A DNA stretch of 64,000 bases from Gammaproteobacteria bacterium (lineage in GTDB: Bacteria; Pseudomonadota; Gammaproteobacteria; Steroidobacterales; XN24), in NCBI GenBank assembly GCA_024640085.1, contig JAHEFR010000007.1:1-64000 (forward strand), given 5' to 3'. The first letter of the stretch is position 1. Each line of letters starts with the position of its first letter. Below the pieces are notes generated by a model, which searched no databases, was not told the DNA's origin, and was given only the letters and a program-made list of their open reading frames with translations. Made by a program: the position numbers and the translations under genes. Shown piece by piece: positions 1 through 64,000 of this stretch.

Positions 1-157
1 CAGGCCGAAATGTAACAGTTGAAAGTCGAACCGGGTGGCCGTCGGGCCCCGCCGGCGCCTTCCCGGGCGCCGCCACAACCGGGTTCATGGACAGGCTGAG
101 GACCAGACCGGCGATAAACGAGGCCAGTCGTCCTGCAAGGATCTGGGTATGGCACAT
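1..157 (-). CDS. Exported protein, N-terminal fragment cut by window edge
   Basis: Only the first 52 codons are in the window. The ATG at 157 follows a strong ribosome binding site (GGGAGG, about 8 nt upstream). The product starts with a typical signal peptide: a short polar start, a hydrophobic core around residues 13-23 and a VVAAPG cleavage region near residue 30. A Pro/Gly/Ala-rich segment and the start of a beta strand (VRLSTVTFRP) follow. That layout resembles the N-terminus of periplasmic adaptor subunits of RND efflux pumps, but this is a guess from very little sequence. Export is well supported; function is not. Confidence 0.6.
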   Translation of the reverse strand, partial: MCHTQILAGRLASFIAGLVLSLSMNPVVAAPGKAPAGPDGHPVRLSTVTFRP

Positions 158-541
158 GGCTGCGACCTCCCTCGCTGGCGCCCAGTGAGACGTCCCAGAC
201 GACGGGTTTCCGTGTTGACTACGACTCGGATCGTCCCGAGGCCCGGTCAATCGATCCTACCTCACCAAGTCGGATTGCCCGGGATGGCTTTTACATAACA
301 TCCCGACCTGGGTCACAGTTCTGGCATCTGGTCCCTTTTCGGGGTCAAAGATGACCGCAAACGGCTGAGTCAAGTGACGACACGATCGTTGCGATGCAGA
401 GGCGACCATGGGAGCGCCTCCACGAAACCAATGCATGACCTGGTCCGCTGACCGGCCCTCGACTGTGGATTCGACGTCGACGCCGGACGGCCCGGAGCCC
501 GCCGTTTACACGCCTATCGCCTGGGGCAAGCGCGGGGGGGT
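158..541. other. Intergenic region, nothing recognised
   Basis: About 380 bp between the 5' end of the truncated exported protein gene and the 3' end of the DUF2721 gene. It should hold the promoter of the leftmost gene. I see no convincing -35/-10 pair, terminator, RNA gene or coding signal. The open frames here have unnatural Arg/Pro-rich compositions. Confidence 0.5.
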
Positions 542-994
542 CTACTGAGTCTCTTGCGTCGGCCGGCCGATGGACAGGCCGCGGACGGCGACAAAGACCT
601 CTCGCAGGAAGGCGAGCAGGCCGCCGATCAGCGACAGCATCGCGGCGATGAACAATCCGCCGATCAGGCCCCTGATCTCGAAGCCGAAGAAATGCTCGAT
701 AAATGCCATCGCAATCAGGATGCAAACCAGCAAGGCCGCCACGATATCCAGAGTGATGCCGAGGTAGGCGAGCCGGGCACGGCGCCGGAGGGTACTCAGA
801 TCCGCAACAATCTTTGCGTGCCGGGCCGGATCATGATCGGCAACATTCGCCTCCAGCAGGCGACTGCGGTCGAAGATCCGGCCGAGACGGAACGTCGATA
901 CGTTGATAAATGCCCCGATCCCGGCCAGCAGGAAGACGGGCGCAACCGCGAGCTGGATCACCTGCGAAATGTCATGTGTCGGATCGATTGTCAT
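542..994 (-). CDS. DUF2721 family membrane protein
   Basis: A 150-residue integral membrane protein of unknown function. The N-terminal segment (residues about 10-32, ISQVIQLAVAPVFLLAGIGA) is the conserved start of the DUF2721 family: a first membrane helix followed by a basic loop with RIFDRSR. Two more helices lie at about 77-99 and 108-130. The length is normal for the family. It is a single gene with intergenic DNA on both sides. The DUF2721 assignment is from remembered family features; no reaction or partner is known. Confidence 0.8.
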   Translation of the reverse strand: MTIDPTHDISQVIQLAVAPVFLLAGIGAFINVSTFRLGRIFDRSRLLEANVADHDPARHAKIVADLSTLRRRARLAYLGITLDIVAALLVCILIAMAFIEHFFGFEIRGLIGGLFIAAMLSLIGGLLAFLREVFVAVRGLSIGRPTQETQ

Positions 995-1145
995 TTCCGT
1001 GGATACCCTGTGTATGCCCTGGTAAGCGGCTCAGGCTGCAAGTGTGTCGTCAAGACTACTCCCAACAGTCAAGGATTTCCGTCCGGCTCGACCGGGGATT
1101 GGGGCTCCGGGAACAATGGCAAATACTCGCTCCGCCGGCGGGTCT

Positions 1146-1787
1146 TCATCCCGGCGTCGACAATCTCGCAGCGGTCTCCTCCTCTCCCGACGCGCACACC
1201 GCCAGATAGAACGCAGCGAACGCCAAAGCGATCCACATGACCGACACAATGACGCCGACACCGAGGGCGATCACGCCCGCCATGACGATGGGGATCGCAA
1301 GCAGCAGCATCAGGAACACGGTCCATGCGTGTCCATCCGTCAGCCGCCAGCTTTCGTTGATCGCGTCGAACGCTCGCATCTTCCTGTCCATAACCAGATA
1401 CGGCGCAAACACCAGTTTGCACGTAAAGATGACTCCCGGGACGATCAGGAAGATGAATCCGATACCGATAATCAACCCGACCACACAGCTGGCGAGGACA
1501 ACGTTCCAGTAATCCCGGAATCCCTCGAAAAGGTCTGTGAACCCGGGAGATTCGTCCCTTGCCGCCTTGAGGAAGACAAAGTATCCGCCATAAGTGATCG
1601 GGCCGATGACAAGGACCTGGTATGCCACCGCCAGAACGGCGGACTCCTGCATGGCCCCGGGGACCGACCCCACGAGGCACAGGACAAGGGTGATCCCCAG
1701 AAGGAACCAGAAATGCCGTCCCAGGTGGCGCCATCCGTGTTTGTAGGCGGCGCCCACGCCGATTTCGGGAACATCGTTCATCGACAT
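1146..1787 (-). CDS. Uncharacterised multi-pass membrane protein
   Basis: A protein of 213 residues. I chose the ATG at 1787 because a very strong ribosome binding site (GGGGGAGGAG) lies directly upstream; the upstream in-frame start at 1820 has none. After a short cytoplasmic start (GVGAAYKHGWRHLGRHFW) there are about six hydrophobic segments. The motif GFIFLIVPGVIFTCKLVFAP followed by AINESWRLTDGH is typical of the family related to DUF975 and to the membrane domain of glycerophosphodiester phosphodiesterases, in which a pair of such helices follows an AFxxSWxLT motif. Function unknown. Confidence 0.75.
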   Translation of the reverse strand: MSMNDVPEIGVGAAYKHGWRHLGRHFWFLLGITLVLCLVGSVPGAMQESAVLAVAYQVLVIGPITYGGYFVFLKAARDESPGFTDLFEGFRDYWNVVLASCVVGLIIGIGFIFLIVPGVIFTCKLVFAPYLVMDRKMRAFDAINESWRLTDGHAWTVFLMLLLAIPIVMAGVIALGVGVIVSVMWIALAFAAFYLAVCASGEEETAARLSTPG

Positions 1788-2069
1788 ATCTCCTCCCCCA
1801 GTCCCAATGTTACCGGACACTATAAAAAGATTTCTCGGTCTTTCGCCCCGCCTACATGTCCCGCCGGGTGCCCGCGGAGCCTGTCTTTAGTCTTCCAACC
1901 CGGGGGCGTGGCAAGTCCGGGGTCGGGCAGGTCTCAAGATTATGGGGGTAGAAGCACCACGGTAAAATCGGGGTCTTGTCCCGGTGTCCACTATCCACGC
2001 GACTCGCCCATCATGTCGGACGGACCGGGGCGGGACCGCACCGGTCTGGACCTGTTGACGTTTCCCGGC

Positions 2070-2828
2070 TCAGATCCCCTGCAGGTACCCGCCGACGGCC
2101 TGGACAGGAAGCAGGCTGCCCTGCTCCGATACCCACGCAGCCAGCGCCAATAGCTCCGTGCCCGTGGTCGGGTCGCTCAACGGCACTGTGGCCGCGAACT
2201 CATCGTCCGTCTCTATCAGCGGCCGGGAGATCAGATCGAGCACAACGAAGTCGTGATACAAGGTCCTGCCTGCATTCTCACCGGCAGTCACCTCCGATCT
2301 CAGGTTCATGCCAAGGACGGCGACGTAGACATCCAGATCGCTGTATTCCGCCGAACGCGGATCGAAACGGACCGATAGCTGCCCGCTCCCTGATTCGACA
2401 CTCAACACGCCGACCGGAACGGTGTTGTGATCGATGGAGTCGCCGCGGTGCCATCGGCGCCACTCATTGCCATCTTTGAGTACGCCCGGAGTGTAGACGG
2501 TGGGCACGCCGCCCTGGGCCGCAATGCCCCGCTGCCGCTGGCTGAATTCCGGTTGCGCAAAGCGGTCCTCCCAGCCGATGTAGTCCCAGTAGTCCACGTG
2601 GAATGCGACCGGCACGAAATCCTTCCATAGCCCGGGGTTTGACTTGAGCTGAGCCAGCCAGCGATCGGCGGGTGGGCAACTGCTGCACCCCTCTGAGGTG
2701 TAGAGCTCGATCAGGGCCACTTGATGGACGCTGCTTTCGAACTTCACCCGCGGTGGCGCTGCACCCGCGCCACCATGGAGACTCCACGCCAACAACAGGA
2801 ATGCGGTACCAAACAAGGCTCTCATCAT
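2070..2828 (-). CDS. DUF1223 family thioredoxin-fold exported protein
   Basis: A 252-residue protein with a signal peptide (residues 1-24) and the DUF1223 hallmark ELYTSEGCSSCPPADRWL around residues 41-58. The CxxC pair (C48, C51) followed by PPAD is the redox-type motif of this thioredoxin-like family. Also visible are the conserved HVDYWDYIGWEDRFA block and the VYTPGVLKDG block near residue 110, which corresponds to the cis-proline region of thioredoxin folds. The family is widespread in proteobacteria and its substrate is unknown. It is a single gene, and is one of several exported thioredoxin-fold proteins in this part of the window. Confidence 0.88.
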   Translation of the reverse strand: MMRALFGTAFLLLAWSLHGGAGAAPPRVKFESSVHQVALIELYTSEGCSSCPPADRWLAQLKSNPGLWKDFVPVAFHVDYWDYIGWEDRFAQPEFSQRQRGIAAQGGVPTVYTPGVLKDGNEWRRWHRGDSIDHNTVPVGVLSVESGSGQLSVRFDPRSAEYSDLDVYVAVLGMNLRSEVTAGENAGRTLYHDFVVLDLISRPLIETDDEFAATVPLSDPTTGTELLALAAWVSEQGSLLPVQAVGGYLQGI

Positions 2829-3116
2829 GATTCAGGGTTCCTGACCGGGTCGCGCTTACTGGATACAGACCGGCAGAACGGCCGAATCCTTTCACGCTCG
2901 GCGTCTCGGGGGCAGTAATCAAGTCCCCCCCCAAAAGACGGATCTTCCGCTTCTTACGGCGTTTACGGCGGCATCCTGACATCAAGTCCCTCGCGATCCT
3001 GATCAGGGTTTCGCAGAGCGAGTCGTCTCGTGCTCCCGCATCACCGCCGCGCCCCGATGTCATTGGTCGACTGCGTCAGTATGATAGATGACGAACACTC
3101 CAGAGGAGCACCGACC

Positions 3117-3971
3117 GTGGATTCCACAGATACCTTGCCATCGGGCTCGCTTGGACAGACCCTCTCCAGGGTCATGGCGGGTGTCATGGACAACATCCCG
3201 TCGATCATCGTCGCCCTGCTCGTCATCGTTGGCGGTTGGTTGCTGGCCAGGCTGGCCCGACGCACAGCGCGGCAGGTGGCGACCGTCGCCAATCGCTTTC
3301 TGGACCGAGCCTACCGCCGCGGTTCGGTAGCCGGCGTCCGAATGTCCCTCGCCTTCGTCACTGTTGCCGGCGAGGTGGCCTACTGGCTGGTATTGATCCT
3401 CGCCCTCATCCTGGCGGCTGGCATGGTCGGGATCGGCTCGATCGGGCAGTGGCTCAATCAGATCGTCATTCACCTGCCGAGCGTCATCGTCGGCGCCGTG
3501 ATCATCGTGGTTGGGTACTTCTTCAGCGTCTACCTGCGGGAGGCCGTCGCCTCCTCGGCCAGGGACGGTGAAATCCGCGCGCCCGGGGCAATCGGCCGAC
3601 TGGTGCAGGGCGCGGCCATGACTATCGCCGTCATCATCGGGCTCGATCAGGCCGGCGTCGAGGTGGGCGTCCTCAAGATAGCCGTCGCCATCGTGGGCGG
3701 CGGACTGGCCGTGGGAGTGGTCGTGGCATTCGCCGCCGGCGCGCGGGATCATGTCGGGAACCTGATCGGGGCGCGCAATGCCCGCCACTTCCTGCAACCG
3801 GGTGTCCGTGTCCGCATCGCCGACGTGGAAGGTGAGATTCTCGAGATTTCCGCGACTCATGTTGCCCTGGACACCGCGGAGGGAAAAACCATGATCCCGG
3901 CGGCGACGCTCGAGACCCACCGGGTGGTAATAGTCACCCCGACGCCGGAGGGTCAGTCCGGCAATGGCTAG
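3117..3971 (+). CDS. MscS-type small-conductance mechanosensitive channel family protein
   Basis: A membrane protein of 284 residues. The GTG at 3117 was chosen because GAGGAG sits 8-10 nt upstream and because the open frame 5' of it (from 3030) is not membrane-protein-like. There are four to five hydrophobic segments (about 22-44, 75-98, 110-133, 155-185). The last contains a Gly/Ala-rich pore-lining-like helix (GGGLAVGVVVAFAAGARDH), followed by the beta domain (LQPGVRVRIADVEGEILEIS, then a PAATLETHRV end). The C-terminal alpha/beta vestibule of E. coli MscS is missing, as in many short YbdG/YnaI-type or cyanobacterial-like homologues. It overlaps the next gene by 8 bp, so it probably forms an operon with the two MgtE-related genes. 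Confidence 0.82.
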   Translation: MDSTDTLPSGSLGQTLSRVMAGVMDNIPSIIVALLVIVGGWLLARLARRTARQVATVANRFLDRAYRRGSVAGVRMSLAFVTVAGEVAYWLVLILALILAAGMVGIGSIGQWLNQIVIHLPSVIVGAVIIVVGYFFSVYLREAVASSARDGEIRAPGAIGRLVQGAAMTIAVIIGLDQAGVEVGVLKIAVAIVGGGLAVGVVVAFAAGARDHVGNLIGARNARHFLQPGVRVRIADVEGEILEISATHVALDTAEGKTMIPAATLETHRVVIVTPTPEGQSGNG

Positions 3972-4815
3972 CTCCAGGTCCCTGATTCTCGCGTTTATCG
4001 AGAAGCGGCCGGGGGCGGCAGCCCGGGTCCTTACCGCCATGGACGCGGATGACGCGGCCGCCCTGATCCAGGACATTCCGGTCCGCTTTGCGACACGGGT
4101 CCTCACCCGCATGGGGGCGTGGCCTGTATGCGGCCTGCTGACCCGGATGGATATCCACAGGGCTGCCGCCACCCTGGGCGGTTTCAGTCACCAGAACGCC
4201 GCCGCGCTGTTGCGACTGATGGATCCCGATGACCGCAATCGCCTGCTCGGGGAACTGCCGGCGCCACTGCAGCGCGATCTCAAGGTGACATTGTCCTACC
4301 CGCTGGATACGGTCGGCGCCAACATGACCACGGCGGTCCTGACCCAGCGGATAGACCACACAGTAGCCGACGCGCGGGATCACATCCGCCGGGCGACAAG
4401 AGCGGACGCGGGCTGCGTGATAGTCGTCGACGAAGACCATCGGCTGGCAGGCTTGCTGGCCCCGGTCACGCTGTTGCGCTCGACCGGGAACACGCTGCTG
4501 ACGGAAGTGATGGACACCGAAGTGGAGCCGATCCCGGCTCGCGCCTTGCTTGCCACGGCCAGGGATCTGAATGGCTGGGACCGATACGCCAGCCTCCCGG
4601 TCGTCAGTCGCCACAAGCATGTGATCGGCACCCTCGGCCGTGCCGCCCTGAGGCCGGCCGAGGCGGCGGGCACATTCCCGCAAAAGGCAGCCGTTGCCGG
4701 CCTGCCGGCCGCACTAGCCGATGCCTTCGTCGGCTACCTGGCCGGCCTGGCTCGCCTGAACGATCCGGCGCCCGGGTCGCGCAATGATCGAGGCAATGGA
4801 GGGCCTGGGCGATGA
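3964..4815 (+). CDS. Soluble MgtE-N/CBS-like protein lacking the transport domain
   Basis: A 283-residue protein with the two cytosolic regulatory parts of MgtE but no membrane segments. Residues about 5-110 show MgtE-N superhelix repeats (RFATRVLTRMGAWPVCGLL, AAALLRLMDPDDRNRLLGEL). A linker with DTVGANM follows, matching the DTAGRLM that precedes the CBS pair in true MgtE, and then a CBS-like region (about 118-230). It overlaps mscS-like upstream by 8 bp and mgtE downstream by 4 bp (ATGA), so the three are almost certainly co-translated. In MgtE the N and CBS domains sense Mg2+ and close the pore. A separate copy beside the full transporter may form mixed dimers or act as a sensor subunit; this is inference. 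Confidence 0.75.
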   Translation: MASSRSLILAFIEKRPGAAARVLTAMDADDAAALIQDIPVRFATRVLTRMGAWPVCGLLTRMDIHRAAATLGGFSHQNAAALLRLMDPDDRNRLLGELPAPLQRDLKVTLSYPLDTVGANMTTAVLTQRIDHTVADARDHIRRATRADAGCVIVVDEDHRLAGLLAPVTLLRSTGNTLLTEVMDTEVEPIPARALLATARDLNGWDRYASLPVVSRHKHVIGTLGRAALRPAEAAGTFPQKAAVAGLPAALADAFVGYLAGLARLNDPAPGSRNDRGNGGPGR

Positions 4816-6119
4816 CTGCCGATGCGATGCGTGCGGTTGACGAGATGACGCGCCGCTACCTCACCGATTTTCCCGTGGAGGCCGCGCGGAAGATCGAGGA
4901 ACTGGAAGCGGGCGAAGTGATCGAGGCGGTCGCCAGACAGCCAGCTACGGTGCTTGCCCCGGTGTGGGCTCACCTGTTACCGGACATCGCCGCCCGACTC
5001 CTGGCCGCGATGCCCGATCCGCTTGCCGACCGCCTCGTCGAGGAACTGCAGCCGGGACAGGCCACACGTATTCTGGCCTGCATGCCCGAAAAGGCGCGCC
5101 TGGCCCGGATCGAGCGACTTGAACCGGCGATTCGCGACGAACTGAGGACGGTGGCCTCCTACCCGCCTGACACCGCTGGTCGTCTCATGAATCCGGGCGT
5201 TGCGGTTTTCCGTCGCGACATAAGCGTGGGCCAGTTGCTGCAACAGCTGGGCCAGGCCGGCATGCTGACAGCGCGGGCACTGTTCCTGGTCGACGATGCC
5301 AACCGGCTGACCGGCAAGGCCCCCCTGCAGGACGTCGCGCTGGCCACAAAGGACACGACGCTCGCCGACCTCGAACTGCCGATCAGTGTCAGCGTAGGTC
5401 CCCTCGACCCCCTGGACGAAGTGACGCGAGCATTCGAGGTATTCCGGATCCTGGACCTTCCGGTGCTGGATTCGGAAGGCATATTCCTCGGCGCCGTCAC
5501 CCACGATGACCTGGCGCGCACCGTCCAGGAGAACGCGACCACGGACATCCTGACCATGGTCGGCGCCGGTCGGGAGGAAAAGGCGCTGTCCAGCCCCTTG
5601 CTTACCGTGCGCCGGCGGATGCCATGGCTGCAGATCAACCTGCTGACCGCGTTCCTGGCCGCTGCGGTCGTGGGCTTGTTCGAATCCACCATCGCCCAGG
5701 TCACCGCTCTGGCGGTGCTGCTTCCCGTGGTCGCGGGACAGTCCGGCAACGCCGGGGCCCAGGCGCTGGCCGTGACCATGCGCGGCCTGGCGCTCAGGGA
5801 AATCACCGTGCGCCAATGGATGAGGGTGGTCCGCAAGGAAGTGCTGGCCGGGCTCATGAACGGCATCGCGATCGCCGTCACCTGCGGGATCGGGGTCTAC
5901 GTCTGGAGCCAGTCCCCAGGGCTCGTGGTTGTGATCACCACCTCTATGATCCTGGCCATGGTCGCCGCCGGTTTCGCCGGCGCCCTGATACCGATCGTCC
6001 TGACCCGACTGGGCCAGGACCCTGCGACCTCGTCTTCGATCATCCTCACGACGGTGACGGATATCGCCGGCTTTTTCTCTTTCCTCGGCATTGCAACGGC
6101 ACTGATGGTGTTTCTCTGA
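4812..6119 (+). CDS. mgtE: Magnesium transporter MgtE
   Basis: A 435-residue divalent-cation channel of the inner membrane. An MgtE-N domain (about 10-110, helical repeats such as PDPLADRLVEELQPGQATRIL) and a CBS pair (about 118-245) with the preceding PPDTAGRLMNPG motif lead through a plug helix into five transmembrane helices (about 270-435). The signature PVVAGQSGNAGAQALAVTMRG in the first part of the membrane domain, and the C-terminal DPATSSSIILTTVTDIAGFF containing the pore Asp, are diagnostic. Length is normal. The start overlaps the stop of the preceding MgtE-like gene (ATGA). Confidence 0.93.
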   Translation: MTADAMRAVDEMTRRYLTDFPVEAARKIEELEAGEVIEAVARQPATVLAPVWAHLLPDIAARLLAAMPDPLADRLVEELQPGQATRILACMPEKARLARIERLEPAIRDELRTVASYPPDTAGRLMNPGVAVFRRDISVGQLLQQLGQAGMLTARALFLVDDANRLTGKAPLQDVALATKDTTLADLELPISVSVGPLDPLDEVTRAFEVFRILDLPVLDSEGIFLGAVTHDDLARTVQENATTDILTMVGAGREEKALSSPLLTVRRRMPWLQINLLTAFLAAAVVGLFESTIAQVTALAVLLPVVAGQSGNAGAQALAVTMRGLALREITVRQWMRVVRKEVLAGLMNGIAIAVTCGIGVYVWSQSPGLVVVITTSMILAMVAAGFAGALIPIVLTRLGQDPATSSSIILTTVTDIAGFFSFLGIATALMVFL

Positions 6120-6436
6120 GCGAGCCGTGGGCTCGGGTTCCCGGTCCCATCCAATGGCGGAAGGCAGCTGGGAAACGAGCCGAAGTATCGTCGTCTCCGC
6201 TTGGAAGTTTCTTAATAAGCTAGTTAAATAATCGAATGTAACTAGCTGATATTCTGTTTATTGTATAGGCTCTTTTTCGTGCATAACCGGGGTGCAACGA
6301 GAACTTTGAGCCAGGCGGGGCCACGAACCCGCCGGGGCGGCGCAGCAGCCGGTACCGATAACCCCGGGGTCGCAGCCGGAGCCCAGACTGATCGGCGCCG
6401 GCATCGCCTCCCGACGATTGCCCGGGACGCCGGTGG
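6120..6436. other. Convergent intergenic region with AT-rich core
   Basis: Lies between the 3' end of mgtE and the 3' end of the thioredoxin-domain gene. The middle (about 6205-6285) is clearly AT-rich and contains a perfect 9-bp inverted repeat (listed separately). No T-tract hairpin and no gene-like frame is seen. Confidence 0.5.
6218..6247. repeat. Perfect 9-bp inverted repeat with 12-bp spacer
   Basis: AGCTAGTTA at 6218-6226 is matched by TAACTAGCT at 6239-6247. The arms are exact and AT-rich, and the 30-bp element sits between two converging genes. There is no T-run on either side, so a classical terminator is unlikely; a protein-binding site or weak bidirectional stem-loop is possible. 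Confidence 0.6.
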
Positions 6437-7552
6437 TCACTTCCCGGGAGGATTGCCGTCCTGCATTTCCCTCGGGTTCCCGGCTTGCCAGCGCTCGATG
6501 GCCTTGGACCGGGCGAAACGCTGGTAAGTCCAGCCCTTTTCATAGGCGCGTTCGAGAACGTAGTTCAGGGAGTTCATCATGCGCTGGCGCAACACCAGCG
6601 AATCGGTCTCCAGCACCTTGGCGCCGTCCTCCGAGAAGAACACCAGCGCCGGCGCCCGGGTGAAACCGGCCGCTTCGAACCAGCCCGCCGGTGTCACCGT
6701 TGCCCCATCGGGCGCGACCACGCCCATGTCCCCATCCCCCGCATCGAGCCTGACGATCTCGAACTCAGCCAGCGTTTCCCTGACATCGCTGGCCGACAGC
6801 ACTTCCGCATGGAACTGGTCGCACTCGGCACAGGCGGTCTTCTCGAATATCACCAGCAACGGCCGGCGGGCCGGCCTTGCGCTGCGATCAAGGTCATACG
6901 GCGGCCCGGAGAACAACGGGTCCTGCCGCAATTCCGCGCCGTCCGACAGAGCATCCGGCTGCACACCCGCCGCATCCCGCTGAAAGAAATCGGCCAGTGT
7001 CACGGTGCGGAAATGGCCACCGATGAGGTACTCCAGGATGATCCGGAATCGCTGCGGCGACTGGTACCCGACGACTTTCAGCAGGCGCTCGCCGTCGGGT
7101 CCGTAGAAGAGCAGTGTCGGCGCGAAAGCCGCCCCTTCCCGGTCCGCGAACTGTTTGATGGACATCGGCGCGCCACGCGGACCGGTCATCTCGCGATCGT
7201 CGAAGATCTCCAGTCCAACGGCCTCGAAATGCGCCTGGACCATGGCTGCCAGTACCGGGTCGCCGAGGCTGTTGCGCACGAACAGGTAACAATAGGAGCA
7301 GCCTTCGGTCGTGAACAGGACCATGAGCCCCAGTTTGCCGCTCGACCGGGCGACAAGGACTTCCTCCTCCAGATCCGAGAACGGGCTCTCACTGAACCAC
7401 TCGGGATACACGATATGTTTGATTTCGCTGTCGTCGATCGTATCCGAGGACCATGCGGCCGAGGAGCAGGCCAGGTACCCGGCCGACAGCAGGGTCGCGG
7501 CCAGGAGGCCTATTCTCAAGGAGTCACAGTTCACCGGCCGATTGTTGTCCAC
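6437..7552 (-). CDS. Exported protein with two thioredoxin-like domains (CSYC and CAEC)
   Basis: A 371-residue protein started at the GTG at 7552, which has GGAG 6 nt upstream; the upstream extension is Arg-rich and not protein-like. A hydrophobic export signal (about residues 13-31) is followed by a thioredoxin-like domain with TTEGCSYCYLF (C85, C88) and a later FAPTLLFYGPDG block, as in SoxW/thioredoxin-related proteins. A second domain carries EKTACAECDQFHAEVL (C241, C244) and a TRAPALVFFSEDG block. This tandem arrangement suggests a periplasmic dithiol relay or cytochrome/disulfide maintenance protein. It lies 61 bp downstream of dsbA on the same strand, probably in one transcript. No exact family name is recognised. 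Confidence 0.78.
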   Translation of the reverse strand: MDNNRPVNCDSLRIGLLAATLLSAGYLACSSAAWSSDTIDDSEIKHIVYPEWFSESPFSDLEEEVLVARSSGKLGLMVLFTTEGCSYCYLFVRNSLGDPVLAAMVQAHFEAVGLEIFDDREMTGPRGAPMSIKQFADREGAAFAPTLLFYGPDGERLLKVVGYQSPQRFRIILEYLIGGHFRTVTLADFFQRDAAGVQPDALSDGAELRQDPLFSGPPYDLDRSARPARRPLLVIFEKTACAECDQFHAEVLSASDVRETLAEFEIVRLDAGDGDMGVVAPDGATVTPAGWFEAAGFTRAPALVFFSEDGAKVLETDSLVLRQRMMNSLNYVLERAYEKGWTYQRFARSKAIERWQAGNPREMQDGNPPGK

Positions 7553-7613
7553 GATCCGCTCCGTGAAGCCGTCTGTTACGGGTGCGTCGTCCGACGAAGA
7601 GCGAGAACACCGC

Positions 7614-8243
7614 TCAGTCCCCGGCCTCCTCTGCCAGGTAGTCGGCGACCGCCAGCATCCGGGCAAAATCGCCGCCCTCCGGGCTCGGCACCTGGTAGGT
7701 GCCATCGACGACCAGCATTGGCACGCCGGTGACCCGGTAACGCCGCGTCAGCTTCTTGGCCTGACTGACCTTCTCAGTGACCTCGTCGCCGGCAAAGGCC
7801 TGCATGAACGCATCCTGGTCGACGCCCTGCTCGCCCAGGACGCCCGCGATCATCTGCAGAGTAAGTTGGGCAGGCTTCTCCTCGTGCAGGAGATGAAACA
7901 TCGCCGCGTCGGCGGCGCTCGATGCGCCGAGTGTCTCCGCTGCATAGTAGACCCGGGCAAAGGCCTCGAAGCCCTGGTTCCATGCCACCGGCACCCGCAA
8001 CAGCACTACGTTGTCTGGTTTGCCGTCCTTGATCCATTCCTGCAGATGCGGCTCGAAGTGAGCACAGTGAGGGCAGCCGTATGAAAAGAACTCGATGACC
8101 TCGACCTTGTCGCCGGTGGAGGTTGGCTGGGCGGATTCCAGGGGCAGGTAGTCAACCCCCTCGACAAAATCACCGGCCGTGACGGCGTTCGCCCAGCACG
8201 GGGCTACTGCCAGGAACAGGAGCGGGAACAGCTTCAATCGCAC
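7614..8243 (-). CDS. dsbA: Thiol:disulfide interchange protein DsbA
   Basis: A 209-residue periplasmic oxidase that introduces disulfides into exported proteins. The GTG at 8243 is preceded by GAGGAG at 7 nt spacing. It has a short signal peptide (VRLKLFPLLFLAVAPCWANA) and the active site FFSYGCPHCAHFEP (C57, C60) with the Pro-His dipeptide typical of DsbA. The cis-proline loop TGVPMLVVDG is near residue 175, and the helical insertion domain lies between. The length matches gammaproteobacterial DsbA. It is the first gene of a probable two-gene unit with the tandem thioredoxin-domain protein. Confidence 0.93.
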   Translation of the reverse strand: MRLKLFPLLFLAVAPCWANAVTAGDFVEGVDYLPLESAQPTSTGDKVEVIEFFSYGCPHCAHFEPHLQEWIKDGKPDNVVLLRVPVAWNQGFEAFARVYYAAETLGASSAADAAMFHLLHEEKPAQLTLQMIAGVLGEQGVDQDAFMQAFAGDEVTEKVSQAKKLTRRYRVTGVPMLVVDGTYQVPSPEGGDFARMLAVADYLAEEAGD

Positions 8244-8758
8244 GTGGACTCTCCTCAGGTGTACAGGGCGCCTGGCCGCGGGTCTCGACCTCGTGGGAAT
8301 CCCATGGACCGTCGACAAGGACGGCATAAGCTAGGGGGTCGGCCGTCAAATTTCAACATGAACAAAATCAGACCCGGGGCACAGGGGGAAGTTTCGCCAT
8401 GGCAACGGCCATGACGGCTCTCGGGGTCCGCGCTCCCGGCGGGCACAAGGCGTCATCGGCCCCCATGGATCACCTGGCGACCCATGGCGCCGCTACACTG
8501 GGTCAATGGACGGGATCGGTCGGATGACGCTTGATGAACTCGAACTGTTCGAGGAACGAGCGGCCATCGCGGAGTTCGACTCCGGCTGGCCGAGACCGAT
8601 CGCGGAGGCAGAAGCCCGACGCATCATCGGCGCGCGGCGATCAGAATTGGGGTCCGAGAGGTATTCTTTCGCCGCAACGGGACCTGTCGCCCGAGTCCCC
8701 AGCCCATGCACCGAAATTCATCACTCTCTGGATGCGATTGGGTCCGCCCGCGACCGTA
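8244..8758. other. Intergenic region with a possible gene remnant
   Basis: About 515 bp between dsbA (5' end) and the DUF2270 gene (3' end). It contains the dsbA promoter region and a short stretch that reads like a real protein on the + strand (8506-8655, listed separately). No RNA gene or clear terminator is seen. Confidence 0.5.
8506..8655 (+). pseudogene. Possible gene fragment (FEERAAIAEFD motif)
   Basis: The frame reads MTLDELELFEERAAIAEFDS followed by an Ala/Arg-rich helix (AEAEARRIIGARR). FEERAAIxEFDGG followed by an AEA helix recurs at the C-termini of mobile-element or replication-associated proteins and in small orphan proteins. After about 50 codons the frame becomes compositionally unnatural and runs into the oppositely oriented DUF2270 gene. 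This fits a remnant, or a short protein whose stop has been lost. Low confidence. Confidence 0.3.
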
Positions 8759-9442
8759 TCAGCCGATGGAAATCAGCGCCCGTCGCCGGCGGTACAGCGT
8801 CTCGTTGCGCAGAGTCAGCAGCGCGAGGGCCATCCAACTGGCGTGGAACAGGACACCGCAGACCAGCACCGCCTGGCCCGAGACCGGGCCGATGGCGGCC
8901 CTCGAAAACAGTTCGTTCAGATGAGTGAGGGGTGTCGGGTGGATGATCAGCTTCCCCGAGTAGGCAGCCGCCTGGATAAGGAAAATATAGCAGTAGTTCT
9001 TGCGGATCCGGCGTCCCATGGCGAGTAGATAGCTGACGTGGAATCGCGGCTGCCTGTAGTCATCGGACAGGAGAGTATTCCACTTACCGTCCCGGACGAC
9101 GCCCTCGCCGGCAAGCATCGGCGCCAGGATGTCCGTCTCCATCAAACGGCATCTTGCCCGCCATACATTGAAGTACCGGTAACGGCGAGCCTCCAGCAGC
9201 AGGAAGACCACGACCAGCAGGGCGACCAGGATCAGCGGCAGGGGTGAGGCACCGGGTGTGCTGTAACTCAACGACAGGGCCACGCCGATGGTGACGACGG
9301 ACCAGTTCGTGGTGTTGTCGAGCCGGGATCGCCAGGCGGTGCTGCGATAGACCTCGGCGCGATAGAGATGAGCGATGACCCCGATTTCGGCGGCGCTGAA
9401 ACCGCCATGGGCAGCGTCCCGCCCCTCGTTCGCGCCTTGCAT
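8759..9442 (-). CDS. DUF2270 family membrane protein
   Basis: A 227-residue inner-membrane protein of unknown function. The conserved N-terminal block HLYRAEVYRSTAWRSRLDNT followed by NWSVVTIGVALS is characteristic of DUF2270. Four hydrophobic segments appear (about 48-64, 67-84, 150-168, 188-208). Between the second and third is a soluble loop with EARRYRYFNVWRARCRLMET and ILAPMLAGEG. The ATG at 9442 has GGGAGGGG immediately upstream. No operon partner is evident. Confidence 0.85.
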   Translation of the reverse strand: MQGANEGRDAAHGGFSAAEIGVIAHLYRAEVYRSTAWRSRLDNTTNWSVVTIGVALSLSYSTPGASPLPLILVALLVVVFLLLEARRYRYFNVWRARCRLMETDILAPMLAGEGVVRDGKWNTLLSDDYRQPRFHVSYLLAMGRRIRKNYCYIFLIQAAAYSGKLIIHPTPLTHLNELFSRAAIGPVSGQAVLVCGVLFHASWMALALLTLRNETLYRRRRALISIG

Positions 9443-9480
9443 CGTCCCCTCCCCCTCCCGCGGGCGGCAGTGCCGCCCGA

Positions 9481-9981
9481 TCAGGTTCTTGGCACGACTA
9501 CCGATGTGGCCACGATAGCGTACTCGGATTGTTCACCGGTGACCGACGCCGCGTCCGCGCCCTCGTCCCTGGCGTAATGCCGGGCCTGCTCTTCGCTGAT
9601 CGTCCTCTTGCCGAAGGTGCCGACGATGGTCACGTCCTTGCCGCCGGAGTCGGTGGGCACGAAGAAGCTGTAGTCGACAAAGGTCACGCGCGCTATTGCC
9701 GCACCGTCCTGGGCGACGAAGAAGCACCCTTTCTTCTGACACACCTTGGCCACGCGGGCACTGACGTTGACTTGCCGATCGAGGAATTCCTCTTCTCTGG
9801 CAATGACGTCGGATAGTGGAACGACTTCTCCCAGTTCCCCCACGGGCGAGCCGAATACCTCGTAGGTGTCCGTGACTTCCACGGGATCCGACAGCCGGAT
9901 CACGTCGCCTCCGGCCGATTCATCGGCCGCCACCGGAAACATGATGCAGATACCCAGCGCCAGCGCACCCAGTTGTTTCAT
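9481..9981 (-). CDS. DUF4920 family exported protein
   Basis: A 166-residue exported protein started at the ATG at 9981 (AAGGAAAAGGT just upstream, signal peptide MKQLGALALGICIMFPVAA). The mature part shows an OB-fold-like DUF4920 domain with the family's RVAKVCQKKGCFFVAQDG motif (CX4C pair) followed by ARVTFVDYSFFVPTD. Members are periplasmic and their ligand is unknown. It is a single gene between the DUF2270 gene and the MFS transporter. Confidence 0.82.
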   Translation of the reverse strand: MKQLGALALGICIMFPVAADESAGGDVIRLSDPVEVTDTYEVFGSPVGELGEVVPLSDVIAREEEFLDRQVNVSARVAKVCQKKGCFFVAQDGAAIARVTFVDYSFFVPTDSGGKDVTIVGTFGKRTISEEQARHYARDEGADAASVTGEQSEYAIVATSVVVPRT

Positions 9982-10152
9982 ACCTTTTCCTTCAGTAATA
10001 AATATCAGCGTGTTCCACCGGAACCGGCGTCTCCGTATCCGGGACAGCCGGCTCATCACGGCCAGAACCGAAGCATAGCAACACCGGTTCCGATATTGCC
10101 ATGACAGGAGGCAGTGGGTGTCGCGACTGTCACTGCCCTGTCCGGCAACCGC

Positions 10153-11547
10153 CTAGGAGCGTTCCTCAGACGATCCGTTCTGCCTGGGCCGGGTGCCTAC
10201 GACGTCGAAGAACAGGCCCGAGAGGGCGTTCAAGCGCGTCACGCGGAATATCAGCTCGCGGACCGATAGCGGCCGCACCACCCGTACCTCCTTGAGCTTC
10301 GGCACCAGCGAGACGACTACCAGCAACCGGATCACCGTGGACACCACGAATACACCGTACAGCGGACTCAGCAGGACGAGATCGACCCCTGGCAGGTGGA
10401 TTTCCCCCGGGATGACCGTGCCCAGGAAACCGCCGAGCAAGGCCCCGGCAAAAATACCGGTGCTGGCGATGACGTTGTGCACGGCCATGTAGGTGGCACG
10501 TTTCTCGCGGGCGACGAGGTCGTAGAGGAAGTTGCCCGCGCTCAGGCTGAAACCGGCCCAGGACAGGCCGCTCAGGGCCTGCAGGACGATCAGGTACCAG
10601 AAGTTCGTCGACAGCGTCCACAGGATGGGCAGGAATGGGATCACGCAGGCACAGGTGGCAAGGATAAGCCGGTTGCCGAACGCGTCGCTGATCCTCCCCC
10701 AGCGAGCCAGGGTGAGGAACTGAAACAGGACCGTGGTCGCGGTATTGGCCATGAACTGCAGGTAGGTGAAATGCAGGTCGCGCAACATATAGACGGTGAA
10801 GAAGGGCGAGGCGATCGCCACCGAGAACTGCATCAGGGCAAAGAATGCCGAGAAACGTACAAACGGAGACCGGCGCAACCGGCGCAACCAGTCCCGGCCC
10901 AGGGGAACTTCCATTGCCGCGACGTGCCCGGACGGGTCGTGCATCTTCGCCAGGTGAAACCAGGACACCGCCCGCGCCGTCGCGGCGATCGAGAACAGCG
11001 CCACGTAGCCACCGGCGGTCATACCCTGCTCATTCAGGAGATGCAGCAGGGTGCCCGCCGCCACCAGGGACGCAAAAGTGGTAGCCGACGTGCGCCGGGT
11101 CCGGCGTGCAAAGAAACGGCCCCGGCGTCGTTCCGGGACCAGGTCGCCCATGAGGCTGCTCCACTGGGGCGTGACCAGGTTGGCGCCGCTGTGATAGATC
11201 ACCACGCAGGCAATCAGCACGGGCACGGCGGCGGATGGATACAACAACGGCAACACGGCCAGCGGAATGAGGCTCGCTGCCTGGATGCCGGCACCAGCCA
11301 GGATGATCCCGCGTCGCTTTCCCGTCACGTGCCCCAGCCACGCGGAGATCAGTTGCACAAACGATGCCAGCAGCGGCGGCAGGGACGCCAGCAGGCCGAT
11401 CTGGGGAGTACTGGCCTTGAGAAATAACGCGAAGGCCGAGAAGTAGGTTTCACCGCTCCCGGTCATGACGGCGAACGCTGTCGCATCCTTGAGGGAGTGC
11501 CGCAGCGATTTATTGACCAGGGGGTCGGGGGAAAATACGCGTGTCAT
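10153..11547 (-). CDS. MFS transporter
   Basis: A 464-residue protein with about twelve membrane helices in two halves. Between helices 2 and 3 is a motif A-like loop (SAWLGHVTGKRRGII), and the equivalent loop of the second half is ARWGRISDAFGNR. The basic central loop (ERRRGRFFARRTRRT) separates segments. The N-terminus (DPLVNKSLRHSLKDATAFAVMTGSGETYFSAF) resembles MFS proteins annotated only as generic permeases. Substrate unknown. The ATG at 11547 is preferred because the upstream 24 codons are Arg/Pro-rich; no strong ribosome binding site is visible, so the start is uncertain. Confidence 0.85.
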   Translation of the reverse strand: MTRVFSPDPLVNKSLRHSLKDATAFAVMTGSGETYFSAFALFLKASTPQIGLLASLPPLLASFVQLISAWLGHVTGKRRGIILAGAGIQAASLIPLAVLPLLYPSAAVPVLIACVVIYHSGANLVTPQWSSLMGDLVPERRRGRFFARRTRRTSATTFASLVAAGTLLHLLNEQGMTAGGYVALFSIAATARAVSWFHLAKMHDPSGHVAAMEVPLGRDWLRRLRRSPFVRFSAFFALMQFSVAIASPFFTVYMLRDLHFTYLQFMANTATTVLFQFLTLARWGRISDAFGNRLILATCACVIPFLPILWTLSTNFWYLIVLQALSGLSWAGFSLSAGNFLYDLVAREKRATYMAVHNVIASTGIFAGALLGGFLGTVIPGEIHLPGVDLVLLSPLYGVFVVSTVIRLLVVVSLVPKLKEVRVVRPLSVRELIFRVTRLNALSGLFFDVVGTRPRQNGSSEERS

Positions 11548-11794
11548 TCGCAGACCAGGTGTTTCCGAGGGCGTCCGGAGCGGTCGGGCTCTGATGCGGG
11601 AGCCTCGGCCGACCGCCAAGTCTAGATCAATCGGTCGCCGGCGGTCAGAGAAATCTCCCGCCTTCTAGCCGAGAATGGCGCCAGGGAGAACGGACGACAG
11701 CTGACCTTCCCTGAGCGCAGATCCGGCCGCAGATTTGCCTGGTGCACTGCAGTATAATAAGCGGCCGTCACAGGTGCCAAAGGCTTCTCCCGCC

Positions 11795-12031
11795 ATGGAC
11801 ATTCTGTCGAGCTGGCCTGGCCGGCTATTGCTATTCCTGCTTGCGTTTCCCGTCCTCATGCTGGGGGTCCCCTTTCTGATCGCGGCGGTGCGCCAGAAGC
11901 TCAACTGGGACAAACGGCAGCCGGCGGACGCCGCTACCATCGACCGACCCGCGACTGTCGGATCCCCCGACTCCGATACCGCCCTGGGAGATCTGCTCCG
12001 TCAAGGCAAACCTCAGCGCTTCACGCGCTGA
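11795..12031 (+). CDS. Small single-pass membrane protein, hypothetical
   Basis: A 78-residue protein. One strongly hydrophobic helix (RLLLFLLAFPVLMLGVPFLIAA region, about residues 9-30) is followed by a polar, Asp/Arg-rich tail. A perfect TATAAT lies at 11753-11758, about 36 nt before the ATG, but without a good -35 at standard spacing. No ribosome binding site is obvious. The protein-like composition supports a real gene; no family is recognised. Confidence 0.5.
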   Translation: MDILSSWPGRLLLFLLAFPVLMLGVPFLIAAVRQKLNWDKRQPADAATIDRPATVGSPDSDTALGDLLRQGKPQRFTR

Positions 12032-12215
12032 TTCAGGGCCGGGCGTCATGGCGCGTCGATGCTCCCGTTCGCACAGGGGCGCGGCGCGATTCCGCCCCTC
12101 CGCCCAGGACCGTGCAGGCCCCGCCGGGTTTCCAGCCCCCGCGCAAATGTGGTACAGCTAGGCCCGCGCGATCCGGGCCGTTACCGGCACGATCCGCTCC
12201 GTCAGGGGAGGCAGG

Positions 12216-13952
12216 ATGACTCAAGGCTCAGAGCGGGCAACCGGCGTCATTCGCACGGGGGCCTACCCCGAACTCGGCTGGCCCGCCGTTGTGGTCGGGT
12301 GGTTCATCGGCGCCGTCCTGGCCGTGAGCATGAGCTATGCGGCACTGATCCTGGGATTCTCAATCACCGGCTCCATGGTCGCGGCGATACTCGGATTCGG
12401 CATCCTGCGCGGCGTACTGCGCCGCTTCAGCATCGTCGAAAACAACGTGGTGCAAACCGTCGCCAGTGCGGTCAACGGCGCGTCGGCGGGCATCATGTTC
12501 TCGGTACCAGCCCTGTTCATCCTCGGCGAAACTGACTTCGACCCCTACCTGATGGCGTTCGGCTGTATCGCCGGGGCGTTCCTGGGCATCGCCTTCATCA
12601 TCCCGCTCCGGAAGCAGATGATCGATTTCGAGCGCCTCAGCTATCCCCACGGGATCGCTGTCGCCACGGTGCTGAAATCTCCCGGCGCCGGGGTCCACAA
12701 GACCCTGTTGCTGCTCGGCGGCGCCCTCGTCAGCGGTGCCGTGCACTTCGCCGTCAAGATCATCGGCGTGGAGAACTGGGACCTGGGCGCGACCATTGGC
12801 ATGCCGGACTACATGAACGGCATCTGGTATCTGTCGCTGCTGACCCTGAGCGTGGGATTCATCGCCGGACGTGGCGGCCTGGCCTTCGTCATCGGCGGGT
12901 TCGTGTGCTACTGGGGCATCGCACCCTTGCTGGACGTGACCGGCAGCTTCCCGAGCCTGGACGTCGGGGGTCAACTTGTCACGCTGACTGCGCCGGCCGA
13001 CCTGCGCGAGGCCCTGTTCCGTCCAGTGGGCATCGGCATGCTCATCGGCGGCGCCCTCGCCGGTATCGCCATCGCGCTGCCCCTGGTCCTGACGGCCGTC
13101 CACAGCATGCATGACGCCGCAGTCGTCAAATCGAAGGCCTCCGGCGACGAGATGCCGATCAAGCTGCTTTACATGGCAGTCATCGGCGGCGCCGTTCTGC
13201 TGTTCGCCATGGCGTTCCTGTCGACCGATCACATGGGTCTCGGACGTGCCCTGCTGCTCGCGGTGCTTGGCGCCCTGTGGATCTGGCTGGCCGGGGTCAT
13301 CCTCTCCGAATGCGTCGGCCGCACGGACTGGTCGCCACTCTCGGGCATGACCCTGGTGGCCGTGACGCTCATGATCCTGATCACCAGCGGCCTGGGTCGC
13401 AGCGAGGCTATCGTCTCATCGGTTATGGTGGGCGCCGCGGTCTGCGTTGCCATGTCCCAGGCCACCGACCTGATGATCGACCTCAAGACCGGGTATCTGG
13501 TCGGCGCCAGCCCGCGGATGCAGCAGGCCGGACAGTTCATGGGGGCATGGCTCGGGCCGATCCTCGTCATCGCCCTGGTTTTCGTCCTGCACCAGGCCTA
13601 CGGTCTGGGCAGCGACCGCCTGCCCGCCCCCCAGGGCCAGGCCCTGGCCGGCATGATCGACGGCATCATCGGCAACAACATCCCGACCCAGAAGTACCTG
13701 GCCGGCGCCGCACTCGGCGCCTTGCTCAGTGCCGCCGGCGGCGGCCTCGGTGTGATGGTGGGACTGGGCTTTTACCTGCCCTTCAGTATCGTGCTGACCT
13801 ACACCATCGGCACCATCACCCGGCTGGTCATGGACGCCCGGCGGGGCCGCGATTTCGTCGACGAAGTCGCGCTGCCGGTCGCTGCGGGCCTAATCGTGGG
13901 GGAGGCTCTCGTCGGCGTCGGTTTTGCACTCTACATGGTGGCCACGGGATGA
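12216..13952 (+). CDS. OPT family oligopeptide transporter
   Basis: A 578-residue transporter with about fourteen membrane helices. Family hallmarks are the N-terminal GAYPELGWPAVVVGWFIGAV, the FSITGSMVAAILGFGILRG block, NNVVQTVASAVNGASAGIMF, the FERLSYPHGIAVATVLK loop and NNIPTQKYLAGAALGALLS near the C-terminus. OPT proteins move small peptides or metal-chelate complexes across the inner membrane by ion symport; the substrate here cannot be read from sequence. The ATG at 12216 has GGGGAGG 4-9 nt upstream. No peptidase or siderophore gene is adjacent, although an M32 carboxypeptidase lies nearby on the other strand. Confidence 0.9.
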   Translation: MTQGSERATGVIRTGAYPELGWPAVVVGWFIGAVLAVSMSYAALILGFSITGSMVAAILGFGILRGVLRRFSIVENNVVQTVASAVNGASAGIMFSVPALFILGETDFDPYLMAFGCIAGAFLGIAFIIPLRKQMIDFERLSYPHGIAVATVLKSPGAGVHKTLLLLGGALVSGAVHFAVKIIGVENWDLGATIGMPDYMNGIWYLSLLTLSVGFIAGRGGLAFVIGGFVCYWGIAPLLDVTGSFPSLDVGGQLVTLTAPADLREALFRPVGIGMLIGGALAGIAIALPLVLTAVHSMHDAAVVKSKASGDEMPIKLLYMAVIGGAVLLFAMAFLSTDHMGLGRALLLAVLGALWIWLAGVILSECVGRTDWSPLSGMTLVAVTLMILITSGLGRSEAIVSSVMVGAAVCVAMSQATDLMIDLKTGYLVGASPRMQQAGQFMGAWLGPILVIALVFVLHQAYGLGSDRLPAPQGQALAGMIDGIIGNNIPTQKYLAGAALGALLSAAGGGLGVMVGLGFYLPFSIVLTYTIGTITRLVMDARRGRDFVDEVALPVAAGLIVGEALVGVGFALYMVATG

Positions 13953-14264
13953 AGGCCTGATTTCCGCCACCGGCCGGAGCCACCGGACATTCATGCCGGC
14001 GTGATTCCGGTCGGCCTGTCGCCCCGGCTTGGTCAGCGCCGGTGCTGCCTTCGCGTCTCGTTGCGCATCGCCTGACGGCCGCAACGATTCGCCGCCGACC
14101 GCGCCGTCCTGGAGGAGCTGCCTGAGGCTGATACACATCTCCAGCAGCTCGCCCAGCAACCGACCGGGATCCACACCGCCACGCAGATGTTCGCGGACGA
14201 CTCGTTCCAGGTCGCACCGGGCCAAGACGGCATTCACTTCAACTGGGTTGCTGCCCATGGTCAC
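13890..14264 (-). CDS. Hypothetical protein, doubtful
   Basis: An open frame of 124 codons whose first half looks protein-like (VEVNAVLARCDLERVVREHL, then an amphipathic LLGELLEMCISLRQLLQDG helix) and whose second half is low-complexity. It overlaps the 3' end of the OPT gene by about 60 bp on the opposite strand and has no good ribosome binding site. No family is recognised. It could be real but truncated, or chance. Confidence 0.3.
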   Translation of the reverse strand: MTMGSNPVEVNAVLARCDLERVVREHLRGGVDPGRLLGELLEMCISLRQLLQDGAVGGESLRPSGDAQRDAKAAPALTKPGRQADRNHAGMNVRWLRPVAEIRPSSRGHHVECKTDADESLPHD

Positions 14265-14529
14265 GACTGTGAATCGTGTCCGTGATCCTGTCCACGTAAC
14301 ATAATTCCGGGTCGGCCGCCTCCCGACGAGCGGCGGTCATGAGCGGACAAGCGGCATGCCCGAGGCAGAGGGCTGACAATTCCTGTCGCATCCTGACCAT
14401 GGCGAACACCCGGGCACTGGAGTGTGCCGGCTGGCTTTGCGCAAATCGGAACCGCTCGGGCCCAGTGGAGCCGGGTTCACATCCCCCCGCCTCCGCAGGC
14501 GACTCGAGACTGCCCGATTGGTGCGCCCT
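13953..14529. other. Convergent gap between OPT gene and carboxypeptidase
   Basis: About 580 bp with only the doubtful small minus-strand frame noted above. I see no T-tract terminator, tRNA or repeat. Confidence 0.5.
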
Positions 14530-16029
14530 CTAGTCCGCCAGATAACGGGCCCGGAGATGCTGCTTGAACGGCTCCGTGCTCAGGGAATGGCCGGTGATCT
14601 CGTTCAGCATGCGATCCGCATTGCGCAGCCGCCCCTTCCCGTGCACGTTGGTCCGGAGCCAGCTCACCAGGGGTCGGAACTCCCCCTGCCGGATCGCCTC
14701 GTCCAGGCCCTCCACCTGCTCGCGCGCCGTGGCGAAAAGCTGGGCCGCGGTCAGAGCCCCCAGGGTGTAGGTGGGGAAATAGCCGAACAGGCCCGCATAC
14801 CAGTGGACATCCTGCATGCAACCGTCCTTGAGATTCCCCGCCGTGGAGAGTCCGAGCAGTGACTGCATCTTCTCGTCCCACGCGTCGGGAATATCGCTGA
14901 CGGCGAGATCGCCAGAGATCAGCGCCTGCTCGAGATCGAAGCGCAGGATCACATGCAGCGGATAGGTCACTTCGTCGGCATCCACCCGGATGTAGCCGGG
15001 ACACACCCTGGTGTGATGGGCAAGCAAGTTGTCCCGGGACCACGCGGGATCGGCGGTGTCGACGCCGAAGCCTTTGCGGATCCGATCGGCGGCGAAGTCC
15101 AGGAACGCCCGGCTTCGACACACCTGCATCTCCATCAGCAAAGACTGGCTTTCGTGTACCGCCGCGCCGAGGGCATCGCCGACGGGCTGGTCGCGCCAGT
15201 CGGCCGGCAGCCCCTGCTGGTACATGGCGTGGCCAGTCTCGTGGAGCATACCCATCAGGGCGGGGAGGAAGTCATCCTCCCGATAGCGCGTCGTGATGCG
15301 GGTATCGTCTGGGACGCCGCCGCAGAACGGATGATGACTGATGTCCAGCCGTCCACGGTCGAAATCGAAGCCCAGGGCGCTGATCAGCTCGACCCCGACT
15401 GCCCGCTGGCGATCGATGGGAAAGGGTCCCTGCAACGGCAACAACGGATGCCGCCGCTGTCGCTCCAGCACCTCTTCGAGGAACCCGGGCAGGAATTCGC
15501 CAAGGTCGGCGAAGTGGCGCGCGACCAGGTCCGGTCGGAGGCCTTCCTCATAGGTATCCAGCAGTGCCTCGTAGGGCGACAGACCCTCGGCCTCTCCCAG
15601 TCTCTCCCCGGCCTCACGCTTCAAACTAAGCAGGTGCTCAAGCTTGGGCCGGACAGTGTCCCAGTCCTCAAGCGGACGGCAGCGCCGCCAGGTTTGCTCA
15701 CAGGTCATCGCTGCAAGCTGGCTCGCCACGACAAGGTCTCTCGGCAGGGCCGTGGCGTATCGCCAGCAGCGCCACATCTGATCCAGGTTGGCCCGTTGCC
15801 AGGCATCCAGGGAGTCGGCTGAGCCCCGAGCCTGCTCCAGCAGGTCACCGATCTCCGGCGACGTCTCCTGTTCGTGGAGGATGCCCGCCAGGGTCGACAT
15901 GGCCTGCGCGCGGCCCGGGCCGCCACCGGGGGGCATCATGGCAGCCTCGTCCCACATCAGGATGGCTTCCACGTGCTCGAGGTGGCTGAGATCACGGAAA
16001 TGGCTCTCGAGGGCCTCGTAGGGTGTCAT
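14530..16029 (-). CDS. M32 family metallocarboxypeptidase (carboxypeptidase Taq type)
   Basis: A 499-residue cytoplasmic zinc carboxypeptidase that removes C-terminal residues from peptides. The zinc site is HETGH (residues 263-267) with the third ligand Glu in GAAVHESQSL (about E293). Also present are the family motifs HHPFCGG, DDTRITTRY, and HVILRFDLEQALISGDL near the C-terminus. The length equals that of known M32 enzymes. Two adjacent ATGs exist (16032 and 16029). The second is preferred because GAGG then lies 7 nt upstream and because the product begins MTPYEAL, as in homologues. Confidence 0.93.
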   Translation of the reverse strand: MTPYEALESHFRDLSHLEHVEAILMWDEAAMMPPGGGPGRAQAMSTLAGILHEQETSPEIGDLLEQARGSADSLDAWQRANLDQMWRCWRYATALPRDLVVASQLAAMTCEQTWRRCRPLEDWDTVRPKLEHLLSLKREAGERLGEAEGLSPYEALLDTYEEGLRPDLVARHFADLGEFLPGFLEEVLERQRRHPLLPLQGPFPIDRQRAVGVELISALGFDFDRGRLDISHHPFCGGVPDDTRITTRYREDDFLPALMGMLHETGHAMYQQGLPADWRDQPVGDALGAAVHESQSLLMEMQVCRSRAFLDFAADRIRKGFGVDTADPAWSRDNLLAHHTRVCPGYIRVDADEVTYPLHVILRFDLEQALISGDLAVSDIPDAWDEKMQSLLGLSTAGNLKDGCMQDVHWYAGLFGYFPTYTLGALTAAQLFATAREQVEGLDEAIRQGEFRPLVSWLRTNVHGKGRLRNADRMLNEITGHSLSTEPFKQHLRARYLAD

Positions 16030-16216
16030 CATCCTGCCTCGGCATTGAAATTGCGGCGCGCAGAGCATACCAGCCCATTGGGGCGATTCGATATTCCCGG
16101 GTCATCGCCACCCCCACTCCAAAGCGGATAGACAAAGGTCGGATTCACATCCGCCCGGCCAGTCACTAGCCTTGGCCGTTAGACCGGCCACCGGGAGGCC
16201 GGCCATCGGAGGGGTT

Positions 16217-18109
16217 ATGGGCTACTCGGACACATACAGGCGCTCGCTCGAGGACCCGGAGGGTTTCTGGGGCGAGGCAGCGAAGGACATCGACTGGAAC
16301 AAGCCGTGGGACCGCGTGCTGGATGACAGCCATCCTCCTTTTTACCGCTGGTTTGCCGGGGGTGAGCTAAATACCTGCCACAACGCCCTGGACCGGCACG
16401 TGGCCGCCGGGCGCGGTGCTCAGCCCGCCCTGATCTACGACAGTCCCGTCACCGGGACCGTGGCGAGCTTCACCTATGCGGAACTGACGGACCGGGTCGC
16501 GAGACTGGCGGGCGCCATCCGCAGCCTCGGCGTCGAAAAGGGCGATCGTGTCGTCATCTATATGCCGATGATCCCAGAAACGGCCATGGCAATGCTCGCC
16601 TGTGCGCGCATCGGGGCGATCCATTCCGTAGTCTTCGGCGGATTCGCGGCAAAGGAACTGGCGACGCGCATCGACGACGCGAAGCCCCGCCTCGTGCTGA
16701 CCGCTTCCTGTGGCATCGAGGTCAAGAAGGTCATCCCCTACAAGCCGCTCCTCGACGCTGCCCTGGATCTCGCCAGCCACAAGCCGGACCACACCCTGGT
16801 ACTGCAGCGGCCGCAGGCCGAGGCGGCCCTGACCGCCGGCCGGGATGTGGACTGGGAGTCGTGCGTCGCGGAAGCCGAACCCGCCGCCTGCATGCCGGTG
16901 GCGGCCACGGATCCTCTCTACATCCTCTACACATCCGGGACCACCGGCCAGCCCAAGGGCGTCGTGCGTGACCATGGCGGCCATGCAGTGGCCCTTGCCT
17001 GGAGTATGAAGAACGTTTACGGCGTGAATCCAGGCGACGTGTACTGGGCCGCATCCGACGTCGGCTGGGTGGTCGGGCATTCGTACATCGTCTACGGGCC
17101 ACTCCTCGCCGGCTGCACGACCATTCTCTACGAAGGCAAGCCCGTTGGCACACCGGATCCCGGCGCGTTCTGGCGGGTGATCGCCGACCACGACGTGGCC
17201 GTCATGTTCACCGCGCCCACGGCCTTCCGCGCCATCAAGCGGGAGGATCCCCGTGGGGATTACGTAAAGAAATACGACCTGAGCAAGCTGAAGGCCCTGT
17301 TCCTGGCCGGAGAACGCTGCGATCCGGATACGCTCAACTGGGCGGAGAAGATGCTGAGCGTGCCGGTGATCGACCACTGGTGGCAGACGGAGACCGGCTG
17401 GGCCATCGCCGCCAACTGCCTCGGGCTGGAGCAACTACCGGTCAAGGCGGGTTCACCGACCCGCGCCGTCCCGGGTTACGACGTCAGGATCCTGGATACC
17501 GACGGCAACGAGGTTCCGGACGGGGAGATCGGTAGCATCATGATCCGCTTGCCGCTGCCTCCGGGGACGCTGACCACCCTGTGGCAGAATGACGCCCGCT
17601 ACGTCGAGTCCTATCTCTCCGCCCACGAGGGCTGGTACCTGACCGGCGACGCCGGGTATCGGGACTCCGACGCATACCTGTGGGTGATGAGCCGCATCGA
17701 CGACATCATCAACACCGCCGGCCACCGGCTCTCAACTGGCTCCATGGAAGAGGTACTCGCCTCCCACGCCGATGTGGCGGAGGCCGCCGTCATCGGCGCC
17801 GCGGACGACCTCAAGGGCGAAGTGCCGGTGGGCCTGGTCGTGCTCAAGTCCGGAGTCGATAGAGACGAAGAGACGATCAAGGCCGAGCTGGTGAGCCTGA
17901 TCCGAGAGAAGGTCGGCCCGGTGGCATCGTTCAAGAAGGTGGTGGTGGTGGACCGCCTGCCGAAGACACGGTCAGGCAAGGTGCTCCGCGGCGTGATGCG
18001 GAATATCGCTGACTCGAAGCCGTACAAGGCGCCGGCGACCATCGATGACCCGAAGATCCTGTCGGAGATCGAAGACGCCCTGAAGACCATCGGGTACGCC
18101 GAGCCGTAA
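16217..18109 (+). CDS. prpE: Propionyl-CoA synthetase (acyl-CoA synthetase)
   Basis: A 630-residue AMP-forming acyl-CoA ligase. The N-terminal block FWGEAAKDIDWNKPWDRVLD and the FAGGELNTCHNALDRHV motif are characteristic of PrpE rather than acetyl-CoA synthetase. The adenylation motifs YILYTSGTTGQPKGVV and WWQTETGW are present, as are the YLTGDAGYRD hinge region and the C-terminal lysine in LPKTRSGKVLRG, which is needed for adenylation and is the usual acetylation target. The ATG at 16217 has GGAGGGG just upstream; the earlier in-frame start lacks this. No prpBCD genes are nearby, so it may salvage propionate or related short acids alone. Confidence 0.9.
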   Translation: MGYSDTYRRSLEDPEGFWGEAAKDIDWNKPWDRVLDDSHPPFYRWFAGGELNTCHNALDRHVAAGRGAQPALIYDSPVTGTVASFTYAELTDRVARLAGAIRSLGVEKGDRVVIYMPMIPETAMAMLACARIGAIHSVVFGGFAAKELATRIDDAKPRLVLTASCGIEVKKVIPYKPLLDAALDLASHKPDHTLVLQRPQAEAALTAGRDVDWESCVAEAEPAACMPVAATDPLYILYTSGTTGQPKGVVRDHGGHAVALAWSMKNVYGVNPGDVYWAASDVGWVVGHSYIVYGPLLAGCTTILYEGKPVGTPDPGAFWRVIADHDVAVMFTAPTAFRAIKREDPRGDYVKKYDLSKLKALFLAGERCDPDTLNWAEKMLSVPVIDHWWQTETGWAIAANCLGLEQLPVKAGSPTRAVPGYDVRILDTDGNEVPDGEIGSIMIRLPLPPGTLTTLWQNDARYVESYLSAHEGWYLTGDAGYRDSDAYLWVMSRIDDIINTAGHRLSTGSMEEVLASHADVAEAAVIGAADDLKGEVPVGLVVLKSGVDRDEETIKAELVSLIREKVGPVASFKKVVVVDRLPKTRSGKVLRGVMRNIADSKPYKAPATIDDPKILSEIEDALKTIGYAEP

Positions 18110-18301
18110 GGACGCCGGCAGAACGGGAGTACCGCCTCAGGGCTGTCCTGCCTGAGGTCGCCGATCCGGCTGCAATCCCCGGACCTACGGGAGTGAGCAA
18201 GGACCGGATCTGGCAGGGGTTGCCAAACCCGGGAGGCCGACATTCGGCCATCGACGTGGTAACGTGGCGCCCGCCTTGAGCCGCGAATCCGGAGAACACC
18301 G

Positions 18302-18895
18302 ATGAAATCCCCCTGGCGGGTCGCGCTGTGCGCGACCGCGGCCGTTGTCATGCTGGGCCCCTCGGCGGCGAACGCCAAAGACGCCGCCAGCGGCGCTCTG
18401 TTCGGCTACGCTCTTGGCGAGGCCTACCCGGTGTCGGACACCACCCGGATCGTGGCCCGAAGCGCGGCGCGCAGCGCTCTGGTCACGCTGATCGCCGACG
18501 CACCGGTGAAGCCCGACGATATCGGCCAGGTGTTGCTGGTCACCACACCGGTCAGCCACACGATCATCGTCATCGGCGTCCAGGAGGGGTTTCAGGAGGA
18601 GGCGTCGGCCCGCGAGTTCGCTCGAAAATACCTCCACCTGCTGGCGGCCAAGTACCCCGACCACCAGATCAACATGGAAGTGTTCGATCGCCGCGGCAGT
18701 CTCCGGTTCAGTGATGACTACGAGCTGGTCGTGACCCTGCTGGAGGCTTATGACGGCGCGCTGGTGGACGCGCCCTGGGTGGTGGAGATGCTCTACCAGG
18801 CCCGGCCAGGCTCGCCGGCCGCGGAATTCCTGGCCAGGCGCATCGATGCTGACACCAATGCCGCGAAGCTCACGGAGGACAACCGCGGCCTTTGA
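18302..18895 (+). CDS. Hypothetical exported protein
   Basis: A 197-residue protein with a clean signal peptide (MKSPWRVALCATAAVVMLGP, cleavage after ANA near residue 25) and a good ribosome binding site (CCGGAG). The mature part is a mixed alpha/beta domain without cysteines or membrane segments. I do not recognise a family. It is a single gene, 190 bp after prpE, convergent with the electron-transfer locus to its right. Confidence 0.7.
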   Translation: MKSPWRVALCATAAVVMLGPSAANAKDAASGALFGYALGEAYPVSDTTRIVARSAARSALVTLIADAPVKPDDIGQVLLVTTPVSHTIIVIGVQEGFQEEASAREFARKYLHLLAAKYPDHQINMEVFDRRGSLRFSDDYELVVTLLEAYDGALVDAPWVVEMLYQARPGSPAAEFLARRIDADTNAAKLTEDNRGL

Positions 18896-18925
18896 ACCCG
18901 TCGCGCGGTCTCCGGGCAACCTGAA

Positions 18926-19228
18926 TCAGCCGCCGGACTCGGGCAGATCCGGGGGCTTGGAGGCGCAGCTTGCGGTCATCCCCTCGGCGGCCCCGACTCC
19001 TGTGCAACTCGCCTTGGGGTCGGATTCGCAGACTCCGTATTGTTCACAGTAATTGAAGCCCGCGCGGCCCAGGGCCCAGCAACAGCGCAGGAACAGTTCG
19101 CGGGGGTCGGCATCGCCGGGGATTTCTGCCGCCGGGTCCGAGGCTGCCGGGGCCGGATTCTCCGCCCAGGCCAGACCGGTGGCCAACGCGCCCGCCAGGA
19201 ACAGAATCGATGTCCATCGGACGAGCAT
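18926..19228 (-). CDS. Small Cys-rich exported protein downstream of the MtrB-like gene
   Basis: A 100-residue protein started at the ATG at 19228 (AAAGGAGA upstream). Signal peptide residues 1-22 end at GLAWA. A Pro/Ala/Asp linker leads to a compact domain with six cysteines: an RCCWALG pair, then YCEQYGVC, then two more near the C-terminus (SCTG and SCAS). It follows the MtrB-like gene on the same strand, with a 116-bp gap holding no T-tract terminator, so it may be the last gene of that transcript. No CxxCH motif is present, so it is not a cytochrome. No family recognised. Confidence 0.65.
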   Translation of the reverse strand: MLVRWTSILFLAGALATGLAWAENPAPAASDPAAEIPGDADPRELFLRCCWALGRAGFNYCEQYGVCESDPKASCTGVGAAEGMTASCASKPPDLPESGG

Positions 19229-19344
19229 GGGTCGTCTCCTTTCCTGAAAGCCCAACACGAATATTAGCCATCGCACGGCCGGCGACGCTGCAATCGCGAC
19301 CCCCGAGTGATCAGGCGAGTCGCGGCGGCATCGGCCGCGTCTGA

Positions 19345-21530
19345 CTACTGCAACTTGTACAGCGTTTTCTCGCGCTCCGCGGGATCACCGAGGCTGTAAC
19401 GGAATCCCAGGCTGAACAGGGTCACATCGTAATCGGGACTGGTCCCACCCCAGGTGAGCACGTTGTTGATGGTATCGGGCTCGACGCCGTCCACGGCCCA
19501 GTTGTCGCTACTGTAGTCCTCGTACAGGACACCGCTCATGAAGCGGATCCTGGCCGAATAGTCATAGGTCAGGCCGAGCGTGACACGTTTCAGGTCCGTC
19601 TCGAGCTTGGGAAACTTGTCGACGCCGCCCGCGCGGTGTATTTCGGTCTTACCCTCGGACCGGGAATAGACGTAATCCAGTTCGAGTCCCCACTTGCCGA
19701 GCCCCGACCAGCGCATTCCCAGCCCGGCGGAATCGAAGTCATCATTGTTCTTGCCCTGCCAGTTGGGCGGCGCCGTGTTGGGGTTGGCGTTACCCGCAGC
19801 ACCCCACTGGGATGACTTGATCGACTCGCTCCCCAGGGAGCCGTAGAAACTGAGGTTCTGCCGCGGGGCGTAGCTGACGTCGGCGAGCCACACGTCCCGG
19901 TCGCCGCTGGTGAGACCGACGGCGGAATTGTCGTAGTCGTCGCTCCAGCTCTCGATCCTGAACGACAGGCTCAGGCGCTCGTTCGGCTGGCCGCTCACCT
20001 TGACCTCGACCCCGTCCCGGTCCCGGTCGGCCATGTTGTACTTGCGCATCAGCGGGTTCTGGCTCTGCCTGAGATAATCGACCTGCTGGTAATCCCCATC
20101 GATGTCGCGGCTCGCCGTCGATCCCCGGATATCGACATCGAACTGGCCCAGTTCCACCTTTACCTTGGCCCAGACCGTGTCCTCCTGGTTCTCGTCCACT
20201 TCCTGGTCGGTACGCTCGAGGATGTCGTGGCTGACGCCCAGGGAGGTCTTGATCGTACGGTTCCAGCGGTAGTCGCCGAAGAGATCGAAATCCTTGCGAG
20301 TGTAGCTGTACAGGAAGTTCTCCTGGGGATCGTTGGCCGGGTACAGGTCGGCTGCCACCCAGTCGTAAGTCTCCCGGGAACTCTTGTTGTCGCGGTCGTC
20401 GTAGGTGTATTCGCCGGTGATCCGCAGGCGCGCCCAGGGGGCCGATGTGACCCGCAGACCGGCATGGGTCGTGTCGATCTTGCCGTCGTAGGAGGTCGCC
20501 GGAAGCGGTGACGTGGCGATGTTCGGGTTGATGGTATAGGGCAGGTAGTCGTCGTCCTGCTCCCCTTCGCCCACGGACAGGGTGGCCGAGGCGGTGGTGT
20601 TCGCCATGAACTGGTAGGTACCGCTCAGGCTGACGTTGTACGCCTTGTTGTCGGGCGCGTTAGCCATCCGTCCGCGATCGGGACCGGTGAAAGCGTTGTC
20701 CCAGGTCAGGCCAAGTTTCTTGTTGCTGAACCAGGATCCGTAGAAGCCGCCGCGCACCTGCCAGTTATCGCCGGCGTAGGTGAGCCCTGCATCGACCTCC
20801 TGGGTCTCGTAATCCAGGGGGCGGGTCAGCTGGGTGGAATTGGTGAGGAACGTCCCCCAGGTCGCGCCCTTGCCCTCCTTCGTCTGATAACGCCAGTCCA
20901 CGTCGGCGAAGAAATTGGGGGTGAAGATGTACTCGCCGCCGACCCCGAAGGTCTGCCGATCCCACTGGAGGTTGAAATCGCGCAGGTCGCCGTTCAGGGC
21001 CGTCATCTGTGAGGTGCTGCCCGCCCGGACCCAGTCGGAGGGGAGATGTTGGGGGGTGCCGTCGAGATTGCTGTAGACCGACCGGGTGTCCTCCCCCTGG
21101 CTCACCGGCAGGAAATCCACCAGGAAGTCCGCGGACCACTTGCCCTGTTGGCCCGCGCCGAAGGTCAGCTCGAAGGAATCCGCGTTGTACCCAAAGGAAT
21201 TGATGTAGGCGCCGTAGCCTCCGGCACCCCAATACCGGAAGTCCTGGACCCCCAGGCCGCCGTAAACCTTGTCGTCGTCGTAGCCGGTGTAATTGCAAAA
21301 GTGTTTGACGAATCGGAGACCGACTTGGCGCCGACGGACACCGAACCCGAGTAGCCCTTGGCGAAGGGGCAGAGCTCGCACTTCCAGCTCGAGGTGTCGA
21401 CCGCGCCCGGCTCCCCGTCGACGCTCGTCTCGGCCGCTATGACCGGCGAAGCGCCGGCCGCCAGCGCGAGCGCCACGGCAACGGCCAGAAAGGTTCCCTG
21501 AGTCCTGGTGGTCCTATCCATCGTGTCCAC
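19345..21530 (-). CDS. mtrB: MtrB/PioB family outer-membrane beta-barrel, interrupted by a frameshift
   Basis: The barrel that sheathes the MtrA-type cytochrome in the outer membrane. The N-terminus (ATG at 21530) gives a signal peptide and the family's CxxC signature (SSWKCELCPFAKGYSGSVSV). About 78 codons in, near 21297-21300, the frame is lost, and the rest (YTGYDDDKVYGG onward, about 650 residues) continues in another frame to 19345. That part is rich in alternating beta strands with Tyr/Trp/Asp turns, such as GEYTYDDRDNKSS and LGFRYSLG, as expected of a 26-28-strand porin. Joined, the product would be about 727 residues, normal for the family. The shift falls at a run of four T (minus strand): a sequencing error, a true mutation or phase variation are all possible. 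It lies 13 bp downstream of mtrA. Confidence 0.85.
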
Positions 21531-21543
21531 TCTCCTCGGGCGT

Positions 21544-22488
21544 CTATCGGGTCAAGTTCGCGCCCGACGGGTGATTCGAACCGTGCACCTGGGTGTGGCA
21601 GTTCATGCAGCTGCCGCTCAGCAGGTAGACGCTCGGATTGCCGTCGGCCAGGCCGCCGGTTCCATAAGACACGGACGGGTGCCCGGACTGTGAATGACAC
21701 TGCTGGCACAACAAGGGCGGCTGCTTGGTCAACAGGGCCGGGTGCACCGATCCATGGGGCTGGTGGCAATAGGTGCAGTCCTCGGTGACCGGTGCATGCT
21801 CCCACAAGAGCGGCCCCCGCTTGTCCTGATGACAGGTGTAACAGGTCTCGTTGGTGGTATTGCGAACAAGCAGGTGATCGGAGGTCGATCCATGGGGTGC
21901 GTGGCAGGCGGTGCAGGCCATCCGCCGGGCCTCGATGGGGTGCACGTAGGGCTTGTTCTCGTCGGCCTTCTGCTCGAGATGGCACTGGTAACAGACCTGG
22001 GCCTGGAGATTGGTCTTCAGCACCGGATCCGTCGAGGCGTGAGGGTTGTGGCACTCACCGCAGTTGACGTCTTCGACGTCATGGGTGCTCCCGGCCCAGT
22101 GCAGGCCCACATGTTTATCGTGGCATGCGAGACACATCTGGTTGTGCTCGCGGGCACTCGCGCTACTGTCGTGGCCCCAGTACGGGACCGACGGCCGCGG
22201 CTCTCCCCTGGCCGGCAACTTGACGTGCTCGCCGCCCGGTCCGTGGCAAGCCTCGCACTGGAGCTGTCCCTGGCCGAATGGCGACCTCGAATCTCCTGGC
22301 TGGCCGTGCACGCCGAGGAAAATGTTCGTGACCGCCTTGTCGTCGTGACAGCCGAGGCAGGTGTCCGCGCCGCGGCGGCTGTACTCCGGTCCAGCTTGCC
22401 CGGCAGACGGCTCTTCGGCCACGGAGATCGATATGGAGTTCGCGGCGACCGCCGCCAGGAACAGAGCCGTCAGGAGACTTTTCCGCAT
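21544..22488 (-). CDS. mtrA: MtrA/DmsE-type decahaem c-type cytochrome
   Basis: A 314-residue periplasmic cytochrome. A signal peptide (residues 1-24) is followed by ten CxxCH haem sites: CLGCH, CEACH, CLACH, CGECH, CYQCH, CTACH, CYTCH, CTYCH, CQQCH and CMNCH. Spacing and size match the MtrA/PioA/DmsE family, in which the haem wire runs inside an MtrB barrel across the outer membrane. The gene is directly followed by the MtrB-like gene (13 bp), as in known conduits, and preceded by two OmcA/MtrC-type genes. Haem attachment would need the Ccm system, which is not in this window. Confidence 0.95.
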   Translation of the reverse strand: MRKSLLTALFLAAVAANSISISVAEEPSAGQAGPEYSRRGADTCLGCHDDKAVTNIFLGVHGQPGDSRSPFGQGQLQCEACHGPGGEHVKLPARGEPRPSVPYWGHDSSASAREHNQMCLACHDKHVGLHWAGSTHDVEDVNCGECHNPHASTDPVLKTNLQAQVCYQCHLEQKADENKPYVHPIEARRMACTACHAPHGSTSDHLLVRNTTNETCYTCHQDKRGPLLWEHAPVTEDCTYCHQPHGSVHPALLTKQPPLLCQQCHSQSGHPSVSYGTGGLADGNPSVYLLSGSCMNCHTQVHGSNHPSGANLTR

Positions 22489-22770
22489 GCCGATTCCCTA
22501 GCCGATATTTCGTGGCAACCGTACAACATTCCCGGTGTTTAAGAAAGGCTCTCCGGGGAGGCATCCCCGGACCCTGTGGGGTTTTGCCGTCGGGTTGCGG
22601 AGCGCACTGACCACCCCTTGACCGTCGTCTCGTTACAACAGCGCCCGACGCGGGTCGCCGACCGGCAATCCTGGCCGCTGACGCCGCTTTGTAATTCCCT
22701 TCGTGGCGTGCAGACCCGAAACCGCCGGAGGCCCGCTGGCGGGCCCGTAAGATCCGTCGTCTCCAAACAC
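22489..22770. other. Gap upstream of mtrA with a perfect 8-bp hairpin
   Basis: Together with the terminator below it separates mtrA from the preceding decahaem lipoprotein gene. TCCGGGGA (22552-22559) and TCCCCGGA (22564-22571) form a perfect stem with a 4-nt loop; on the minus strand it is followed by a weak GAGCCTTTCTT tract. A second palindrome (GGCCCGC-TG-GCGGGCC) lies near 22731-22746. The mtrA promoter should be here, but I see no clear FNR-type box. Confidence 0.5.
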
Positions 22771-22841
22771 AAAAAAAAGAATCCGGCCGAAGCCGGATTC
22801 CAGTACTTTCCGGGACGGGGGCGTCCGTTGTGGACGCCCCC
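22771..22841 (-). terminator. Rho-independent terminator with tandem hairpin
   Basis: On the minus strand, downstream of the 803-residue OmcA/MtrC-type gene, a first stem-loop (10-bp GGGGGCGTCC/GGACGCCCCC, 22817-22841) is followed by GAATCCGGC-ttcg-GCCGGATTC (22779-22800) and eight T residues (22771-22778). The second hairpin with its UUCG loop and T8 tail is a textbook intrinsic terminator. Confidence 0.92.
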
Positions 22842-22851
22842 TCCGTTGTTG

Positions 22852-25263
22852 TTATTCCACGCCCGGGTTGTGGTACTTCGCAGTCTCAAACTCGGAGCCA
22901 GTGCCGTGACAGACGGCGCAAGCCTCGAGACCGTTCGGCATACCCATGTCACCGCCGGCGATATCGACCTTGGCCACATCGACCTGCGCGCCCTGGGTCA
23001 GGAAATGCCCCAGTGCCGCCTGGCTGGTGTGGCAGGCTCCGCAGTAGGTCGCGTTCGGCGTCGTCGCCGTGTCGTCGGTCCACATGAACTGCTCAGCGCC
23101 TTGGTCGGTGCTGACAGCCCTTGCCGCGGTGCGGGCGACATTGTAGGCGCCCTCGACGTGGCAGGTCTCGCAGTTGGCAACGCTCTGCGGGTAGGTCACC
23201 TCCGCGAACTCTCCGCTCGCGTAGGTCCCGCTGGCCGCATGGATAGAATGGACCAACAGACCGAACGCCCAGCCCTCCGGGACGTCCTCTCCGTCCTCTA
23301 CAGCGGTATCCGGGTTGTGGCAGACCAGGCAGATCTCGACATTGCCATTCCGGTTACCGCCATGGAGCGCCAGGCGCTCGTGGCAGGCGTTGCACTTGGC
23401 GCTGTCCACGGCGGTCTGGCGCTCCACGCCCGGGAAGAACGTGGCGCTGACGGCCTGGGCCCGATCAAAGCCGGTCACACCGTCCGCATCCGTGTACTCC
23501 CAGGCCGGGTGGCCGCCGAGGCCGATCATGACGTCGCCGGTGAAGTCCACCGGCAGCGCGGTGAAGTAGGTCACCGTGAAGCTGCCGTCGGCATTCTGCA
23601 CCGCCTGGTCCTGGAGAGCCGCCAGGTACATGCGATACGGATGGCCCTGTTCCCACGGCTGCTGGACCGCATTGGGCGGACCCTGCCATCGGGCGCCGCC
23701 GGTGTTGCCCAGCTCGTCGCCGTTGTAGATCTCGTCGCTGGCCCAGGCCACGTAGAGATTCAGCGCCGCGTTGCCGTCCGTGAATTCCGGATCGTTGACG
23801 ATGTCGTACGGGGTCCCTTCAGGATTCGTGATCAGGAAGGTGATGACGGGCGTCTCGCCCGGACCGGTGCTGGTCGCATCCAGAATCTCGAAGACGAAGT
23901 TGTCTCCGCTCTCGTTGCGTCGACGCTGGCTGCCGCGAATATTGGCGTGGATCACCGCGGGTGGTCCCGCCGTGGTGATGTTGCCGAGGTGGCAAGCCGT
24001 GCACTGGCCGTCATCGACGGTCCCGATCTGCACGTCGGCGCCTGCGGCATTATGGTCGAATGCATAACTGTAGACGCCGCTTACCGGATCCGGATCGCTG
24101 GCGACGATGCCCAGAGCGTGGCAGCCGCCGCAGGTCTTGGTCGACGCCTCGGAGTTCCACACATCGCCGTCGGGCGTCTGCTCGGTCTGCTTGTGGCACT
24201 TGCCGCAATACAGAACATCCTGCGGATAGGTCACTTCGCCATAGTCGTGGACGGACCCCCCGTAGCCGTAGATGATGTACGACGGGTCGCGGTTATCTCC
24301 CCGGTGGATGGAGTGTGCCAGGTAGGACATGTCCACCGACTCACCGGAGTCCGGATCCGTGCTGTACGGGTTGTGGCAGGTTACACAGTAGTCCACCGTC
24401 TTGCGCGGACCGCCGTGCAGCGCGAACGCGTAATGGCAGGTTTCGCATTCCTGCGTATCGGCGACCTGCTTCGTAAAGCCGCTGCCGGCGCCGCCGTCAG
24501 GCACGAAATCGAAAGTCGGGTTGTCGGGCGCCAGGGGCACCTCGCCCTCGCCGCTCAGACGGATCTCGAAGCCGACGCGATGCGTCAAGCCAGGCTCCCA
24601 TTCGACCGGATAGGGGTCGGTCACGTTGGTGACGTCTGTCGCGAACGTGTACTGGTACTGGCCGGGAGCGGTTTCCACCAGTTCGCCACTGCTGTCCGTG
24701 GTGGCCTGCAGAGCCTGGGGGAGTACCTGCGGACCCGAGCCGCTCGAGGTGGCTTCGCGGTTCACATAGCTCTGCCAGTAGCCGATACCGCCGTTGAAGC
24801 TCGGATCACCCGGCACCAGCTTGGCGAAGGTGAACTGCACCACGCCCGGCGCCAGGCCGACGGCGGGATTGCCGCTGGAATCCGTGACGGTGAAGGTCAC
24901 CACTGGCGGGCTCGACACCTGGACGTCGGTGATGGTGCCCTGGAGCTGGCCGAGAAACGCGATCTCCTCTTCGGTCAGGTCGGACCCGTTGCCGATGACG
25001 ATGTACTGATTGGCCAGCGAGTTGCAGTCGAGGACGTTGATCTCGCCGTCGCCGTTCAGATCCTCTTCGGGAAAATCGGGTATTCCGTTTTCGTTGAGGT
25101 CCCAACAGTTGAATCCGTCGGTACCATCCGTTCCGTCTGTGCCGGCCGGTCCCTGTGGTCCATCGTTCCCGTCGTCGCCGCCGCATCCTGCGAGGCCGAG
25201 ACCGAGAACCACGACAGACAGGACTGTGGTCAACCGGACTTTTCCGTGCCTCAGTGCATTCAT
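22852..25263 (-). CDS. OmcA/MtrC family decahaem c-type cytochrome lipoprotein (copy 1)
   Basis: An 803-residue cell-surface cytochrome. Start ATG at 25263 (GGGGA 8 nt upstream). Lipoprotein signal with lipobox LGLAGC, so the N-terminal Cys would be lipidated. A short collagen-like GxxGxx stretch and two Asp-rich loops (DLNENGIPD, DLNGDGEIN) resembling calcium-binding dockerin/EF-hand loops follow. Then come beta domains alternating with two pentahaem groups: CETCH, CVTCH, CGKCH, CGGCH, CTACH and, after a second beta domain, CNACH, CLVCH, CETCH, CGACH, CAVCH. This two-by-five layout is that of OmcA/MtrC, which accept electrons from MtrA-MtrB and pass them to minerals, electrodes or partners (or the reverse). 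Confidence 0.95.
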   Translation of the reverse strand: MNALRHGKVRLTTVLSVVVLGLGLAGCGGDDGNDGPQGPAGTDGTDGTDGFNCWDLNENGIPDFPEEDLNGDGEINVLDCNSLANQYIVIGNGSDLTEEEIAFLGQLQGTITDVQVSSPPVVTFTVTDSSGNPAVGLAPGVVQFTFAKLVPGDPSFNGGIGYWQSYVNREATSSGSGPQVLPQALQATTDSSGELVETAPGQYQYTFATDVTNVTDPYPVEWEPGLTHRVGFEIRLSGEGEVPLAPDNPTFDFVPDGGAGSGFTKQVADTQECETCHYAFALHGGPRKTVDYCVTCHNPYSTDPDSGESVDMSYLAHSIHRGDNRDPSYIIYGYGGSVHDYGEVTYPQDVLYCGKCHKQTEQTPDGDVWNSEASTKTCGGCHALGIVASDPDPVSGVYSYAFDHNAAGADVQIGTVDDGQCTACHLGNITTAGPPAVIHANIRGSQRRRNESGDNFVFEILDATSTGPGETPVITFLITNPEGTPYDIVNDPEFTDGNAALNLYVAWASDEIYNGDELGNTGGARWQGPPNAVQQPWEQGHPYRMYLAALQDQAVQNADGSFTVTYFTALPVDFTGDVMIGLGGHPAWEYTDADGVTGFDRAQAVSATFFPGVERQTAVDSAKCNACHERLALHGGNRNGNVEICLVCHNPDTAVEDGEDVPEGWAFGLLVHSIHAASGTYASGEFAEVTYPQSVANCETCHVEGAYNVARTAARAVSTDQGAEQFMWTDDTATTPNATYCGACHTSQAALGHFLTQGAQVDVAKVDIAGGDMGMPNGLEACAVCHGTGSEFETAKYHNPGVE

Positions 25264-25308
25264 GATGACTGTCCCCAATTTTCAGTAGTAACGTCTGATA
25301 GACAATCC

Positions 25309-25331
25309 GGCCCGTCGCAAAAAACCGGACC
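25309..25331 (-). promoter_or_regulatory. Conserved leader hairpin, copy 1
   Basis: On the transcribed strand GGUCCG pairs with CGGGCC (one G-U), closing an 11-nt loop. It ends 46 nt before the ATG. The copy 2 leader has the same hairpin at the same distance with a longer 8-bp stem, so the structure is kept while the loop sequence differs. It could protect the mRNA or gate translation. Confidence 0.5.
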
Positions 25332-25494
25332 GTCCTGATCGCAAAGCCTGAATTCCCACACTCCCGGCTTGCTGGTTATCCGCACCGCAGTCTCCCGGAA
25401 TCTCCCGGGAGCACTCCTTTGCGAATGAATGTTGTTTCTGATCTTTCCCCTTCTGGTACAAGTGACCTTGTAGATGAAGATTAGACCCATTCAA

Positions 25495-25508
25495 ATGATC
25501 TGGATCAA
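25495..25508 (-). promoter_or_regulatory. CRP/FNR-type binding site, copy 1 promoter
   Basis: Reads TTGATCCAGATCAT on the minus strand, one mismatch from the FNR/Anr consensus TTGAT-N4-ATCAA. It ends 22 nt before a plausible -10 (TACAAG), the geometry of an FNR class II activated promoter, and starts 232 nt from the start codon. It suggests induction when oxygen is low; the regulator itself is not in the window. Confidence 0.7.
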
Positions 25509-25755
25509 TTAGACCCCCGATATACGTACAAATCCCTATGCCGCCGGGATAAGGCCACGGCGACACAGGCGCACCTGGCGTGCCGTCCCGGAAAATAGCC
25601 GCCCAGGGAGGACCCTTCCCTGGCAGATCGCCGATTCGAGGGGTCTGTGGGGCCTGCTGACATCCTGCGCCGGAAGCCCCCGACGAAGGTGATGGCGGCT
25701 GACGAGGAACGGGTTCGCTCCCGGCTACGAAAGAGTCGCGTGGATTTGCCGCCGG

Positions 25756-25883
25756 AAAAAGAAAGGCCGGGAAATCCTTTCCCGGCCATTCGTGGGGATC
25801 GCCTGCTTCTTATCGACAGGCTGCTGTCATCATCAGGCTCGTCGCCCGTTGCGGGCGTTGAGGCGGGCCCGGAGGCCCGCCTC
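25756..25883 (-). terminator. Rho-independent terminator with upstream hairpins, behind decahaem copy 2
   Basis: On the minus strand GGCCGGGAAA-gga-TTTCCCGGCC (25765-25787) forms a perfect 10-bp stem followed by TTTCTTTTT. Closer to the gene, a second perfect 10-bp stem GAGGCGGGCC/GGCCCGCCTC (25860-25883) and a small CGCCCG/CGGGCG hairpin between them give a three-hairpin 3' end, similar in style to the one behind copy 1. Confidence 0.88.
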
Positions 25884-25894
25884 GTGTCATTGCC

Positions 25895-28507
25895 CTATTT
25901 GAACATCGCCATGATCTTGTCGATGATCCCGAACAGGGTGACGTCGTCGGAATCATTCTCGGCGTACGTCCCGTTGGTCAGCGTGTGGGCATTCCAGGAA
26001 GCCAGCGCACCGGCTGCATCCTGGTTGATCAGCCTTGCCCGGTGGCAGCCACCGCAGGCCCTGGAGGCCGGACCGGTGACGTACTCGGGAATGTTACCGC
26101 TGATGTTACGGCTAGCCGTCTCGAAGGGCTTGCCCGGAACCGCGCCAGTGTTGTCATAGATGCCGTACCAGGAATCGACGTCATAGGAGCCCGACAACAC
26201 GCCAGGTATGGTCTGGGACTGATCCGGCGGGTTGAACGTTTCCGGGTTATGGCAGGCCTCACAATTGGTGATCGTGAAGTTCGGGAAGACATGCTTGATG
26301 TGCAGGTCATACCGCGCCGTGTACACCGGATCCCAACCAGGCACCTGGTCGCTCACACCACCGTTGAATATATCGTCGGTGTCGAAGTCCTGGAACGAGT
26401 GGATCGTGTGGGCGTAGTTCACGATCGACCGTGACGCCATCTCGAGGTGACTGCCCGGGAACGTCGGGTTGTGGCAGTTCCGGCACATCGCGACATCTCC
26501 GCCCCGGCCGCTGCCGGCGTGGAATGTGGCGCCGAGCTGCTCGTGGCAGACGTTGCAGCCGTCCGTGGACACGATCGCAGCGGTCCCATTGTAATAGTTG
26601 GCAATGACACCGTTCTCACCCAAGTCGAACGCCTCGGTGACGGCGCTGAGCGCGATCGGTGTGCCATCGAGCTGCAGACCCGGCAGGACCGTTATCTGAG
26701 CCTTGGTGACGGTACCGTCGGCGATCAGGTCGGGCACGGTCTGGTATTCCATCCCCGCGATCCCGGTCCACCCAGTCAAATCAACGGTGGCCACGTAGGG
26801 ATCGGCCGCCGTGCCGGTGCCGGTGACACTCGGGAAGATGGGATTGTCCACATCACCCGGTTCCCACTCGAACCTGCAGCCACGGCCGCATGCGGCAGGG
26901 GCCCTGTTTTCATCCCCCTGATGGGAAGGAACGATGAAGTTCTTGGTGTTCAGGTCGTAGAAGGACACCAGCAACTCGGGCTCGATGGCCGGATCGCTCA
27001 CGCTGAACGTGACGGTCATCGTGTTGGCCGCGAGATCCACGCTGACATCGTCGATCGAAGCCGTGTAGACGCCCGCATACTTGGTGCCGTCATCCATGTA
27101 GACCCGATCCCAGTACCCGGAATGCAGGTCGGCGAACGTCGGGATGCCGGTGCCCGCCACGTGGCAGAGCTGGCAATCCAGGTCCATGCTGTGGAAGCCT
27201 TCGACACCTGCTTCGGTCCAGATGTACTCCATGGCCGGGGCTCTGCCCTCCTGGTAGTACTGGGAACCCGCAACGTCAACATCGTCCGGCCACGCATCTA
27301 CGCCCTGAACCGCATGGCAGCTCTTGCAGGTCTCGGCGACGAATTCCTCGTCGGCCAGCACCTGGTCCAGCTTGCCTTCGTGGCAGGTGGCACAGTTCGC
27401 CATGGACGATGGGAAGGGAAATTCCATGGCGTGGGACATGTGCGTGTCATTCATGACGTTGGCGGTGTACGCGTACAGTGCCTCTTCCGCGGCGCCGAGT
27501 TCAGTCGTCGCCCAGGCGTACGGATCGTCCACCATCCACTGCCAGTCCTCATGACCGCCTGAGCGGTCGTCATAGTGGCAGGACTTGCACGCCGCGAAGT
27601 CGGGGATGCCTTCCACCTCTGCCGCGCGATAGCCGTGCTTCAGGTAAGGACTACCATGACACTTGACGCAGCCGGCCACATTGGCGGCGGACTCGTAGGA
27701 CGCCGGATCGGCGGATGCCGCCGTTCCGAAGCCGACCGCGGTGTTGGCCTGGTGGTCATACAGGTGGACGTGGGTGCCGGCAGGCGTCTCGGCGCCGGCC
27801 CCGCCCTCGTGCACGAACAACGGGACCATGGCGACGTAGCCATAGACATGCGCATTGCTCACTTCCGGAGCGAACAAGCAACTGTCCCTAGACGCCGTGT
27901 AGAGGCCGTTACCCAGGAAAGTCAGCTGGTTCAGGCTGCAGGAGTTGAGGTACTCCCGCGTGGCGTCGAAGTACTCGACCGTGTAGAAGGTCCTCTGGTC
28001 GATCAGCCGGTCGCCCGTGGCAATGTCCGGGTCGTCAAACGGCTGGCCGTCAAGCAGCACTTCGAACTGCACCGTCACGGTGAACGTGCCGTCGCCATTG
28101 TCAACGCTCGATATGTCGCCGGCGTCGAAGTTCAGTTCCAGCGCACTCTCGTCGACGTATCTGTCGTAGATCTCCTGGTGTTCGCTACCGGCGGCAGCGT
28201 GGCAGGTCTCGCAGGATTCGGGCTTGGACGCCGCGATCTCCAGGGCGATCTTTGCCTCACCATCCTCGATGTTAGCGAGGGCGTTACAGTCGTCTGTGTT
28301 GACGACGCCGTCGTTGTTCAGGTCCTCGTCGGGGAGGTCCTTGATCCCGTTCTCGTTCAGGTCCCAACAGTTGAGACCATCCGTTCCGGCAGCCCCCGGC
28401 GCGCCGTCGTTCCCGTCATCGCCGCCGCAACCCGCGAGGCCAAGACCGAGAACGATGACAGACAGGAGCGTGGCTAACCGGAAGTTACCGTGCCTTAGTG
28501 CGTCCAT
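25895..28507 (-). CDS. OmcA/MtrC family decahaem c-type cytochrome lipoprotein (copy 2)
   Basis: An 870-residue paralogue of the downstream cytochrome. Start ATG at 28507. The first 80 residues are closely similar to copy 1: lipobox LGLAGC, collagen-like GNDGAPGAAGTDG, and Asp-rich loops DLNENGIKD and DLNNDGVVN. The rest has diverged. Ten haem sites: CETCH, CVKCH, CKSCH, CATCH, CKSCH, CQLCH, then a beta domain with a CGRGC pair, then CNVCH, CRNCH, CEACH, CGGCH. The first haem comes much earlier (about residue 105) than in copy 1, so the haem grouping is six plus four by order rather than five plus five. It ends with a hydrophobic DDVTLFGIIDKIMAMFK tail. Probably a second surface terminal of the same conduit. 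Confidence 0.94.
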   Translation of the reverse strand: MDALRHGNFRLATLLSVIVLGLGLAGCGGDDGNDGAPGAAGTDGLNCWDLNENGIKDLPDEDLNNDGVVNTDDCNALANIEDGEAKIALEIAASKPESCETCHAAAGSEHQEIYDRYVDESALELNFDAGDISSVDNGDGTFTVTVQFEVLLDGQPFDDPDIATGDRLIDQRTFYTVEYFDATREYLNSCSLNQLTFLGNGLYTASRDSCLFAPEVSNAHVYGYVAMVPLFVHEGGAGAETPAGTHVHLYDHQANTAVGFGTAASADPASYESAANVAGCVKCHGSPYLKHGYRAAEVEGIPDFAACKSCHYDDRSGGHEDWQWMVDDPYAWATTELGAAEEALYAYTANVMNDTHMSHAMEFPFPSSMANCATCHEGKLDQVLADEEFVAETCKSCHAVQGVDAWPDDVDVAGSQYYQEGRAPAMEYIWTEAGVEGFHSMDLDCQLCHVAGTGIPTFADLHSGYWDRVYMDDGTKYAGVYTASIDDVSVDLAANTMTVTFSVSDPAIEPELLVSFYDLNTKNFIVPSHQGDENRAPAACGRGCRFEWEPGDVDNPIFPSVTGTGTAADPYVATVDLTGWTGIAGMEYQTVPDLIADGTVTKAQITVLPGLQLDGTPIALSAVTEAFDLGENGVIANYYNGTAAIVSTDGCNVCHEQLGATFHAGSGRGGDVAMCRNCHNPTFPGSHLEMASRSIVNYAHTIHSFQDFDTDDIFNGGVSDQVPGWDPVYTARYDLHIKHVFPNFTITNCEACHNPETFNPPDQSQTIPGVLSGSYDVDSWYGIYDNTGAVPGKPFETASRNISGNIPEYVTGPASRACGGCHRARLINQDAAGALASWNAHTLTNGTYAENDSDDVTLFGIIDKIMAMFK

Positions 28508-28552
28508 AGTGACTGTCCCCAAGTTTCAATAGTTACGCCTAACAGACGATCC

Positions 28553-28575
28553 GGCCCGGCGTAAAAGGCCGGACC
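28553..28575 (-). promoter_or_regulatory. Conserved leader hairpin, copy 2
   Basis: GGUCCGGC pairs with GCCGGGCC on the transcribed strand (8 bp, one G-U, 7-nt loop). It lies 46 nt from the ATG, exactly as in copy 1. Confidence 0.5.
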
Positions 28576-28737
28576 GCCCAAAATTCGCAAAGCCTGACAA
28601 TTTTCACTCTCAGCTCGCTTGTTGTTCCGCGCCGGATTCCATGCGGTTTGAAGGAGTCCGAGGCGAATCATTCTTGTTGCCTGATCTTTTTCCTATCAAT
28701 ACAAGGGACTTTTTAAAGGAGGCAGTAGAGCTTTCCC

Positions 28738-28751
28738 ATGACCTAGGTCAA
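28738..28751 (-). promoter_or_regulatory. CRP/FNR-family-like palindrome, copy 2 promoter
   Basis: TTGACCTAGGTCAT on the minus strand, a near-perfect palindrome of the form TTGAC-N4-GTCAA. Compared with the copy 1 site, the inner base of each half-site is changed from T/A to C/G, which could alter which family member (FNR, DNR-like or other) binds. It is placed 231 nt from the start codon, matching the 232 nt of copy 1. Confidence 0.6.
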
Positions 28752-28845
28752 TTGCAGTGCAAAATACGTATATTTACGTACAACCAGCCACGTGTGCCAC
28801 AGCCATGTCGATAGGCGCAGATTCCTCGATGAGCCGACCCAAGCC

Positions 28846-28869
28846 AAAAAAAAGCGCCCTTTCGGGCGC
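28846..28869 (-). terminator. Rho-independent terminator after the monohaem cytochrome
   Basis: On the minus strand GCGCCC-gaaa-GGGCGC followed by eight T residues. It ends the small cytochrome c transcript about 70 nt after its stop codon, so the decahaem genes downstream rely on their own promoters. Confidence 0.92.
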
Positions 28870-28938
28870 CGCTTGTCCAGTCTGGTCGGGGATCGTCCGT
28901 TTCGGACGACGGGCTGATCCCGAGTCGAGGAGATTCGA

Positions 28939-29214
28939 CTACTTGAAGCTTGACCAGTAAGTCGCGATGTTGACGATATCCGCGTCGGTCAGACCGCTCG
29001 CGTCGCCCTTGTGCTCGACGCCGCCGCCTTTCACCGAGGTGATCATGGTGACGATTTCCTCGGTGGACTCGCCGGCGAAATCGTCCTCATAGTGACATTC
29101 AGCGCACTTGGCCTCGAACACGGCCTTGCCGGCCTCGGCGTCCCCGGCCGCGCTGGCGGCCACGCCCCACAGCGCCAACGGCAACGCCAGCACAAGTCCC
29201 TTCACGATATGCAT
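28939..29214 (-). CDS. Small monohaem c-type cytochrome
   Basis: A 91-residue exported class I-like cytochrome. ATG at 29214 with GGAG 9 nt upstream; signal peptide MHIVKGLVLALPLALWGVAA with cleavage after SAA. The mature part begins GDAEAGKAVFEAKCAECH (one haem) and ends LTDADIVNIATYWSSFK, a typical C-terminal helix. The only internal Met after the haem site is in VTMITSV, so the sixth haem ligand is uncertain. It has its own promoter and terminator and sits at the head of the decahaem cluster. It may shuttle electrons in the periplasm between inner-membrane quinol oxidation and the MtrA-type cytochrome. Confidence 0.9.
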   Translation of the reverse strand: MHIVKGLVLALPLALWGVAASAAGDAEAGKAVFEAKCAECHYEDDFAGESTEEIVTMITSVKGGGVEHKGDASGLTDADIVNIATYWSSFK

Positions 29215-29244
29215 AGGTCGGTACTCCATGAAACGAAGGGCCAG

Positions 29245-29272
29245 ATCATAACGCAGCGGGGCCGAACATCAA
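29245..29272 (-). promoter_or_regulatory. Probable sigma-70 promoter of the monohaem cytochrome
   Basis: On the minus strand TTGATG (-35, 29267-29272), a 16-nt spacer and TATGAT (-10, 29245-29250), giving a predicted start about 24 nt before the ATG. Unlike the decahaem promoters, no FNR-like box is seen, so expression may be constitutive. Confidence 0.6.
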
Positions 29273-29299
29273 TACCGCGCGGCGCGTCCCGTTGCGGCG

Positions 29300-30196
29300 C
29301 TACCGGGACCTGTCAGCCGGGTCCGGGCCGATGACGTTGCGCAAATAGTCCGAGAACTGGCCACCGTATTCCTCGTGCTTGAGCCCGAAATGCACGGTCG
29401 CCTCCAGATAGCCCAGTTTGCTGCCGCAATCGAACCTGATCCCGTCGAACTGCAGGGCGCGAACCTCCCCGTCAGCAAGAAGCCGGGCGATGCCGTCGGT
29501 AAGCTGTATCTCGCCGCCCGCCCCCTCCCCCAGGTCCGCCAGGCAGTCGAAGATTTCCGGCTCCAGGATGTAACGGCCCACGACCGCAAGACTCGACGGA
29601 GCGTGGTCCGGGGCGGGTTTCTCGACAATGCCCTTGAGCCGCCACACATGCTCGTCGACGGGAACGCCGTCGACCACGCCGTACTGGTCGGTCTGGTCCC
29701 GGGGCACTCGCTGCACACCCAGCACGCTGCCGCCGGTCTCCTCGTGTAGCTGGCGCATCTGCTCCAGGCAAGGCACGGAGGCGTCGATCAGGTCATCGGC
29801 GAGATGCACGAAGAAAGGATGATCCCCGACCACCGAGCGGGCGCACAGTACGGCATGCCCCAGGCCCAGCGGAGCACCCTGGCGGATGTAGATACAGGTG
29901 ACGTTCTCGGGGACGATCGAGCGGACCGTGGCCAACTCGTCCGACTTGCCCTTCTCGACCAGCAACTGCTCCAGTTCCGTGTCGGAGTCGAAGTGGTCCT
30001 CGATGGCGCGCTTGTGTCGCCCGGTGATGAACACGAGATTGGTGGCGCCCGCGGCCAGCGCTTCCTCCACCGCATACTGGATCAGCGGCTTGTCCACCAC
30101 CGGCAGCATTTCCTTGGGGCTGGCCTTGGTGGCGGGGAGGAACCTCGTCCCCTTACCCGCCACCGGGAAAACGGCGTAATGAATCGGTTTCGGCAC
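29300..30196 (-). CDS. galU: UTP-glucose-1-phosphate uridylyltransferase
   Basis: A 298-residue cytoplasmic enzyme making UDP-glucose for envelope polysaccharides. It has the nucleotide-binding start [21 protein letters not shown], the [16 protein letters not shown] block, and the conserved [26 protein letters not shown] and GIVEKPAPD segments. The GTG at 30196 is chosen because AGGGAG lies 6 nt before it; the upstream GTG at 30214 has no such site. Length equals E. coli GalU. Confidence 0.95.
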
Positions 30197-30296
30197 TTTG
30201 GTCTCCCTGTGCACGCGGGCGGGGCCCGCCGGTCAGTCGGGAGTCCATGCTGGCACACACGGAACCCTCGGTTCAACGCCGCCGCGAGTGCCATTG

Positions 30297-30322
30297 AAAA
30301 AGGGCCGGCGTTGCGCCGGCCC
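30297..30322 (-). terminator. Rho-independent terminator after comEA
   Basis: On the minus strand GGGCCGGC-gcaac-GCCGGCCC followed by TTTTT, 28 nt after the comEA-like stop codon. It separates that gene from galU. Confidence 0.88.
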
Positions 30323-30350
30323 CTGCTCCACCCGTCACTTGCCGCGGGGC

Positions 30351-30632
30351 TCAGTCGGGAGCGATCTGCGGCCCGATCACGATGCGGTCCGCGTTCCACT
30401 CAAGGATGCGCGGGCCCACGCCGCTGACGTCCAGCAACTGCTCGGGGCTGTCGAATCGGCCCACGGTTTCCCGGTACTCGACGATGGCCTGGGCCCGGGC
30501 AATTCCGACCCCTTCCAGCTCCGCGGCCAGAGTGGCCGCATCGGCGGTATTGATGTTGACCGTACCCGCCTGGGCATAGCCGGCGATGAACATCGCCAGG
30601 ATGCCCGCGGCCCGCGTGATTGTCCTCAGCAT
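30351..30632 (-). CDS. comEA: ComEA-type helix-hairpin-helix DNA-binding protein
   Basis: A 93-residue protein with an export signal (residues 1-22, ending AGYAQA) and the domain TVNINTADAATLAAELEGVG followed by a second hairpin LLDVSGVGPRILEW. Small exported proteins of this type bind double-stranded DNA in the periplasm and pull it in during natural transformation; other members have no proven role. A good ribosome binding site (GGAGGG) precedes the ATG. Its own terminator lies directly downstream. Confidence 0.88.
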   Translation of the reverse strand: MLRTITRAAGILAMFIAGYAQAGTVNINTADAATLAAELEGVGIARAQAIVEYRETVGRFDSPEQLLDVSGVGPRILEWNADRIVIGPQIAPD

Positions 30633-30767
30633 GATTTCCCTCCTTGGAGGCGTGCCTCCGTGTTCACGGCCCGGGGGATCCTCGAGCCAGCACAGATCAT
30701 AGGGGTGGGAACGACTGGGGGGAGGCCCCGAAAACCGGCATTTCGGACAAGAATAGGCGGTTCGCCG

Positions 30768-31955
30768 TCAGGCGATCGAGGCGTCGAACTGGAACCTTGC
30801 CAAGGGTCGGCTACTGCCCCAGGACTTGCAGGTCGGGCACTGCCAGAACAGCATCTGGCCGGAGAATCCGCAGTTCTGACAGCGGTAGGCCGGGCTGCGC
30901 ACGGCAAGCTTGCGCAAAGCCTGGGTGATGCGCCTCACGGAGTCCACCTCCGTGCCGGCGTCCGGGTGCGGCGGGCGAATGATCTCCAGCAGTTCCGTCA
31001 GGATCGGGTTTCGGCCGATGAATTCCCCGATGCAGTCGGCAGTGACAGGATCGTCGAAGCCACCATCGACGATCGCCGCATAGGCGATTCCCGACTTGAC
31101 GCCGGGATTGGCCTTCACCAGCGTTCCCAGAAGCCGGGCGAAGCCGTCGAGATCACCCATGGAGCGGTAGCACTTGCGCATGGCCGGCAACACAATGGCC
31201 GCAAACGCCGGATCCCGTTCCAGGGCATTCCGGTACAGCCGCGCCGCAAGCTTGTCATCATCTTCGGCGCTGGCCAGTTGGGCCCGCATCAGCGTGCTGC
31301 GAAGCGAGTTGCGATCTGCCGAGCGAGCCCGGCGCAGGTATTCCCGGGCCTTGGGCGGGTCCTCGCGGGACATGGCCACCTCGGCCAGTTCGCAATAATA
31401 ATGCGCGACGACCGGGTTCGCCGCGGACAGCGACATCGAGGCGAGCTGGTCCTGAACGGCGATCGCCTGTTCCCACTCCTTCTCCTGCTCGTAGATACTG
31501 ACCAGTTGCTCCAGAGCCAGCTGCTCGTAGCCGGATCGATCCGCAAGCCGGCGCAAGGTGTCCTCGGCCCGGTCGAACAGTCCAGCCTTCAGGTAATCGT
31601 CCGCAAGGGCCTTCAGCGCCCGGCTCCGCTGAGCCTTGGGCAGGTCAGCCCTGTCATAGATGTTCTGATGGATGAGGATGGCCCGATTGACCTCGCCGCG
31701 GCGACGGAACAGATTGCCGAGCAGGAAGTGGGTCTCGACAGTCTCCGTGTCCACGTCGACCATCCGGCGGAAGACTTCGATGGCCTGGTCAGGCTGTTCG
31801 TTGAGGAGGAAGTCCAGTCCCTTGAAATAGTCCGGATTCACCGCCGTGCCGTTACCCGCCACCGGCTCGGCGCGCCCGGTGAGTCGGGCAAAGAACCAGC
31901 CCGCGCCGGCGGCGGCGAACAGCAGCAAAAGGACGACGATCGACTCAGACGTCAT
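30768..31955 (-). CDS. lapB: Lipopolysaccharide assembly protein LapB
   Basis: A 395-residue regulator of LPS synthesis; in E. coli it recruits LpxC to FtsH for degradation. An N-terminal membrane anchor (residues 5-22) is followed by TPR repeats, e.g. DFLLNEQPDQAIEVFRRMVD and THFLLGNLFRRRGEVNRAI. A C-terminal rubredoxin-like metal site is formed by YRCQNCG and WQCPTCKSWG. The length fits (E. coli 389). The start overlaps the 3' end of lapA by 11 bp, the usual lapAB arrangement. Confidence 0.95.
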   Translation of the reverse strand: MTSESIVVLLLLFAAAGAGWFFARLTGRAEPVAGNGTAVNPDYFKGLDFLLNEQPDQAIEVFRRMVDVDTETVETHFLLGNLFRRRGEVNRAILIHQNIYDRADLPKAQRSRALKALADDYLKAGLFDRAEDTLRRLADRSGYEQLALEQLVSIYEQEKEWEQAIAVQDQLASMSLSAANPVVAHYYCELAEVAMSREDPPKAREYLRRARSADRNSLRSTLMRAQLASAEDDDKLAARLYRNALERDPAFAAIVLPAMRKCYRSMGDLDGFARLLGTLVKANPGVKSGIAYAAIVDGGFDDPVTADCIGEFIGRNPILTELLEIIRPPHPDAGTEVDSVRRITQALRKLAVRSPAYRCQNCGFSGQMLFWQCPTCKSWGSSRPLARFQFDASIA

Positions 31956-32247
31956 CAGCGACGGAGATCTTCCTCAGATTCTCGAGTTCGGTCTCGGCGA
32001 TCCTGGCCTCCCGGCGCTGCTTCCGGTTGCGGGACGCCAACCGGACTACCCAGCCGAGCGCGGACAACAGCCCCAGGATCCATCCGATCGCCAGGGTGGC
32101 GATGACCGCGTAGGCGATCCTGGTATGGATCACAGCGACGCCCAGGTCCAGGTCGAAGGACTGTGGATTTAGCCAGGCGAAAACAGCGGCCAACGCGATC
32201 GCCGCGAGGATGACCACGATAACGAGGATATTGCGGAACCTGCTCAT
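31945..32247 (-). CDS. lapA: Lipopolysaccharide assembly protein LapA (DUF1049)
   Basis: A 100-residue inner-membrane protein with two helices (about 5-26 and 42-64) around the loop WLNPQSFDLDLGVA, then a basic, coiled-coil tail (ASRNRKQRREARIAETELEN). The ATG at 32247 has GGGAG at 9-nt spacing; an ATG two codons upstream is too close to that site. Co-translated with lapB. Confidence 0.92.
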   Translation of the reverse strand: MSRFRNILVIVVILAAIALAAVFAWLNPQSFDLDLGVAVIHTRIAYAVIATLAIGWILGLLSALGWVVRLASRNRKQRREARIAETELENLRKISVADDV

Positions 32248-32360
32248 CCGCATTCGCTCCCGGGCGGATTGCTGGAGTGGCTTTCTACTCCGGAGAGTTT
32301 AACAAGGAATGGACGCGTCCACCTGATGAGTCGGACCGATCGGTTCCGGACCCGAAGTGG

Positions 32361-32663
32361 TCAGGACCGGATCGGGTTCTCGCGCCCCGAATTGACGCGC
32401 TCCCGCAGATCCTTGCCCGGCTTGAAATGGGGCACGTGCTTGCCGGAGAGGGCGACCGCTTCGCCGGTCTTCGGATTGCGCCCCATTCGGGGTGGGCGGA
32501 AGTGCAGCGAGAAGCTGCCGAATCCCCGGATCTCGATCCTCTCTCCCGAGGACAGACTGTCGCTCATGACTTCGAGGATGTGCTTGACCGCCAGTTCCAC
32601 ATCCTTCGCCGGCAGATGCTTCTGTTTCCTGCCAATGACGTCGATCAGTTCAGACTTGGTCAT
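32361..32663 (-). CDS. ihfB: Integration host factor subunit beta
   Basis: A 100-residue nucleoid protein that bends DNA as a heterodimer with IhfA. The start [20 protein letters not shown] has GGGAGGAG directly upstream. The DNA-binding arm [20 protein letters not shown] carries the intercalating proline region typical of IHF/HU, and the TGEAV motif follows. It is located downstream of rpsA, as in E. coli. Confidence 0.95.
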
Positions 32664-32730
32664 GATCTCCTCCCTCTGTCCCGCCGCGGTCCCGGGCTGC
32701 CGGATGCGTCCGGCGCCTCTGCCATGGCCT

Positions 32731-32756
32731 GGGGCCACCCGTCACCGGGCGGCCCC
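32731..32756 (-). other. Strong stem-loop between rpsA and ihfB
   Basis: On the minus strand GGGGCC-g-CCCG-gtga-CGGG-t-GGCCCC gives a 10-bp stem with one G-U-type internal pair and a 4-nt loop. No T-tract follows, so it may be an mRNA-stabilising or processing structure rather than a terminator. Confidence 0.5.
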
Positions 32757-32765
32757 TAAACCATA

Positions 32766-34439
32766 TCAGGATTCGTCCTGACTCGAAATCTGCTCCTTGA
32801 GAAGGTCGCCCAGGCTGGTGCCGGAACCGGTGTCCGTCTTGTAGCTCTGCACGGCCTGCTGCTCCTCCTGGACCTCCTTGGCCTTGATGGAGAGATTGAT
32901 CATCCGGCTCTTTCGGTCGATACCCACGAACCTGGCCTCGACTTCGTCTCCAGCTTTCAGCACCATCCTCGCGTCCTCTACCCGATCGCGGGCGAGTTCC
33001 GACGCGCGGAGGTAGCCCTCGACGCCGTTCAAATCGATCTGGGCGCCCTTGGCGTCCACTTCCGTGACTACGCCCGTGACAATGCTGCCCTTGGGATGCT
33101 CGGCCAGGTAGGCGGAGAAGGGGTCCTTGTCCATCTGCTTGATGCCCAGCGAGATGCGCTCCCGCTCGGAATCGATGGACAGGATCACCGCGTCAACTTC
33201 GTCGCCCTTCTTGTAGTTGTGCACTGCCTCCTCGCCCGGGGTCTCCCAGGAGAGGTCGGACAGGTGCACCAGGCCGTCGATCTCGCCGTCGAGGCCGATG
33301 AAGACGCCGAAGTCCGTGATGGACTTGATGGTCCCCGATACCCGATCGCCCCGATTGAAGTTGGAGGCGAACTCCGCCCACGGGTTCGGGACGCACTGCT
33401 TGATACCAAGGGAAACGCGCCGCCGCTCCTCGTCGATGTCGAGAACCATGACCTCCACTTCGTCTCCCACCTGCACGACCTTGGCGGGATTGACGTTCTT
33501 GTTGGTCCAGTCCATTTCGGAGACGTGGACAAGGCCTTCGACCCCTTCCTCGATCTCCACGAAACAACCGTAGTCGGCGATGTTGGTGACCTTGCCGAAC
33601 AGGCGCGTGGTGGGCGGGTAACGCCTGGTCAGATCCCTCCAGGGATCCTCGCCGAGTTGTTTGATACCCAGGGACACGCGGCAACGCTCGCGATCAAACT
33701 TGAGGATCTTGACGTCGATCTCGTCGCCCACGTTGACCACTTCCGACGGATGCTTGACCCTCTTCCATGCCATGTCCGTGATGTGAAGCAGGCCGTCGAT
33801 GCCGCCCAGGTCCACGAAGGCGCCGTAATCAGTGAGATTCTTGACGATACCTTTCAGGACCGCCCCTTCCTGGAGGCTCTCCATCAGGGCCTCGCGCTCC
33901 GCGCTGTACTCTTCCTCGACCACGGCCCGCCGCGATACCACAACGTTGTTCCGTTTCTGGTCGAGCTTGATGACCTTGAACTCCAGCAGCTTCCCTTCCA
34001 GATAGGAGGGATCGCGAACCGGTCGCACATCGACCAGGGATCCCGGAAGGAACGCACGCACCAGGTCGATCTCGACGGTGAAGCCGCCCTTGACGCGGCC
34101 GTTGATGATGCCCTGTACCACCTTCTCGTCATCGAAGGCTTCCTGCAGCAGCGTCCACGTACGGGCGCGCTTGGCCTTCTCGCGCGACAGGCGGGTCTCG
34201 CCGAATCCGTCCTCGACGGCATCCAGCGCCACCTCGACCTCGTCGCCGATGGCAACTTCCAGTTCGCCCTTCTCGTCGCGGAACTGCTCCGCGGGTATGA
34301 CGGCCTCGGACTTGAGACCGGCATTGACTATGACGACGTCGTCGTTGACGGCCACGACGTGGGCCATCAGTATCGAACCCGGCTTGAACTGCTTGTCCGC
34401 CAGGCTCTGTTCGAAAAGTTCAGCAAAAGACTCAGACAT
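32766..34439 (-). CDS. rpsA: 30S ribosomal protein S1
   Basis: A 557-residue protein with six S1 RNA-binding repeats, e.g. [17 protein letters not shown]-type blocks: [50 protein letters not shown]. It brings mRNA to the 30S subunit. The start [16 protein letters not shown] matches E. coli S1. No Shine-Dalgarno sequence precedes the ATG at 34439, as expected for this autoregulated gene. Length equals E. coli S1 (557). Confidence 0.97.
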
Positions 34440-34509
34440 AAGTTTGATAAATGGTCTTGCGACCAACCCCTGTTCAGCCCCGGCCATCCTCTGGCCTGAC
34501 GGGTCAGTT

Positions 34510-34537
34510 ATAAAAGGCCCTGCATCCCTGCAGAGCC
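34510..34537 (-). terminator. Terminator-like hairpin between cmk and rpsA
   Basis: On the minus strand GGCUCUGCA-ggga-UGCAGGGCC (9-bp stem, one U-G) followed by TTTTAT. It starts 20 nt after the cmk stop and lies 70 nt before the rpsA start. It may be a partial terminator or attenuator lowering readthrough into rpsA, or part of the S1 autoregulatory leader. Confidence 0.65.
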
Positions 34538-34556
34538 GGATTCACTGGTTGACGGG

Positions 34557-35246
34557 TCAATCGGACAGCCTGGACCGGAGGTGGGAGAGCACCGCGTCCA
34601 CGACTTCCGGAATGCTCATGGAGGTCGTGTCGATCACGCACGCATCGGGCGCCGGTTTCAACGGCGCAACCGCCCTTTCCTCGTCCCGTCGATCCCGCTC
34701 GACGATCTCGCCATAAAGACGGTCAATGTTAGCATCAATCCCTTTATCCAACAACTGCTTATGGCGCCTCCGGGCACGCTCCCGGGCGCTGGCCGTCAGG
34801 AACACCTTGGCCCGGGCGTCGGGGAAAATCACCGTGCCCATGTCGCGTCCGTCGGCCACCAGACCGGGCAGCTGACGGAAGTCCCGCTGCCGTTGCGAAA
34901 GCGCGTCCCTGACCTCCGGGATCGCAGCGACCCGCGAGGCCAGATCACCGGTCGTCTCGGTGCGCAGTTCCCGGGTGACATCGGTCCCGGAAAGCAGCAC
35001 CCGCGTGTCGTCACTGGCCGGCACGAAGTCCACCGGCAGACCGGCCGCCAGATCAGCCAGCCCCGGGTGGTCATCCAGTGGGACACCACGGATGCCGGCA
35101 AAAACCGCCACGGCACGATAGAGGGCTCCGCTGTCGAGCAGATGCCAGCCCATGGACGCGGCGACCTCGCGGCATACGGTGCCCTTTCCGGCTCCTCCGG
35201 GTCCGTCCACTGCCAGCACGGGGATCTCGCTGGCCGCACTGTTCAT
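34557..35246 (-). CDS. cmk: Cytidylate kinase
   Basis: A 229-residue enzyme phosphorylating CMP and dCMP. P-loop GPGGAGKGTVC near the N-terminus, the LLDSGALYRAVA acceptor segment, LVADGRDMGTVIFPDA and the lid region ASARERARRRHKQL are all present. Length is normal. The ATG overlaps the aroA stop by 4 bp (ATGA), so the two are translationally coupled. Confidence 0.96.
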   Translation of the reverse strand: MNSAASEIPVLAVDGPGGAGKGTVCREVAASMGWHLLDSGALYRAVAVFAGIRGVPLDDHPGLADLAAGLPVDFVPASDDTRVLLSGTDVTRELRTETTGDLASRVAAIPEVRDALSQRQRDFRQLPGLVADGRDMGTVIFPDARAKVFLTASARERARRRHKQLLDKGIDANIDRLYGEIVERDRRDEERAVAPLKPAPDACVIDTTSMSIPEVVDAVLSHLRSRLSD

Positions 35247-36550
35247 GGAGTTTGCTCCACGTCGATCGCAAGCCCCACGGATGCCGAGGATTCGGCGAAA
35301 CCCGGGAAGGAAGTCGCTACATTACCGGTGTCTTCGATGGATACCCCGTCCCGGGAAACAGCGCCGGCCACAGCCATGGCCATGGCCACCCGGTGGTCCC
35401 CCCGGCTCTCGACCCGTCCCCCGCGGAGTTCCCCGCCCCGGACCAGCATACCGTCGGGCCTTGCCTCGACCTCGGCGCCAACCGCCTTCAACGCCCGCGC
35501 CATGGCGTCGATCCGGTCCGATTCTTTGTGACGCAGCTCTTCGGCGCCTCTGACGCGTGTGACTCCGTCGGCCACCGCTGCGGCGACAAAGAAAACAGGG
35601 AACTCGTCGATGGCCAGCGGCACCCACTGGGGTTCCACGTCTATGGCCCTGAGGTGGCTCTTCCGGACCCGGATATCCGCCACCGGCTCCCCGGATGCAT
35701 GCCGGAGCTTGACCAGTTCGATATCGCCTCCCATGGCCTCGAGCATCCGCAGTAATCCCACCCGGGTCGGATTGACGCCGACGCCCTCGACGGTGAGTCC
35801 CGATGGCGCCGCCAGCAGACCGGCAACGATGAAGAACGCGGCGGATGAGAAATCCCCGGGCACCACAATATCTTCGCCGTGGAGCCGGCAGGGTCCATGC
35901 AGCCTGACGAGGGCGTCTTCGAAACTGATCGGCGCACCGAGGGCCCCGAGCATCCGCTCGGTGTGATCGCGGGAGATCCCGGGCTGCCGGATGACCGTCT
36001 CGCCGTCGGCGAAGAGCCCCGCCAGCAGGAGGGCGGACTTGACCTGGGCGCTAGCAACCGGCAGCGAATATTCGATGCCACGGAGCCTGGGCCCGTGCTC
36101 GACAGTGATGGGAGGACAGCCGTTGGTGGTGGTAACCCGGCCGCCCATGAGTCGAAGCGGCTCGGCGACCCGCTCCATGGGCCTGGACTGCAAGGAGGCG
36201 TCGCCGGTCAGTGTGGCGTCCAACATGAGCCCGGTCAGGAGGCCGGTCATCAGGCGGATACCGGTTCCCGAGTTTCCGAGGTCCAGCGGTTCATCCGGAG
36301 ACCGCAGGCCCTCCGGCCCGCGACCATGGACGCGGAGACGGCCGGCGCCGAGGGATTCGATGGTCGCGCCCATCGCCTCCAACGCCCGACGGGTAGCAAC
36401 GCAATCCGCCCCTTCCAGGAACCCGTCGACGGTGATCGGCCCGTCAGCGACGGCGCCAAGCATCAGGGCGCGGTGGGAAACGGATTTGTCTCCGGGCACT
36501 GACAGTCGCCCGGCCACTTCCCCGACAGGCCTTGAATGCCACCGTGTCAT
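35243..36550 (-). CDS. aroA: 3-phosphoshikimate 1-carboxyvinyltransferase (EPSP synthase)
   Basis: A 435-residue enzyme of the shikimate pathway. It has LSVPGDKSVSHRALMLGAVA at the N-terminus, the substrate loop LDLGNSGTGIRLMTGLL, the KSALLLAGLFADGET segment and the C-terminal ELRHKESDRIDAMARALK with RGDHRVAMAMAVAG. The GNSGTGIRL loop places it among class I/II-like bacterial enzymes of the Pseudomonas type. It is not fused to prephenate dehydrogenase, as it is in some relatives. It lies 24 bp after hisC. Confidence 0.96.
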   Translation of the reverse strand: MTRWHSRPVGEVAGRLSVPGDKSVSHRALMLGAVADGPITVDGFLEGADCVATRRALEAMGATIESLGAGRLRVHGRGPEGLRSPDEPLDLGNSGTGIRLMTGLLTGLMLDATLTGDASLQSRPMERVAEPLRLMGGRVTTTNGCPPITVEHGPRLRGIEYSLPVASAQVKSALLLAGLFADGETVIRQPGISRDHTERMLGALGAPISFEDALVRLHGPCRLHGEDIVVPGDFSSAAFFIVAGLLAAPSGLTVEGVGVNPTRVGLLRMLEAMGGDIELVKLRHASGEPVADIRVRKSHLRAIDVEPQWVPLAIDEFPVFFVAAAVADGVTRVRGAEELRHKESDRIDAMARALKAVGAEVEARPDGMLVRGGELRGGRVESRGDHRVAMAMAVAGAVSRDGVSIEDTGNVATSFPGFAESSASVGLAIDVEQTP

Positions 36551-36574
36551 TGAAAGCTCCCAAGCGGTGTCACC

Positions 36575-37705
36575 TCATGCCCCTCCCTCGCCCATGACCT
36601 TTCCCAGAGCGGAAATCAGGCGCCCGTTTTCCTCCGCGGTGCCAACACTGATCCTGAGACAATCTGGCAGCCCGTAGTTGGCCACCGGCCGGACGATGAC
36701 GGCAAGCCGCAGCAGGGCCTCGTATACCGGCTGCGCGGGAGCGCCGAAATCCACCAGAAGAAAGTTTCCCACCGACGGGATGAATCTGAGCCCAAGCTCT
36801 GCCAGGGCGGCCGCCAGCCTGTCCCGCTCCCGGTTATTGGTCTCCACCGATCTGGCCAGATACTCCGGGTCACCGAGTGCCGCGAGCCCCGCCGCCTGGG
36901 CGATGGAATTGACGTTGAAAGGCTGCCGGATGCGGTTGAGGATGTCCGCCACCTGCGGGTTCGACAAGGCGTAGCCAAGGCGCAGCCCGGCAAGACCGAA
37001 CGCCTTTGAAAAGGTCCGTGTCACGACCAGGTTCGGATACTTCTCTAACCAGTCGGGACAGGAGGGATAGGTCGGGTCGTCCACGTAGTCGGCATAGGCC
37101 TCGTCCACCACCACCAGAGTCTGGGGCGGGACAGAGGCGACGAATCCCTCCAGGGCGTCGGCGGTAACCCACGTGCCGGTCGGGTTATTGGGATTTGCGA
37201 TAAATACCAGGCGGGTCCGTTCACTGACTCGCTGGCCCATCGCTTTCAGGTCATGGCCCAGGGGCTGCGGCGACTCCCAGTCAAACGCGGGCGCGACCTG
37301 CGCGGTCGCCCCCACGGCCTGCACCGCGATGGGATAGACGGCGAACGCATATTGGGAGTAGACGGCTTCGAGACCAGGTTGCAGGAACGCCTCGGCCAGC
37401 AGCACCAGTACATCGTTGGAACCGTTACCCAGCGTCACGCACTCCGGTGCGACGCCGTGCCGACGGGCAATCGCCTGCTTGAGTTCGTAGGCGGCGCCGT
37501 CCGGGTAACGGGTGATCTGGTCGACCTCGTCCGCGATGGCTTCGAGGACAGCTGGCCCGGGCCCCAATGGGTTCTCGTTCGAGGCAAGCTTCACGATGTC
37601 GGAGACGCCGTACTCACGCTCCAATTCGCTGATCGGCTTACCCGGTTGATAGGGCTTGAGGCCTCGCACCCCCGCCACGGCCAGGTTGAGGTAAACGTTG
37701 TTCAT
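36575..37705 (-). CDS. hisC: Histidinol-phosphate aminotransferase (aromatic aminotransferase type)
   Basis: A 376-residue PLP enzyme. PLP-binding motifs include ASNENPLGP, GNGSNDVLVLLAEA, NPNNPTGTWV and VVDEAYADY, and the Schiff-base lysine is in VTRTFSKAFGLAGLRLG. The start MNNVYLNLAVAGVRGLKPYQ matches homologues and has GGGAG upstream. Its place between pheA and aroA suggests a role in phenylalanine/tyrosine transamination as well as, or instead of, histidine synthesis. Confidence 0.93.
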   Translation of the reverse strand: MNNVYLNLAVAGVRGLKPYQPGKPISELEREYGVSDIVKLASNENPLGPGPAVLEAIADEVDQITRYPDGAAYELKQAIARRHGVAPECVTLGNGSNDVLVLLAEAFLQPGLEAVYSQYAFAVYPIAVQAVGATAQVAPAFDWESPQPLGHDLKAMGQRVSERTRLVFIANPNNPTGTWVTADALEGFVASVPPQTLVVVDEAYADYVDDPTYPSCPDWLEKYPNLVVTRTFSKAFGLAGLRLGYALSNPQVADILNRIRQPFNVNSIAQAAGLAALGDPEYLARSVETNNRERDRLAAALAELGLRFIPSVGNFLLVDFGAPAQPVYEALLRLAVIVRPVANYGLPDCLRISVGTAEENGRLISALGKVMGEGGA

Positions 37706-37756
37706 GGGCGCTGATCTCCCTGGGATCCCTCCAGCCCGGGCCACTGGCCCGGAACC

Positions 37757-38857
37757 TTAAAGGATGGCACAGGGATAGGAGCCTAGCACCCGGAACAGTG
37801 ACGCTGCTCCTTCGAGATCATTCAGCGCGGCGGCGATGGCGGGGTCCTGCGCATGACCCTCCACGTCCACGAAAAACACATAGTCCCATTTACCGCGCCG
37901 CGACGGGCGCGACTCGATCCGGGTCATGCTCACCTTGTGCCTGGCGAGCGGCAGCAGCAGTTCGTGCAGAGCGCCGGCCTTGTGCCGGGACGAGAGCAGC
38001 AGGGACGTCTTGTCGCGACCGCTGGGCGGATAGATCTCCCGGCCGATAATCAGGAAGCGCGTCGTGTTGTCCGGCCTGTCCTCGATGTTGGCAATCAGCA
38101 CGTCGAGGCCATAGACGTCGGCGGCGGCGTCCCCGGCGATGGCCGCGGCGCCCTCCTCATCCCTCGCCAGTCGTGCCGCCTCGGCGTTGCTGGAGACAGG
38201 GATACACTCCGCATGGGGCAGCTTCTGCTCCAGCCAGGCCCGGCACTGGGACAGGGACTGCTGGTGCGAATAGACCTTGCGGATGATGGCCGGGTCGGTC
38301 CCGTGACCGAGCAGGTGCTGCCGGATCCGCAGCTCTTCCTCACCGCAGATCTTCAGCGAGGAAAACAGGAACATGTCCAGGGTATCGGTGACGCCGCCCT
38401 CGGAGGAATTCTCCACCGGCACGACGCCGAAATCGGCCACGCCGATTTCGACTTCCCGGAACACCTCGTCGATGGAGGGCAGCGGCAACGCCCGGACAGA
38501 GTGACCGAAATGCTTGAGGACGGCCGCCTGGCTGAATGTCCCCTCGGGGCCGAGGAAAGCGATCTTGAGGGGTTCCTGCTGGGCGAGACAGGCGGACATG
38601 ATCTCGCGGAACAGCCGGATCATCTCTTCGTCGCTGAGCGGACCCTCGTTCCGTTGGACCACTGCCCTCAGCACCCGGGCCTCCCGGTCCGGCCTGTAGA
38701 AATCCATCGCCGTCAGTCGCGCGCCCTGCTTGTTGGCGCCGACCTGTTGGGCAAGAGAGGCCCGCTTGCTCAGCAGCGTCTGGATCTGGCAGTCGATCTC
38801 GTCGATCTGCTGCCGGATCGGCTCCAGAGACTGGTCTTCGTTGGGCGGTTCGGCCAT
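37757..38857 (-). CDS. pheA: Bifunctional chorismate mutase/prephenate dehydratase (P-protein)
   Basis: A 366-residue enzyme making phenylpyruvate from chorismate. A chorismate mutase helix bundle (about 10-95: IRQQIDEIDCQIQTLLSKRASLAQQVG) is followed by the prephenate dehydratase domain (about 97-275: IAFLGPEGTFSQAAV, VPVENSSEGGVTDTLD, NTTRFLIIG) and an ACT domain (about 285-366: GALHELLLPLARHKVSMTRI followed by ESRPSR), the site of phenylalanine feedback inhibition. It lies 10 bp downstream of the serA-like gene. Confidence 0.96.
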   Translation of the reverse strand: MAEPPNEDQSLEPIRQQIDEIDCQIQTLLSKRASLAQQVGANKQGARLTAMDFYRPDREARVLRAVVQRNEGPLSDEEMIRLFREIMSACLAQQEPLKIAFLGPEGTFSQAAVLKHFGHSVRALPLPSIDEVFREVEIGVADFGVVPVENSSEGGVTDTLDMFLFSSLKICGEEELRIRQHLLGHGTDPAIIRKVYSHQQSLSQCRAWLEQKLPHAECIPVSSNAEAARLARDEEGAAAIAGDAAADVYGLDVLIANIEDRPDNTTRFLIIGREIYPPSGRDKTSLLLSSRHKAGALHELLLPLARHKVSMTRIESRPSRRGKWDYVFFVDVEGHAQDPAIAAALNDLEGAASLFRVLGSYPCAIL

Positions 38858-38867
38858 GGCTTCCCGT

Positions 38868-40034
38868 TCAGATCATCCTTACCGTCAGGACGCCCTCAAT
38901 GTCGCGGATGGCGGCGGTCGTCTTCTCCGGGATCGGCGCTTCCACGTCCACCACGGTGTAGGCGACCTCGCCTCGTGACTTGTTCAGCAGATCGACGATG
39001 TTGAGATTCGCCTGCGCCAGCAGGGTGGAAATCTGGCCGACCATGTTGGGCACATTGAGATTCGCTACCGTTATCCGATATCCCTCGGTACGCGGCATGA
39101 TCGTTTCGGGGAAGTTGACGGAATGGCGGATGTTTCCATTCTCGAGAAACTCCCTGAGATTCTCTGCCACCATCACCGCACAGTTCTGTTCGGCCTCGCC
39201 CGTTGATGCCCCCAGGTGCGGGAGCGCTGTGACCTTCGGATGATGCCGGTTGTCGTTGTTGGGAAAGTCGCACACGTAGGCAGCCAGGTGTCCGGCGTCC
39301 AGCGATTCGATCACGGCCTCCTCGTCGACGATGCCCCCCCGGGCAAAATTCAGGACGATGCCGCCTGGCTGCATCAGCATCAGCCGCTCCGCGTTGACCA
39401 GGTTGCGGGTGCCGTCGGCCAGCGGCACATGAGGGCTGATGAACTCCGACCGCGAAAACAGGTCGTCCAGGCTCGGCGCCTGCTCGACGCCCGAGGACAA
39501 TTGCCACGCTCGCTCCACCGTCAACTGGGGGTCGTAACCGATGACCCGCATCCCCAGGTCGAGGGCGGCGTTGGCCACCTTGACCCCGATGGCTCCCAGA
39601 CCGATTACGCCCAGGGTGTGGCCGGGAAGCTCGAAACCGACGTATTTCTTCTTGCCCGCTTCCACCAGCTTGTTGACCGCGGCGTCGTCGCCCTCCAGAT
39701 CGCGGACGTAGTTCCAGGCCTGGCAGATGTTGCGGGCGCCCAGGAGCATCCCCGCCACCACCAGCTCCTTCACGGCGTTGGCATTGGCTCCGGGTGCGTT
39801 GAATACCGGTATCCCGCGTCGGGACATCGCCTGAACCGGAATATTGTTGACTCCGGCGCCGGCCCGTCCGATCGCCTTGACGCTCTGGGGGATCTCCATT
39901 TCATGCATGTTCGCCGAGCGCACCAGCACCGCGTCGGGGTGCCCGATCTCAGAGGCCACCTCGTACAGCTCCCGAGGCAGATGACGCAATCCCTCGACGG
40001 CGATGTTGTTGATGGTGAGGATCTTGAAGCTCAT
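38868..40034 (-). CDS. serA: D-3-phosphoglycerate dehydrogenase family protein
   Basis: A 388-residue NAD-dependent 2-hydroxyacid dehydrogenase catalysing the first step of serine synthesis. It has the Rossmann motif LGVIGLGAIGVKVA, the catalytic Arg in NFARGGIVDEEAV and the His in TALPHLGASTGEAEQN. A C-terminal ACT domain (about 320-388: NMVGQISTLLAQANLNIVDL) usually mediates serine feedback. It is the short ACT-only form, without the intervening domain of long SerA. Position between serC and pheA supports a serine-pathway role with SerC. Confidence 0.92.
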   Translation of the reverse strand: MSFKILTINNIAVEGLRHLPRELYEVASEIGHPDAVLVRSANMHEMEIPQSVKAIGRAGAGVNNIPVQAMSRRGIPVFNAPGANANAVKELVVAGMLLGARNICQAWNYVRDLEGDDAAVNKLVEAGKKKYVGFELPGHTLGVIGLGAIGVKVANAALDLGMRVIGYDPQLTVERAWQLSSGVEQAPSLDDLFSRSEFISPHVPLADGTRNLVNAERLMLMQPGGIVLNFARGGIVDEEAVIESLDAGHLAAYVCDFPNNDNRHHPKVTALPHLGASTGEAEQNCAVMVAENLREFLENGNIRHSVNFPETIMPRTEGYRITVANLNVPNMVGQISTLLAQANLNIVDLLNKSRGEVAYTVVDVEAPIPEKTTAAIRDIEGVLTVRMI

Positions 40035-40121
40035 GGTTGTTCCCTGAGGTGGATCCCCGGTGCCGCACGCAGCCGGGGCTATCCCGATTATGCCGCAATG
40101 CAGCAGCCGAAGGTACGTGGT

Positions 40122-41204
40122 TTACCCGTAACGCGCCTCGAACCCCGCCATGAAGTCCACCAGCGCCTGGACGCCGTCCATGGGCATGGCATTGTAGATA
40201 CTGGCGCGCATGCCGCCGACGGACCGATGACCCTTCAGGTTGGTCAGCCCCTCGCGGCCGGCCTCCTCCAGGAATCGTCCGTCGAGTTCCGGGTCGGCAA
40301 GGACGAATGGGACGTTCATCCACGACCGGCAGTCGGGACGTACCGGATTGCTGTAGAAGGCGGAGCCGTCGATGGCGCCGTACAGGAGCTGAGACTTGGC
40401 CCGGTTCCTCTCTCCCATTGCTGCCAGGCCACCGTTTTCACGGAGCCACTCGAACACCAGGCCCGCCATGTACCAGGAGAAGGTGGGCGGCGTATTGAGC
40501 ATGGAACCGGCTTCCGCCATGGGTGCGTATTCGAGCATCCGTGGCGTGCCCTCACGCTGGATACCGACCAGGTCCTCCCGGACGATCACCAGCGTCAGAC
40601 CAGCCGGGCCGATGTTCTTCTGGGCGCCGGCGTATATCAGTCCGAATCGGCTGACGTCGATCGGACGCGACAGGATGGTCGACGACATGTCCGCCACCAG
40701 CGGCGTGTCGCCGGTCTCCGGCAGGAAATGGAACTCCACGCCCCCGATGGTCTCGTTCGGCGTGAAATGAAAGTAGACGGCCTTCGAGTCGAGATCCCAC
40801 CCGGCCGGATCCGGGATGTCGGTGAATCCCGTCTCCTGGGAGTCCGCCGCGACCCTGGCCTTGCAGAACCGCTTCGCCTCGGCCACGGCTTTCTTTGACC
40901 AGCTGCCGGTGACGATGTAGTCCGCCACGTCGTCCTCGCCAGCGAGATTGAACGGCACGGCGCCGAACTGGCTGGTGGCGCCGCCCTGGAGAAAAAGCAC
41001 CCTGTAATGATCGGGTACGCCCAGCAGCTCCCGCAGGGTAGTCTCCGCCCGCTCGGCGATGCCGATGAACTCCTTGCTGCGATGGGAGAGTTCCATCACC
41101 GACATCCCGCATCCGTGCCAGTCAGTCAGTTCCTCCCTTGCTCGTTCGAGCACTTCCAGCGGCAACACCGCCGGACCGGCGCTGAAGTTGTATACGCGTG
41201 CCAT
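40122..41204 (-). CDS. serC: Phosphoserine aminotransferase
   Basis: A 360-residue PLP enzyme converting 3-phosphohydroxypyruvate to phosphoserine, also used in pyridoxal phosphate synthesis. Start MARVYNFSAGPAVLPLEVLE; FLQGGATSQFGAVPFN; the PLP lysine in LIYAGAQKNIGPAGLTLVIV; and the C-terminal GHRSVGGMRASIYNAMP. GGAG lies directly before the ATG. It lies 43 bp downstream of gyrA in the same direction, the common gammaproteobacterial gyrA-serC order. Confidence 0.97.
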   Translation of the reverse strand: MARVYNFSAGPAVLPLEVLERAREELTDWHGCGMSVMELSHRSKEFIGIAERAETTLRELLGVPDHYRVLFLQGGATSQFGAVPFNLAGEDDVADYIVTGSWSKKAVAEAKRFCKARVAADSQETGFTDIPDPAGWDLDSKAVYFHFTPNETIGGVEFHFLPETGDTPLVADMSSTILSRPIDVSRFGLIYAGAQKNIGPAGLTLVIVREDLVGIQREGTPRMLEYAPMAEAGSMLNTPPTFSWYMAGLVFEWLRENGGLAAMGERNRAKSQLLYGAIDGSAFYSNPVRPDCRSWMNVPFVLADPELDGRFLEEAGREGLTNLKGHRSVGGMRASIYNAMPMDGVQALVDFMAGFEARYG

Positions 41205-41247
41205 GGTGACTCCGTACTTGCGGTATAGAAGAAGGAAACCGTGCCGC

Positions 41248-43785
41248 TCAGTCCTCGCCCTCGTCGGCCTGCAGGACGTCGAGCCCGACGAGAGAATCGC
41301 CTTCGTCGAGCCGTATCAGCCGCACCCCTTGGGTGTTGCGGCCCACTACTGAGATTTCGTCGACCGAGGTGCGCACCAGGGTGCCGGCGCTGCTGATCAA
41401 TACGACCTCGTGACTCTCCTCGACCTGCAGGGCGCCGACGACCCTGCCGTTGCGCTCGGTGGTCTGGATCGCGATCACGCCCTTGCCGCCTCGGCCCTTG
41501 ACTGGATACTCGTCGATCGGAGTCCGCTTGCCGTAGCCATGTTCCGTCGCGGTCAGGATGTCGCCCTCGCCGACGATGATCAGTGAGATCACGGCATGGC
41601 CGGGATCGAGCCGGATGCCTCGAACGCCGGCCGCGGTGCGCCCCATGCCCCTCACGTCGGACTCGCGGAAACGGATCGCCTTGCCGCTGGTCGCCACCAG
41701 CATGATGTTTCTCGCGCCATCAGTGACCGCCACGTCGACCAGTTCATCCTCGTCTCGCAGGACTACCGCGATGATCCCCGACGTCCGCGGCCTGGAGAAC
41801 GCAGTCAGCGGCGTCTTCTTCACCGTGCCGCCCGCGGTCGCCATGAATATGTACTTGTCTTCCTCGTACTCCCGGATCGGTAGCACGGCGGTGATGCGTT
41901 CCTCGGGCTCCAGCGGCAACAGATTGACCATGGGCCGTCCACGGGAGCCGCGGCCAGCCTGGGGCAGTTCGTAGACCTTCATCCAGTAGACCTTGCCGCG
42001 GGTCGAGAAACACAGCAGCGTATCGTGGCTGTTGGCGACAAACAGGCTGTCGATGAAGTCCTCTTCCTTCATCCGCGTCGCCGACTTGCCGCGACCGCCC
42101 CGGCGCTGTGCCTGGTAGCTGTCCACTGGCTGAGACTTGGCGTATCCGCCGTGGGAGAAGGTCACCACCCTGTCCTCTTCCGGAATCAGATCTTCCAGGG
42201 TCAGGTCGACCTGGGTCTGGATGATTTCGGTACGGCGCGGATCGGCAAACTGGCTGCGGATGTCCTGCAGCTCGGTCCGGATCACCTGGGACAGCCGATC
42301 GGGATTGACCAATATCTCAGACAGCTCCTTAATTATATCAAGTAATGCTTTGTATTCATTTACTATTTTTTCCTGCTCCAGGCCCGTCAGTCGGTGCAGG
42401 CGAAGATCCAGGATTGCCTGTGCCTGGGTCTCCGAAAGTCGATATTCACCCTCGTGGAGCCCGAACTCTCCCTCGATACCCTCGGGCCGGGTGGCTTCCT
42501 CCCCAGCCCGCTCCAGCATGTGGATGACCACGCCCGGCACCCAGGTGCGCCCCGTCAGGGCCTGCTTGGCGTCTGCCGGCGAACCGGAGGCCTTGATGAG
42601 CTGGATAACCTCGTCGATGTTGGCTAGCGCGACCGCCAGACCCTCGAGCACGTGCGCCCGGTCACGCGCTTTGCCGAGTTCGAAGATGGTCCTGCGGGTG
42701 ACCACTTCGCGGCGATGGCGAAGGAACGCCTGCAGCAATTCCTTGAGGTTGAGCAGGCGGGGCTGGCCGTCCACGAGAGCAACCATGTTGATCCCGAACA
42801 CGCTCTCCAGCGGGGTGTGCTTGTATAGGTTGTTGAGCACCACCTCGGGCGTCTCGCCCCGGCGTAGTTCGATCACCACCCGCATGCCGTCCTTGTCGGA
42901 CTCGTCCCGGAGTTCGGTGATCCCTTCGATCTTCTTTTCCCTGACGAGATCGGCGATCTTCTCGATCAGGCGCGCCTTGTTTACCTGGTAGGGCAACTCG
43001 GTGACGATGATGGCCTGCTTGCCGCTCGCGCCGATATCCTCGATGTCGGTCCTGGAGCGTGTGTACACCCGGCCCCTGCCGGTGTGATAGGCCTCGTAAA
43101 TCCCGGTGGCCCCGTTGATCACGGCCGCGGTCGGGAAATCCGGGCCCGGCACGTGTGTCATGAGGTCCCGGATCGACAGGTCCGGATCGTCGATGAGGGC
43201 GACGCAGGCGTCGATCACCTCGCCGAGATTGTGGGGCGGGATATTGGTGGCCATCCCCACCGCGATCCCCGAGGAGCCGTTGATGAGGAGGTTCGGAACC
43301 CGCGTGGGCAGGACGGTCGGCTCATTCTCCGACTCGTCGTAGTTAGGCAAGAATTCGACCGTGTTCTTGTCGATGTCGGCCAGCAGTTCCGCGGCCAGCC
43401 GCGCCATGCGGATCTCTGTGTAGCGCATCGCCGCCGGGGCGTCGCCGTCGACCGAGCCGAAGTTGCCCTGCCCGTCGACCAGCATGTAGCGCATGGAAAA
43501 CGGCTGCGCCAGACGGACGATGGTGTCGTATACCGCAGCGTCGCCGTGAGGGTGATATTTACCGATCACGTCACCGACGACGCGCGCCGATTTCTTGTAG
43601 GCCTTGTTGTAGTCGTTACCCAGTTCGCGCATGGCGTAAAGCACGCGCCGATGGACCGGCTTCAGTCCATCTCTGACATCCGGCAAAGCCCTGCCGACGA
43701 TCACGCTCATGGCGTAATCGAGGTAGGAGCGCTTCATCTCGTCTTCCAGGTTTACCTGGAGGATTTCGCGTGCAACTTCAGCCAT
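41248..43785 (-). CDS. gyrA: DNA gyrase subunit A
   Basis: An 845-residue subunit that breaks and reseals DNA. The start [20 protein letters not shown] (ATG at 43785) fits homologues. The catalytic tyrosine is Y122 in [11 protein letters not shown]. The quinolone-determining region reads [12 protein letters not shown]: the residue equivalent to E. coli Ser83 is Ala83, while Asp87 is kept. The GyrA box of the C-terminal DNA-wrapping domain is present as [10 protein letters not shown], and the tail is acidic (VLQADEGED). Confidence 0.97.
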
Positions 43786-43899
43786 GTATTGGTTGGGGGT
43801 CCTGCGGGTATGAGCCTTCGACTCCCGGCCGCGGCGAGGGCGCAATAGGGCCGGGTCTAAAAGCTCGTCATTCTAACACAGGGCAGGCCTCCGCCGGGC

Positions 43900-44976
43900 C
43901 TAGGACGACAGCTTTTCGGAGTCCCCGGCGTCGTCTTCGAGCAGCCAAGAAATCTTTTGACAATCAGGATGTTGCGCCAGGCCCCTGTCAGTGACGATCA
44001 CGTCGATGCACTCGGCCGGGGTGACGTCGAAAACCGGGTTCTTCACCAGCGCTCCGGGGAGGCCCGCCGGGAGCCCGCTGATCGCCCAGATTTCGTCCCC
44101 CGAGCGTTCCTCGATAGGGATGGAATCCCCGCCCGGAGTAACGGGGTCGATGGTCGAATGGGGAGCGACCACCATCACCTTGGCACCGTGGTGACGGGCG
44201 AGGACCGCCAGCGCGTAGGTGCCGATCTTGTTGGCCACATCGCCGTTCGCAGCGATCCGGTCAGCGCCGACGATCAGCCACCTCGGCCGCTCTCGCCGGA
44301 ACATCTGGCCCATGGCGGAATCCGTCAGGAGAGTCACCGGGATCCCGTCACGGGCAAGCTCCCAGCAGGTCAGGCGGGATCCCTGCTGCCATGGACGGGT
44401 CTCGCCGGCGAACACGCGCTCGATACGCCCGTTTGCATAGGCCTGCCGGATCACTCCCAGGGCGGTCCCGAATCCGCCAGTCGCGAGAGCGCCGGCATTA
44501 CAGTGGGTCACGACTGCGCACGGAGCATCGATGAGATCCGCGCCCAGCCTGCCCATGGCGTGGTTCATGGCCACATCCTCGGCGTGGATGCCGCAGGCTT
44601 CCCTCAGCGCCGCGTCGAACAGGTCCCCGGTCGCGGCCTCGGCCGCGGCGCGGACCCTGGTCACCGCCCACTTCAGGTTCGAGGCGGTCGGCCTGGCGTC
44701 CAGCAGAGTCCTCAACCGAGCCTGAATCCCTCCCGCGCGGTCCCCGCCCTCCTCCTGGTACGCGAGGGCCGCGCCGTAGGCGGCGGCGATCCCTATGGCG
44801 GGAGCGCCACGCACCACCATGTCGCCGATGGCCCGGGCCACGGCGATCGATGATTCCAGCCTGAGATAGGTCTCCTCGGCCGGCAGGCGCCGCTGATCCA
44901 GCAACACGCAGGCGCCGTCCTCCCAACTGACCGCCCGCACCGGCGACCACTCCCTGGCATCTTCTCGCTCTGACAT
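43900..44976 (-). CDS. mtnA: S-methyl-5-thioribose-1-phosphate isomerase
   Basis: A 358-residue methionine-salvage enzyme (eIF2B-alpha-like fold). Motifs: GDMVVRGAPAIGIAAAYG, TASNLKWAV, the catalytic Cys in VVTHCNAGALATGGFGTALG and Asp in IVGADRIAANGDVANKIGTY. The ATG at 44976 (GGGGGCGG upstream) gives the expected length. It is divergent from mtaD across about 115 bp; the two act on the same methylthioadenosine-derived pool. Confidence 0.95.
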   Translation of the reverse strand: MSEREDAREWSPVRAVSWEDGACVLLDQRRLPAEETYLRLESSIAVARAIGDMVVRGAPAIGIAAAYGAALAYQEEGGDRAGGIQARLRTLLDARPTASNLKWAVTRVRAAAEAATGDLFDAALREACGIHAEDVAMNHAMGRLGADLIDAPCAVVTHCNAGALATGGFGTALGVIRQAYANGRIERVFAGETRPWQQGSRLTCWELARDGIPVTLLTDSAMGQMFRRERPRWLIVGADRIAANGDVANKIGTYALAVLARHHGAKVMVVAPHSTIDPVTPGGDSIPIEERSGDEIWAISGLPAGLPGALVKNPVFDVTPAECIDVIVTDRGLAQHPDCQKISWLLEDDAGDSEKLSS

Positions 44977-45092
44977 CCAGCCGCCCCCTTTAGTCGAACC
45001 CCTCATGCGCCGGCCCCGCCGTCGCGCATACCAGACCCCACGGATACAATGGGTGGATTGCCTGCGACATCGAAACCGTCCGAGTGCCCAGC

Positions 45093-46433
45093 ATGGAGAA
45101 AGTCGACTCGCTCATCAACGCCCGCTGGGTCGTCCCGGTGATACCGGACTGTCAGCCGCTGGACCATCACAGTGTCGCGATCCGCGGCGGCAGGATTGTC
45201 GGGGTAGCGCCGGTGGCGGAAGCGAAAACGCGATTCGATGCGACCGAGGTGATCGATCGCTCGACCCATGTCCTCATGCCGGGATTTGTCAACGCCCATA
45301 CCCACGCGGCGATGAGCCTCTTGCGGGGTATCGCCGACGACCTGCCGCTGATGGACTGGCTGCGTGGGCACATCTGGCCCGCGGAACGCCGCTGGGTCAG
45401 TTCGGAGTTCGTGGCCGACGGGACGGAGCTTGCCATCGCGGAGATGATCCGCAGCGGCACCACCTGCTTCAGCGATATGTACTTCTTCCCCGACGTGGTC
45501 GCCCGGACAGCCGCCCGGCTCGGCATGCGGGTTTGCGTCGGCCTCATCGCGCTCGACCACACCAGTGCCTGGGCAAGCACGGCGGACGAATACATCGTCA
45601 AGGGTCTGGCCCTTCGCGACGAGTACAAGGCGCACCCCCTGGTCTCCTCCGCGTTTGCTCCCCATGCGCCCTACACGGTCTCCGACGCGACCCTGAAGAG
45701 GATCCGCAAGCTGTCGGACGAACTCGACTTGCCGGTCCACCTGCATCTGCACGAGACCGCGGACGAGGTCGCCGACAGCCTGGCCGAACACGGCGACAGG
45801 CCCATCGCGCGGCTGCGACGCCTCGGCCTGGTGTCGCCTTTGCTGGTCGCTGTGCACATGACCCAGATCGAAGACTCCGACATCGAGGAGATCGCCGCGG
45901 CCGGGAGCAGTGTCGTCCATTGCCCCGAGTCCAACCTCAAGCTGGTCAGCGGCATCTGTCCGGTTGCCCGGCTGATCGAGAGCGGCGTCAATGTCGCCCT
46001 GGGCACCGACGGCGCGGCGAGCAACAACGATCTGGACATGCTGGGGGAGATGCGGACCGCTGCACTGTTCGGGAAGCTGGCGGCCGGCTCCGCCGCCGCT
46101 CTCACTGCCAGAGATGTGGTGCGGATGGCGACGCTCAACGGCGCCCGGGCCCTCGGGCTGGGCGACGACATCGGCTCGGTCACCACCGGCAAGTGGGCGG
46201 ACGTCATTTGTATCGACCTCGACAGGGTCAGCACCCGGCCCGTTTATGACCCGGTGTCGCAGATCGTCTATGCGGCAGCCCGCGACCAGGTGTCAGACGT
46301 CTGGATCGGCGGCACTCATCTGTTGCGTGACCGTGTCCTCGGCCGCCTGGACGAGGCTGAGCTGATCACCAGGGTCAAGGGGTGGCAGAACCGGATCCGC
46401 GTTGGCGAGGAAGAGCGTGACGCCGATGACTGA
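45093..46433 (+). CDS. mtaD: 5-methylthioadenosine/S-adenosylhomocysteine deaminase
   Basis: A 446-residue metal-dependent amidohydrolase converting methylthioadenosine to methylthioinosine. Metal and substrate motifs are PGFVNAHTHAAMSLLRGIAD, LPVHLHLHETADEV, VAVHMTQ and LGTDGAASNNDLDM. The ATG at 45093 is preferred over a GTG nine bases upstream. Its neighbours mtnA and ubiG match the Pseudomonas-type order, in which this deaminase provides an alternative methylthioadenosine route. Confidence 0.93.
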   Translation: MEKVDSLINARWVVPVIPDCQPLDHHSVAIRGGRIVGVAPVAEAKTRFDATEVIDRSTHVLMPGFVNAHTHAAMSLLRGIADDLPLMDWLRGHIWPAERRWVSSEFVADGTELAIAEMIRSGTTCFSDMYFFPDVVARTAARLGMRVCVGLIALDHTSAWASTADEYIVKGLALRDEYKAHPLVSSAFAPHAPYTVSDATLKRIRKLSDELDLPVHLHLHETADEVADSLAEHGDRPIARLRRLGLVSPLLVAVHMTQIEDSDIEEIAAAGSSVVHCPESNLKLVSGICPVARLIESGVNVALGTDGAASNNDLDMLGEMRTAALFGKLAAGSAAALTARDVVRMATLNGARALGLGDDIGSVTTGKWADVICIDLDRVSTRPVYDPVSQIVYAAARDQVSDVWIGGTHLLRDRVLGRLDEAELITRVKGWQNRIRVGEEERDADD

Positions 46434-47148
46434 GCAATCCCAGCTCAATGTCGACCCCCGGGAGATCGACAAATTCGATTCCCTGGCCCAACGATGGTGG
46501 GATCCGGACGGGGACTTCCGGCCCCTGCACGACATCAACCCGGTGAGAGTCGGGTACATCGCGGCCCGGACCGAGCTGGCTGGCGCCAGGGTCCTGGACA
46601 TCGGCTGCGGCGGCGGGATCCTGGCCGAGTCCCTGACCCGGCACGGCGCCCGGGTCAGCGCCATAGACATGGCCGATGCTCCACTCGCGGTAGCCCGGAT
46701 CCATCAGCTCAAGTCTGGCCTGGAGATCGATTATCGGCAGGCCACGGCGGAGGAGGAAGCGATCGCTTCGCCCGCCGCTTACGACGTGGTCACCTGCCTC
46801 GAGATGCTGGAGCACGTGCCCGATCCCGCGTCGGTGGTGGATGCCTGCGCGCGCCTGCTGCGACCCGGCGGACACGTGTTTTTCTCGACCATCAATCGCA
46901 ACCTGAAAGCATTCGCCATGGCCATCGTCGGCGCCGAATACCTGCTGCGCATCCTCCCCCGGGGCACCCACGAGTACGACAAGTTCATCCGTCCCTCGGA
47001 GCTGGCTGGCTGGGCACGGGCCGCAAACCTGGAAGTCCGGGAGGTCACGGGCATGCATTACGTCCCCTTTACCCGCAATACGAGGCTTGGCGGCAACGTG
47101 GACGTGAATTACCTCATGCACGCGACGATTGGCCAGGAGGGCAGTTAG
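46426..47148 (+). CDS. ubiG: Ubiquinone biosynthesis O-methyltransferase
   Basis: A 240-residue SAM-dependent methyltransferase acting twice in ubiquinone synthesis. SAM motif VLDIGCGGGILAESLTRHGA, substrate region KFDSLAQRWWDPDGDFRPLH and HDINPVRVGYI, membrane-association helix FSTINRNLKAFAMAIVGAEY and the C-terminal VDVNYLMHA are all typical. The ATG at 46426 overlaps mtaD by 8 bp. Confidence 0.96.
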   Translation: MTEQSQLNVDPREIDKFDSLAQRWWDPDGDFRPLHDINPVRVGYIAARTELAGARVLDIGCGGGILAESLTRHGARVSAIDMADAPLAVARIHQLKSGLEIDYRQATAEEEAIASPAAYDVVTCLEMLEHVPDPASVVDACARLLRPGGHVFFSTINRNLKAFAMAIVGAEYLLRILPRGTHEYDKFIRPSELAGWARAANLEVREVTGMHYVPFTRNTRLGGNVDVNYLMHATIGQEGS

Positions 47149-47817
47149 TTGCCGAGGGGCCTGCTGCTCGATCTCGACGGGACCCTGGCGGACACCGCCC
47201 CCGACCTGGCGGCGGCGCTGAATGCCGTCCTCCGGGAGGAAGGGCAGCCGCCCCTGCCCTTCGACAGGATCCGTCCCCACGTGTCCCATGGGGCTCCGCG
47301 GCTGGTGCGACTGGGTTTCGGCGAAACGCTCCACGAGGACGAGTTCGAGCGTCTGAGGGGTCGCCTCCTCACTCACTATGCTGAGGGCCTGTGTCGCGAG
47401 ACACGATTGTTCGACGGCTTCGATGCGGTCCTCGCAGGACTGGAAGCGTCGGGCACGCCCTGGGGTATCGTCACAAACAAGCCCGGTTGGCTGACGTTGC
47501 CGCTGCTGAAGGCGATGGATCTGTCTCACCGGGCCAGCAGCGTAGTCAGCGGTGATACCCTAACCAGACGCAAGCCACACCCGGATCCGTTGTTGCACGC
47601 GGCCGCGGAGATGGGCGTGGCCCCAGTGGACTGCGTCTATGCGGGAGACGCGCGCAGGGACATCGAGGCGGGGGTGGCGGCGGGCATGCTTACCGTCGGG
47701 GTGACCTGGGGATACATACCGGACGAGGACCCGGTCGACGCCTGGGGCGCCGCCCACCTGATTACCCATCCCTCGGAACTGATCGCCGTAATGGCTGGGG
47801 ACGTTTCGCAACGCTGA
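47149..47817 (+). CDS. mupP: HAD phosphatase (MupP/phosphoglycolate phosphatase type)
   Basis: A 222-residue haloacid dehalogenase-like phosphatase: nucleophile motif LLLDLDGTLADTAPDL, cap domain, TNKPGWLTLPLL (motif II Thr), RRKPHPDPLLHA (motif III Lys) and VYAGDARRDIEAGVAAG (motif IV). Translation appears to start at a TTG directly after the ubiG stop; GGAGG lies 8 nt upstream. In Pseudomonas the phosphatase next to ubiG and yciK is MupP, which dephosphorylates N-acetylmuramate 6-phosphate in cell-wall recycling; a Gph-type phosphoglycolate phosphatase cannot be excluded. Confidence 0.85.
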   Translation: MPRGLLLDLDGTLADTAPDLAAALNAVLREEGQPPLPFDRIRPHVSHGAPRLVRLGFGETLHEDEFERLRGRLLTHYAEGLCRETRLFDGFDAVLAGLEASGTPWGIVTNKPGWLTLPLLKAMDLSHRASSVVSGDTLTRRKPHPDPLLHAAAEMGVAPVDCVYAGDARRDIEAGVAAGMLTVGVTWGYIPDEDPVDAWGAAHLITHPSELIAVMAGDVSQR

Positions 47818-49151
47818 TGGACTGGCAGGCAATTGTTGGAACTGACTGGGCAGCATGGGCCCTGCCGGCGGCCGTGGGGCTGGTCACCGGCGTGCTGCTT
47901 GCCGCCCTGATTATAGGCGTCCGGATGTCGCGGCTGCGGACGCGACTGGCCGTGGCGGAGCGCGATCTAAAGGCCCAGGAGGCCCTGGAGTCTGAACGGA
48001 AAGCCGTCATCGCGCAGTCGGAGCAGCAGCTATCCGTCGCCTTTTCGGAGCTCGCCAGGCAGTCGCTGCAGTCAAATTCCGAGGTATTCCTGTCTCTCGC
48101 CCGCGAACGTCTCGGCCAGCACGAGGAGAAGGCAAAGGGCGAGCTGGACTCCCGGCAGAAGGCCATCGAAACCCTGATTGGGCCGGTCAAGGAAGCGCTG
48201 CAGAAGACCGAGAGGCAAATCGCCGAAATCGAGAAAGAGCGGCGGGAAGCCTACGGCAGTATCCGTCAGCAGCTCTCTGCCATGGGCGACACCCAGGTTG
48301 CGCTGCAGGCCGAGACCCGAAACCTGGTCAACGCGCTGCGCCGGCCCGAGGTGCGTGGGCAGTGGGGCGAACTCACCCTCCGCCGCCTGGCCGAGCTCGC
48401 CGGCATGGTGGAGTACTGCGATTTCTACGAGCAGGAGAACACCTCCACCGCCGAAGGCAGGCTGCGCCCCGACATGATCATTCGCATGCCAAACGGGAGG
48501 GAGCTGATCGTCGACGTGAAGACGCCGCTGGACGCCTATCTGAAGGCCGTCGAGGCGTCCGACGAGGACGCCCGTCAGGTAGCCCTGAAGCGTCATGCGG
48601 ACAATGTCCGGAGTCGGGTGCGGGAACTCGCCCTCAAGGCATACTGGTCGCAGTTCGAGAAGAGTCCCGAGTTCGTCATCCTGTTCATCCCGGGCGACCA
48701 GTTCCTTTCCGCTGCCCTTGAGAAGCATCCCGGGCTACTGGAAGAGGCGCTGCAACAGAAGGTCATCCTCGCCACGCCCACCAGTCTGATCGCGCTCCTG
48801 AAGGCGGTGGCCTATGGCTGGCGCCAAGTGGCGATGGAAGAGAACGCCAAGAAGATCCAGACGCTGGGCGAGGACTTGCATCAGCGGCTGGCGGCGTTCG
48901 CCGGACATCTCTCGCGGCTGGGCCGCCAGCTCGGATCCAGCGTCGACGCTTACAACAGCGCGGTCGGCTCCCTCGAGCGGAAGGTGCTGCCAGGTGCTCG
49001 CCGGTTCCGCGAGATGGGAGTGAGCGGCCGCAAGGACATCGAACAGCTCGAACCGGTCAGCACCGCGATCAGGAAAGTCGAGTTGTCGGCGGAGGACGAC
49101 GCTGCGCCGAGTCAGGGCGAGGCCGACGCAGACCACGAGTCGGGGGGATGA
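47817..49151 (+). CDS. rmuC: DNA recombination protein RmuC
   Basis: A 444-residue protein with an N-terminal membrane anchor (about 13-35), a long coiled coil (about 40-150: RTRLAVAERDLKAQEALESE) and the RmuC nuclease-like domain (about 165-400), with RGQWGELTLRRLAELAGM, DMIIRMPNGRELIVDVKTPL and FIPGDQFLSAALEKHPGLLE. RmuC limits inversions between short repeats in E. coli. The ATG overlaps the stop of mupP by one base. It sits between mupP and yciK. Confidence 0.95.
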   Translation: MDWQAIVGTDWAAWALPAAVGLVTGVLLAALIIGVRMSRLRTRLAVAERDLKAQEALESERKAVIAQSEQQLSVAFSELARQSLQSNSEVFLSLARERLGQHEEKAKGELDSRQKAIETLIGPVKEALQKTERQIAEIEKERREAYGSIRQQLSAMGDTQVALQAETRNLVNALRRPEVRGQWGELTLRRLAELAGMVEYCDFYEQENTSTAEGRLRPDMIIRMPNGRELIVDVKTPLDAYLKAVEASDEDARQVALKRHADNVRSRVRELALKAYWSQFEKSPEFVILFIPGDQFLSAALEKHPGLLEEALQQKVILATPTSLIALLKAVAYGWRQVAMEENAKKIQTLGEDLHQRLAAFAGHLSRLGRQLGSSVDAYNSAVGSLERKVLPGARRFREMGVSGRKDIEQLEPVSTAIRKVELSAEDDAAPSQGEADADHESGG

Positions 49152-49378
49152 CTGGCAACGGGCCACTGCCCGTTGCGGCTCCCGGGGACCGCAGTTCCAC
49201 AAGGTATACCCGCCCTGTTGCAGGCCGCAGATGCGCGGGGGTTTCAAGGCTATCGCCAACTTGCGGGCGGCAACCGACTGTGACCGGCTCCACGCGGCGG
49301 ATGAATCGGTGCACAGGCTGAAGCTGGGGTCGTCGGGCGAGAAAGTCTGCCATTGACGGGCAAGGAGTGAACAGATCG

Positions 49379-50140
49379 ATGGGAATGGAACAGCTCGAGG
49401 GATATCGCCCCGGGACCGACCTGCTCGACGGGCGAGTGATTCTGATCACCGGCGCCGGCAACGGCATTGGAGCCGCGCTGGCCCGGGCCTGCGCCGCACA
49501 CGGGGCCACGACCGTCCTGCTGGGTAGGACAAAGGCGAAACTGGAAGCCGTCTACGACGAGATCGTCGATGTGGGCGGTCCCCGTCCCGGCATCTTCGTC
49601 ATGGATCTTGAAGGAGCCGGACCAGATCAATATCAACAACTGGCCGATGCGGTCCAGGAGACTTACGGGAAGCTGGACGGGCTGGTCCACAATGCCGGTA
49701 TGCTCGGCGATCGCTCGCCCATCGAGCATTACGACGTTGCGACCTGGCACCGTGTCATGCACGTCAATCTGACAGCGCCATTTGTCCTGACACGCAGCCT
49801 GTTCCGGTTGTTGCGGCGCGCCGGAGATGCATCCGTGGTGTTCACTTCCAGTGGCGTGGGCCGGACGGGCAAGCCGTTCTGGGGTGCCTACGCGGTGTCC
49901 AAATTCGGTACCGAAGGACTCATGCAGGTACTGGCCTCGGAAGTGGAAGGGGGGGATCAGATTCGGGCCAACGCCGTCAACCCGGGCCCCACCGGGACGG
50001 CCATGCGCCGCCAGGCCTACCCCGGAGAAGCTCCCGAGAGCCTTAAGACGCCAGACCAGGTTGTGCTGCCCTATCTGTATCTGCTCGGGCCCGACAGCCG
50101 GGGCGTCAATGGTCAGAGCATCGACGCCCAGGCGTCTTAG
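49379..50140 (+). CDS. yciK: YciK family short-chain dehydrogenase/reductase
   Basis: A 253-residue SDR oxidoreductase: cofactor motif ILITGAGNGIGAALARACAA, NNAG-equivalent VHNAGMLGDRSP, and the catalytic Ser/Tyr/Lys in VFTSSGVGRTGKPFWGAYAV followed by SKFG. The substrate is unknown. AAGGAG lies 11 nt before the chosen ATG at 49379; a GTG at 49367 overlaps that site and is less likely. The start is 227 bp after rmuC, and its 3' end overlaps the convergent endonuclease-like gene by 4 bp. Confidence 0.92.
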   Translation: MGMEQLEGYRPGTDLLDGRVILITGAGNGIGAALARACAAHGATTVLLGRTKAKLEAVYDEIVDVGGPRPGIFVMDLEGAGPDQYQQLADAVQETYGKLDGLVHNAGMLGDRSPIEHYDVATWHRVMHVNLTAPFVLTRSLFRLLRRAGDASVVFTSSGVGRTGKPFWGAYAVSKFGTEGLMQVLASEVEGGDQIRANAVNPGPTGTAMRRQAYPGEAPESLKTPDQVVLPYLYLLGPDSRGVNGQSIDAQAS

Positions 50141-50820
50141 GAGTGGAGCTCTCCCGCCGGGCACCGTGGCCGCAGCGGGCACCCGTCGCACCGGGGTGTA
50201 TCCGAGCACACCGACTTTCCGTGCGTCACGATCAGGGCGTGCAGTTCGTTGAAGAACCTTGCTCCCTCGTGGACGGTGCCATTGACCGCCCGGGCCAGCC
50301 GCTCGTACGTGCCTCGGCCTCCTGGCTCGATCCACCCGAGCCGCGCGAACAGCCTCCGGGCATAGGCGTCGGCGATAAACAGCGGCCGGTCAAAGGCATA
50401 CAACAGGATGCAATCGGCTGTCTCCGGACCGATGCCGTCGAGACCCAGCAGCCTCTCCCGCAGGTCGCCGGTGGACATCTGCGCCATGCGCCCGAGACCG
50501 CCCTCCCCCTGCCACCAGGCTGCGGCCGCACGCAGCCTGGCGGCCTTCTGCCGGTAGAAACCGGCCGGGCGGATCAGCGATTCCACGTTCCCGGGTGGAC
50601 AGGCGGCTAATCGCCCCGGCAGCAGCAATCCCTCGCGGTCAAGTTCCTCTAACGCCCTGGCCGCGTTCTCCCAGCGTGTCCGTTGCACCAGGATCGCTCC
50701 CGCCAGCACCTCGAATGCGCTGTGTCCGGGCCACCAGCGCTGGGGACCGTGCCGATCCAGGAGTGTGTCGTGAAGGTCACGGATCCTGCCGGGATCGATC
50801 CGCATCAGCGTGGACGTCAT
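50137..50820 (-). CDS. Endonuclease III-like [4Fe-4S] DNA glycosylase without the catalytic lysine
   Basis: A 227-residue HhH-GPD protein (COG2231 type). The helix-hairpin-helix reads LLGLDGIGPETADCILLYAF, where endonuclease III has Lys in the GxGxKTA segment; here that position is Glu. The catalytic Asp is kept in PLFIADAYARRLFARLG. The C-terminal iron-sulfur loop is CSDTPRCDGCPLRPRC (Cx5Cx2Cx5C). Loss of the lysine suggests a monofunctional glycosylase; the Helicobacter MagIII 3-methyladenine glycosylase belongs to this branch. Start ATG at 50820 overlaps the rluB stop by 4 bp; the longer upstream frame is the shadow of rluB. Confidence 0.85.
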   Translation of the reverse strand: MTSTLMRIDPGRIRDLHDTLLDRHGPQRWWPGHSAFEVLAGAILVQRTRWENAARALEELDREGLLLPGRLAACPPGNVESLIRPAGFYRQKAARLRAAAAWWQGEGGLGRMAQMSTGDLRERLLGLDGIGPETADCILLYAFDRPLFIADAYARRLFARLGWIEPGGRGTYERLARAVNGTVHEGARFFNELHALIVTHGKSVCSDTPRCDGCPLRPRCPAGELHS

Positions 50821-51605
50821 CGGGCTCGCGGTGGTCTGCGTTTCCCGCGCGGCGGGGGCTTCCGATGCTGAGGCGGGGCCAGGCCGGCCGAATCGTAGAG
50901 CGCCGCGACCTCCGCTGGTTCCAGGTCGCGGAACTGCCCGCGGCGGAGCCCCCGGCCCAGGTCCACGGGTCCATAGCCGGTTCGGATCAGCCGGCTCACC
51001 GTCGCGCCCATGGCCTCCCAGATGCGCCGCACTTCCCGGTTCCTGCCCTCGCGCAGGGCCACGCGATACCAACGGTTGACGCCGTCCCCGCCGGCAGCTT
51101 CGACGAAGTCGAAACGTGCGGGCCCGTCATCCAGCACGACACCTGCTGCCATGGTCTCCATCGTCGACTCGCTCGCCTCGCCAAGGATGCGGACGGAATA
51201 CCGGCGCTCGAGTTCTCGGGACGGGTGCATCAACGCATTGGCCAGCTTTCCGTCGGTTGTGAACAACAGTAGCCCCGAGGTGTTTACGTCGAGCCTTCCG
51301 ACGGAAATCCAGCGGGCGCCGCGGATGCGAGGCAGCCGGTCGAACACCGTCGGCCGGCCCTCGGGATCGTCCCGGGTGCATATCTCACCTACGGGCTTGT
51401 GATAGGCGATGACACGGACCTTCGTCGAAGCCTCGGACCTGACCGGCTTGCCGTCGAGGGTGATCCGCTCGGTCCCCTCGATCGCCTGCCCGATCTCCGC
51501 CTGCCGCCCATTGACGTGGATGCGTCCGGCGGCGATCCAGGCCTCGATCTGCCGCCGCGAGCCGAGGCCCGCAGCCGCCAGCACTTTCTGGATCCGGTCC
51601 GCCAT
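50817..51605 (-). CDS. rluB: 23S rRNA pseudouridine synthase RluB-type
   Basis: A 262-residue enzyme. An S4 RNA-binding domain (MADRIQKVLAAAGLGSRRQI) is followed by the RsuA/RluB catalytic domain with the Asp in VGRLDVNTSGLLLFTTDG, plus the AYHKPVGEICTRDDPEGRPT and ALREGRNREVRRIWEAMG blocks, and a basic C-terminal tail. It modifies a uridine in the peptidyl-transferase region of 23S rRNA (U2605 in E. coli). It is four bases after scpB, the conserved scpA-scpB-rluB order. Confidence 0.93.
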   Translation of the reverse strand: MADRIQKVLAAAGLGSRRQIEAWIAAGRIHVNGRQAEIGQAIEGTERITLDGKPVRSEASTKVRVIAYHKPVGEICTRDDPEGRPTVFDRLPRIRGARWISVGRLDVNTSGLLLFTTDGKLANALMHPSRELERRYSVRILGEASESTMETMAAGVVLDDGPARFDFVEAAGGDGVNRWYRVALREGRNREVRRIWEAMGATVSRLIRTGYGPVDLGRGLRRGQFRDLEPAEVAALYDSAGLAPPQHRKPPPRGKRRPPRAR

Positions 51606-51609
51606 CCCG

Positions 51610-52356
51610 TCACCCTGCCGGTGTGGCGTCCAGAGAGTCTCTCCTGTCCGACTCCTGCAACTCCGTCGCGGAATCTTCCCCGACTGTTGGATCGACCGGC
51701 TCGTCTTCGGAGCCTTCTCCCCCATCTTCGAGCGCCAATTCATCCCCCGGGGCATCCGGCGTCTCCCCGTCGGAGGACGCGTCCGCCGCCTCGAAGGGCA
51801 TACCCAGCTCCAGTTCCACATTCAGGCTGTCCAGGTCCCGCAACTCCGCCAGGGACGGCAGTTCGTCCAGCCGCCGCAGGCCGAAGTAATCGAGAAACTC
51901 CCGGGTGGTGCCGAACATCTCCGGCTTCCCGGGAACATCTCGGTGACCCACTACCCGCACCCAGTTGCGCTCGAGCAATGTGCGGACGATGTTCGAACTG
52001 ACACTGACACCCCGGATGTCCTCGATCTCGCCCCGGGTAATCGGTTGGCGATAGGCAATCAGTGCAAGGGTTTCCATGAGGGCCCTGGAGTACCGCTGGG
52101 GACGTTCCTGCCATAGCCGCGACAGCCAGTCGCTCAGATCAGCCGAAGCCTGGATGCGGTACCCGCTGGCCACCTCCGCGAGCTCGATGCCGCGGTCGGC
52201 ATACTCTTCGCGCAAGGTATCGATGGCCTCCCGGATCTCCGCCCGATCTGGTCGTGCGCCGTCGCCGAAGACCGCCAGCAGGCCATCGAGATTCAACGGC
52301 CGGCCAGCCACCATCAGCGCCGCTTCGATAACGTTCTTGATCTGTATCTTTTCCAT
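51610..52356 (-). CDS. scpB: Segregation and condensation protein B
   Basis: A 248-residue winged-helix subunit of the SMC-ScpAB complex. Conserved segments are IKNVIEAALMVAGRPLNLDG, ETLALIAYRQPITRGEIEDI and a following RGVSVSSNIVRTLLERNWV, then TTREFLDYFGLRRLDELPSL. An acidic, low-complexity tail of about 75 residues (ELALEDGGEGSEDEPVD-like) follows the folded part. AGGGGATC precedes the ATG. SMC itself is encoded about 10 kb to the right. Confidence 0.95.
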   Translation of the reverse strand: MEKIQIKNVIEAALMVAGRPLNLDGLLAVFGDGARPDRAEIREAIDTLREEYADRGIELAEVASGYRIQASADLSDWLSRLWQERPQRYSRALMETLALIAYRQPITRGEIEDIRGVSVSSNIVRTLLERNWVRVVGHRDVPGKPEMFGTTREFLDYFGLRRLDELPSLAELRDLDSLNVELELGMPFEAADASSDGETPDAPGDELALEDGGEGSEDEPVDPTVGEDSATELQESDRRDSLDATPAG

Positions 52357-52362
52357 GATCCC

Positions 52363-53313
52363 CTAACCGGCCGGGGCCTCCTTCTCAACCAAATCCGTCG
52401 GGGCCACCGAGTCATCGTTGGAAGCGGTGTGACCGCTCACCTTCACGTGGATGGGGGCGAATGGTGCGCTCTGCACCAGGTCGATCAACCTTTCGCGGAT
52501 CAACTCGAGCACCGCCAGGAACGTAACGACCACTCCCAGGCGGCCCTCCGTCGGGTCGAACAACCTGCTGAACTCTCGGAATTCCCTCCCTTGAAGTTGT
52601 GAGAGCACATCGGACATCCGCTGCCTGACCGACAGCGGCTCCATCTGTATGTGATGACGGGCGTACATCTCGGCCCGGGCCATGACTTCGCGGAAGCACA
52701 GCAAGAGCTCCCTGAGGGTCAGCTCCGGCAGCATCTGGACGACCTTCCGTTCGCACATCTCCACCCGCGCGGGATTGATGTCCCTTTCCAGCCGTTGCAG
52801 CCCGTCGATATCCTCAGCCGCCTTCTTGTATCGCTCGTATTCCTGCAGGCGTCTGACCAACTCGGCTCTCGGATCGGATTCATCGTCGTCCTCCGATGTC
52901 GAGCGCGGCAATAGCATCCTTGACTTGATCTCAGCCAGCATCGCGGCCATCAGCAGGTATTCGCCCGCGAGTTCGAGTTGCAGCTCCTGCATCAGCTCGA
53001 TGTATTGCGTGTACTGGTGGGTGATCTGGGCAATGGGGATATTGAGGATGTCGATGTTCTGCCGCTTGATTAGGTAAAGCAGCAGATCGAGCGGGCCTTC
53101 GAACGCCTCGAGGAATATTTCCAGGGCGTCCGGCGGGATGTACAGGTCCTCCGGCAGCTGCATCATCGGCTGCCCTTCGACCATAGCGAAAGGTAGCTGT
53201 TGCTGGCGCGAATGTCCGGCCTCCGTTGTCTCGTCCCCTGCCAGGAGCGGCGACTCGTGGTCCTGCTCCGGTGCGGCCACGTCGACCGGGTCTGATGTTT
53301 CAGTCGTACTCAT
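52363..53313 (-). CDS. scpA: Segregation and condensation protein A
   Basis: A 316-residue kleisin bridging the SMC heads. After a disordered acidic start of about 60 residues, the kleisin core begins with FLEAFEGPLDLLLYLIKRQN, IPIAQITHQYTQYIELMQEL, LAGEYLLMAAMLAEIKSRML and LPRS; the C-terminal winged helix includes VVVTFLAVLELIRERLIDLV. The ATG overlaps the trpS stop by 4 bp, so trpS-scpA-scpB-rluB-endonuclease III-like form one compact operon. Confidence 0.95.
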   Translation of the reverse strand: MSTTETSDPVDVAAPEQDHESPLLAGDETTEAGHSRQQQLPFAMVEGQPMMQLPEDLYIPPDALEIFLEAFEGPLDLLLYLIKRQNIDILNIPIAQITHQYTQYIELMQELQLELAGEYLLMAAMLAEIKSRMLLPRSTSEDDDESDPRAELVRRLQEYERYKKAAEDIDGLQRLERDINPARVEMCERKVVQMLPELTLRELLLCFREVMARAEMYARHHIQMEPLSVRQRMSDVLSQLQGREFREFSRLFDPTEGRLGVVVTFLAVLELIRERLIDLVQSAPFAPIHVKVSGHTASNDDSVAPTDLVEKEAPAG

Positions 53314-54521
53314 TCCAGTCCCATCGCCTCGCGCACGTCGTCCATCGTCTCCCTGGCAATGTCTCTCGCCCTCTCACGCCCTTCATTGAGTATGGTGCGC
53401 ACGGCGTCGTCATCCTGCTCGTGCACCCTTGCCCGCTCCCTTATGGGTTCCAGCTCCGCCAGCACCGCGTCGATAACCGGTCGCTTGCATTCCAGACAGC
53501 CGATACCCGCGGAACGACAGCCCTCCTGCACCCACTGGCAAGTGGTCTCGTCCGAGTAGATCTTGTGGTAGTCCCAGACCGGACACTTGTCCGGATCTCC
53601 CGGATCGGTCCGCCTGACTCTGGCAGGGTCGGTCTGCATCGTGCGCAGCTTCTTGTCGATACTTTCGGGTTCTTCCCGCAGCCCGATGGTATTGCCATAG
53701 GACTTGGACATTTTCTGGCCGTCCAGCCCCGGAACCCTGGGCGTCGGCGTCAGCATGGGCTCAGGTTCCACCAGGATCGTTCGCCCCACGCCTTCGAGGT
53801 AGCCCAACAGCCTGTCGCGGTCAGCGACCGTCAGCCGGGGGCAGTTCATCACCAGAGTCTGTCCGCTAACCAGGGCAGCGACATCACCTTGTTCCTGATA
53901 TCGCCGTCGGGCGTCCAGATAGTCTTTCCGAACATTGTGGCCCAGCAGCCTCGTCGCCCGGAGCGCCTTCTTGTCGAAGTCTTCTTCGCGTCCGTACAGA
54001 TGATTGAACCGACGCGCCACTTCCCGGGTCATCTCCAGGTGCGCCACCTGGTCCTCGCCCACCGGCACGTAGCTCGCGTGGTAGATCAACACATCGGCGC
54101 TCTGGAGCAGCGGATATCCGAGGAAGCCATAGGTGGCGAGGTCCTTTTCCTTCAGTTTCTCCTGTTGGTCCTTGTAGGTCGGTACGCGCTCCAGCCAGCC
54201 CAGTGGCGTGATCATGGACAGCAACAGGTGCAACTCGGCATGCTCGATGACATCCGACTGCACGAATATCGTGGCGCTGGCGGGGTTGATCCCCGCGGCC
54301 AGCCAGTCGATCACCATCTCGTGCGTGCTCTCCTGGATGCCGGCCGGGTCCTCGTAATGGGTAGTCAGTGCGTGCCAGTCGGCAACGAAAAAGAAGCAGT
54401 CGAATTCGTACTGCAGCCTGATCCAGTTCTTCAGCGCACCGTGCAGGTGGCCGAGGTGCATGCTCCCGGTCGGCCGCATGCCGGAGACGACCCGGTTAGT
54501 TGTTCCGGCGACACTGCTCAA
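53310..54521 (-). CDS. trpS: Tryptophan-tRNA ligase, predicted [4Fe-4S] cluster form
   Basis: A 403-residue class I synthetase. HIGH-type signature RPTGSMHLGHLHGALKNW and KMSKS at residues 270-274. Beyond the core it carries a cysteine cluster, C313, C335, C342 and C345 (Cx21Cx6Cx2C, plus C328), which closely resembles the iron-sulfur motif described in Thermotoga TrpRS, and an insertion of about 60 residues before KMSKS. The start codon is TTG, with GGGAG 7 nt upstream. It is 11 bp after the site-2 protease gene. Confidence 0.94.
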   Translation of the reverse strand: MSSVAGTTNRVVSGMRPTGSMHLGHLHGALKNWIRLQYEFDCFFFVADWHALTTHYEDPAGIQESTHEMVIDWLAAGINPASATIFVQSDVIEHAELHLLLSMITPLGWLERVPTYKDQQEKLKEKDLATYGFLGYPLLQSADVLIYHASYVPVGEDQVAHLEMTREVARRFNHLYGREEDFDKKALRATRLLGHNVRKDYLDARRRYQEQGDVAALVSGQTLVMNCPRLTVADRDRLLGYLEGVGRTILVEPEPMLTPTPRVPGLDGQKMSKSYGNTIGLREEPESIDKKLRTMQTDPARVRRTDPGDPDKCPVWDYHKIYSDETTCQWVQEGCRSAGIGCLECKRPVIDAVLAELEPIRERARVHEQDDDAVRTILNEGRERARDIARETMDDVREAMGLE

Positions 54522-54532
54522 GTGAATACTCC

Positions 54533-55183
54533 CTAAAACCCGGCGACGGAAAGTACGAGATCGTTAACGAATGACATGACCGGTCCCAGGATCCGCCAGA
54601 GCACACCAGTAAACAGCAACGCGATGATAATGACGAGACCGTACCGTTCGAGAGACTCCAGGCGCGCCGCCTGGGCCGGGGGCAGGAGCCCAGCCAGCAC
54701 CCGTCCGCCATCCAGCGGGGGCAACGGGAACATATTGAATACAGCCAGGATTACGTTGATCAGTACGCCGATCTGGGCCATCCCCAGCAGGAACACAGCC
54801 ACACCACCTTGCAGACCGGCGACAACCACCACGCGGGCGAGTAGAGCCCACATCACCGCCATGATCAGGTTCGCCGCAGGACCGGCGGCGGCGACGAAGA
54901 TCATGTCACGCCGCGGATTGCGCATGTTGCGAACAGAAACCGGGACCGGTTTGGCCCAGCCGAAAAGGAAATTGCCCAGCATGAGCGAAAGCGCCGGCAC
55001 GATTATCGTACCGAGTGGGTCGATGTGCTTGATCGGATTGATCGTCAGCCGCCCCAGCATCTCCGCCGTGCGATCGCCGAACCGCCTGGCGACCCATCCA
55101 TGGGCCACCTCGTGAAGGGTGATCGCAAACAGTACCGGGATGACGGCGACAGCCAGCTTCTGGACGAAGGTCAGTTGCTGCAT
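54533..55183 (-). CDS. Site-2 protease family membrane metalloprotease
   Basis: A 216-residue rhomboid-unrelated M50 protein with five to six membrane helices. The zinc site is HEVAHG (H24, E25, H28) in the first helix, and the third ligand region is NMFPLPPLDGGRVL. This short FtsX/PDZ-free subfamily (M50B, YwhC-like) is common next to trpS and scpA in gammaproteobacteria. Substrate unknown; members can cleave membrane-bound regulators. Confidence 0.93.
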   Translation of the reverse strand: MQQLTFVQKLAVAVIPVLFAITLHEVAHGWVARRFGDRTAEMLGRLTINPIKHIDPLGTIIVPALSLMLGNFLFGWAKPVPVSVRNMRNPRRDMIFVAAAGPAANLIMAVMWALLARVVVVAGLQGGVAVFLLGMAQIGVLINVILAVFNMFPLPPLDGGRVLAGLLPPAQAARLESLERYGLVIIIALLFTGVLWRILGPVMSFVNDLVLSVAGF

Positions 55184-55210
55184 CGGCTTATTATACGCAG
55201 GCGGGACGCG

Positions 55211-55837
55211 TCAGGGCGCCAGGAGATGATCCACATTGCCCATGGCCCGACGCACGACCTCCGGGTAAGGCCCCACCAGGTCTATCACGCTCGTCGGCTC
55301 CATGCCGCAGGGACCGCCGTCGATGACCAGGTCGACCTCGTTTCCCACCGCGTCGTAGATCTCAAATGCCTCTGTCATCGGATGCTCCTCTCCCTCGAGT
55401 TGCATTGTCGTACTGAGGACCGGTTCCCCGAGATCCGCGATCATGGCCAGGGTCACGAGATGCCCGGGCACCCGGATACCGACAGTGCGACGCCGCGGAT
55501 GCTGGAGGCGCTTCGGGACCTGCTTGGTGGCCGGCAGAATGAAAGTGTACGGGCCCGGCGTCATCCGTCGGATCATGCGATAGCTCTGGTTGTCCACCCT
55601 GGCGTAGGTGGCGATCTCCGAAAGGTCGCGGCAAACCAGTGTAAACAGGTGCTTCCGGTCCAGACGCCTCAGTCGCCGTATCCGTTCGATGGCCTCCTTG
55701 TCCCCGAGGCGGCACCCGATGGCGTAAATGGAGTCCGTGGGATAGACGACCACGCCACCTGAGCGCAACGTCTCCGTGACCTCGGCGACGCGGCGAGGCT
55801 GCGGGTCCGTGGGATGAATGTCGAGTAGCCGGCCCAT
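55211..55837 (-). CDS. yciO: YciO/Sua5-family L-threonylcarbamoyladenylate synthase-like protein
   Basis: A 208-residue protein of the YrdC fold: VVVYPTDSIYAIGCRLGDKE, IRRLRRLDRKHLFTLVCRDL, MTPGPYTFILPATKQVPKRL, TVGIRVPGHLVT and the terminal VIDLVGPYPEVVRRAMG. The YciO branch is related to TsaC/Sua5, which makes threonylcarbamoyl-AMP for the tRNA modification t6A; whether YciO does so in vivo is unclear. It precedes the site-2 protease gene by 27 bp. Confidence 0.9.
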   Translation of the reverse strand: MGRLLDIHPTDPQPRRVAEVTETLRSGGVVVYPTDSIYAIGCRLGDKEAIERIRRLRRLDRKHLFTLVCRDLSEIATYARVDNQSYRMIRRMTPGPYTFILPATKQVPKRLQHPRRRTVGIRVPGHLVTLAMIADLGEPVLSTTMQLEGEEHPMTEAFEIYDAVGNEVDLVIDGGPCGMEPTSVIDLVGPYPEVVRRAMGNVDHLLAP

Positions 55838-55933
55838 CCCTGTTATTTTACAGACCGCAGCTACTCATGAGCGCTTCAGGGGAACCTGAGGCGTCGGAAG
55901 GCAGACCCGGTTCGCAGCGAGGTAGGACGAACA

Positions 55934-56233
55934 GTGCTTTACGCGATCATGGCTCATGACGTAACTGACAGCGGCCCCGCCAGGTCCGCTGCCCGACCCC
56001 GACATGTCCAGCGCCTGGAGACTTTGCGATCGGAAGGCCGGCTCATACTGGCCGGCCCCTTCCCGGCCATCGACAGCGCCGACCCGGGCCCCGCAGGCAT
56101 GACCGGGAGCCTGATCGTTGCAGAATTCGAGTCTCTCCAGGCCGCGATCGATTGGGCCGATCGGGACCCCTACATGGACGCGGGGGTCTACCAGAGCGTG
56201 ACGGTCAAGCCGTTCCTCAAGGTGCTGCCGTGA
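55934..56233 (+). CDS. YciI-like protein
   Basis: A 99-residue cytoplasmic protein of the YciI/YCII family (ferredoxin-like fold). Start MLYAIMAHDVTDSGPARSAA at a GTG. The family motif RPRHVQRLETLRSEGRLILA is followed by GPF and SLIVAEFESLQAAIDWADRD, then a PY pair. The molecular function is unknown, although the fold is known from possible catalytic relatives. It overlaps bolA by 4 bp. Confidence 0.9.
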   Translation: MLYAIMAHDVTDSGPARSAARPRHVQRLETLRSEGRLILAGPFPAIDSADPGPAGMTGSLIVAEFESLQAAIDWADRDPYMDAGVYQSVTVKPFLKVLP

Positions 56234-56502
56234 ACCCGGACCGGATCGGCGCCATCCGCTCCGTCCTGGAGGAACGTTTCGACCCCGAATATCTGGACGT
56301 ATTGGACGAGAGTCATCTGCACGAGGGTCATGCCGGCGCCCAGAGTGGCAAGGGGCACTTTCGGATCGTCATCGTATCCGCAGCGTTTATCGGGATGAGT
56401 CGACTCAGGAGACACCAGGCGGTTTTCGAGGCTGTGGGCGACCTGATGGACACCGACATCCATGCCTTGTCCATCCAGCCGGCGGCCCCGGACGAGATTT
56501 GA
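56230..56502 (+). CDS. BolA family protein
   Basis: A 90-residue protein with the BolA fold: IRSVLEERFDPEYLDVLDES, HLHEGHAGAQSGKGHFRIVI and RLRRHQAVFEAVGDLMDTDI followed by HALSI. BolA proteins pair with monothiol glutaredoxins in iron-sulfur trafficking or act in stress morphology. Translation starts at a GTG overlapping the yciI stop. The yciI-bolA pair is probably one transcript. Confidence 0.93.
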   Translation: MNPDRIGAIRSVLEERFDPEYLDVLDESHLHEGHAGAQSGKGHFRIVIVSAAFIGMSRLRRHQAVFEAVGDLMDTDIHALSIQPAAPDEI

Positions 56503-56759
56503 ACCCGTCCTGAAAGGGCCCTTTCGCGACCGCCTCAATGCTTGTCTCCGACTCTGGGAAATTTGCGCAACTGCCCGGATAAAGTCGAAATTTCCCCAAT
56601 CCATCGCAAGCCTCTACACGCCTGGGATGGACGCCAGCGCGCCCGACACGACTACGAGCGCGGCTACTCGAACTGTGACGGCGCTCACGGAACCCTGATC
56701 GCGAAAACTATAAAACGCAGGATACGTGTTTTCCTAAATCGCTCGGGAAACCACGCTGG

Positions 56760-56797
56760 GACCCCTCGCTACCCCAACGGCGAGGGGTCTTTTTTTT
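56760..56797 (+). terminator. Rho-independent terminator downstream of bolA
   Basis: A perfect 10-bp stem GACCCCTCGC/GCGAGGGGTC with a 10-nt loop, followed by eight T residues. It lies about 260 bp after the bolA stop, so the transcript has a long 3' tail or another short RNA ends here. Confidence 0.9.
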
Positions 56798-57174
56798 GCC
56801 CGAAACAGGAGATGGGGCGCTTTCCTTGCCTAGAAACCACGTTATTAATATGTCGTAATCTTCTGAAATACCGATTTTTCTTTATCAAGACAGCCCGCGG
56901 ACCCGGAACGGCCATCAATAGAGCTCTTCCTCGACAAAAACGCGGCTCTCCCGTGCTGACAAAGCGTGTTTATTTGACATAAATGTGCATAACATAATAG
57001 AGTCGATTTAACATAATATTTTCTGCTCGTGCACAATAACACTCTGCGCTCCGACATCAACAATCTTCCTTTACTGTATGAAAAGTAGTCACATTTCGGC
57101 TGACGCCGCCCGATCTTGCTGGACCAATCACGAATTTGGGTCGCGCTTATGTCAACCCGCATTATGTCGAATAC

Positions 57175-57202
57175 TTGACCGGATTCTGGCCTTATATATA
57201 TT
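57175..57202 (+). promoter_or_regulatory. Probable sigma-70 promoter of the DUF6502/repeat-protein operon
   Basis: TTGACC (57175-57180), a 16-bp spacer and TATATT (57197-57202), each one mismatch from consensus, about 65 bp upstream of the DUF6502 start codon in AT-rich DNA. Confidence 0.6.
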
Positions 57203-57266
57203 CAATCGTACGTCCGTCAGTGGTGGCGGTAGCTACAGGCTCAGCGAAAGGTGTTAACGGATCAGA

Positions 57267-58163
57267 ATGGATGGACATGTCAGAGCCGCACTACTCGCGG
57301 CATTCAGGCACGTGTTCCAACCCCTGGTCCGGTTGGCGCTCCGTAACGGGATTTCGTATGCGGAATTTTGTGCCGGCCTGAAACGAGTTTTTGTCGAGAC
57401 GGTCCAGGATGACTTTCAGATTCCTGGACAGCCGATGACGGCGTCGAAGATCGCGATCCTGACGGGCCTGACGCGAGAAGACGTCACCTACGTGCAAGAG
57501 GAGATTGAAAGGGGGATTGGGGACGAGCTGATCATCATGGGGCGAATCGGGAAGCTGATCGAGGGATGGACCACCGACGCAGACTTCACAGGGCCCTACG
57601 GGATACCGCTCGAACTCAAACAGGAAGAGGGACAAGGCGCCTTCCCTGCCCTAGTAAAACGGTACGCTGAGAAGATGACTCCAGGAGCGATGCTCCGCGA
57701 ACTCAAACGAGTCGGTGTCATCCAGGAGACCAAGGACAAAAAGATCAGATTGCTGTCGCGTTCGTATATCGCAGGAAGATTCCGACCCGAAGCAATCGAC
57801 AGAATGGGAAGAACACTGGGAGATCTCGCAGAGACACTCGAATACAACCTGAATCCACTCCGTCCCGGACCTGCCAGATTTGAACGGCAGGTATACACAC
57901 CAGAAGGGATAGATGAGGAATCGTTCCGGCTATTCAAGAAAGAAACGCAAGAGCTCGGACAGGATTTTCTAGAGAAGCTGGATAACTGGTTGTCGGAACG
58001 AGAGCTGGAAGACGACAAGAAAGTAGAAAGACGGCTGCTAGACCCTAAAGTGCGGGAGCAGGCACGAATCGTAAAGGTGGGAGTTGGGGTTTACCTCTAC
58101 GAACACTGGAATGGACATGAGCAGGGCCAGGGTGATGGAGAAACGAGCGATGAAGGATCGTAA
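57267..58163 (+). CDS. DUF6502 family protein (copy 1)
   Basis: A 298-residue soluble protein without signal peptide. The N-terminal region (about 10-70) reads like a winged helix-turn-helix: HVFQPLVRLALRNGISYAEF, then TASKIAILTGLTREDVTYVQ. The block GAMLRELKRVGVIQE in the middle and ARFERQVYTPEGIDEESFRL in the C-terminal half recur in the paralogue at 59186-60004. I assign DUF6502 from memory of this N-terminal pattern; the molecular role is unknown, and the N-terminus suggests a DNA-binding regulator. It overlaps the next gene (signal-peptide repeat protein) by 14 bp, implying co-translation. The ATG has only a weak ribosome binding site. Confidence 0.72.
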   Translation: MDGHVRAALLAAFRHVFQPLVRLALRNGISYAEFCAGLKRVFVETVQDDFQIPGQPMTASKIAILTGLTREDVTYVQEEIERGIGDELIIMGRIGKLIEGWTTDADFTGPYGIPLELKQEEGQGAFPALVKRYAEKMTPGAMLRELKRVGVIQETKDKKIRLLSRSYIAGRFRPEAIDRMGRTLGDLAETLEYNLNPLRPGPARFERQVYTPEGIDEESFRLFKKETQELGQDFLEKLDNWLSERELEDDKKVERRLLDPKVREQARIVKVGVGVYLYEHWNGHEQGQGDGETSDEGS

Positions 58164-59088
58164 TTGGCAAACCAAGGGTTGGCGGGCAATGGTTAAAGCC
58201 CTCGCCGGCGGTGTAGCTTGCTGGATGTTTCTCCCTGGGCCCTTGGCATTCTCAGCCGCACCAGGATCCGGCGTCGACGCCATCGTCGGTTCCGGTACGG
58301 AGGCCATCGTCGGCTCCGGCAAGAACGCCATTGTGGGCTCCGGTACGGAGGCCATTGTCGGCTCCGGCAAGAACGCCATTGTGGGCTCCGGTACGGAGGC
58401 CATCGTCGGCTCCGGCAAGAACGCCATTGTGGGCTCCGGTACGGAGGCCATTGTCGGCTCCGGCAAGAACGCCATTGTGGGCTCCGGTACGGAGGCCATT
58501 GTCGGCTCCGGCAAGAACGCCATTGTGGGCTCCGGTACGGAGGCCATTGTCGGCTCCGGCAAGAACGCCATTGTGGGCTCCGGTACGGAGGCCATCGTCG
58601 GCTCCGGCAAGAACGCCATTGTGGGTTCCGGCAAACCCTGGGCAAATAGGGACCGTGTTTTCGGTCCTGTATTAAGCGGACCGGTTACCGCGCTCGACCT
58701 TGACCAGCGGTCGATCACCATTCTCGGCCAAGATATCAAGGTTCTTCGTTCGACCACCTTTTCGGGCGCTTCTTTCGACAGCCTACAAATCGGCGATTGG
58801 ACGACGATAACTGGATTATCAAGTGGGAATAAGGTTCACGCGTCTCACGTGATCGTGCAAAGCGAGAGTTTCGTGCCCGGCGTCTCCACTGTTTACGTTG
58901 GTGGGGATATTCTTGCGATCAACACGAACATTGGTTTTCTTACGGTAGGAGACGTTGCCGTATATGTCGGTTCTATTGATGCGCGGATGTGGCAGAACCT
59001 GCAAAGCGGTGACTACGTTGAGATATATGGCACTCTCCCTCAATCTGGGCAGCCTGTAACCGCTACCAGCGTATCAGCGGAACGCTAG
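58150..59088 (+). CDS. Exported octapeptide-repeat protein with DUF5666-like beta domain
   Basis: A 312-residue protein started at the ATG at 58150 (GGAG upstream). A signal peptide (residues 1-36, ending AFSA) is followed by a repeat region: one VDAIVGSG octapeptide and then seven exact copies of TEAIVGSGKNAIVGSG. The C-terminal part (about 165-312) holds two or three beta-rich units, e.g. GPVTALDLDQRSITILGQDI and VGGDILAINTNIGFLTVGDV, the pattern of DUF5666-type OB-like modules. No membrane segment or sorting signal is visible after the signal peptide. It probably acts in the periplasm or outside the cell, perhaps as an adhesive or stalk-like protein; this is inference. It ends at a strong terminator. 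Confidence 0.75.
   Translation: MKDRNWQTKGWRAMVKALAGGVACWMFLPGPLAFSAAPGSGVDAIVGSGTEAIVGSGKNAIVGSGTEAIVGSGKNAIVGSGTEAIVGSGKNAIVGSGTEAIVGSGKNAIVGSGTEAIVGSGKNAIVGSGTEAIVGSGKNAIVGSGTEAIVGSGKNAIVGSGKPWANRDRVFGPVLSGPVTALDLDQRSITILGQDIKVLRSTTFSGASFDSLQIGDWTTITGLSSGNKVHASHVIVQSESFVPGVSTVYVGGDILAINTNIGFLTVGDVAVYVGSIDARMWQNLQSGDYVEIYGTLPQSGQPVTATSVSAER
58297..58632 (+). repeat. Seven tandem 48-bp repeats inside the exported repeat protein
   Basis: Seven head-to-tail 48-bp units, each encoding TEAIVGSGKNAIVGSG. Units differ only at a few silent positions (ATC/ATT in the TEAIV codon, TCC context in the last unit). A single diverged 24-bp half unit (VDAIVGSG) precedes them at 58273-58296. Near-identity at the DNA level implies recent expansion or ongoing homogenisation, so copy number is likely to vary between strains. 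Confidence 0.97.
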
Positions 59089-59097
59089 CACAATGAG

Positions 59098-59125
59098 AAA
59101 AGGGGCCTTTCGTGGCCCCTTTTTT
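59098..59125 (+). terminator. Bidirectional terminator between convergent genes
   Basis: AAAAGGGGCC-tttcgt-GGCCCCTTTTTT: a GC stem of 6 bp extended by A-T pairs, with T-runs on both strands (six on +, four on -). It serves the repeat-protein gene (+) and, more weakly, the DUF6502 copy 2 gene (-). Confidence 0.9.
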
Positions 59126-59185
59126 CGTTATCTACCGTCGTAAGCTTCGCTTCCCCATAGGTACTAGCGCTCCTACCTCTGAGAC

Positions 59186-60004
59186 CTATTTCCTCTTTCG
59201 GGCCTCATCAGAGAAGAAATAGATTCCGAGTCCACATCGCACCGTCTTGCTTTTTCCATCCTCACCCTTCGCTTGATGCGACGCTAGCCAATCGTCCAAG
59301 AACTCCAAAAGATTTGTCCCGTGATCTCTAACCAATGAGTGAAATTTCGCTAGATGTCGCATATCAACTTGGTCGTTCCAAACTCTATACTCGAACTTAC
59401 GAGCGCTCTCGTCTGGGTGCACGGAGTTAAAATGTAATGTCGCCGCCAAATCGTGCATCACCTCACCATAACGATTCGCCATGTACGGATCTATGCCGGA
59501 CGGATTGAAGTAACGCTTCACGCACTGAAACATTCCTTCTGAGACTTCTTTAACTGCCCCAGCGTTCTTTAGTTCCGTAAGAATCGCGCCAGGCGGCACA
59601 TCCCCGCCACATCGCTTAACCAAATCCCTAAAACCCAACGGTTCCTCCATACTTAGCACCCTTGGGAGGCCGTCTTCTCCCATGAAATCATCATCGTGAT
59701 GCCACAACTCTAGAAGTTGCGCCGGCCGGCCCAGCCGGGGATGAGTTTTCTCCTTGTTATCTGCATCTTGCCTTCTAATTCGCGTGACTTCCTTTCTTGT
59801 CAATCCCGTCATGACTGCTGTTCGAGAAATATTTGTTGGGCGTCCACGGACACCGTAGTCATCAGTAGCAACTCTAACAAAGGCTGTTTTCGCCACCTCA
59901 GAGAACTCTCGATAGCCGATCCCATTCCTTAAAAGAAATCTGGCTATTGGTTGCATGAACGCGTGGCACGCACCAAGTAGAGTTTCTCTTACTGTTGTTG
60001 TCAC
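59186..60004 (-). CDS. DUF6502 family protein (copy 2)
   Basis: A 272-residue paralogue of the protein at 57267-58163. Shared blocks include MQPIARFLLRNGIGYREFSE, TNISRTAVMTGLTRKEVTRI, FRDLVKRCGGDVPPGAILTE followed by LKNAGAVKE, and LLEFLDDWLASHQ. A GTG at 60004 with GAGG 10 nt upstream is the likely start. It lies 24 bp after the ligA stop on the same strand and is probably read from the zipA-ligA transcript. The coding DNA is clearly less GC-rich than that of zipA or the 5' half of ligA. Function unknown. Confidence 0.7.
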   Translation of the reverse strand: MTTTVRETLLGACHAFMQPIARFLLRNGIGYREFSEVAKTAFVRVATDDYGVRGRPTNISRTAVMTGLTRKEVTRIRRQDADNKEKTHPRLGRPAQLLELWHHDDDFMGEDGLPRVLSMEEPLGFRDLVKRCGGDVPPGAILTELKNAGAVKEVSEGMFQCVKRYFNPSGIDPYMANRYGEVMHDLAATLHFNSVHPDESARKFEYRVWNDQVDMRHLAKFHSLVRDHGTNLLEFLDDWLASHQAKGEDGKSKTVRCGLGIYFFSDEARKRK

Positions 60005-60028
60005 GGAATGTGAACCTCGCCGAAACGC

Positions 60029-62065
<2,037 letters not shown>

Positions 62066-62788
62066 CTACGCCAACGGTCCCAGGCGAGACTGCCGGAGAA
62101 ACTCGATGAGCTCCTCCCTCATGTGAGTAGCGCCCTGGTTGGTCAGAGTCGACCGGCTTTCGTCCAGGACCTCCCCGCCGAGTCGGCTGGCCAGCCGGCG
62201 GCAGCACGCCACCATTCTTGCGAGATCGTCTACCCTGCCGGGGCCCGGAAGGGTCATGAAAGCGGTGATCCCGACAGTGGAGAAACCGCCCATTTCGTCT
62301 ATTGGAAAGGTGCCGGGCTCCATCATGTTGACGATAGTGAAGACGGATTCACCCTGGTCGTTGAGACAATGGAACGCATCATACTGGCCGTGTGTCAGAC
62401 CTTCCTCCTGCAGGGCCTGCAACAAACCTGGCCCGGTGAAATCTTCTCCAGCCGCCGCGCGGACGTGGAGCACCAGTATCTTGCGGGGCATCACCGGGGC
62501 CCCGGCCGCTTTCCGGGAGCCATCCGCACGGCCGACCGATTCGGCGGAAGGCACGCTCGTCTGCCTCCGGATCTCGGGCTCCGGGAACTGCATCCATTTC
62601 CGGTCGGTAGAGGACATCGGAGCGCCAGGCTCGGCGGATTGACGAGACGCGATCCGGTCGATGCTCGGCTCCACCCGCCCGGACTGCTCCCTGGCGTGCC
62701 TGGCTGCAGCCCGGCTCCTGCCCCAGAAGTAAAGGGCCACGATCACACCCAGCCCAACCAGGCCGATTATCCATCGAAGCTCCGACAT
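62066..62788 (-). CDS. zipA: Cell division protein ZipA
   Basis: A 240-residue inner-membrane protein tethering FtsZ. The ATG at 62788 (GGAG upstream) gives an N-terminal helix MSELRWIIGLVGLGVIVALY directly at the membrane. A charged and Pro-containing linker (about 25-100) is followed by the FtsZ-binding domain: KILVLHVRAAAGEDFTGPGL, FHCLNDQGESVFTIVNMMEP and MTLPGPGRVDDLARMV. The linker is short compared with E. coli ZipA (328 residues). It lies between smc and ligA, the classic gammaproteobacterial order. Confidence 0.94.
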   Translation of the reverse strand: MSELRWIIGLVGLGVIVALYFWGRSRAAARHAREQSGRVEPSIDRIASRQSAEPGAPMSSTDRKWMQFPEPEIRRQTSVPSAESVGRADGSRKAAGAPVMPRKILVLHVRAAAGEDFTGPGLLQALQEEGLTHGQYDAFHCLNDQGESVFTIVNMMEPGTFPIDEMGGFSTVGITAFMTLPGPGRVDDLARMVACCRRLASRLGGEVLDESRSTLTNQGATHMREELIEFLRQSRLGPLA

Positions 62789-62799
62789 CGGGTCTCCGG

Positions 62800-64000
62800 T
62801 CACATCGCCGCCATCTGCACCGCCTGATCGAGATCCACGGCGACCAGACGAGAAACGCCCGGCTCGAGCATGGTTACCCCGGCCAGCTGATGGGTCATTT
62901 CCATGGTCACTTTGTTATGGGTAATCACAATGAATTGCACCCGGTCGGACATGTCCCGGACGATATCGCAAAAACGCCCCACGTTGGCATCATCCAGGGG
63001 TGCATCCACCTCATCCAGCATGCAGAACGGCGCCGGATTGAGCTGGAAAATCGCGAACACCAGCGCCACCGCCGTCAGGGCTTTCTCACCGCCAGACAGC
63101 AGGTGGATCGTGCTTATCCTTTTCCCTGGCGGCCTGGCCATGACGGTCACGCCGGCGTCGAGCATATCCTCGCCGGTCAACTCGAGGTAGGCGTGCCCCC
63201 CACCGAACAGACGCGGGAAAATCTCTTTCATACCGGTGTTGACCCGGTCAAAAGTCTCGCGGAATCGGGTGCGGGTCTCGCGGTCGATGCGTCGTATGGC
63301 GCTTTCGAGGGTGTTCAGCGCCTCGGTGAGGTCCTCGAACTGGGCATCCAGATAGGCCTTGCGTTCACTCTGTTCCTTCAGTTCATCAATCGATGCCAGG
63401 TTGATCGGGCCCAATCGCTGAATCCTGGCGGACAACTTCTCAACTGCCTCCTCCCACCCCGGGATCGACGCCTCGGGATCGAGTTCCGCCCTCAGCCCAT
63501 CCAGGTCGAAGCCTGTCTCAGCGAATTGCTCGGCTGCTGTCTGCAGTCGGACCTGCACCTCACGCGCCGCTAGCCTGAGTTCGTCAAGGCTCGAACGGAT
63601 CTCCTCGCTCTCCCTTTCCCGGGCCTGGCGCTGCTCCTGCAGGGCGCGAAGCTGGTTGTCCGCCCCCTGAACCTTGTCGCGGGCGGCCGACAGCTGGGCC
63701 TCGATCTCGAGCTGCTGCTTGAGGCAGGCGTCCAGCTGCTTCTGTTGATCTCTGATCGGGTCCTGTCCTGCCGCCAATTGCGACTGCAGATCTTCGTACC
63801 GCTGCGTGGACTGGGATACCTGGGCCCGAAGCCTGTCGAGCGCGACGCTGGCCGAGTCCCTGGTCGACTTCCTCGACTCCACCTGGATGGCCATGTCATG
63901 GGCGGCGGAGCGGTCCGCGCGGGCCCGCTCCCGGGACGCCTCGAGGGCCTCCTGTAGCTGGGTACGCTGCTGCTGAAGTTCCTGCCGTCTTGCCTCGAAA
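62800..64000 (-). CDS. smc: Chromosome segregation protein SMC, C-terminal part
   Basis: About 400 codons of the 3' end of smc, running off the right edge of the window. The coiled coil ([20 protein letters not shown] near the edge) leads to the C-terminal ATPase head: the signature [20 protein letters not shown], Walker [18 protein letters not shown] and the D-loop region, with the [15 protein letters not shown] block before. The stop overlaps the region before zipA by a few bases. It acts with ScpA and ScpB (about 10 kb to the left) in chromosome folding. Confidence 0.96.

Follow-up and report, generated by a model that had tools for sequence, protein, structure and literature searches.

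A probable Mtr-type porin-cytochrome locus in a gammaproteobacterium, with a second surface decahaem cytochrome whose tenth haem motif precedes domain I

Results

Gene content of the locus

The window analysed here comprises 64,000 nucleotides (positions 1 to 64,000 of contig JAHEFR010000007.1, assembly GCA_024640085.1). Between galU and acs, its minus strand holds genes for a cytochrome c with a single haem, a pair of surface lipoproteins with ten haems each, a decahaem cytochrome of the DmsE/MtrA type and a barrel of the MtrB/PioB family (Table 1). Only three open reading frames in the whole window carry at least two CxxCH motifs (mtrA, omcA1 and omcA2), with exactly 10 in each, and no mtrDEF was found within it. 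The first-pass annotation had named the same genes, and its assignments were partly borne out by the family models: mtrA and the barrel exceed the cut-offs of TIGR03508 (192.2 bits) and TIGR03509 (240.05 bits), respectively, and the monohaem gene encodes a class I (cbb3-type) cytochrome c that is kept at the same place in relatives. For the two lipoproteins, described there as OmcA/MtrC-type, the count of 10 CxxCH each and the placement of omcA1 were upheld, whereas omcA2 belongs to a separate clade, stays under the OmcA/MtrC cut-off and arranges its haems as 1+5+4. The 116-aa open reading frame downstream of mtrB is devoid of a haem motif and was dropped as a part of the conduit because no homologue was found in relatives.

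Table 1. Features of the locus, in window coordinates
Feature	Position	Strand	Basis and remarks
Small secreted monohaem cytochrome c	28939..29229	-	Class I, cbb3-type domain; PF13442 30.0 bits; one CxxCH; between galU and lipoproteins
omcA2, decahaem surface lipoprotein	25895..28507	-	Separate clade; 1+5+4 haem layout
omcA1, canonical OmcA/MtrC-family decahaem lipoprotein	22852..25263	-	TIGR03507; 5+5; MtrC position adjoining mtrAB
dmsE/mtrA, periplasmic decahaem cytochrome filling the barrel	21544..22488	-	TIGR03508 285.6 bits; 10 CxxCH
mtrB 5' part: signal peptide and KCELC (CxxC) segment, frame -3	21297..21530	-	tblastn, translation
mtrB barrel part, frame -2	19345..21300	-	PF11854 E 8.9e-128; TIGR03509 378.4 bits
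omcA1 leader segment	25010..25322	-	Homologous to omcA2 leader
omcA2 leader segment	28272..28566	-	Homologous to omcA1 leader
116-aa secreted Cys-containing ORF downstream of mtrB	18926..19276	-	Outside conduit

Conservation of the gene order

Comparison with close relatives revealed that the order galU-(cytc)-omcA(1-2)-mtrA-mtrB recurs within the family, in genomes G002, G004, G005 and G006, while in G003 omcA-mtrA-mtrB and galU-cytc-omcA lie on separate contigs. By tblastn, the monohaem cytochrome was found at the same place in G001 (66%), G003 (46%) and G004 (36%). An arrangement with omcA2 directly upstream of omcA1-mtrA-mtrB was also seen in L117, L130, L165, L173, L183 and L193, of which L117, L130 and L183 are Woeseiaceae with the identical order. 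The presence of two lipoproteins is not unique to this genome, as two type-A copies are found in G002 and G005, and B+A pairs in Woeseiaceae.

mtrCAB has been published for related Woeseiaceae (UBA1847 and others) and read as iron reduction (PMC12175321). Gene set and order there are the same as here, so the conduit itself is of an already known type. The window comes from another family of the same order, into which the Chromatiales-like placement of the first-pass annotation fits; the 1+5+4 protein is not described in the accessible part of that paper. The Shewanella oneidensis and S. baltica MtrCAB-OmcA systems likewise combine an MtrA-type decahaem cytochrome, an MtrB-type barrel and a 5+5 MtrC-type lipoprotein adjoining mtrAB, and their omcA lies upstream of mtrCAB, as does the second decahaem lipoprotein here. 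In contrast to Shewanella, the second lipoprotein here is 1+5+4 and scores below the TIGR03507 cut-off, the window lacks mtrDEF, mtrB is frameshifted, and the locus is placed between galU and acs. At least one extra MtrC-family gene was reported in 44% of clusters by Baker et al. 2022 (PMC8805035), an arrangement that the second surface lipoprotein resembles; the accessible part of that paper does not discuss haem layout or a shift of the terminal haem.

A frameshift in mtrB

In this assembly, a one-base frameshift splits mtrB at about 21297-21300. By tblastn, the first 65-80 or so residues of MtrB from two relatives align to 21512-21297 in frame -3 (E 4e-8 with G004 and 8e-9 with G003), the remainder falling at 21300-19381 in frame -2, where the barrel part matches residues 80-720 of G004 MtrB at 51%. 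Other genomes with full-length matches have mtrB as a single open frame with no frameshift, so that the word "complete" in the first-pass annotation could not be retained, and a working conduit in this organism is in doubt because mtrB is frameshifted as sequenced. We regard an assembly error as somewhat more likely than a fresh break.

If the frameshift is genuine and recent, it could mark a decaying pseudo-operon in a genus whose sister species has already lost mtrAB, a serious possibility that we nevertheless hold to be the less probable one. Besides the frameshift itself, this is suggested by G001, the only same-genus genome and a single contig, in which we found no mtrB match and, at this place, only galU-cytc followed by one other decahaem lipoprotein. 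Against it, the barrel is otherwise stop-free over some 640 codons, all 30 haem motifs are kept in mtrA, omcA1 and omcA2, G001 is estimated to be only 80% complete, and a single-base error in a draft assembly would look identical. Production of MtrB by programmed ribosomal frameshifting, to which the overlap of the two frames at a run of four T is the sole pointer, is highly improbable given the one open frame in other genomes with full-length matches and the absence of a conserved signal. By homology, the assignment of the locus to the Mtr conduits stands despite the frameshift.

omcA1, omcA2 and their shared leader

omcA1 reaches 442.6 bits against the TIGR03507 cut-off of 209.3 and, with its 5+5 haems, belongs to the OmcA/MtrC family; it has the Pfam OmcA-like_N and MtrC/MtrF II/IV domains, and its profile matches OmcA (4LMH; E 1e-85) and MtrF (3PMQ) in the PDB. 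The leaders of omcA1 and omcA2 share 74% DNA identity over 313 columns, a stretch that includes the upstream region, the lipobox LAGC, a Gly-rich linker and a CWDLNENG..DLNGDG segment. With this lipobox and linker, both proteins are candidate lipoproteins of the outer face of the outer membrane. A recent duplication of omcA1 was rejected as the origin of omcA2, as the leader alone is common to the two, the protein bodies being about 25-29% identical and placed in separate, fully supported clades.

omcA2 attains only 119 bits under TIGR03507. Its CxxCH motifs lie at residues 99; 280, 307, 372, 394, 445; and 651, 675, 749, 818 of 870, so that it departs from the 5+5 pattern of OmcA/MtrC, in which domains II and IV are both pentahaem: haem 10 is missing and an extra haem stands ahead of domain I. 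Profile comparison with the omcA1 family (E 3e-46) maps nine of the ten haems one to one on omcA1 haems 1-9, while the N-terminal haem falls on none and haem 10 is left unmatched. The 10 haem motifs and ten further His are invariant in all 64 aligned homologues.

At E<=0.1, a sequence search with the omcA2 profile matched no PDB chain. AlphaFold2 gave a pLDDT of 51 with 16 close homologues and of 84.9 with the 64-sequence alignment; the latter model has the predicted four-domain beta/pentahaem/beta/multihaem fold, with MtrC, OmcA, UndA and MtrF leading the structural matches at Z 12.8-14.0 and the next unrelated entry at 7.3. Foldseek alone returned MtrF (3PMQ) as the sole meaningful match, MtrC, OmcA and UndA coming from a second structural comparison. 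Surface cytochromes of differing haem number also include OmhA and UndA, each with 11 haems. UndA has the four-domain fold in common with omcA2 (Z 12.8), but there the additional haem is number 7, in the cleft of domain III (PMC4486940), whereas the new haem of omcA2 precedes domain I.

The omcA2 type forms its own clade, and the 1+5+4 form spans metagenome-assembled genomes of Pseudomonadota, Chloroflexota, Planctomycetota, Myxococcota and archaea, phyla that for the distant homologues were taken from genome titles and may include binning errors. A search of the open literature for permuted or 1+5+4 surface cytochromes, as well as for OmcA-like proteins of Anaeromyxobacter or Chloroflexi, gave nothing relevant, which is not proof of absence; the branch is widespread and apparently undescribed.

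Distribution of the terminal haem

Among 107 relatives, which are mutually related and were selected for at least 7 haem motifs, 31 are 0+5+5 and 75 are 1 or 3+5+4, the remaining one being a broken gene. Each of the 106 unbroken relatives, which fall in three groups, carries exactly one of the two end haems, the N-terminal one or haem 10. Two Anaeromyxobacter sequences (L186 and L189) are 5+5 inside the B group and represent apparent switches.

Half-to-half alignments, which the CxxCH motif itself aids, place (i) haems 1-5 of canonical omcA1 onto haems 6-10 (E 4e-40), (ii) the N-terminal haem and haems 1-4 of omcA2 onto haem 5 and haems 6-9 of omcA1 (E 5e-15), and (iii) within omcA2, the N-terminal haem onto haem 5 (E 9.5e-13); a comparison restricted to one haem and one beta domain gave E 2e-6 (89% probability). 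As judged from these alignments, omcA2 reads as two haem-beta domain-four haem units, compared with two beta domain-five haem units in MtrC.

Discussion

We consider it likely that the locus is a chromosomal porin-cytochrome conduit of Mtr type. One of its two surface proteins, omcA2, comes from a clade of its own that has the MtrC fold, with the tenth haem lying before domain I and not after domain IV. The Mtr-type conduit proposed at first pass is supported by the curated models, by the synteny conserved in the family, and by the search of the genome for haem maturation and quinol-oxidising partners. This search found CcmF and several multihaem inner-membrane candidates elsewhere in the genome: contig 42 encodes an 11-haem protein whose tail resembles cytochrome b561, together with a pentahaem protein of NrfH-like type, and contig 39 encodes a tetrahaem NapC/NirT protein.

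The terminal haem would have changed chain ends, probably keeping its site. We infer that the relocated haem lies at or near the haem-10 site, which would keep the ten-haem cross and put its outer end on the lipid-anchored N-terminal arm. More generally, we tentatively propose, at a confidence just short of even, that the MtrC decahaem fold exists in two forms in which the terminal haem is swapped from the C- to the N-terminus at the same site, in a manner resembling circular permutation within a two-fold repeat. The 1+5+4 proteins would then be an undescribed family of surface cytochromes reaching from Pseudomonadota to Chloroflexota, Planctomycetota, Myxococcota and archaea, and would have a partial role as second partner of MtrCAB at the cell surface. 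Alternatively, the N-terminal haem may have been gained as an entry or docking haem near the membrane, next to domain I or haem 5, with an unrelated loss of haem 10 and an altered haem path. The N-terminal segment indeed adjoins the lipid-anchored linker, and residues 1-34 of the model lie outside the range, from residue 35 on, that aligns with all solved relatives. The strict either-or distribution of the end haems over the 106 unbroken relatives, with its apparent switches, and the repeat equivalence of the N-terminal haem and haem 5 argue against an added haem, which we hold to be the less likely reading.

For the conduit as a whole, we infer the order of partners and the direction of flow as follows. 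An inner-membrane multihaem cytochrome would oxidise quinol and pass electrons through periplasmic carriers, perhaps including the monohaem cytochrome c, to MtrA, housed in the MtrB barrel, from which they would go on to omcA1 at the position of MtrC. The second lipoprotein, omcA2, might be fed by omcA1 or act as a parallel second surface reductase, like OmcA beside MtrC. Outward flow is likely. PioAB and MtoAB employ the same barrel family as MtrB, and the genome encodes a RuBisCO-large family protein (E 2.5e-137, a family-level match), so that uptake of electrons from Fe(II) or solids to feed CO2 fixation is an alternative to acceptor reduction. We judge uptake unlikely: two surface decahaem proteins are present here, while mtr clusters that serve Fe(II) oxidation are often without a surface MtrC gene (PMC4245776), and the Woeseiaceae mtrCAB is interpreted as iron reduction (PMC12175321).

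In MtrC, electrons are proposed to leave for minerals and electrodes through haem 10 (PMC12304082, PMC12203936). A sister clade that is widespread, lacks haem 10 at its usual place and always carries the tenth haem at the opposite chain end offers a natural test of the exit haem and of the ten-haem cross. The distinction between 5+5 and 1+5+4 also provides a simple sorting rule for surface cytochromes that score under the TIGR03507 cut-off, a rule that extends to phyla lacking a classical outer membrane. Whether the surface cytochromes of this organism retain the barrel that feeds them depends on a single frameshift in mtrB.

Gene content of the conduit and the mtrB frameshift

The window comes from a draft genome of 3.19 Mb (73 contigs, 95.8% complete). 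A motif count over the whole window found only three ORFs with at least two CxxCH motifs, each carrying ten, a pattern not attributable to chance. With omcA1 (the canonical lipoprotein gene beside mtrA), MtrA and MtrB exceeding their curated cut-offs (TIGR03507, TIGR03508 and TIGR03509, respectively), the porin-cytochrome gene set proposed in the first-pass annotation is real. Its assignment of two OmcA/MtrC-type lipoproteins held for omcA1 and not for omcA2, which scores 119 bits against a TIGR03507 cut-off of 209.3 and is a distinct variant that had gone unrecognized, with a layout and clade of its own. The conduit as such is ordinary, one more case of an established kind, since mtrCAB is already published for Woeseiaceae from sediment, where a role in iron reduction was proposed (PMC12175321).

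Conduit genes and other loci (transcription order in brackets)
Feature	Location	Strand
Monohaem cytochrome c (first)	28939-29229	minus
omcA2 (second)	25895-28507	minus
omcA1 (third)	22852-25263	minus
DmsE/MtrA decahaem cytochrome (fourth)	21544-22488	minus
MtrB/PioB barrel (last)	19345-21530	minus
Secreted protein, 197 aa, between acs and conduit	18302-18895	plus
Small helix-hairpin-helix protein (ComEA-like, by eye), adjoining galU	30351-30632
NapC/NirT tetrahaem protein adjoining octahaem HAO-like cytochrome	contig 39, 3364-5267 (L064)
11-haem protein adjoining NrfH-like pentahaem protein	contig 42, L200:8359-11982
Octahaem lipoprotein	contig 44, 323.4-325.1 kb (L065:13423-15099)
galU, small cytochrome c and third-type decahaem lipoprotein of G001	contig 1, L201:11184-13724

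To call the conduit complete was an overstatement, as the N-terminal CxxC segment and the barrel of mtrB occupy different frames. In tblastn, MtrB queries from two relatives run across the join with almost unbroken query numbering, in frame -3 as far as 21297 and then in frame -2 starting at 21300 or 21291; the barrel part is otherwise clean. MtrB matches were obtained in 30 genomes besides the window's own (117 searched), none with internal stops. The break may be an assembly error or a genuine recent lesion, both being compatible with the assembled sequence. Barrel loss within the genus is conceivable, since mtrB found no match in G001, the sole same-genus genome; there, galU and the same small cytochrome c (66%) are followed by a decahaem lipoprotein of a different type, and neither mtrA nor mtrB is present at this place. 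The 197-aa protein gave no family matches and no homologues in the relatives' loci.

Haem layout of omcA2

Profile-profile alignment of the two families matched omcA2 haems 2-10 to omcA1 haems 1-9, whereby the N-terminal haem of omcA2 and haem 10 of omcA1 were left without a partner. Across 64 aligned omcA2 homologues, all ten haem motifs and ten further histidines are invariant, as expected for ten bis-His haems. Written as haems before domain I, in domain II and in domain IV, the layouts of the full-length relatives collected are 0+5+5 in 31 and, in 75, an N-terminal haem followed by 5+4 (three N-terminal haems in one of them), one further gene being broken; every unbroken relative has one of the two end haems and not the other, and, while these relatives are not independent sequences, the exclusion holds in all three groups (omcA1-like, omcA2-like and that of the G001 protein, 1+5+4 in 11 of 11). 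Two Anaeromyxobacter proteins (A. terrae, L186; A. soli, L189) match the omcA2 clade best yet are 5+5, with haem 10 and without the N-terminal haem, an apparent layout switch inside a lineage. Judged by the open literature searched, the variant represented by the 1+5+4 clade is new.

The G001-type lipoprotein has relatives in 19 further genomes of this order. At four loci (L105 and L082, also L125 and L131), the fifth domain-II motif of the omcA2 homologue is CX3CH rather than CX2CH.

Internal repetition is seen in the canonical omcA1, whose haems 1-5 align onto 6-10 (E 4e-40). In omcA2, the first half aligns onto omcA1 with its N-terminal haem on h5 and h1 to h4 paired with h6 to h9, respectively (E 5e-15), and within omcA2 the N-terminal haem again falls on h5 (E 9.5e-13). 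Judged by these half-to-half alignments, MtrC reads as twice [beta domain - five haems] and omcA2 as twice [haem - beta domain - four haems]. Read most simply, the terminal haem of omcA2 would have switched chain ends; if the halves obey the approximate two-fold symmetry suggested by the repeat, the haem preceding domain I would lie at the haem-10 site. From residue 35 onward, the fold model of omcA2 (pLDDT 84.9) matches MtrC, OmcA, UndA and MtrF (Z 12.8-14.0), the N-terminal haem segment lying outside the aligned range.

Shared leader and taxonomic spread

The two lipoproteins have in common an upstream region, lipobox, Gly-rich linker and calcium-binding-like CWDLNENG..DLNGDG segment. As these leaders share 74% DNA identity despite bodies only 25-29% identical, the comparison suggests that the neighbouring genes have exchanged the leader. 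A similar leader is found on the contig 44 lipoprotein, of the octahaem tetrathionate-reductase family (TIGR04315, 415.7 bits, over cut-off).

Within the order, the genomes that supplied homologues bear the titles Woeseiaceae or Chromatiales; the window's family is not Woeseiaceae but another of the same order. Among 396 genomes of the order searched, omcA2 relatives were found in 23 others (full-length ones 46-57% identical), none of them from the window's own family. Scanning genome contigs with a profile yielded 78 loci, whose labels (MAG titles) name Pseudomonadota, Myxococcota, Thermodesulfobacteriota, Nitrospirota, Planctomycetota, Bdellovibrionota, Chloroflexota and several archaea. Of the omcA2-bearing genomes among those searched for mtrB, 7 of 8, including the window's, have it. 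Six more loci (L117, L130, L165, L173, L183 and L193) share the window's arrangement, with omcA2 immediately upstream of omcA1-mtrA-mtrB; in others it stands beside an octahaem lipoprotein or alone.

Genomic setting and possible function

Placement beside galU is a family trait: one locus (G004) reads acs, mtrB, mtrA, omcA1, small cytochrome c, galU; in three (G002, G005 and G006) galU adjoins one or two omcA, followed by mtrA and mtrB; and in G003 the genes are split between two contigs, one with galU, the cytochrome and an omcA, the other with omcA, mtrA and mtrB. The helix-hairpin-helix gene is probably housekeeping synteny; such a gene is reported beside mtrC in some Betaproteobacteria (PMC8805035).

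In Shewanella, electrons from MtrA are described as entering MtrC at haem 5, haem 10 being the farthest and the proposed exit, and OmcA as reduced mainly via MtrC domains III/IV (PMC12304082, PMC12203936). By analogy with Shewanella MtrC and OmcA, omcA1 would dock on MtrAB and omcA2 would act as a second surface reductase.

Elsewhere the genome encodes CcmF. The contig 39 pair is, as a side observation, a separate nitrogen-oxide or quinol-linked module. On contig 42, the 11-haem protein has a weak cytochrome-b561 match in its tail and the NrfH-like protein is 58% identical to one near a Woeseiaceae conduit; some Woeseiaceae (L100, L106) have this pair close to their conduit. We infer that the contig 42 pair is the preferred candidate for the quinol-oxidising partner of the conduit. 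A RuBisCO-large family protein is also encoded, which leaves electron uptake as a less likely role of the conduit.
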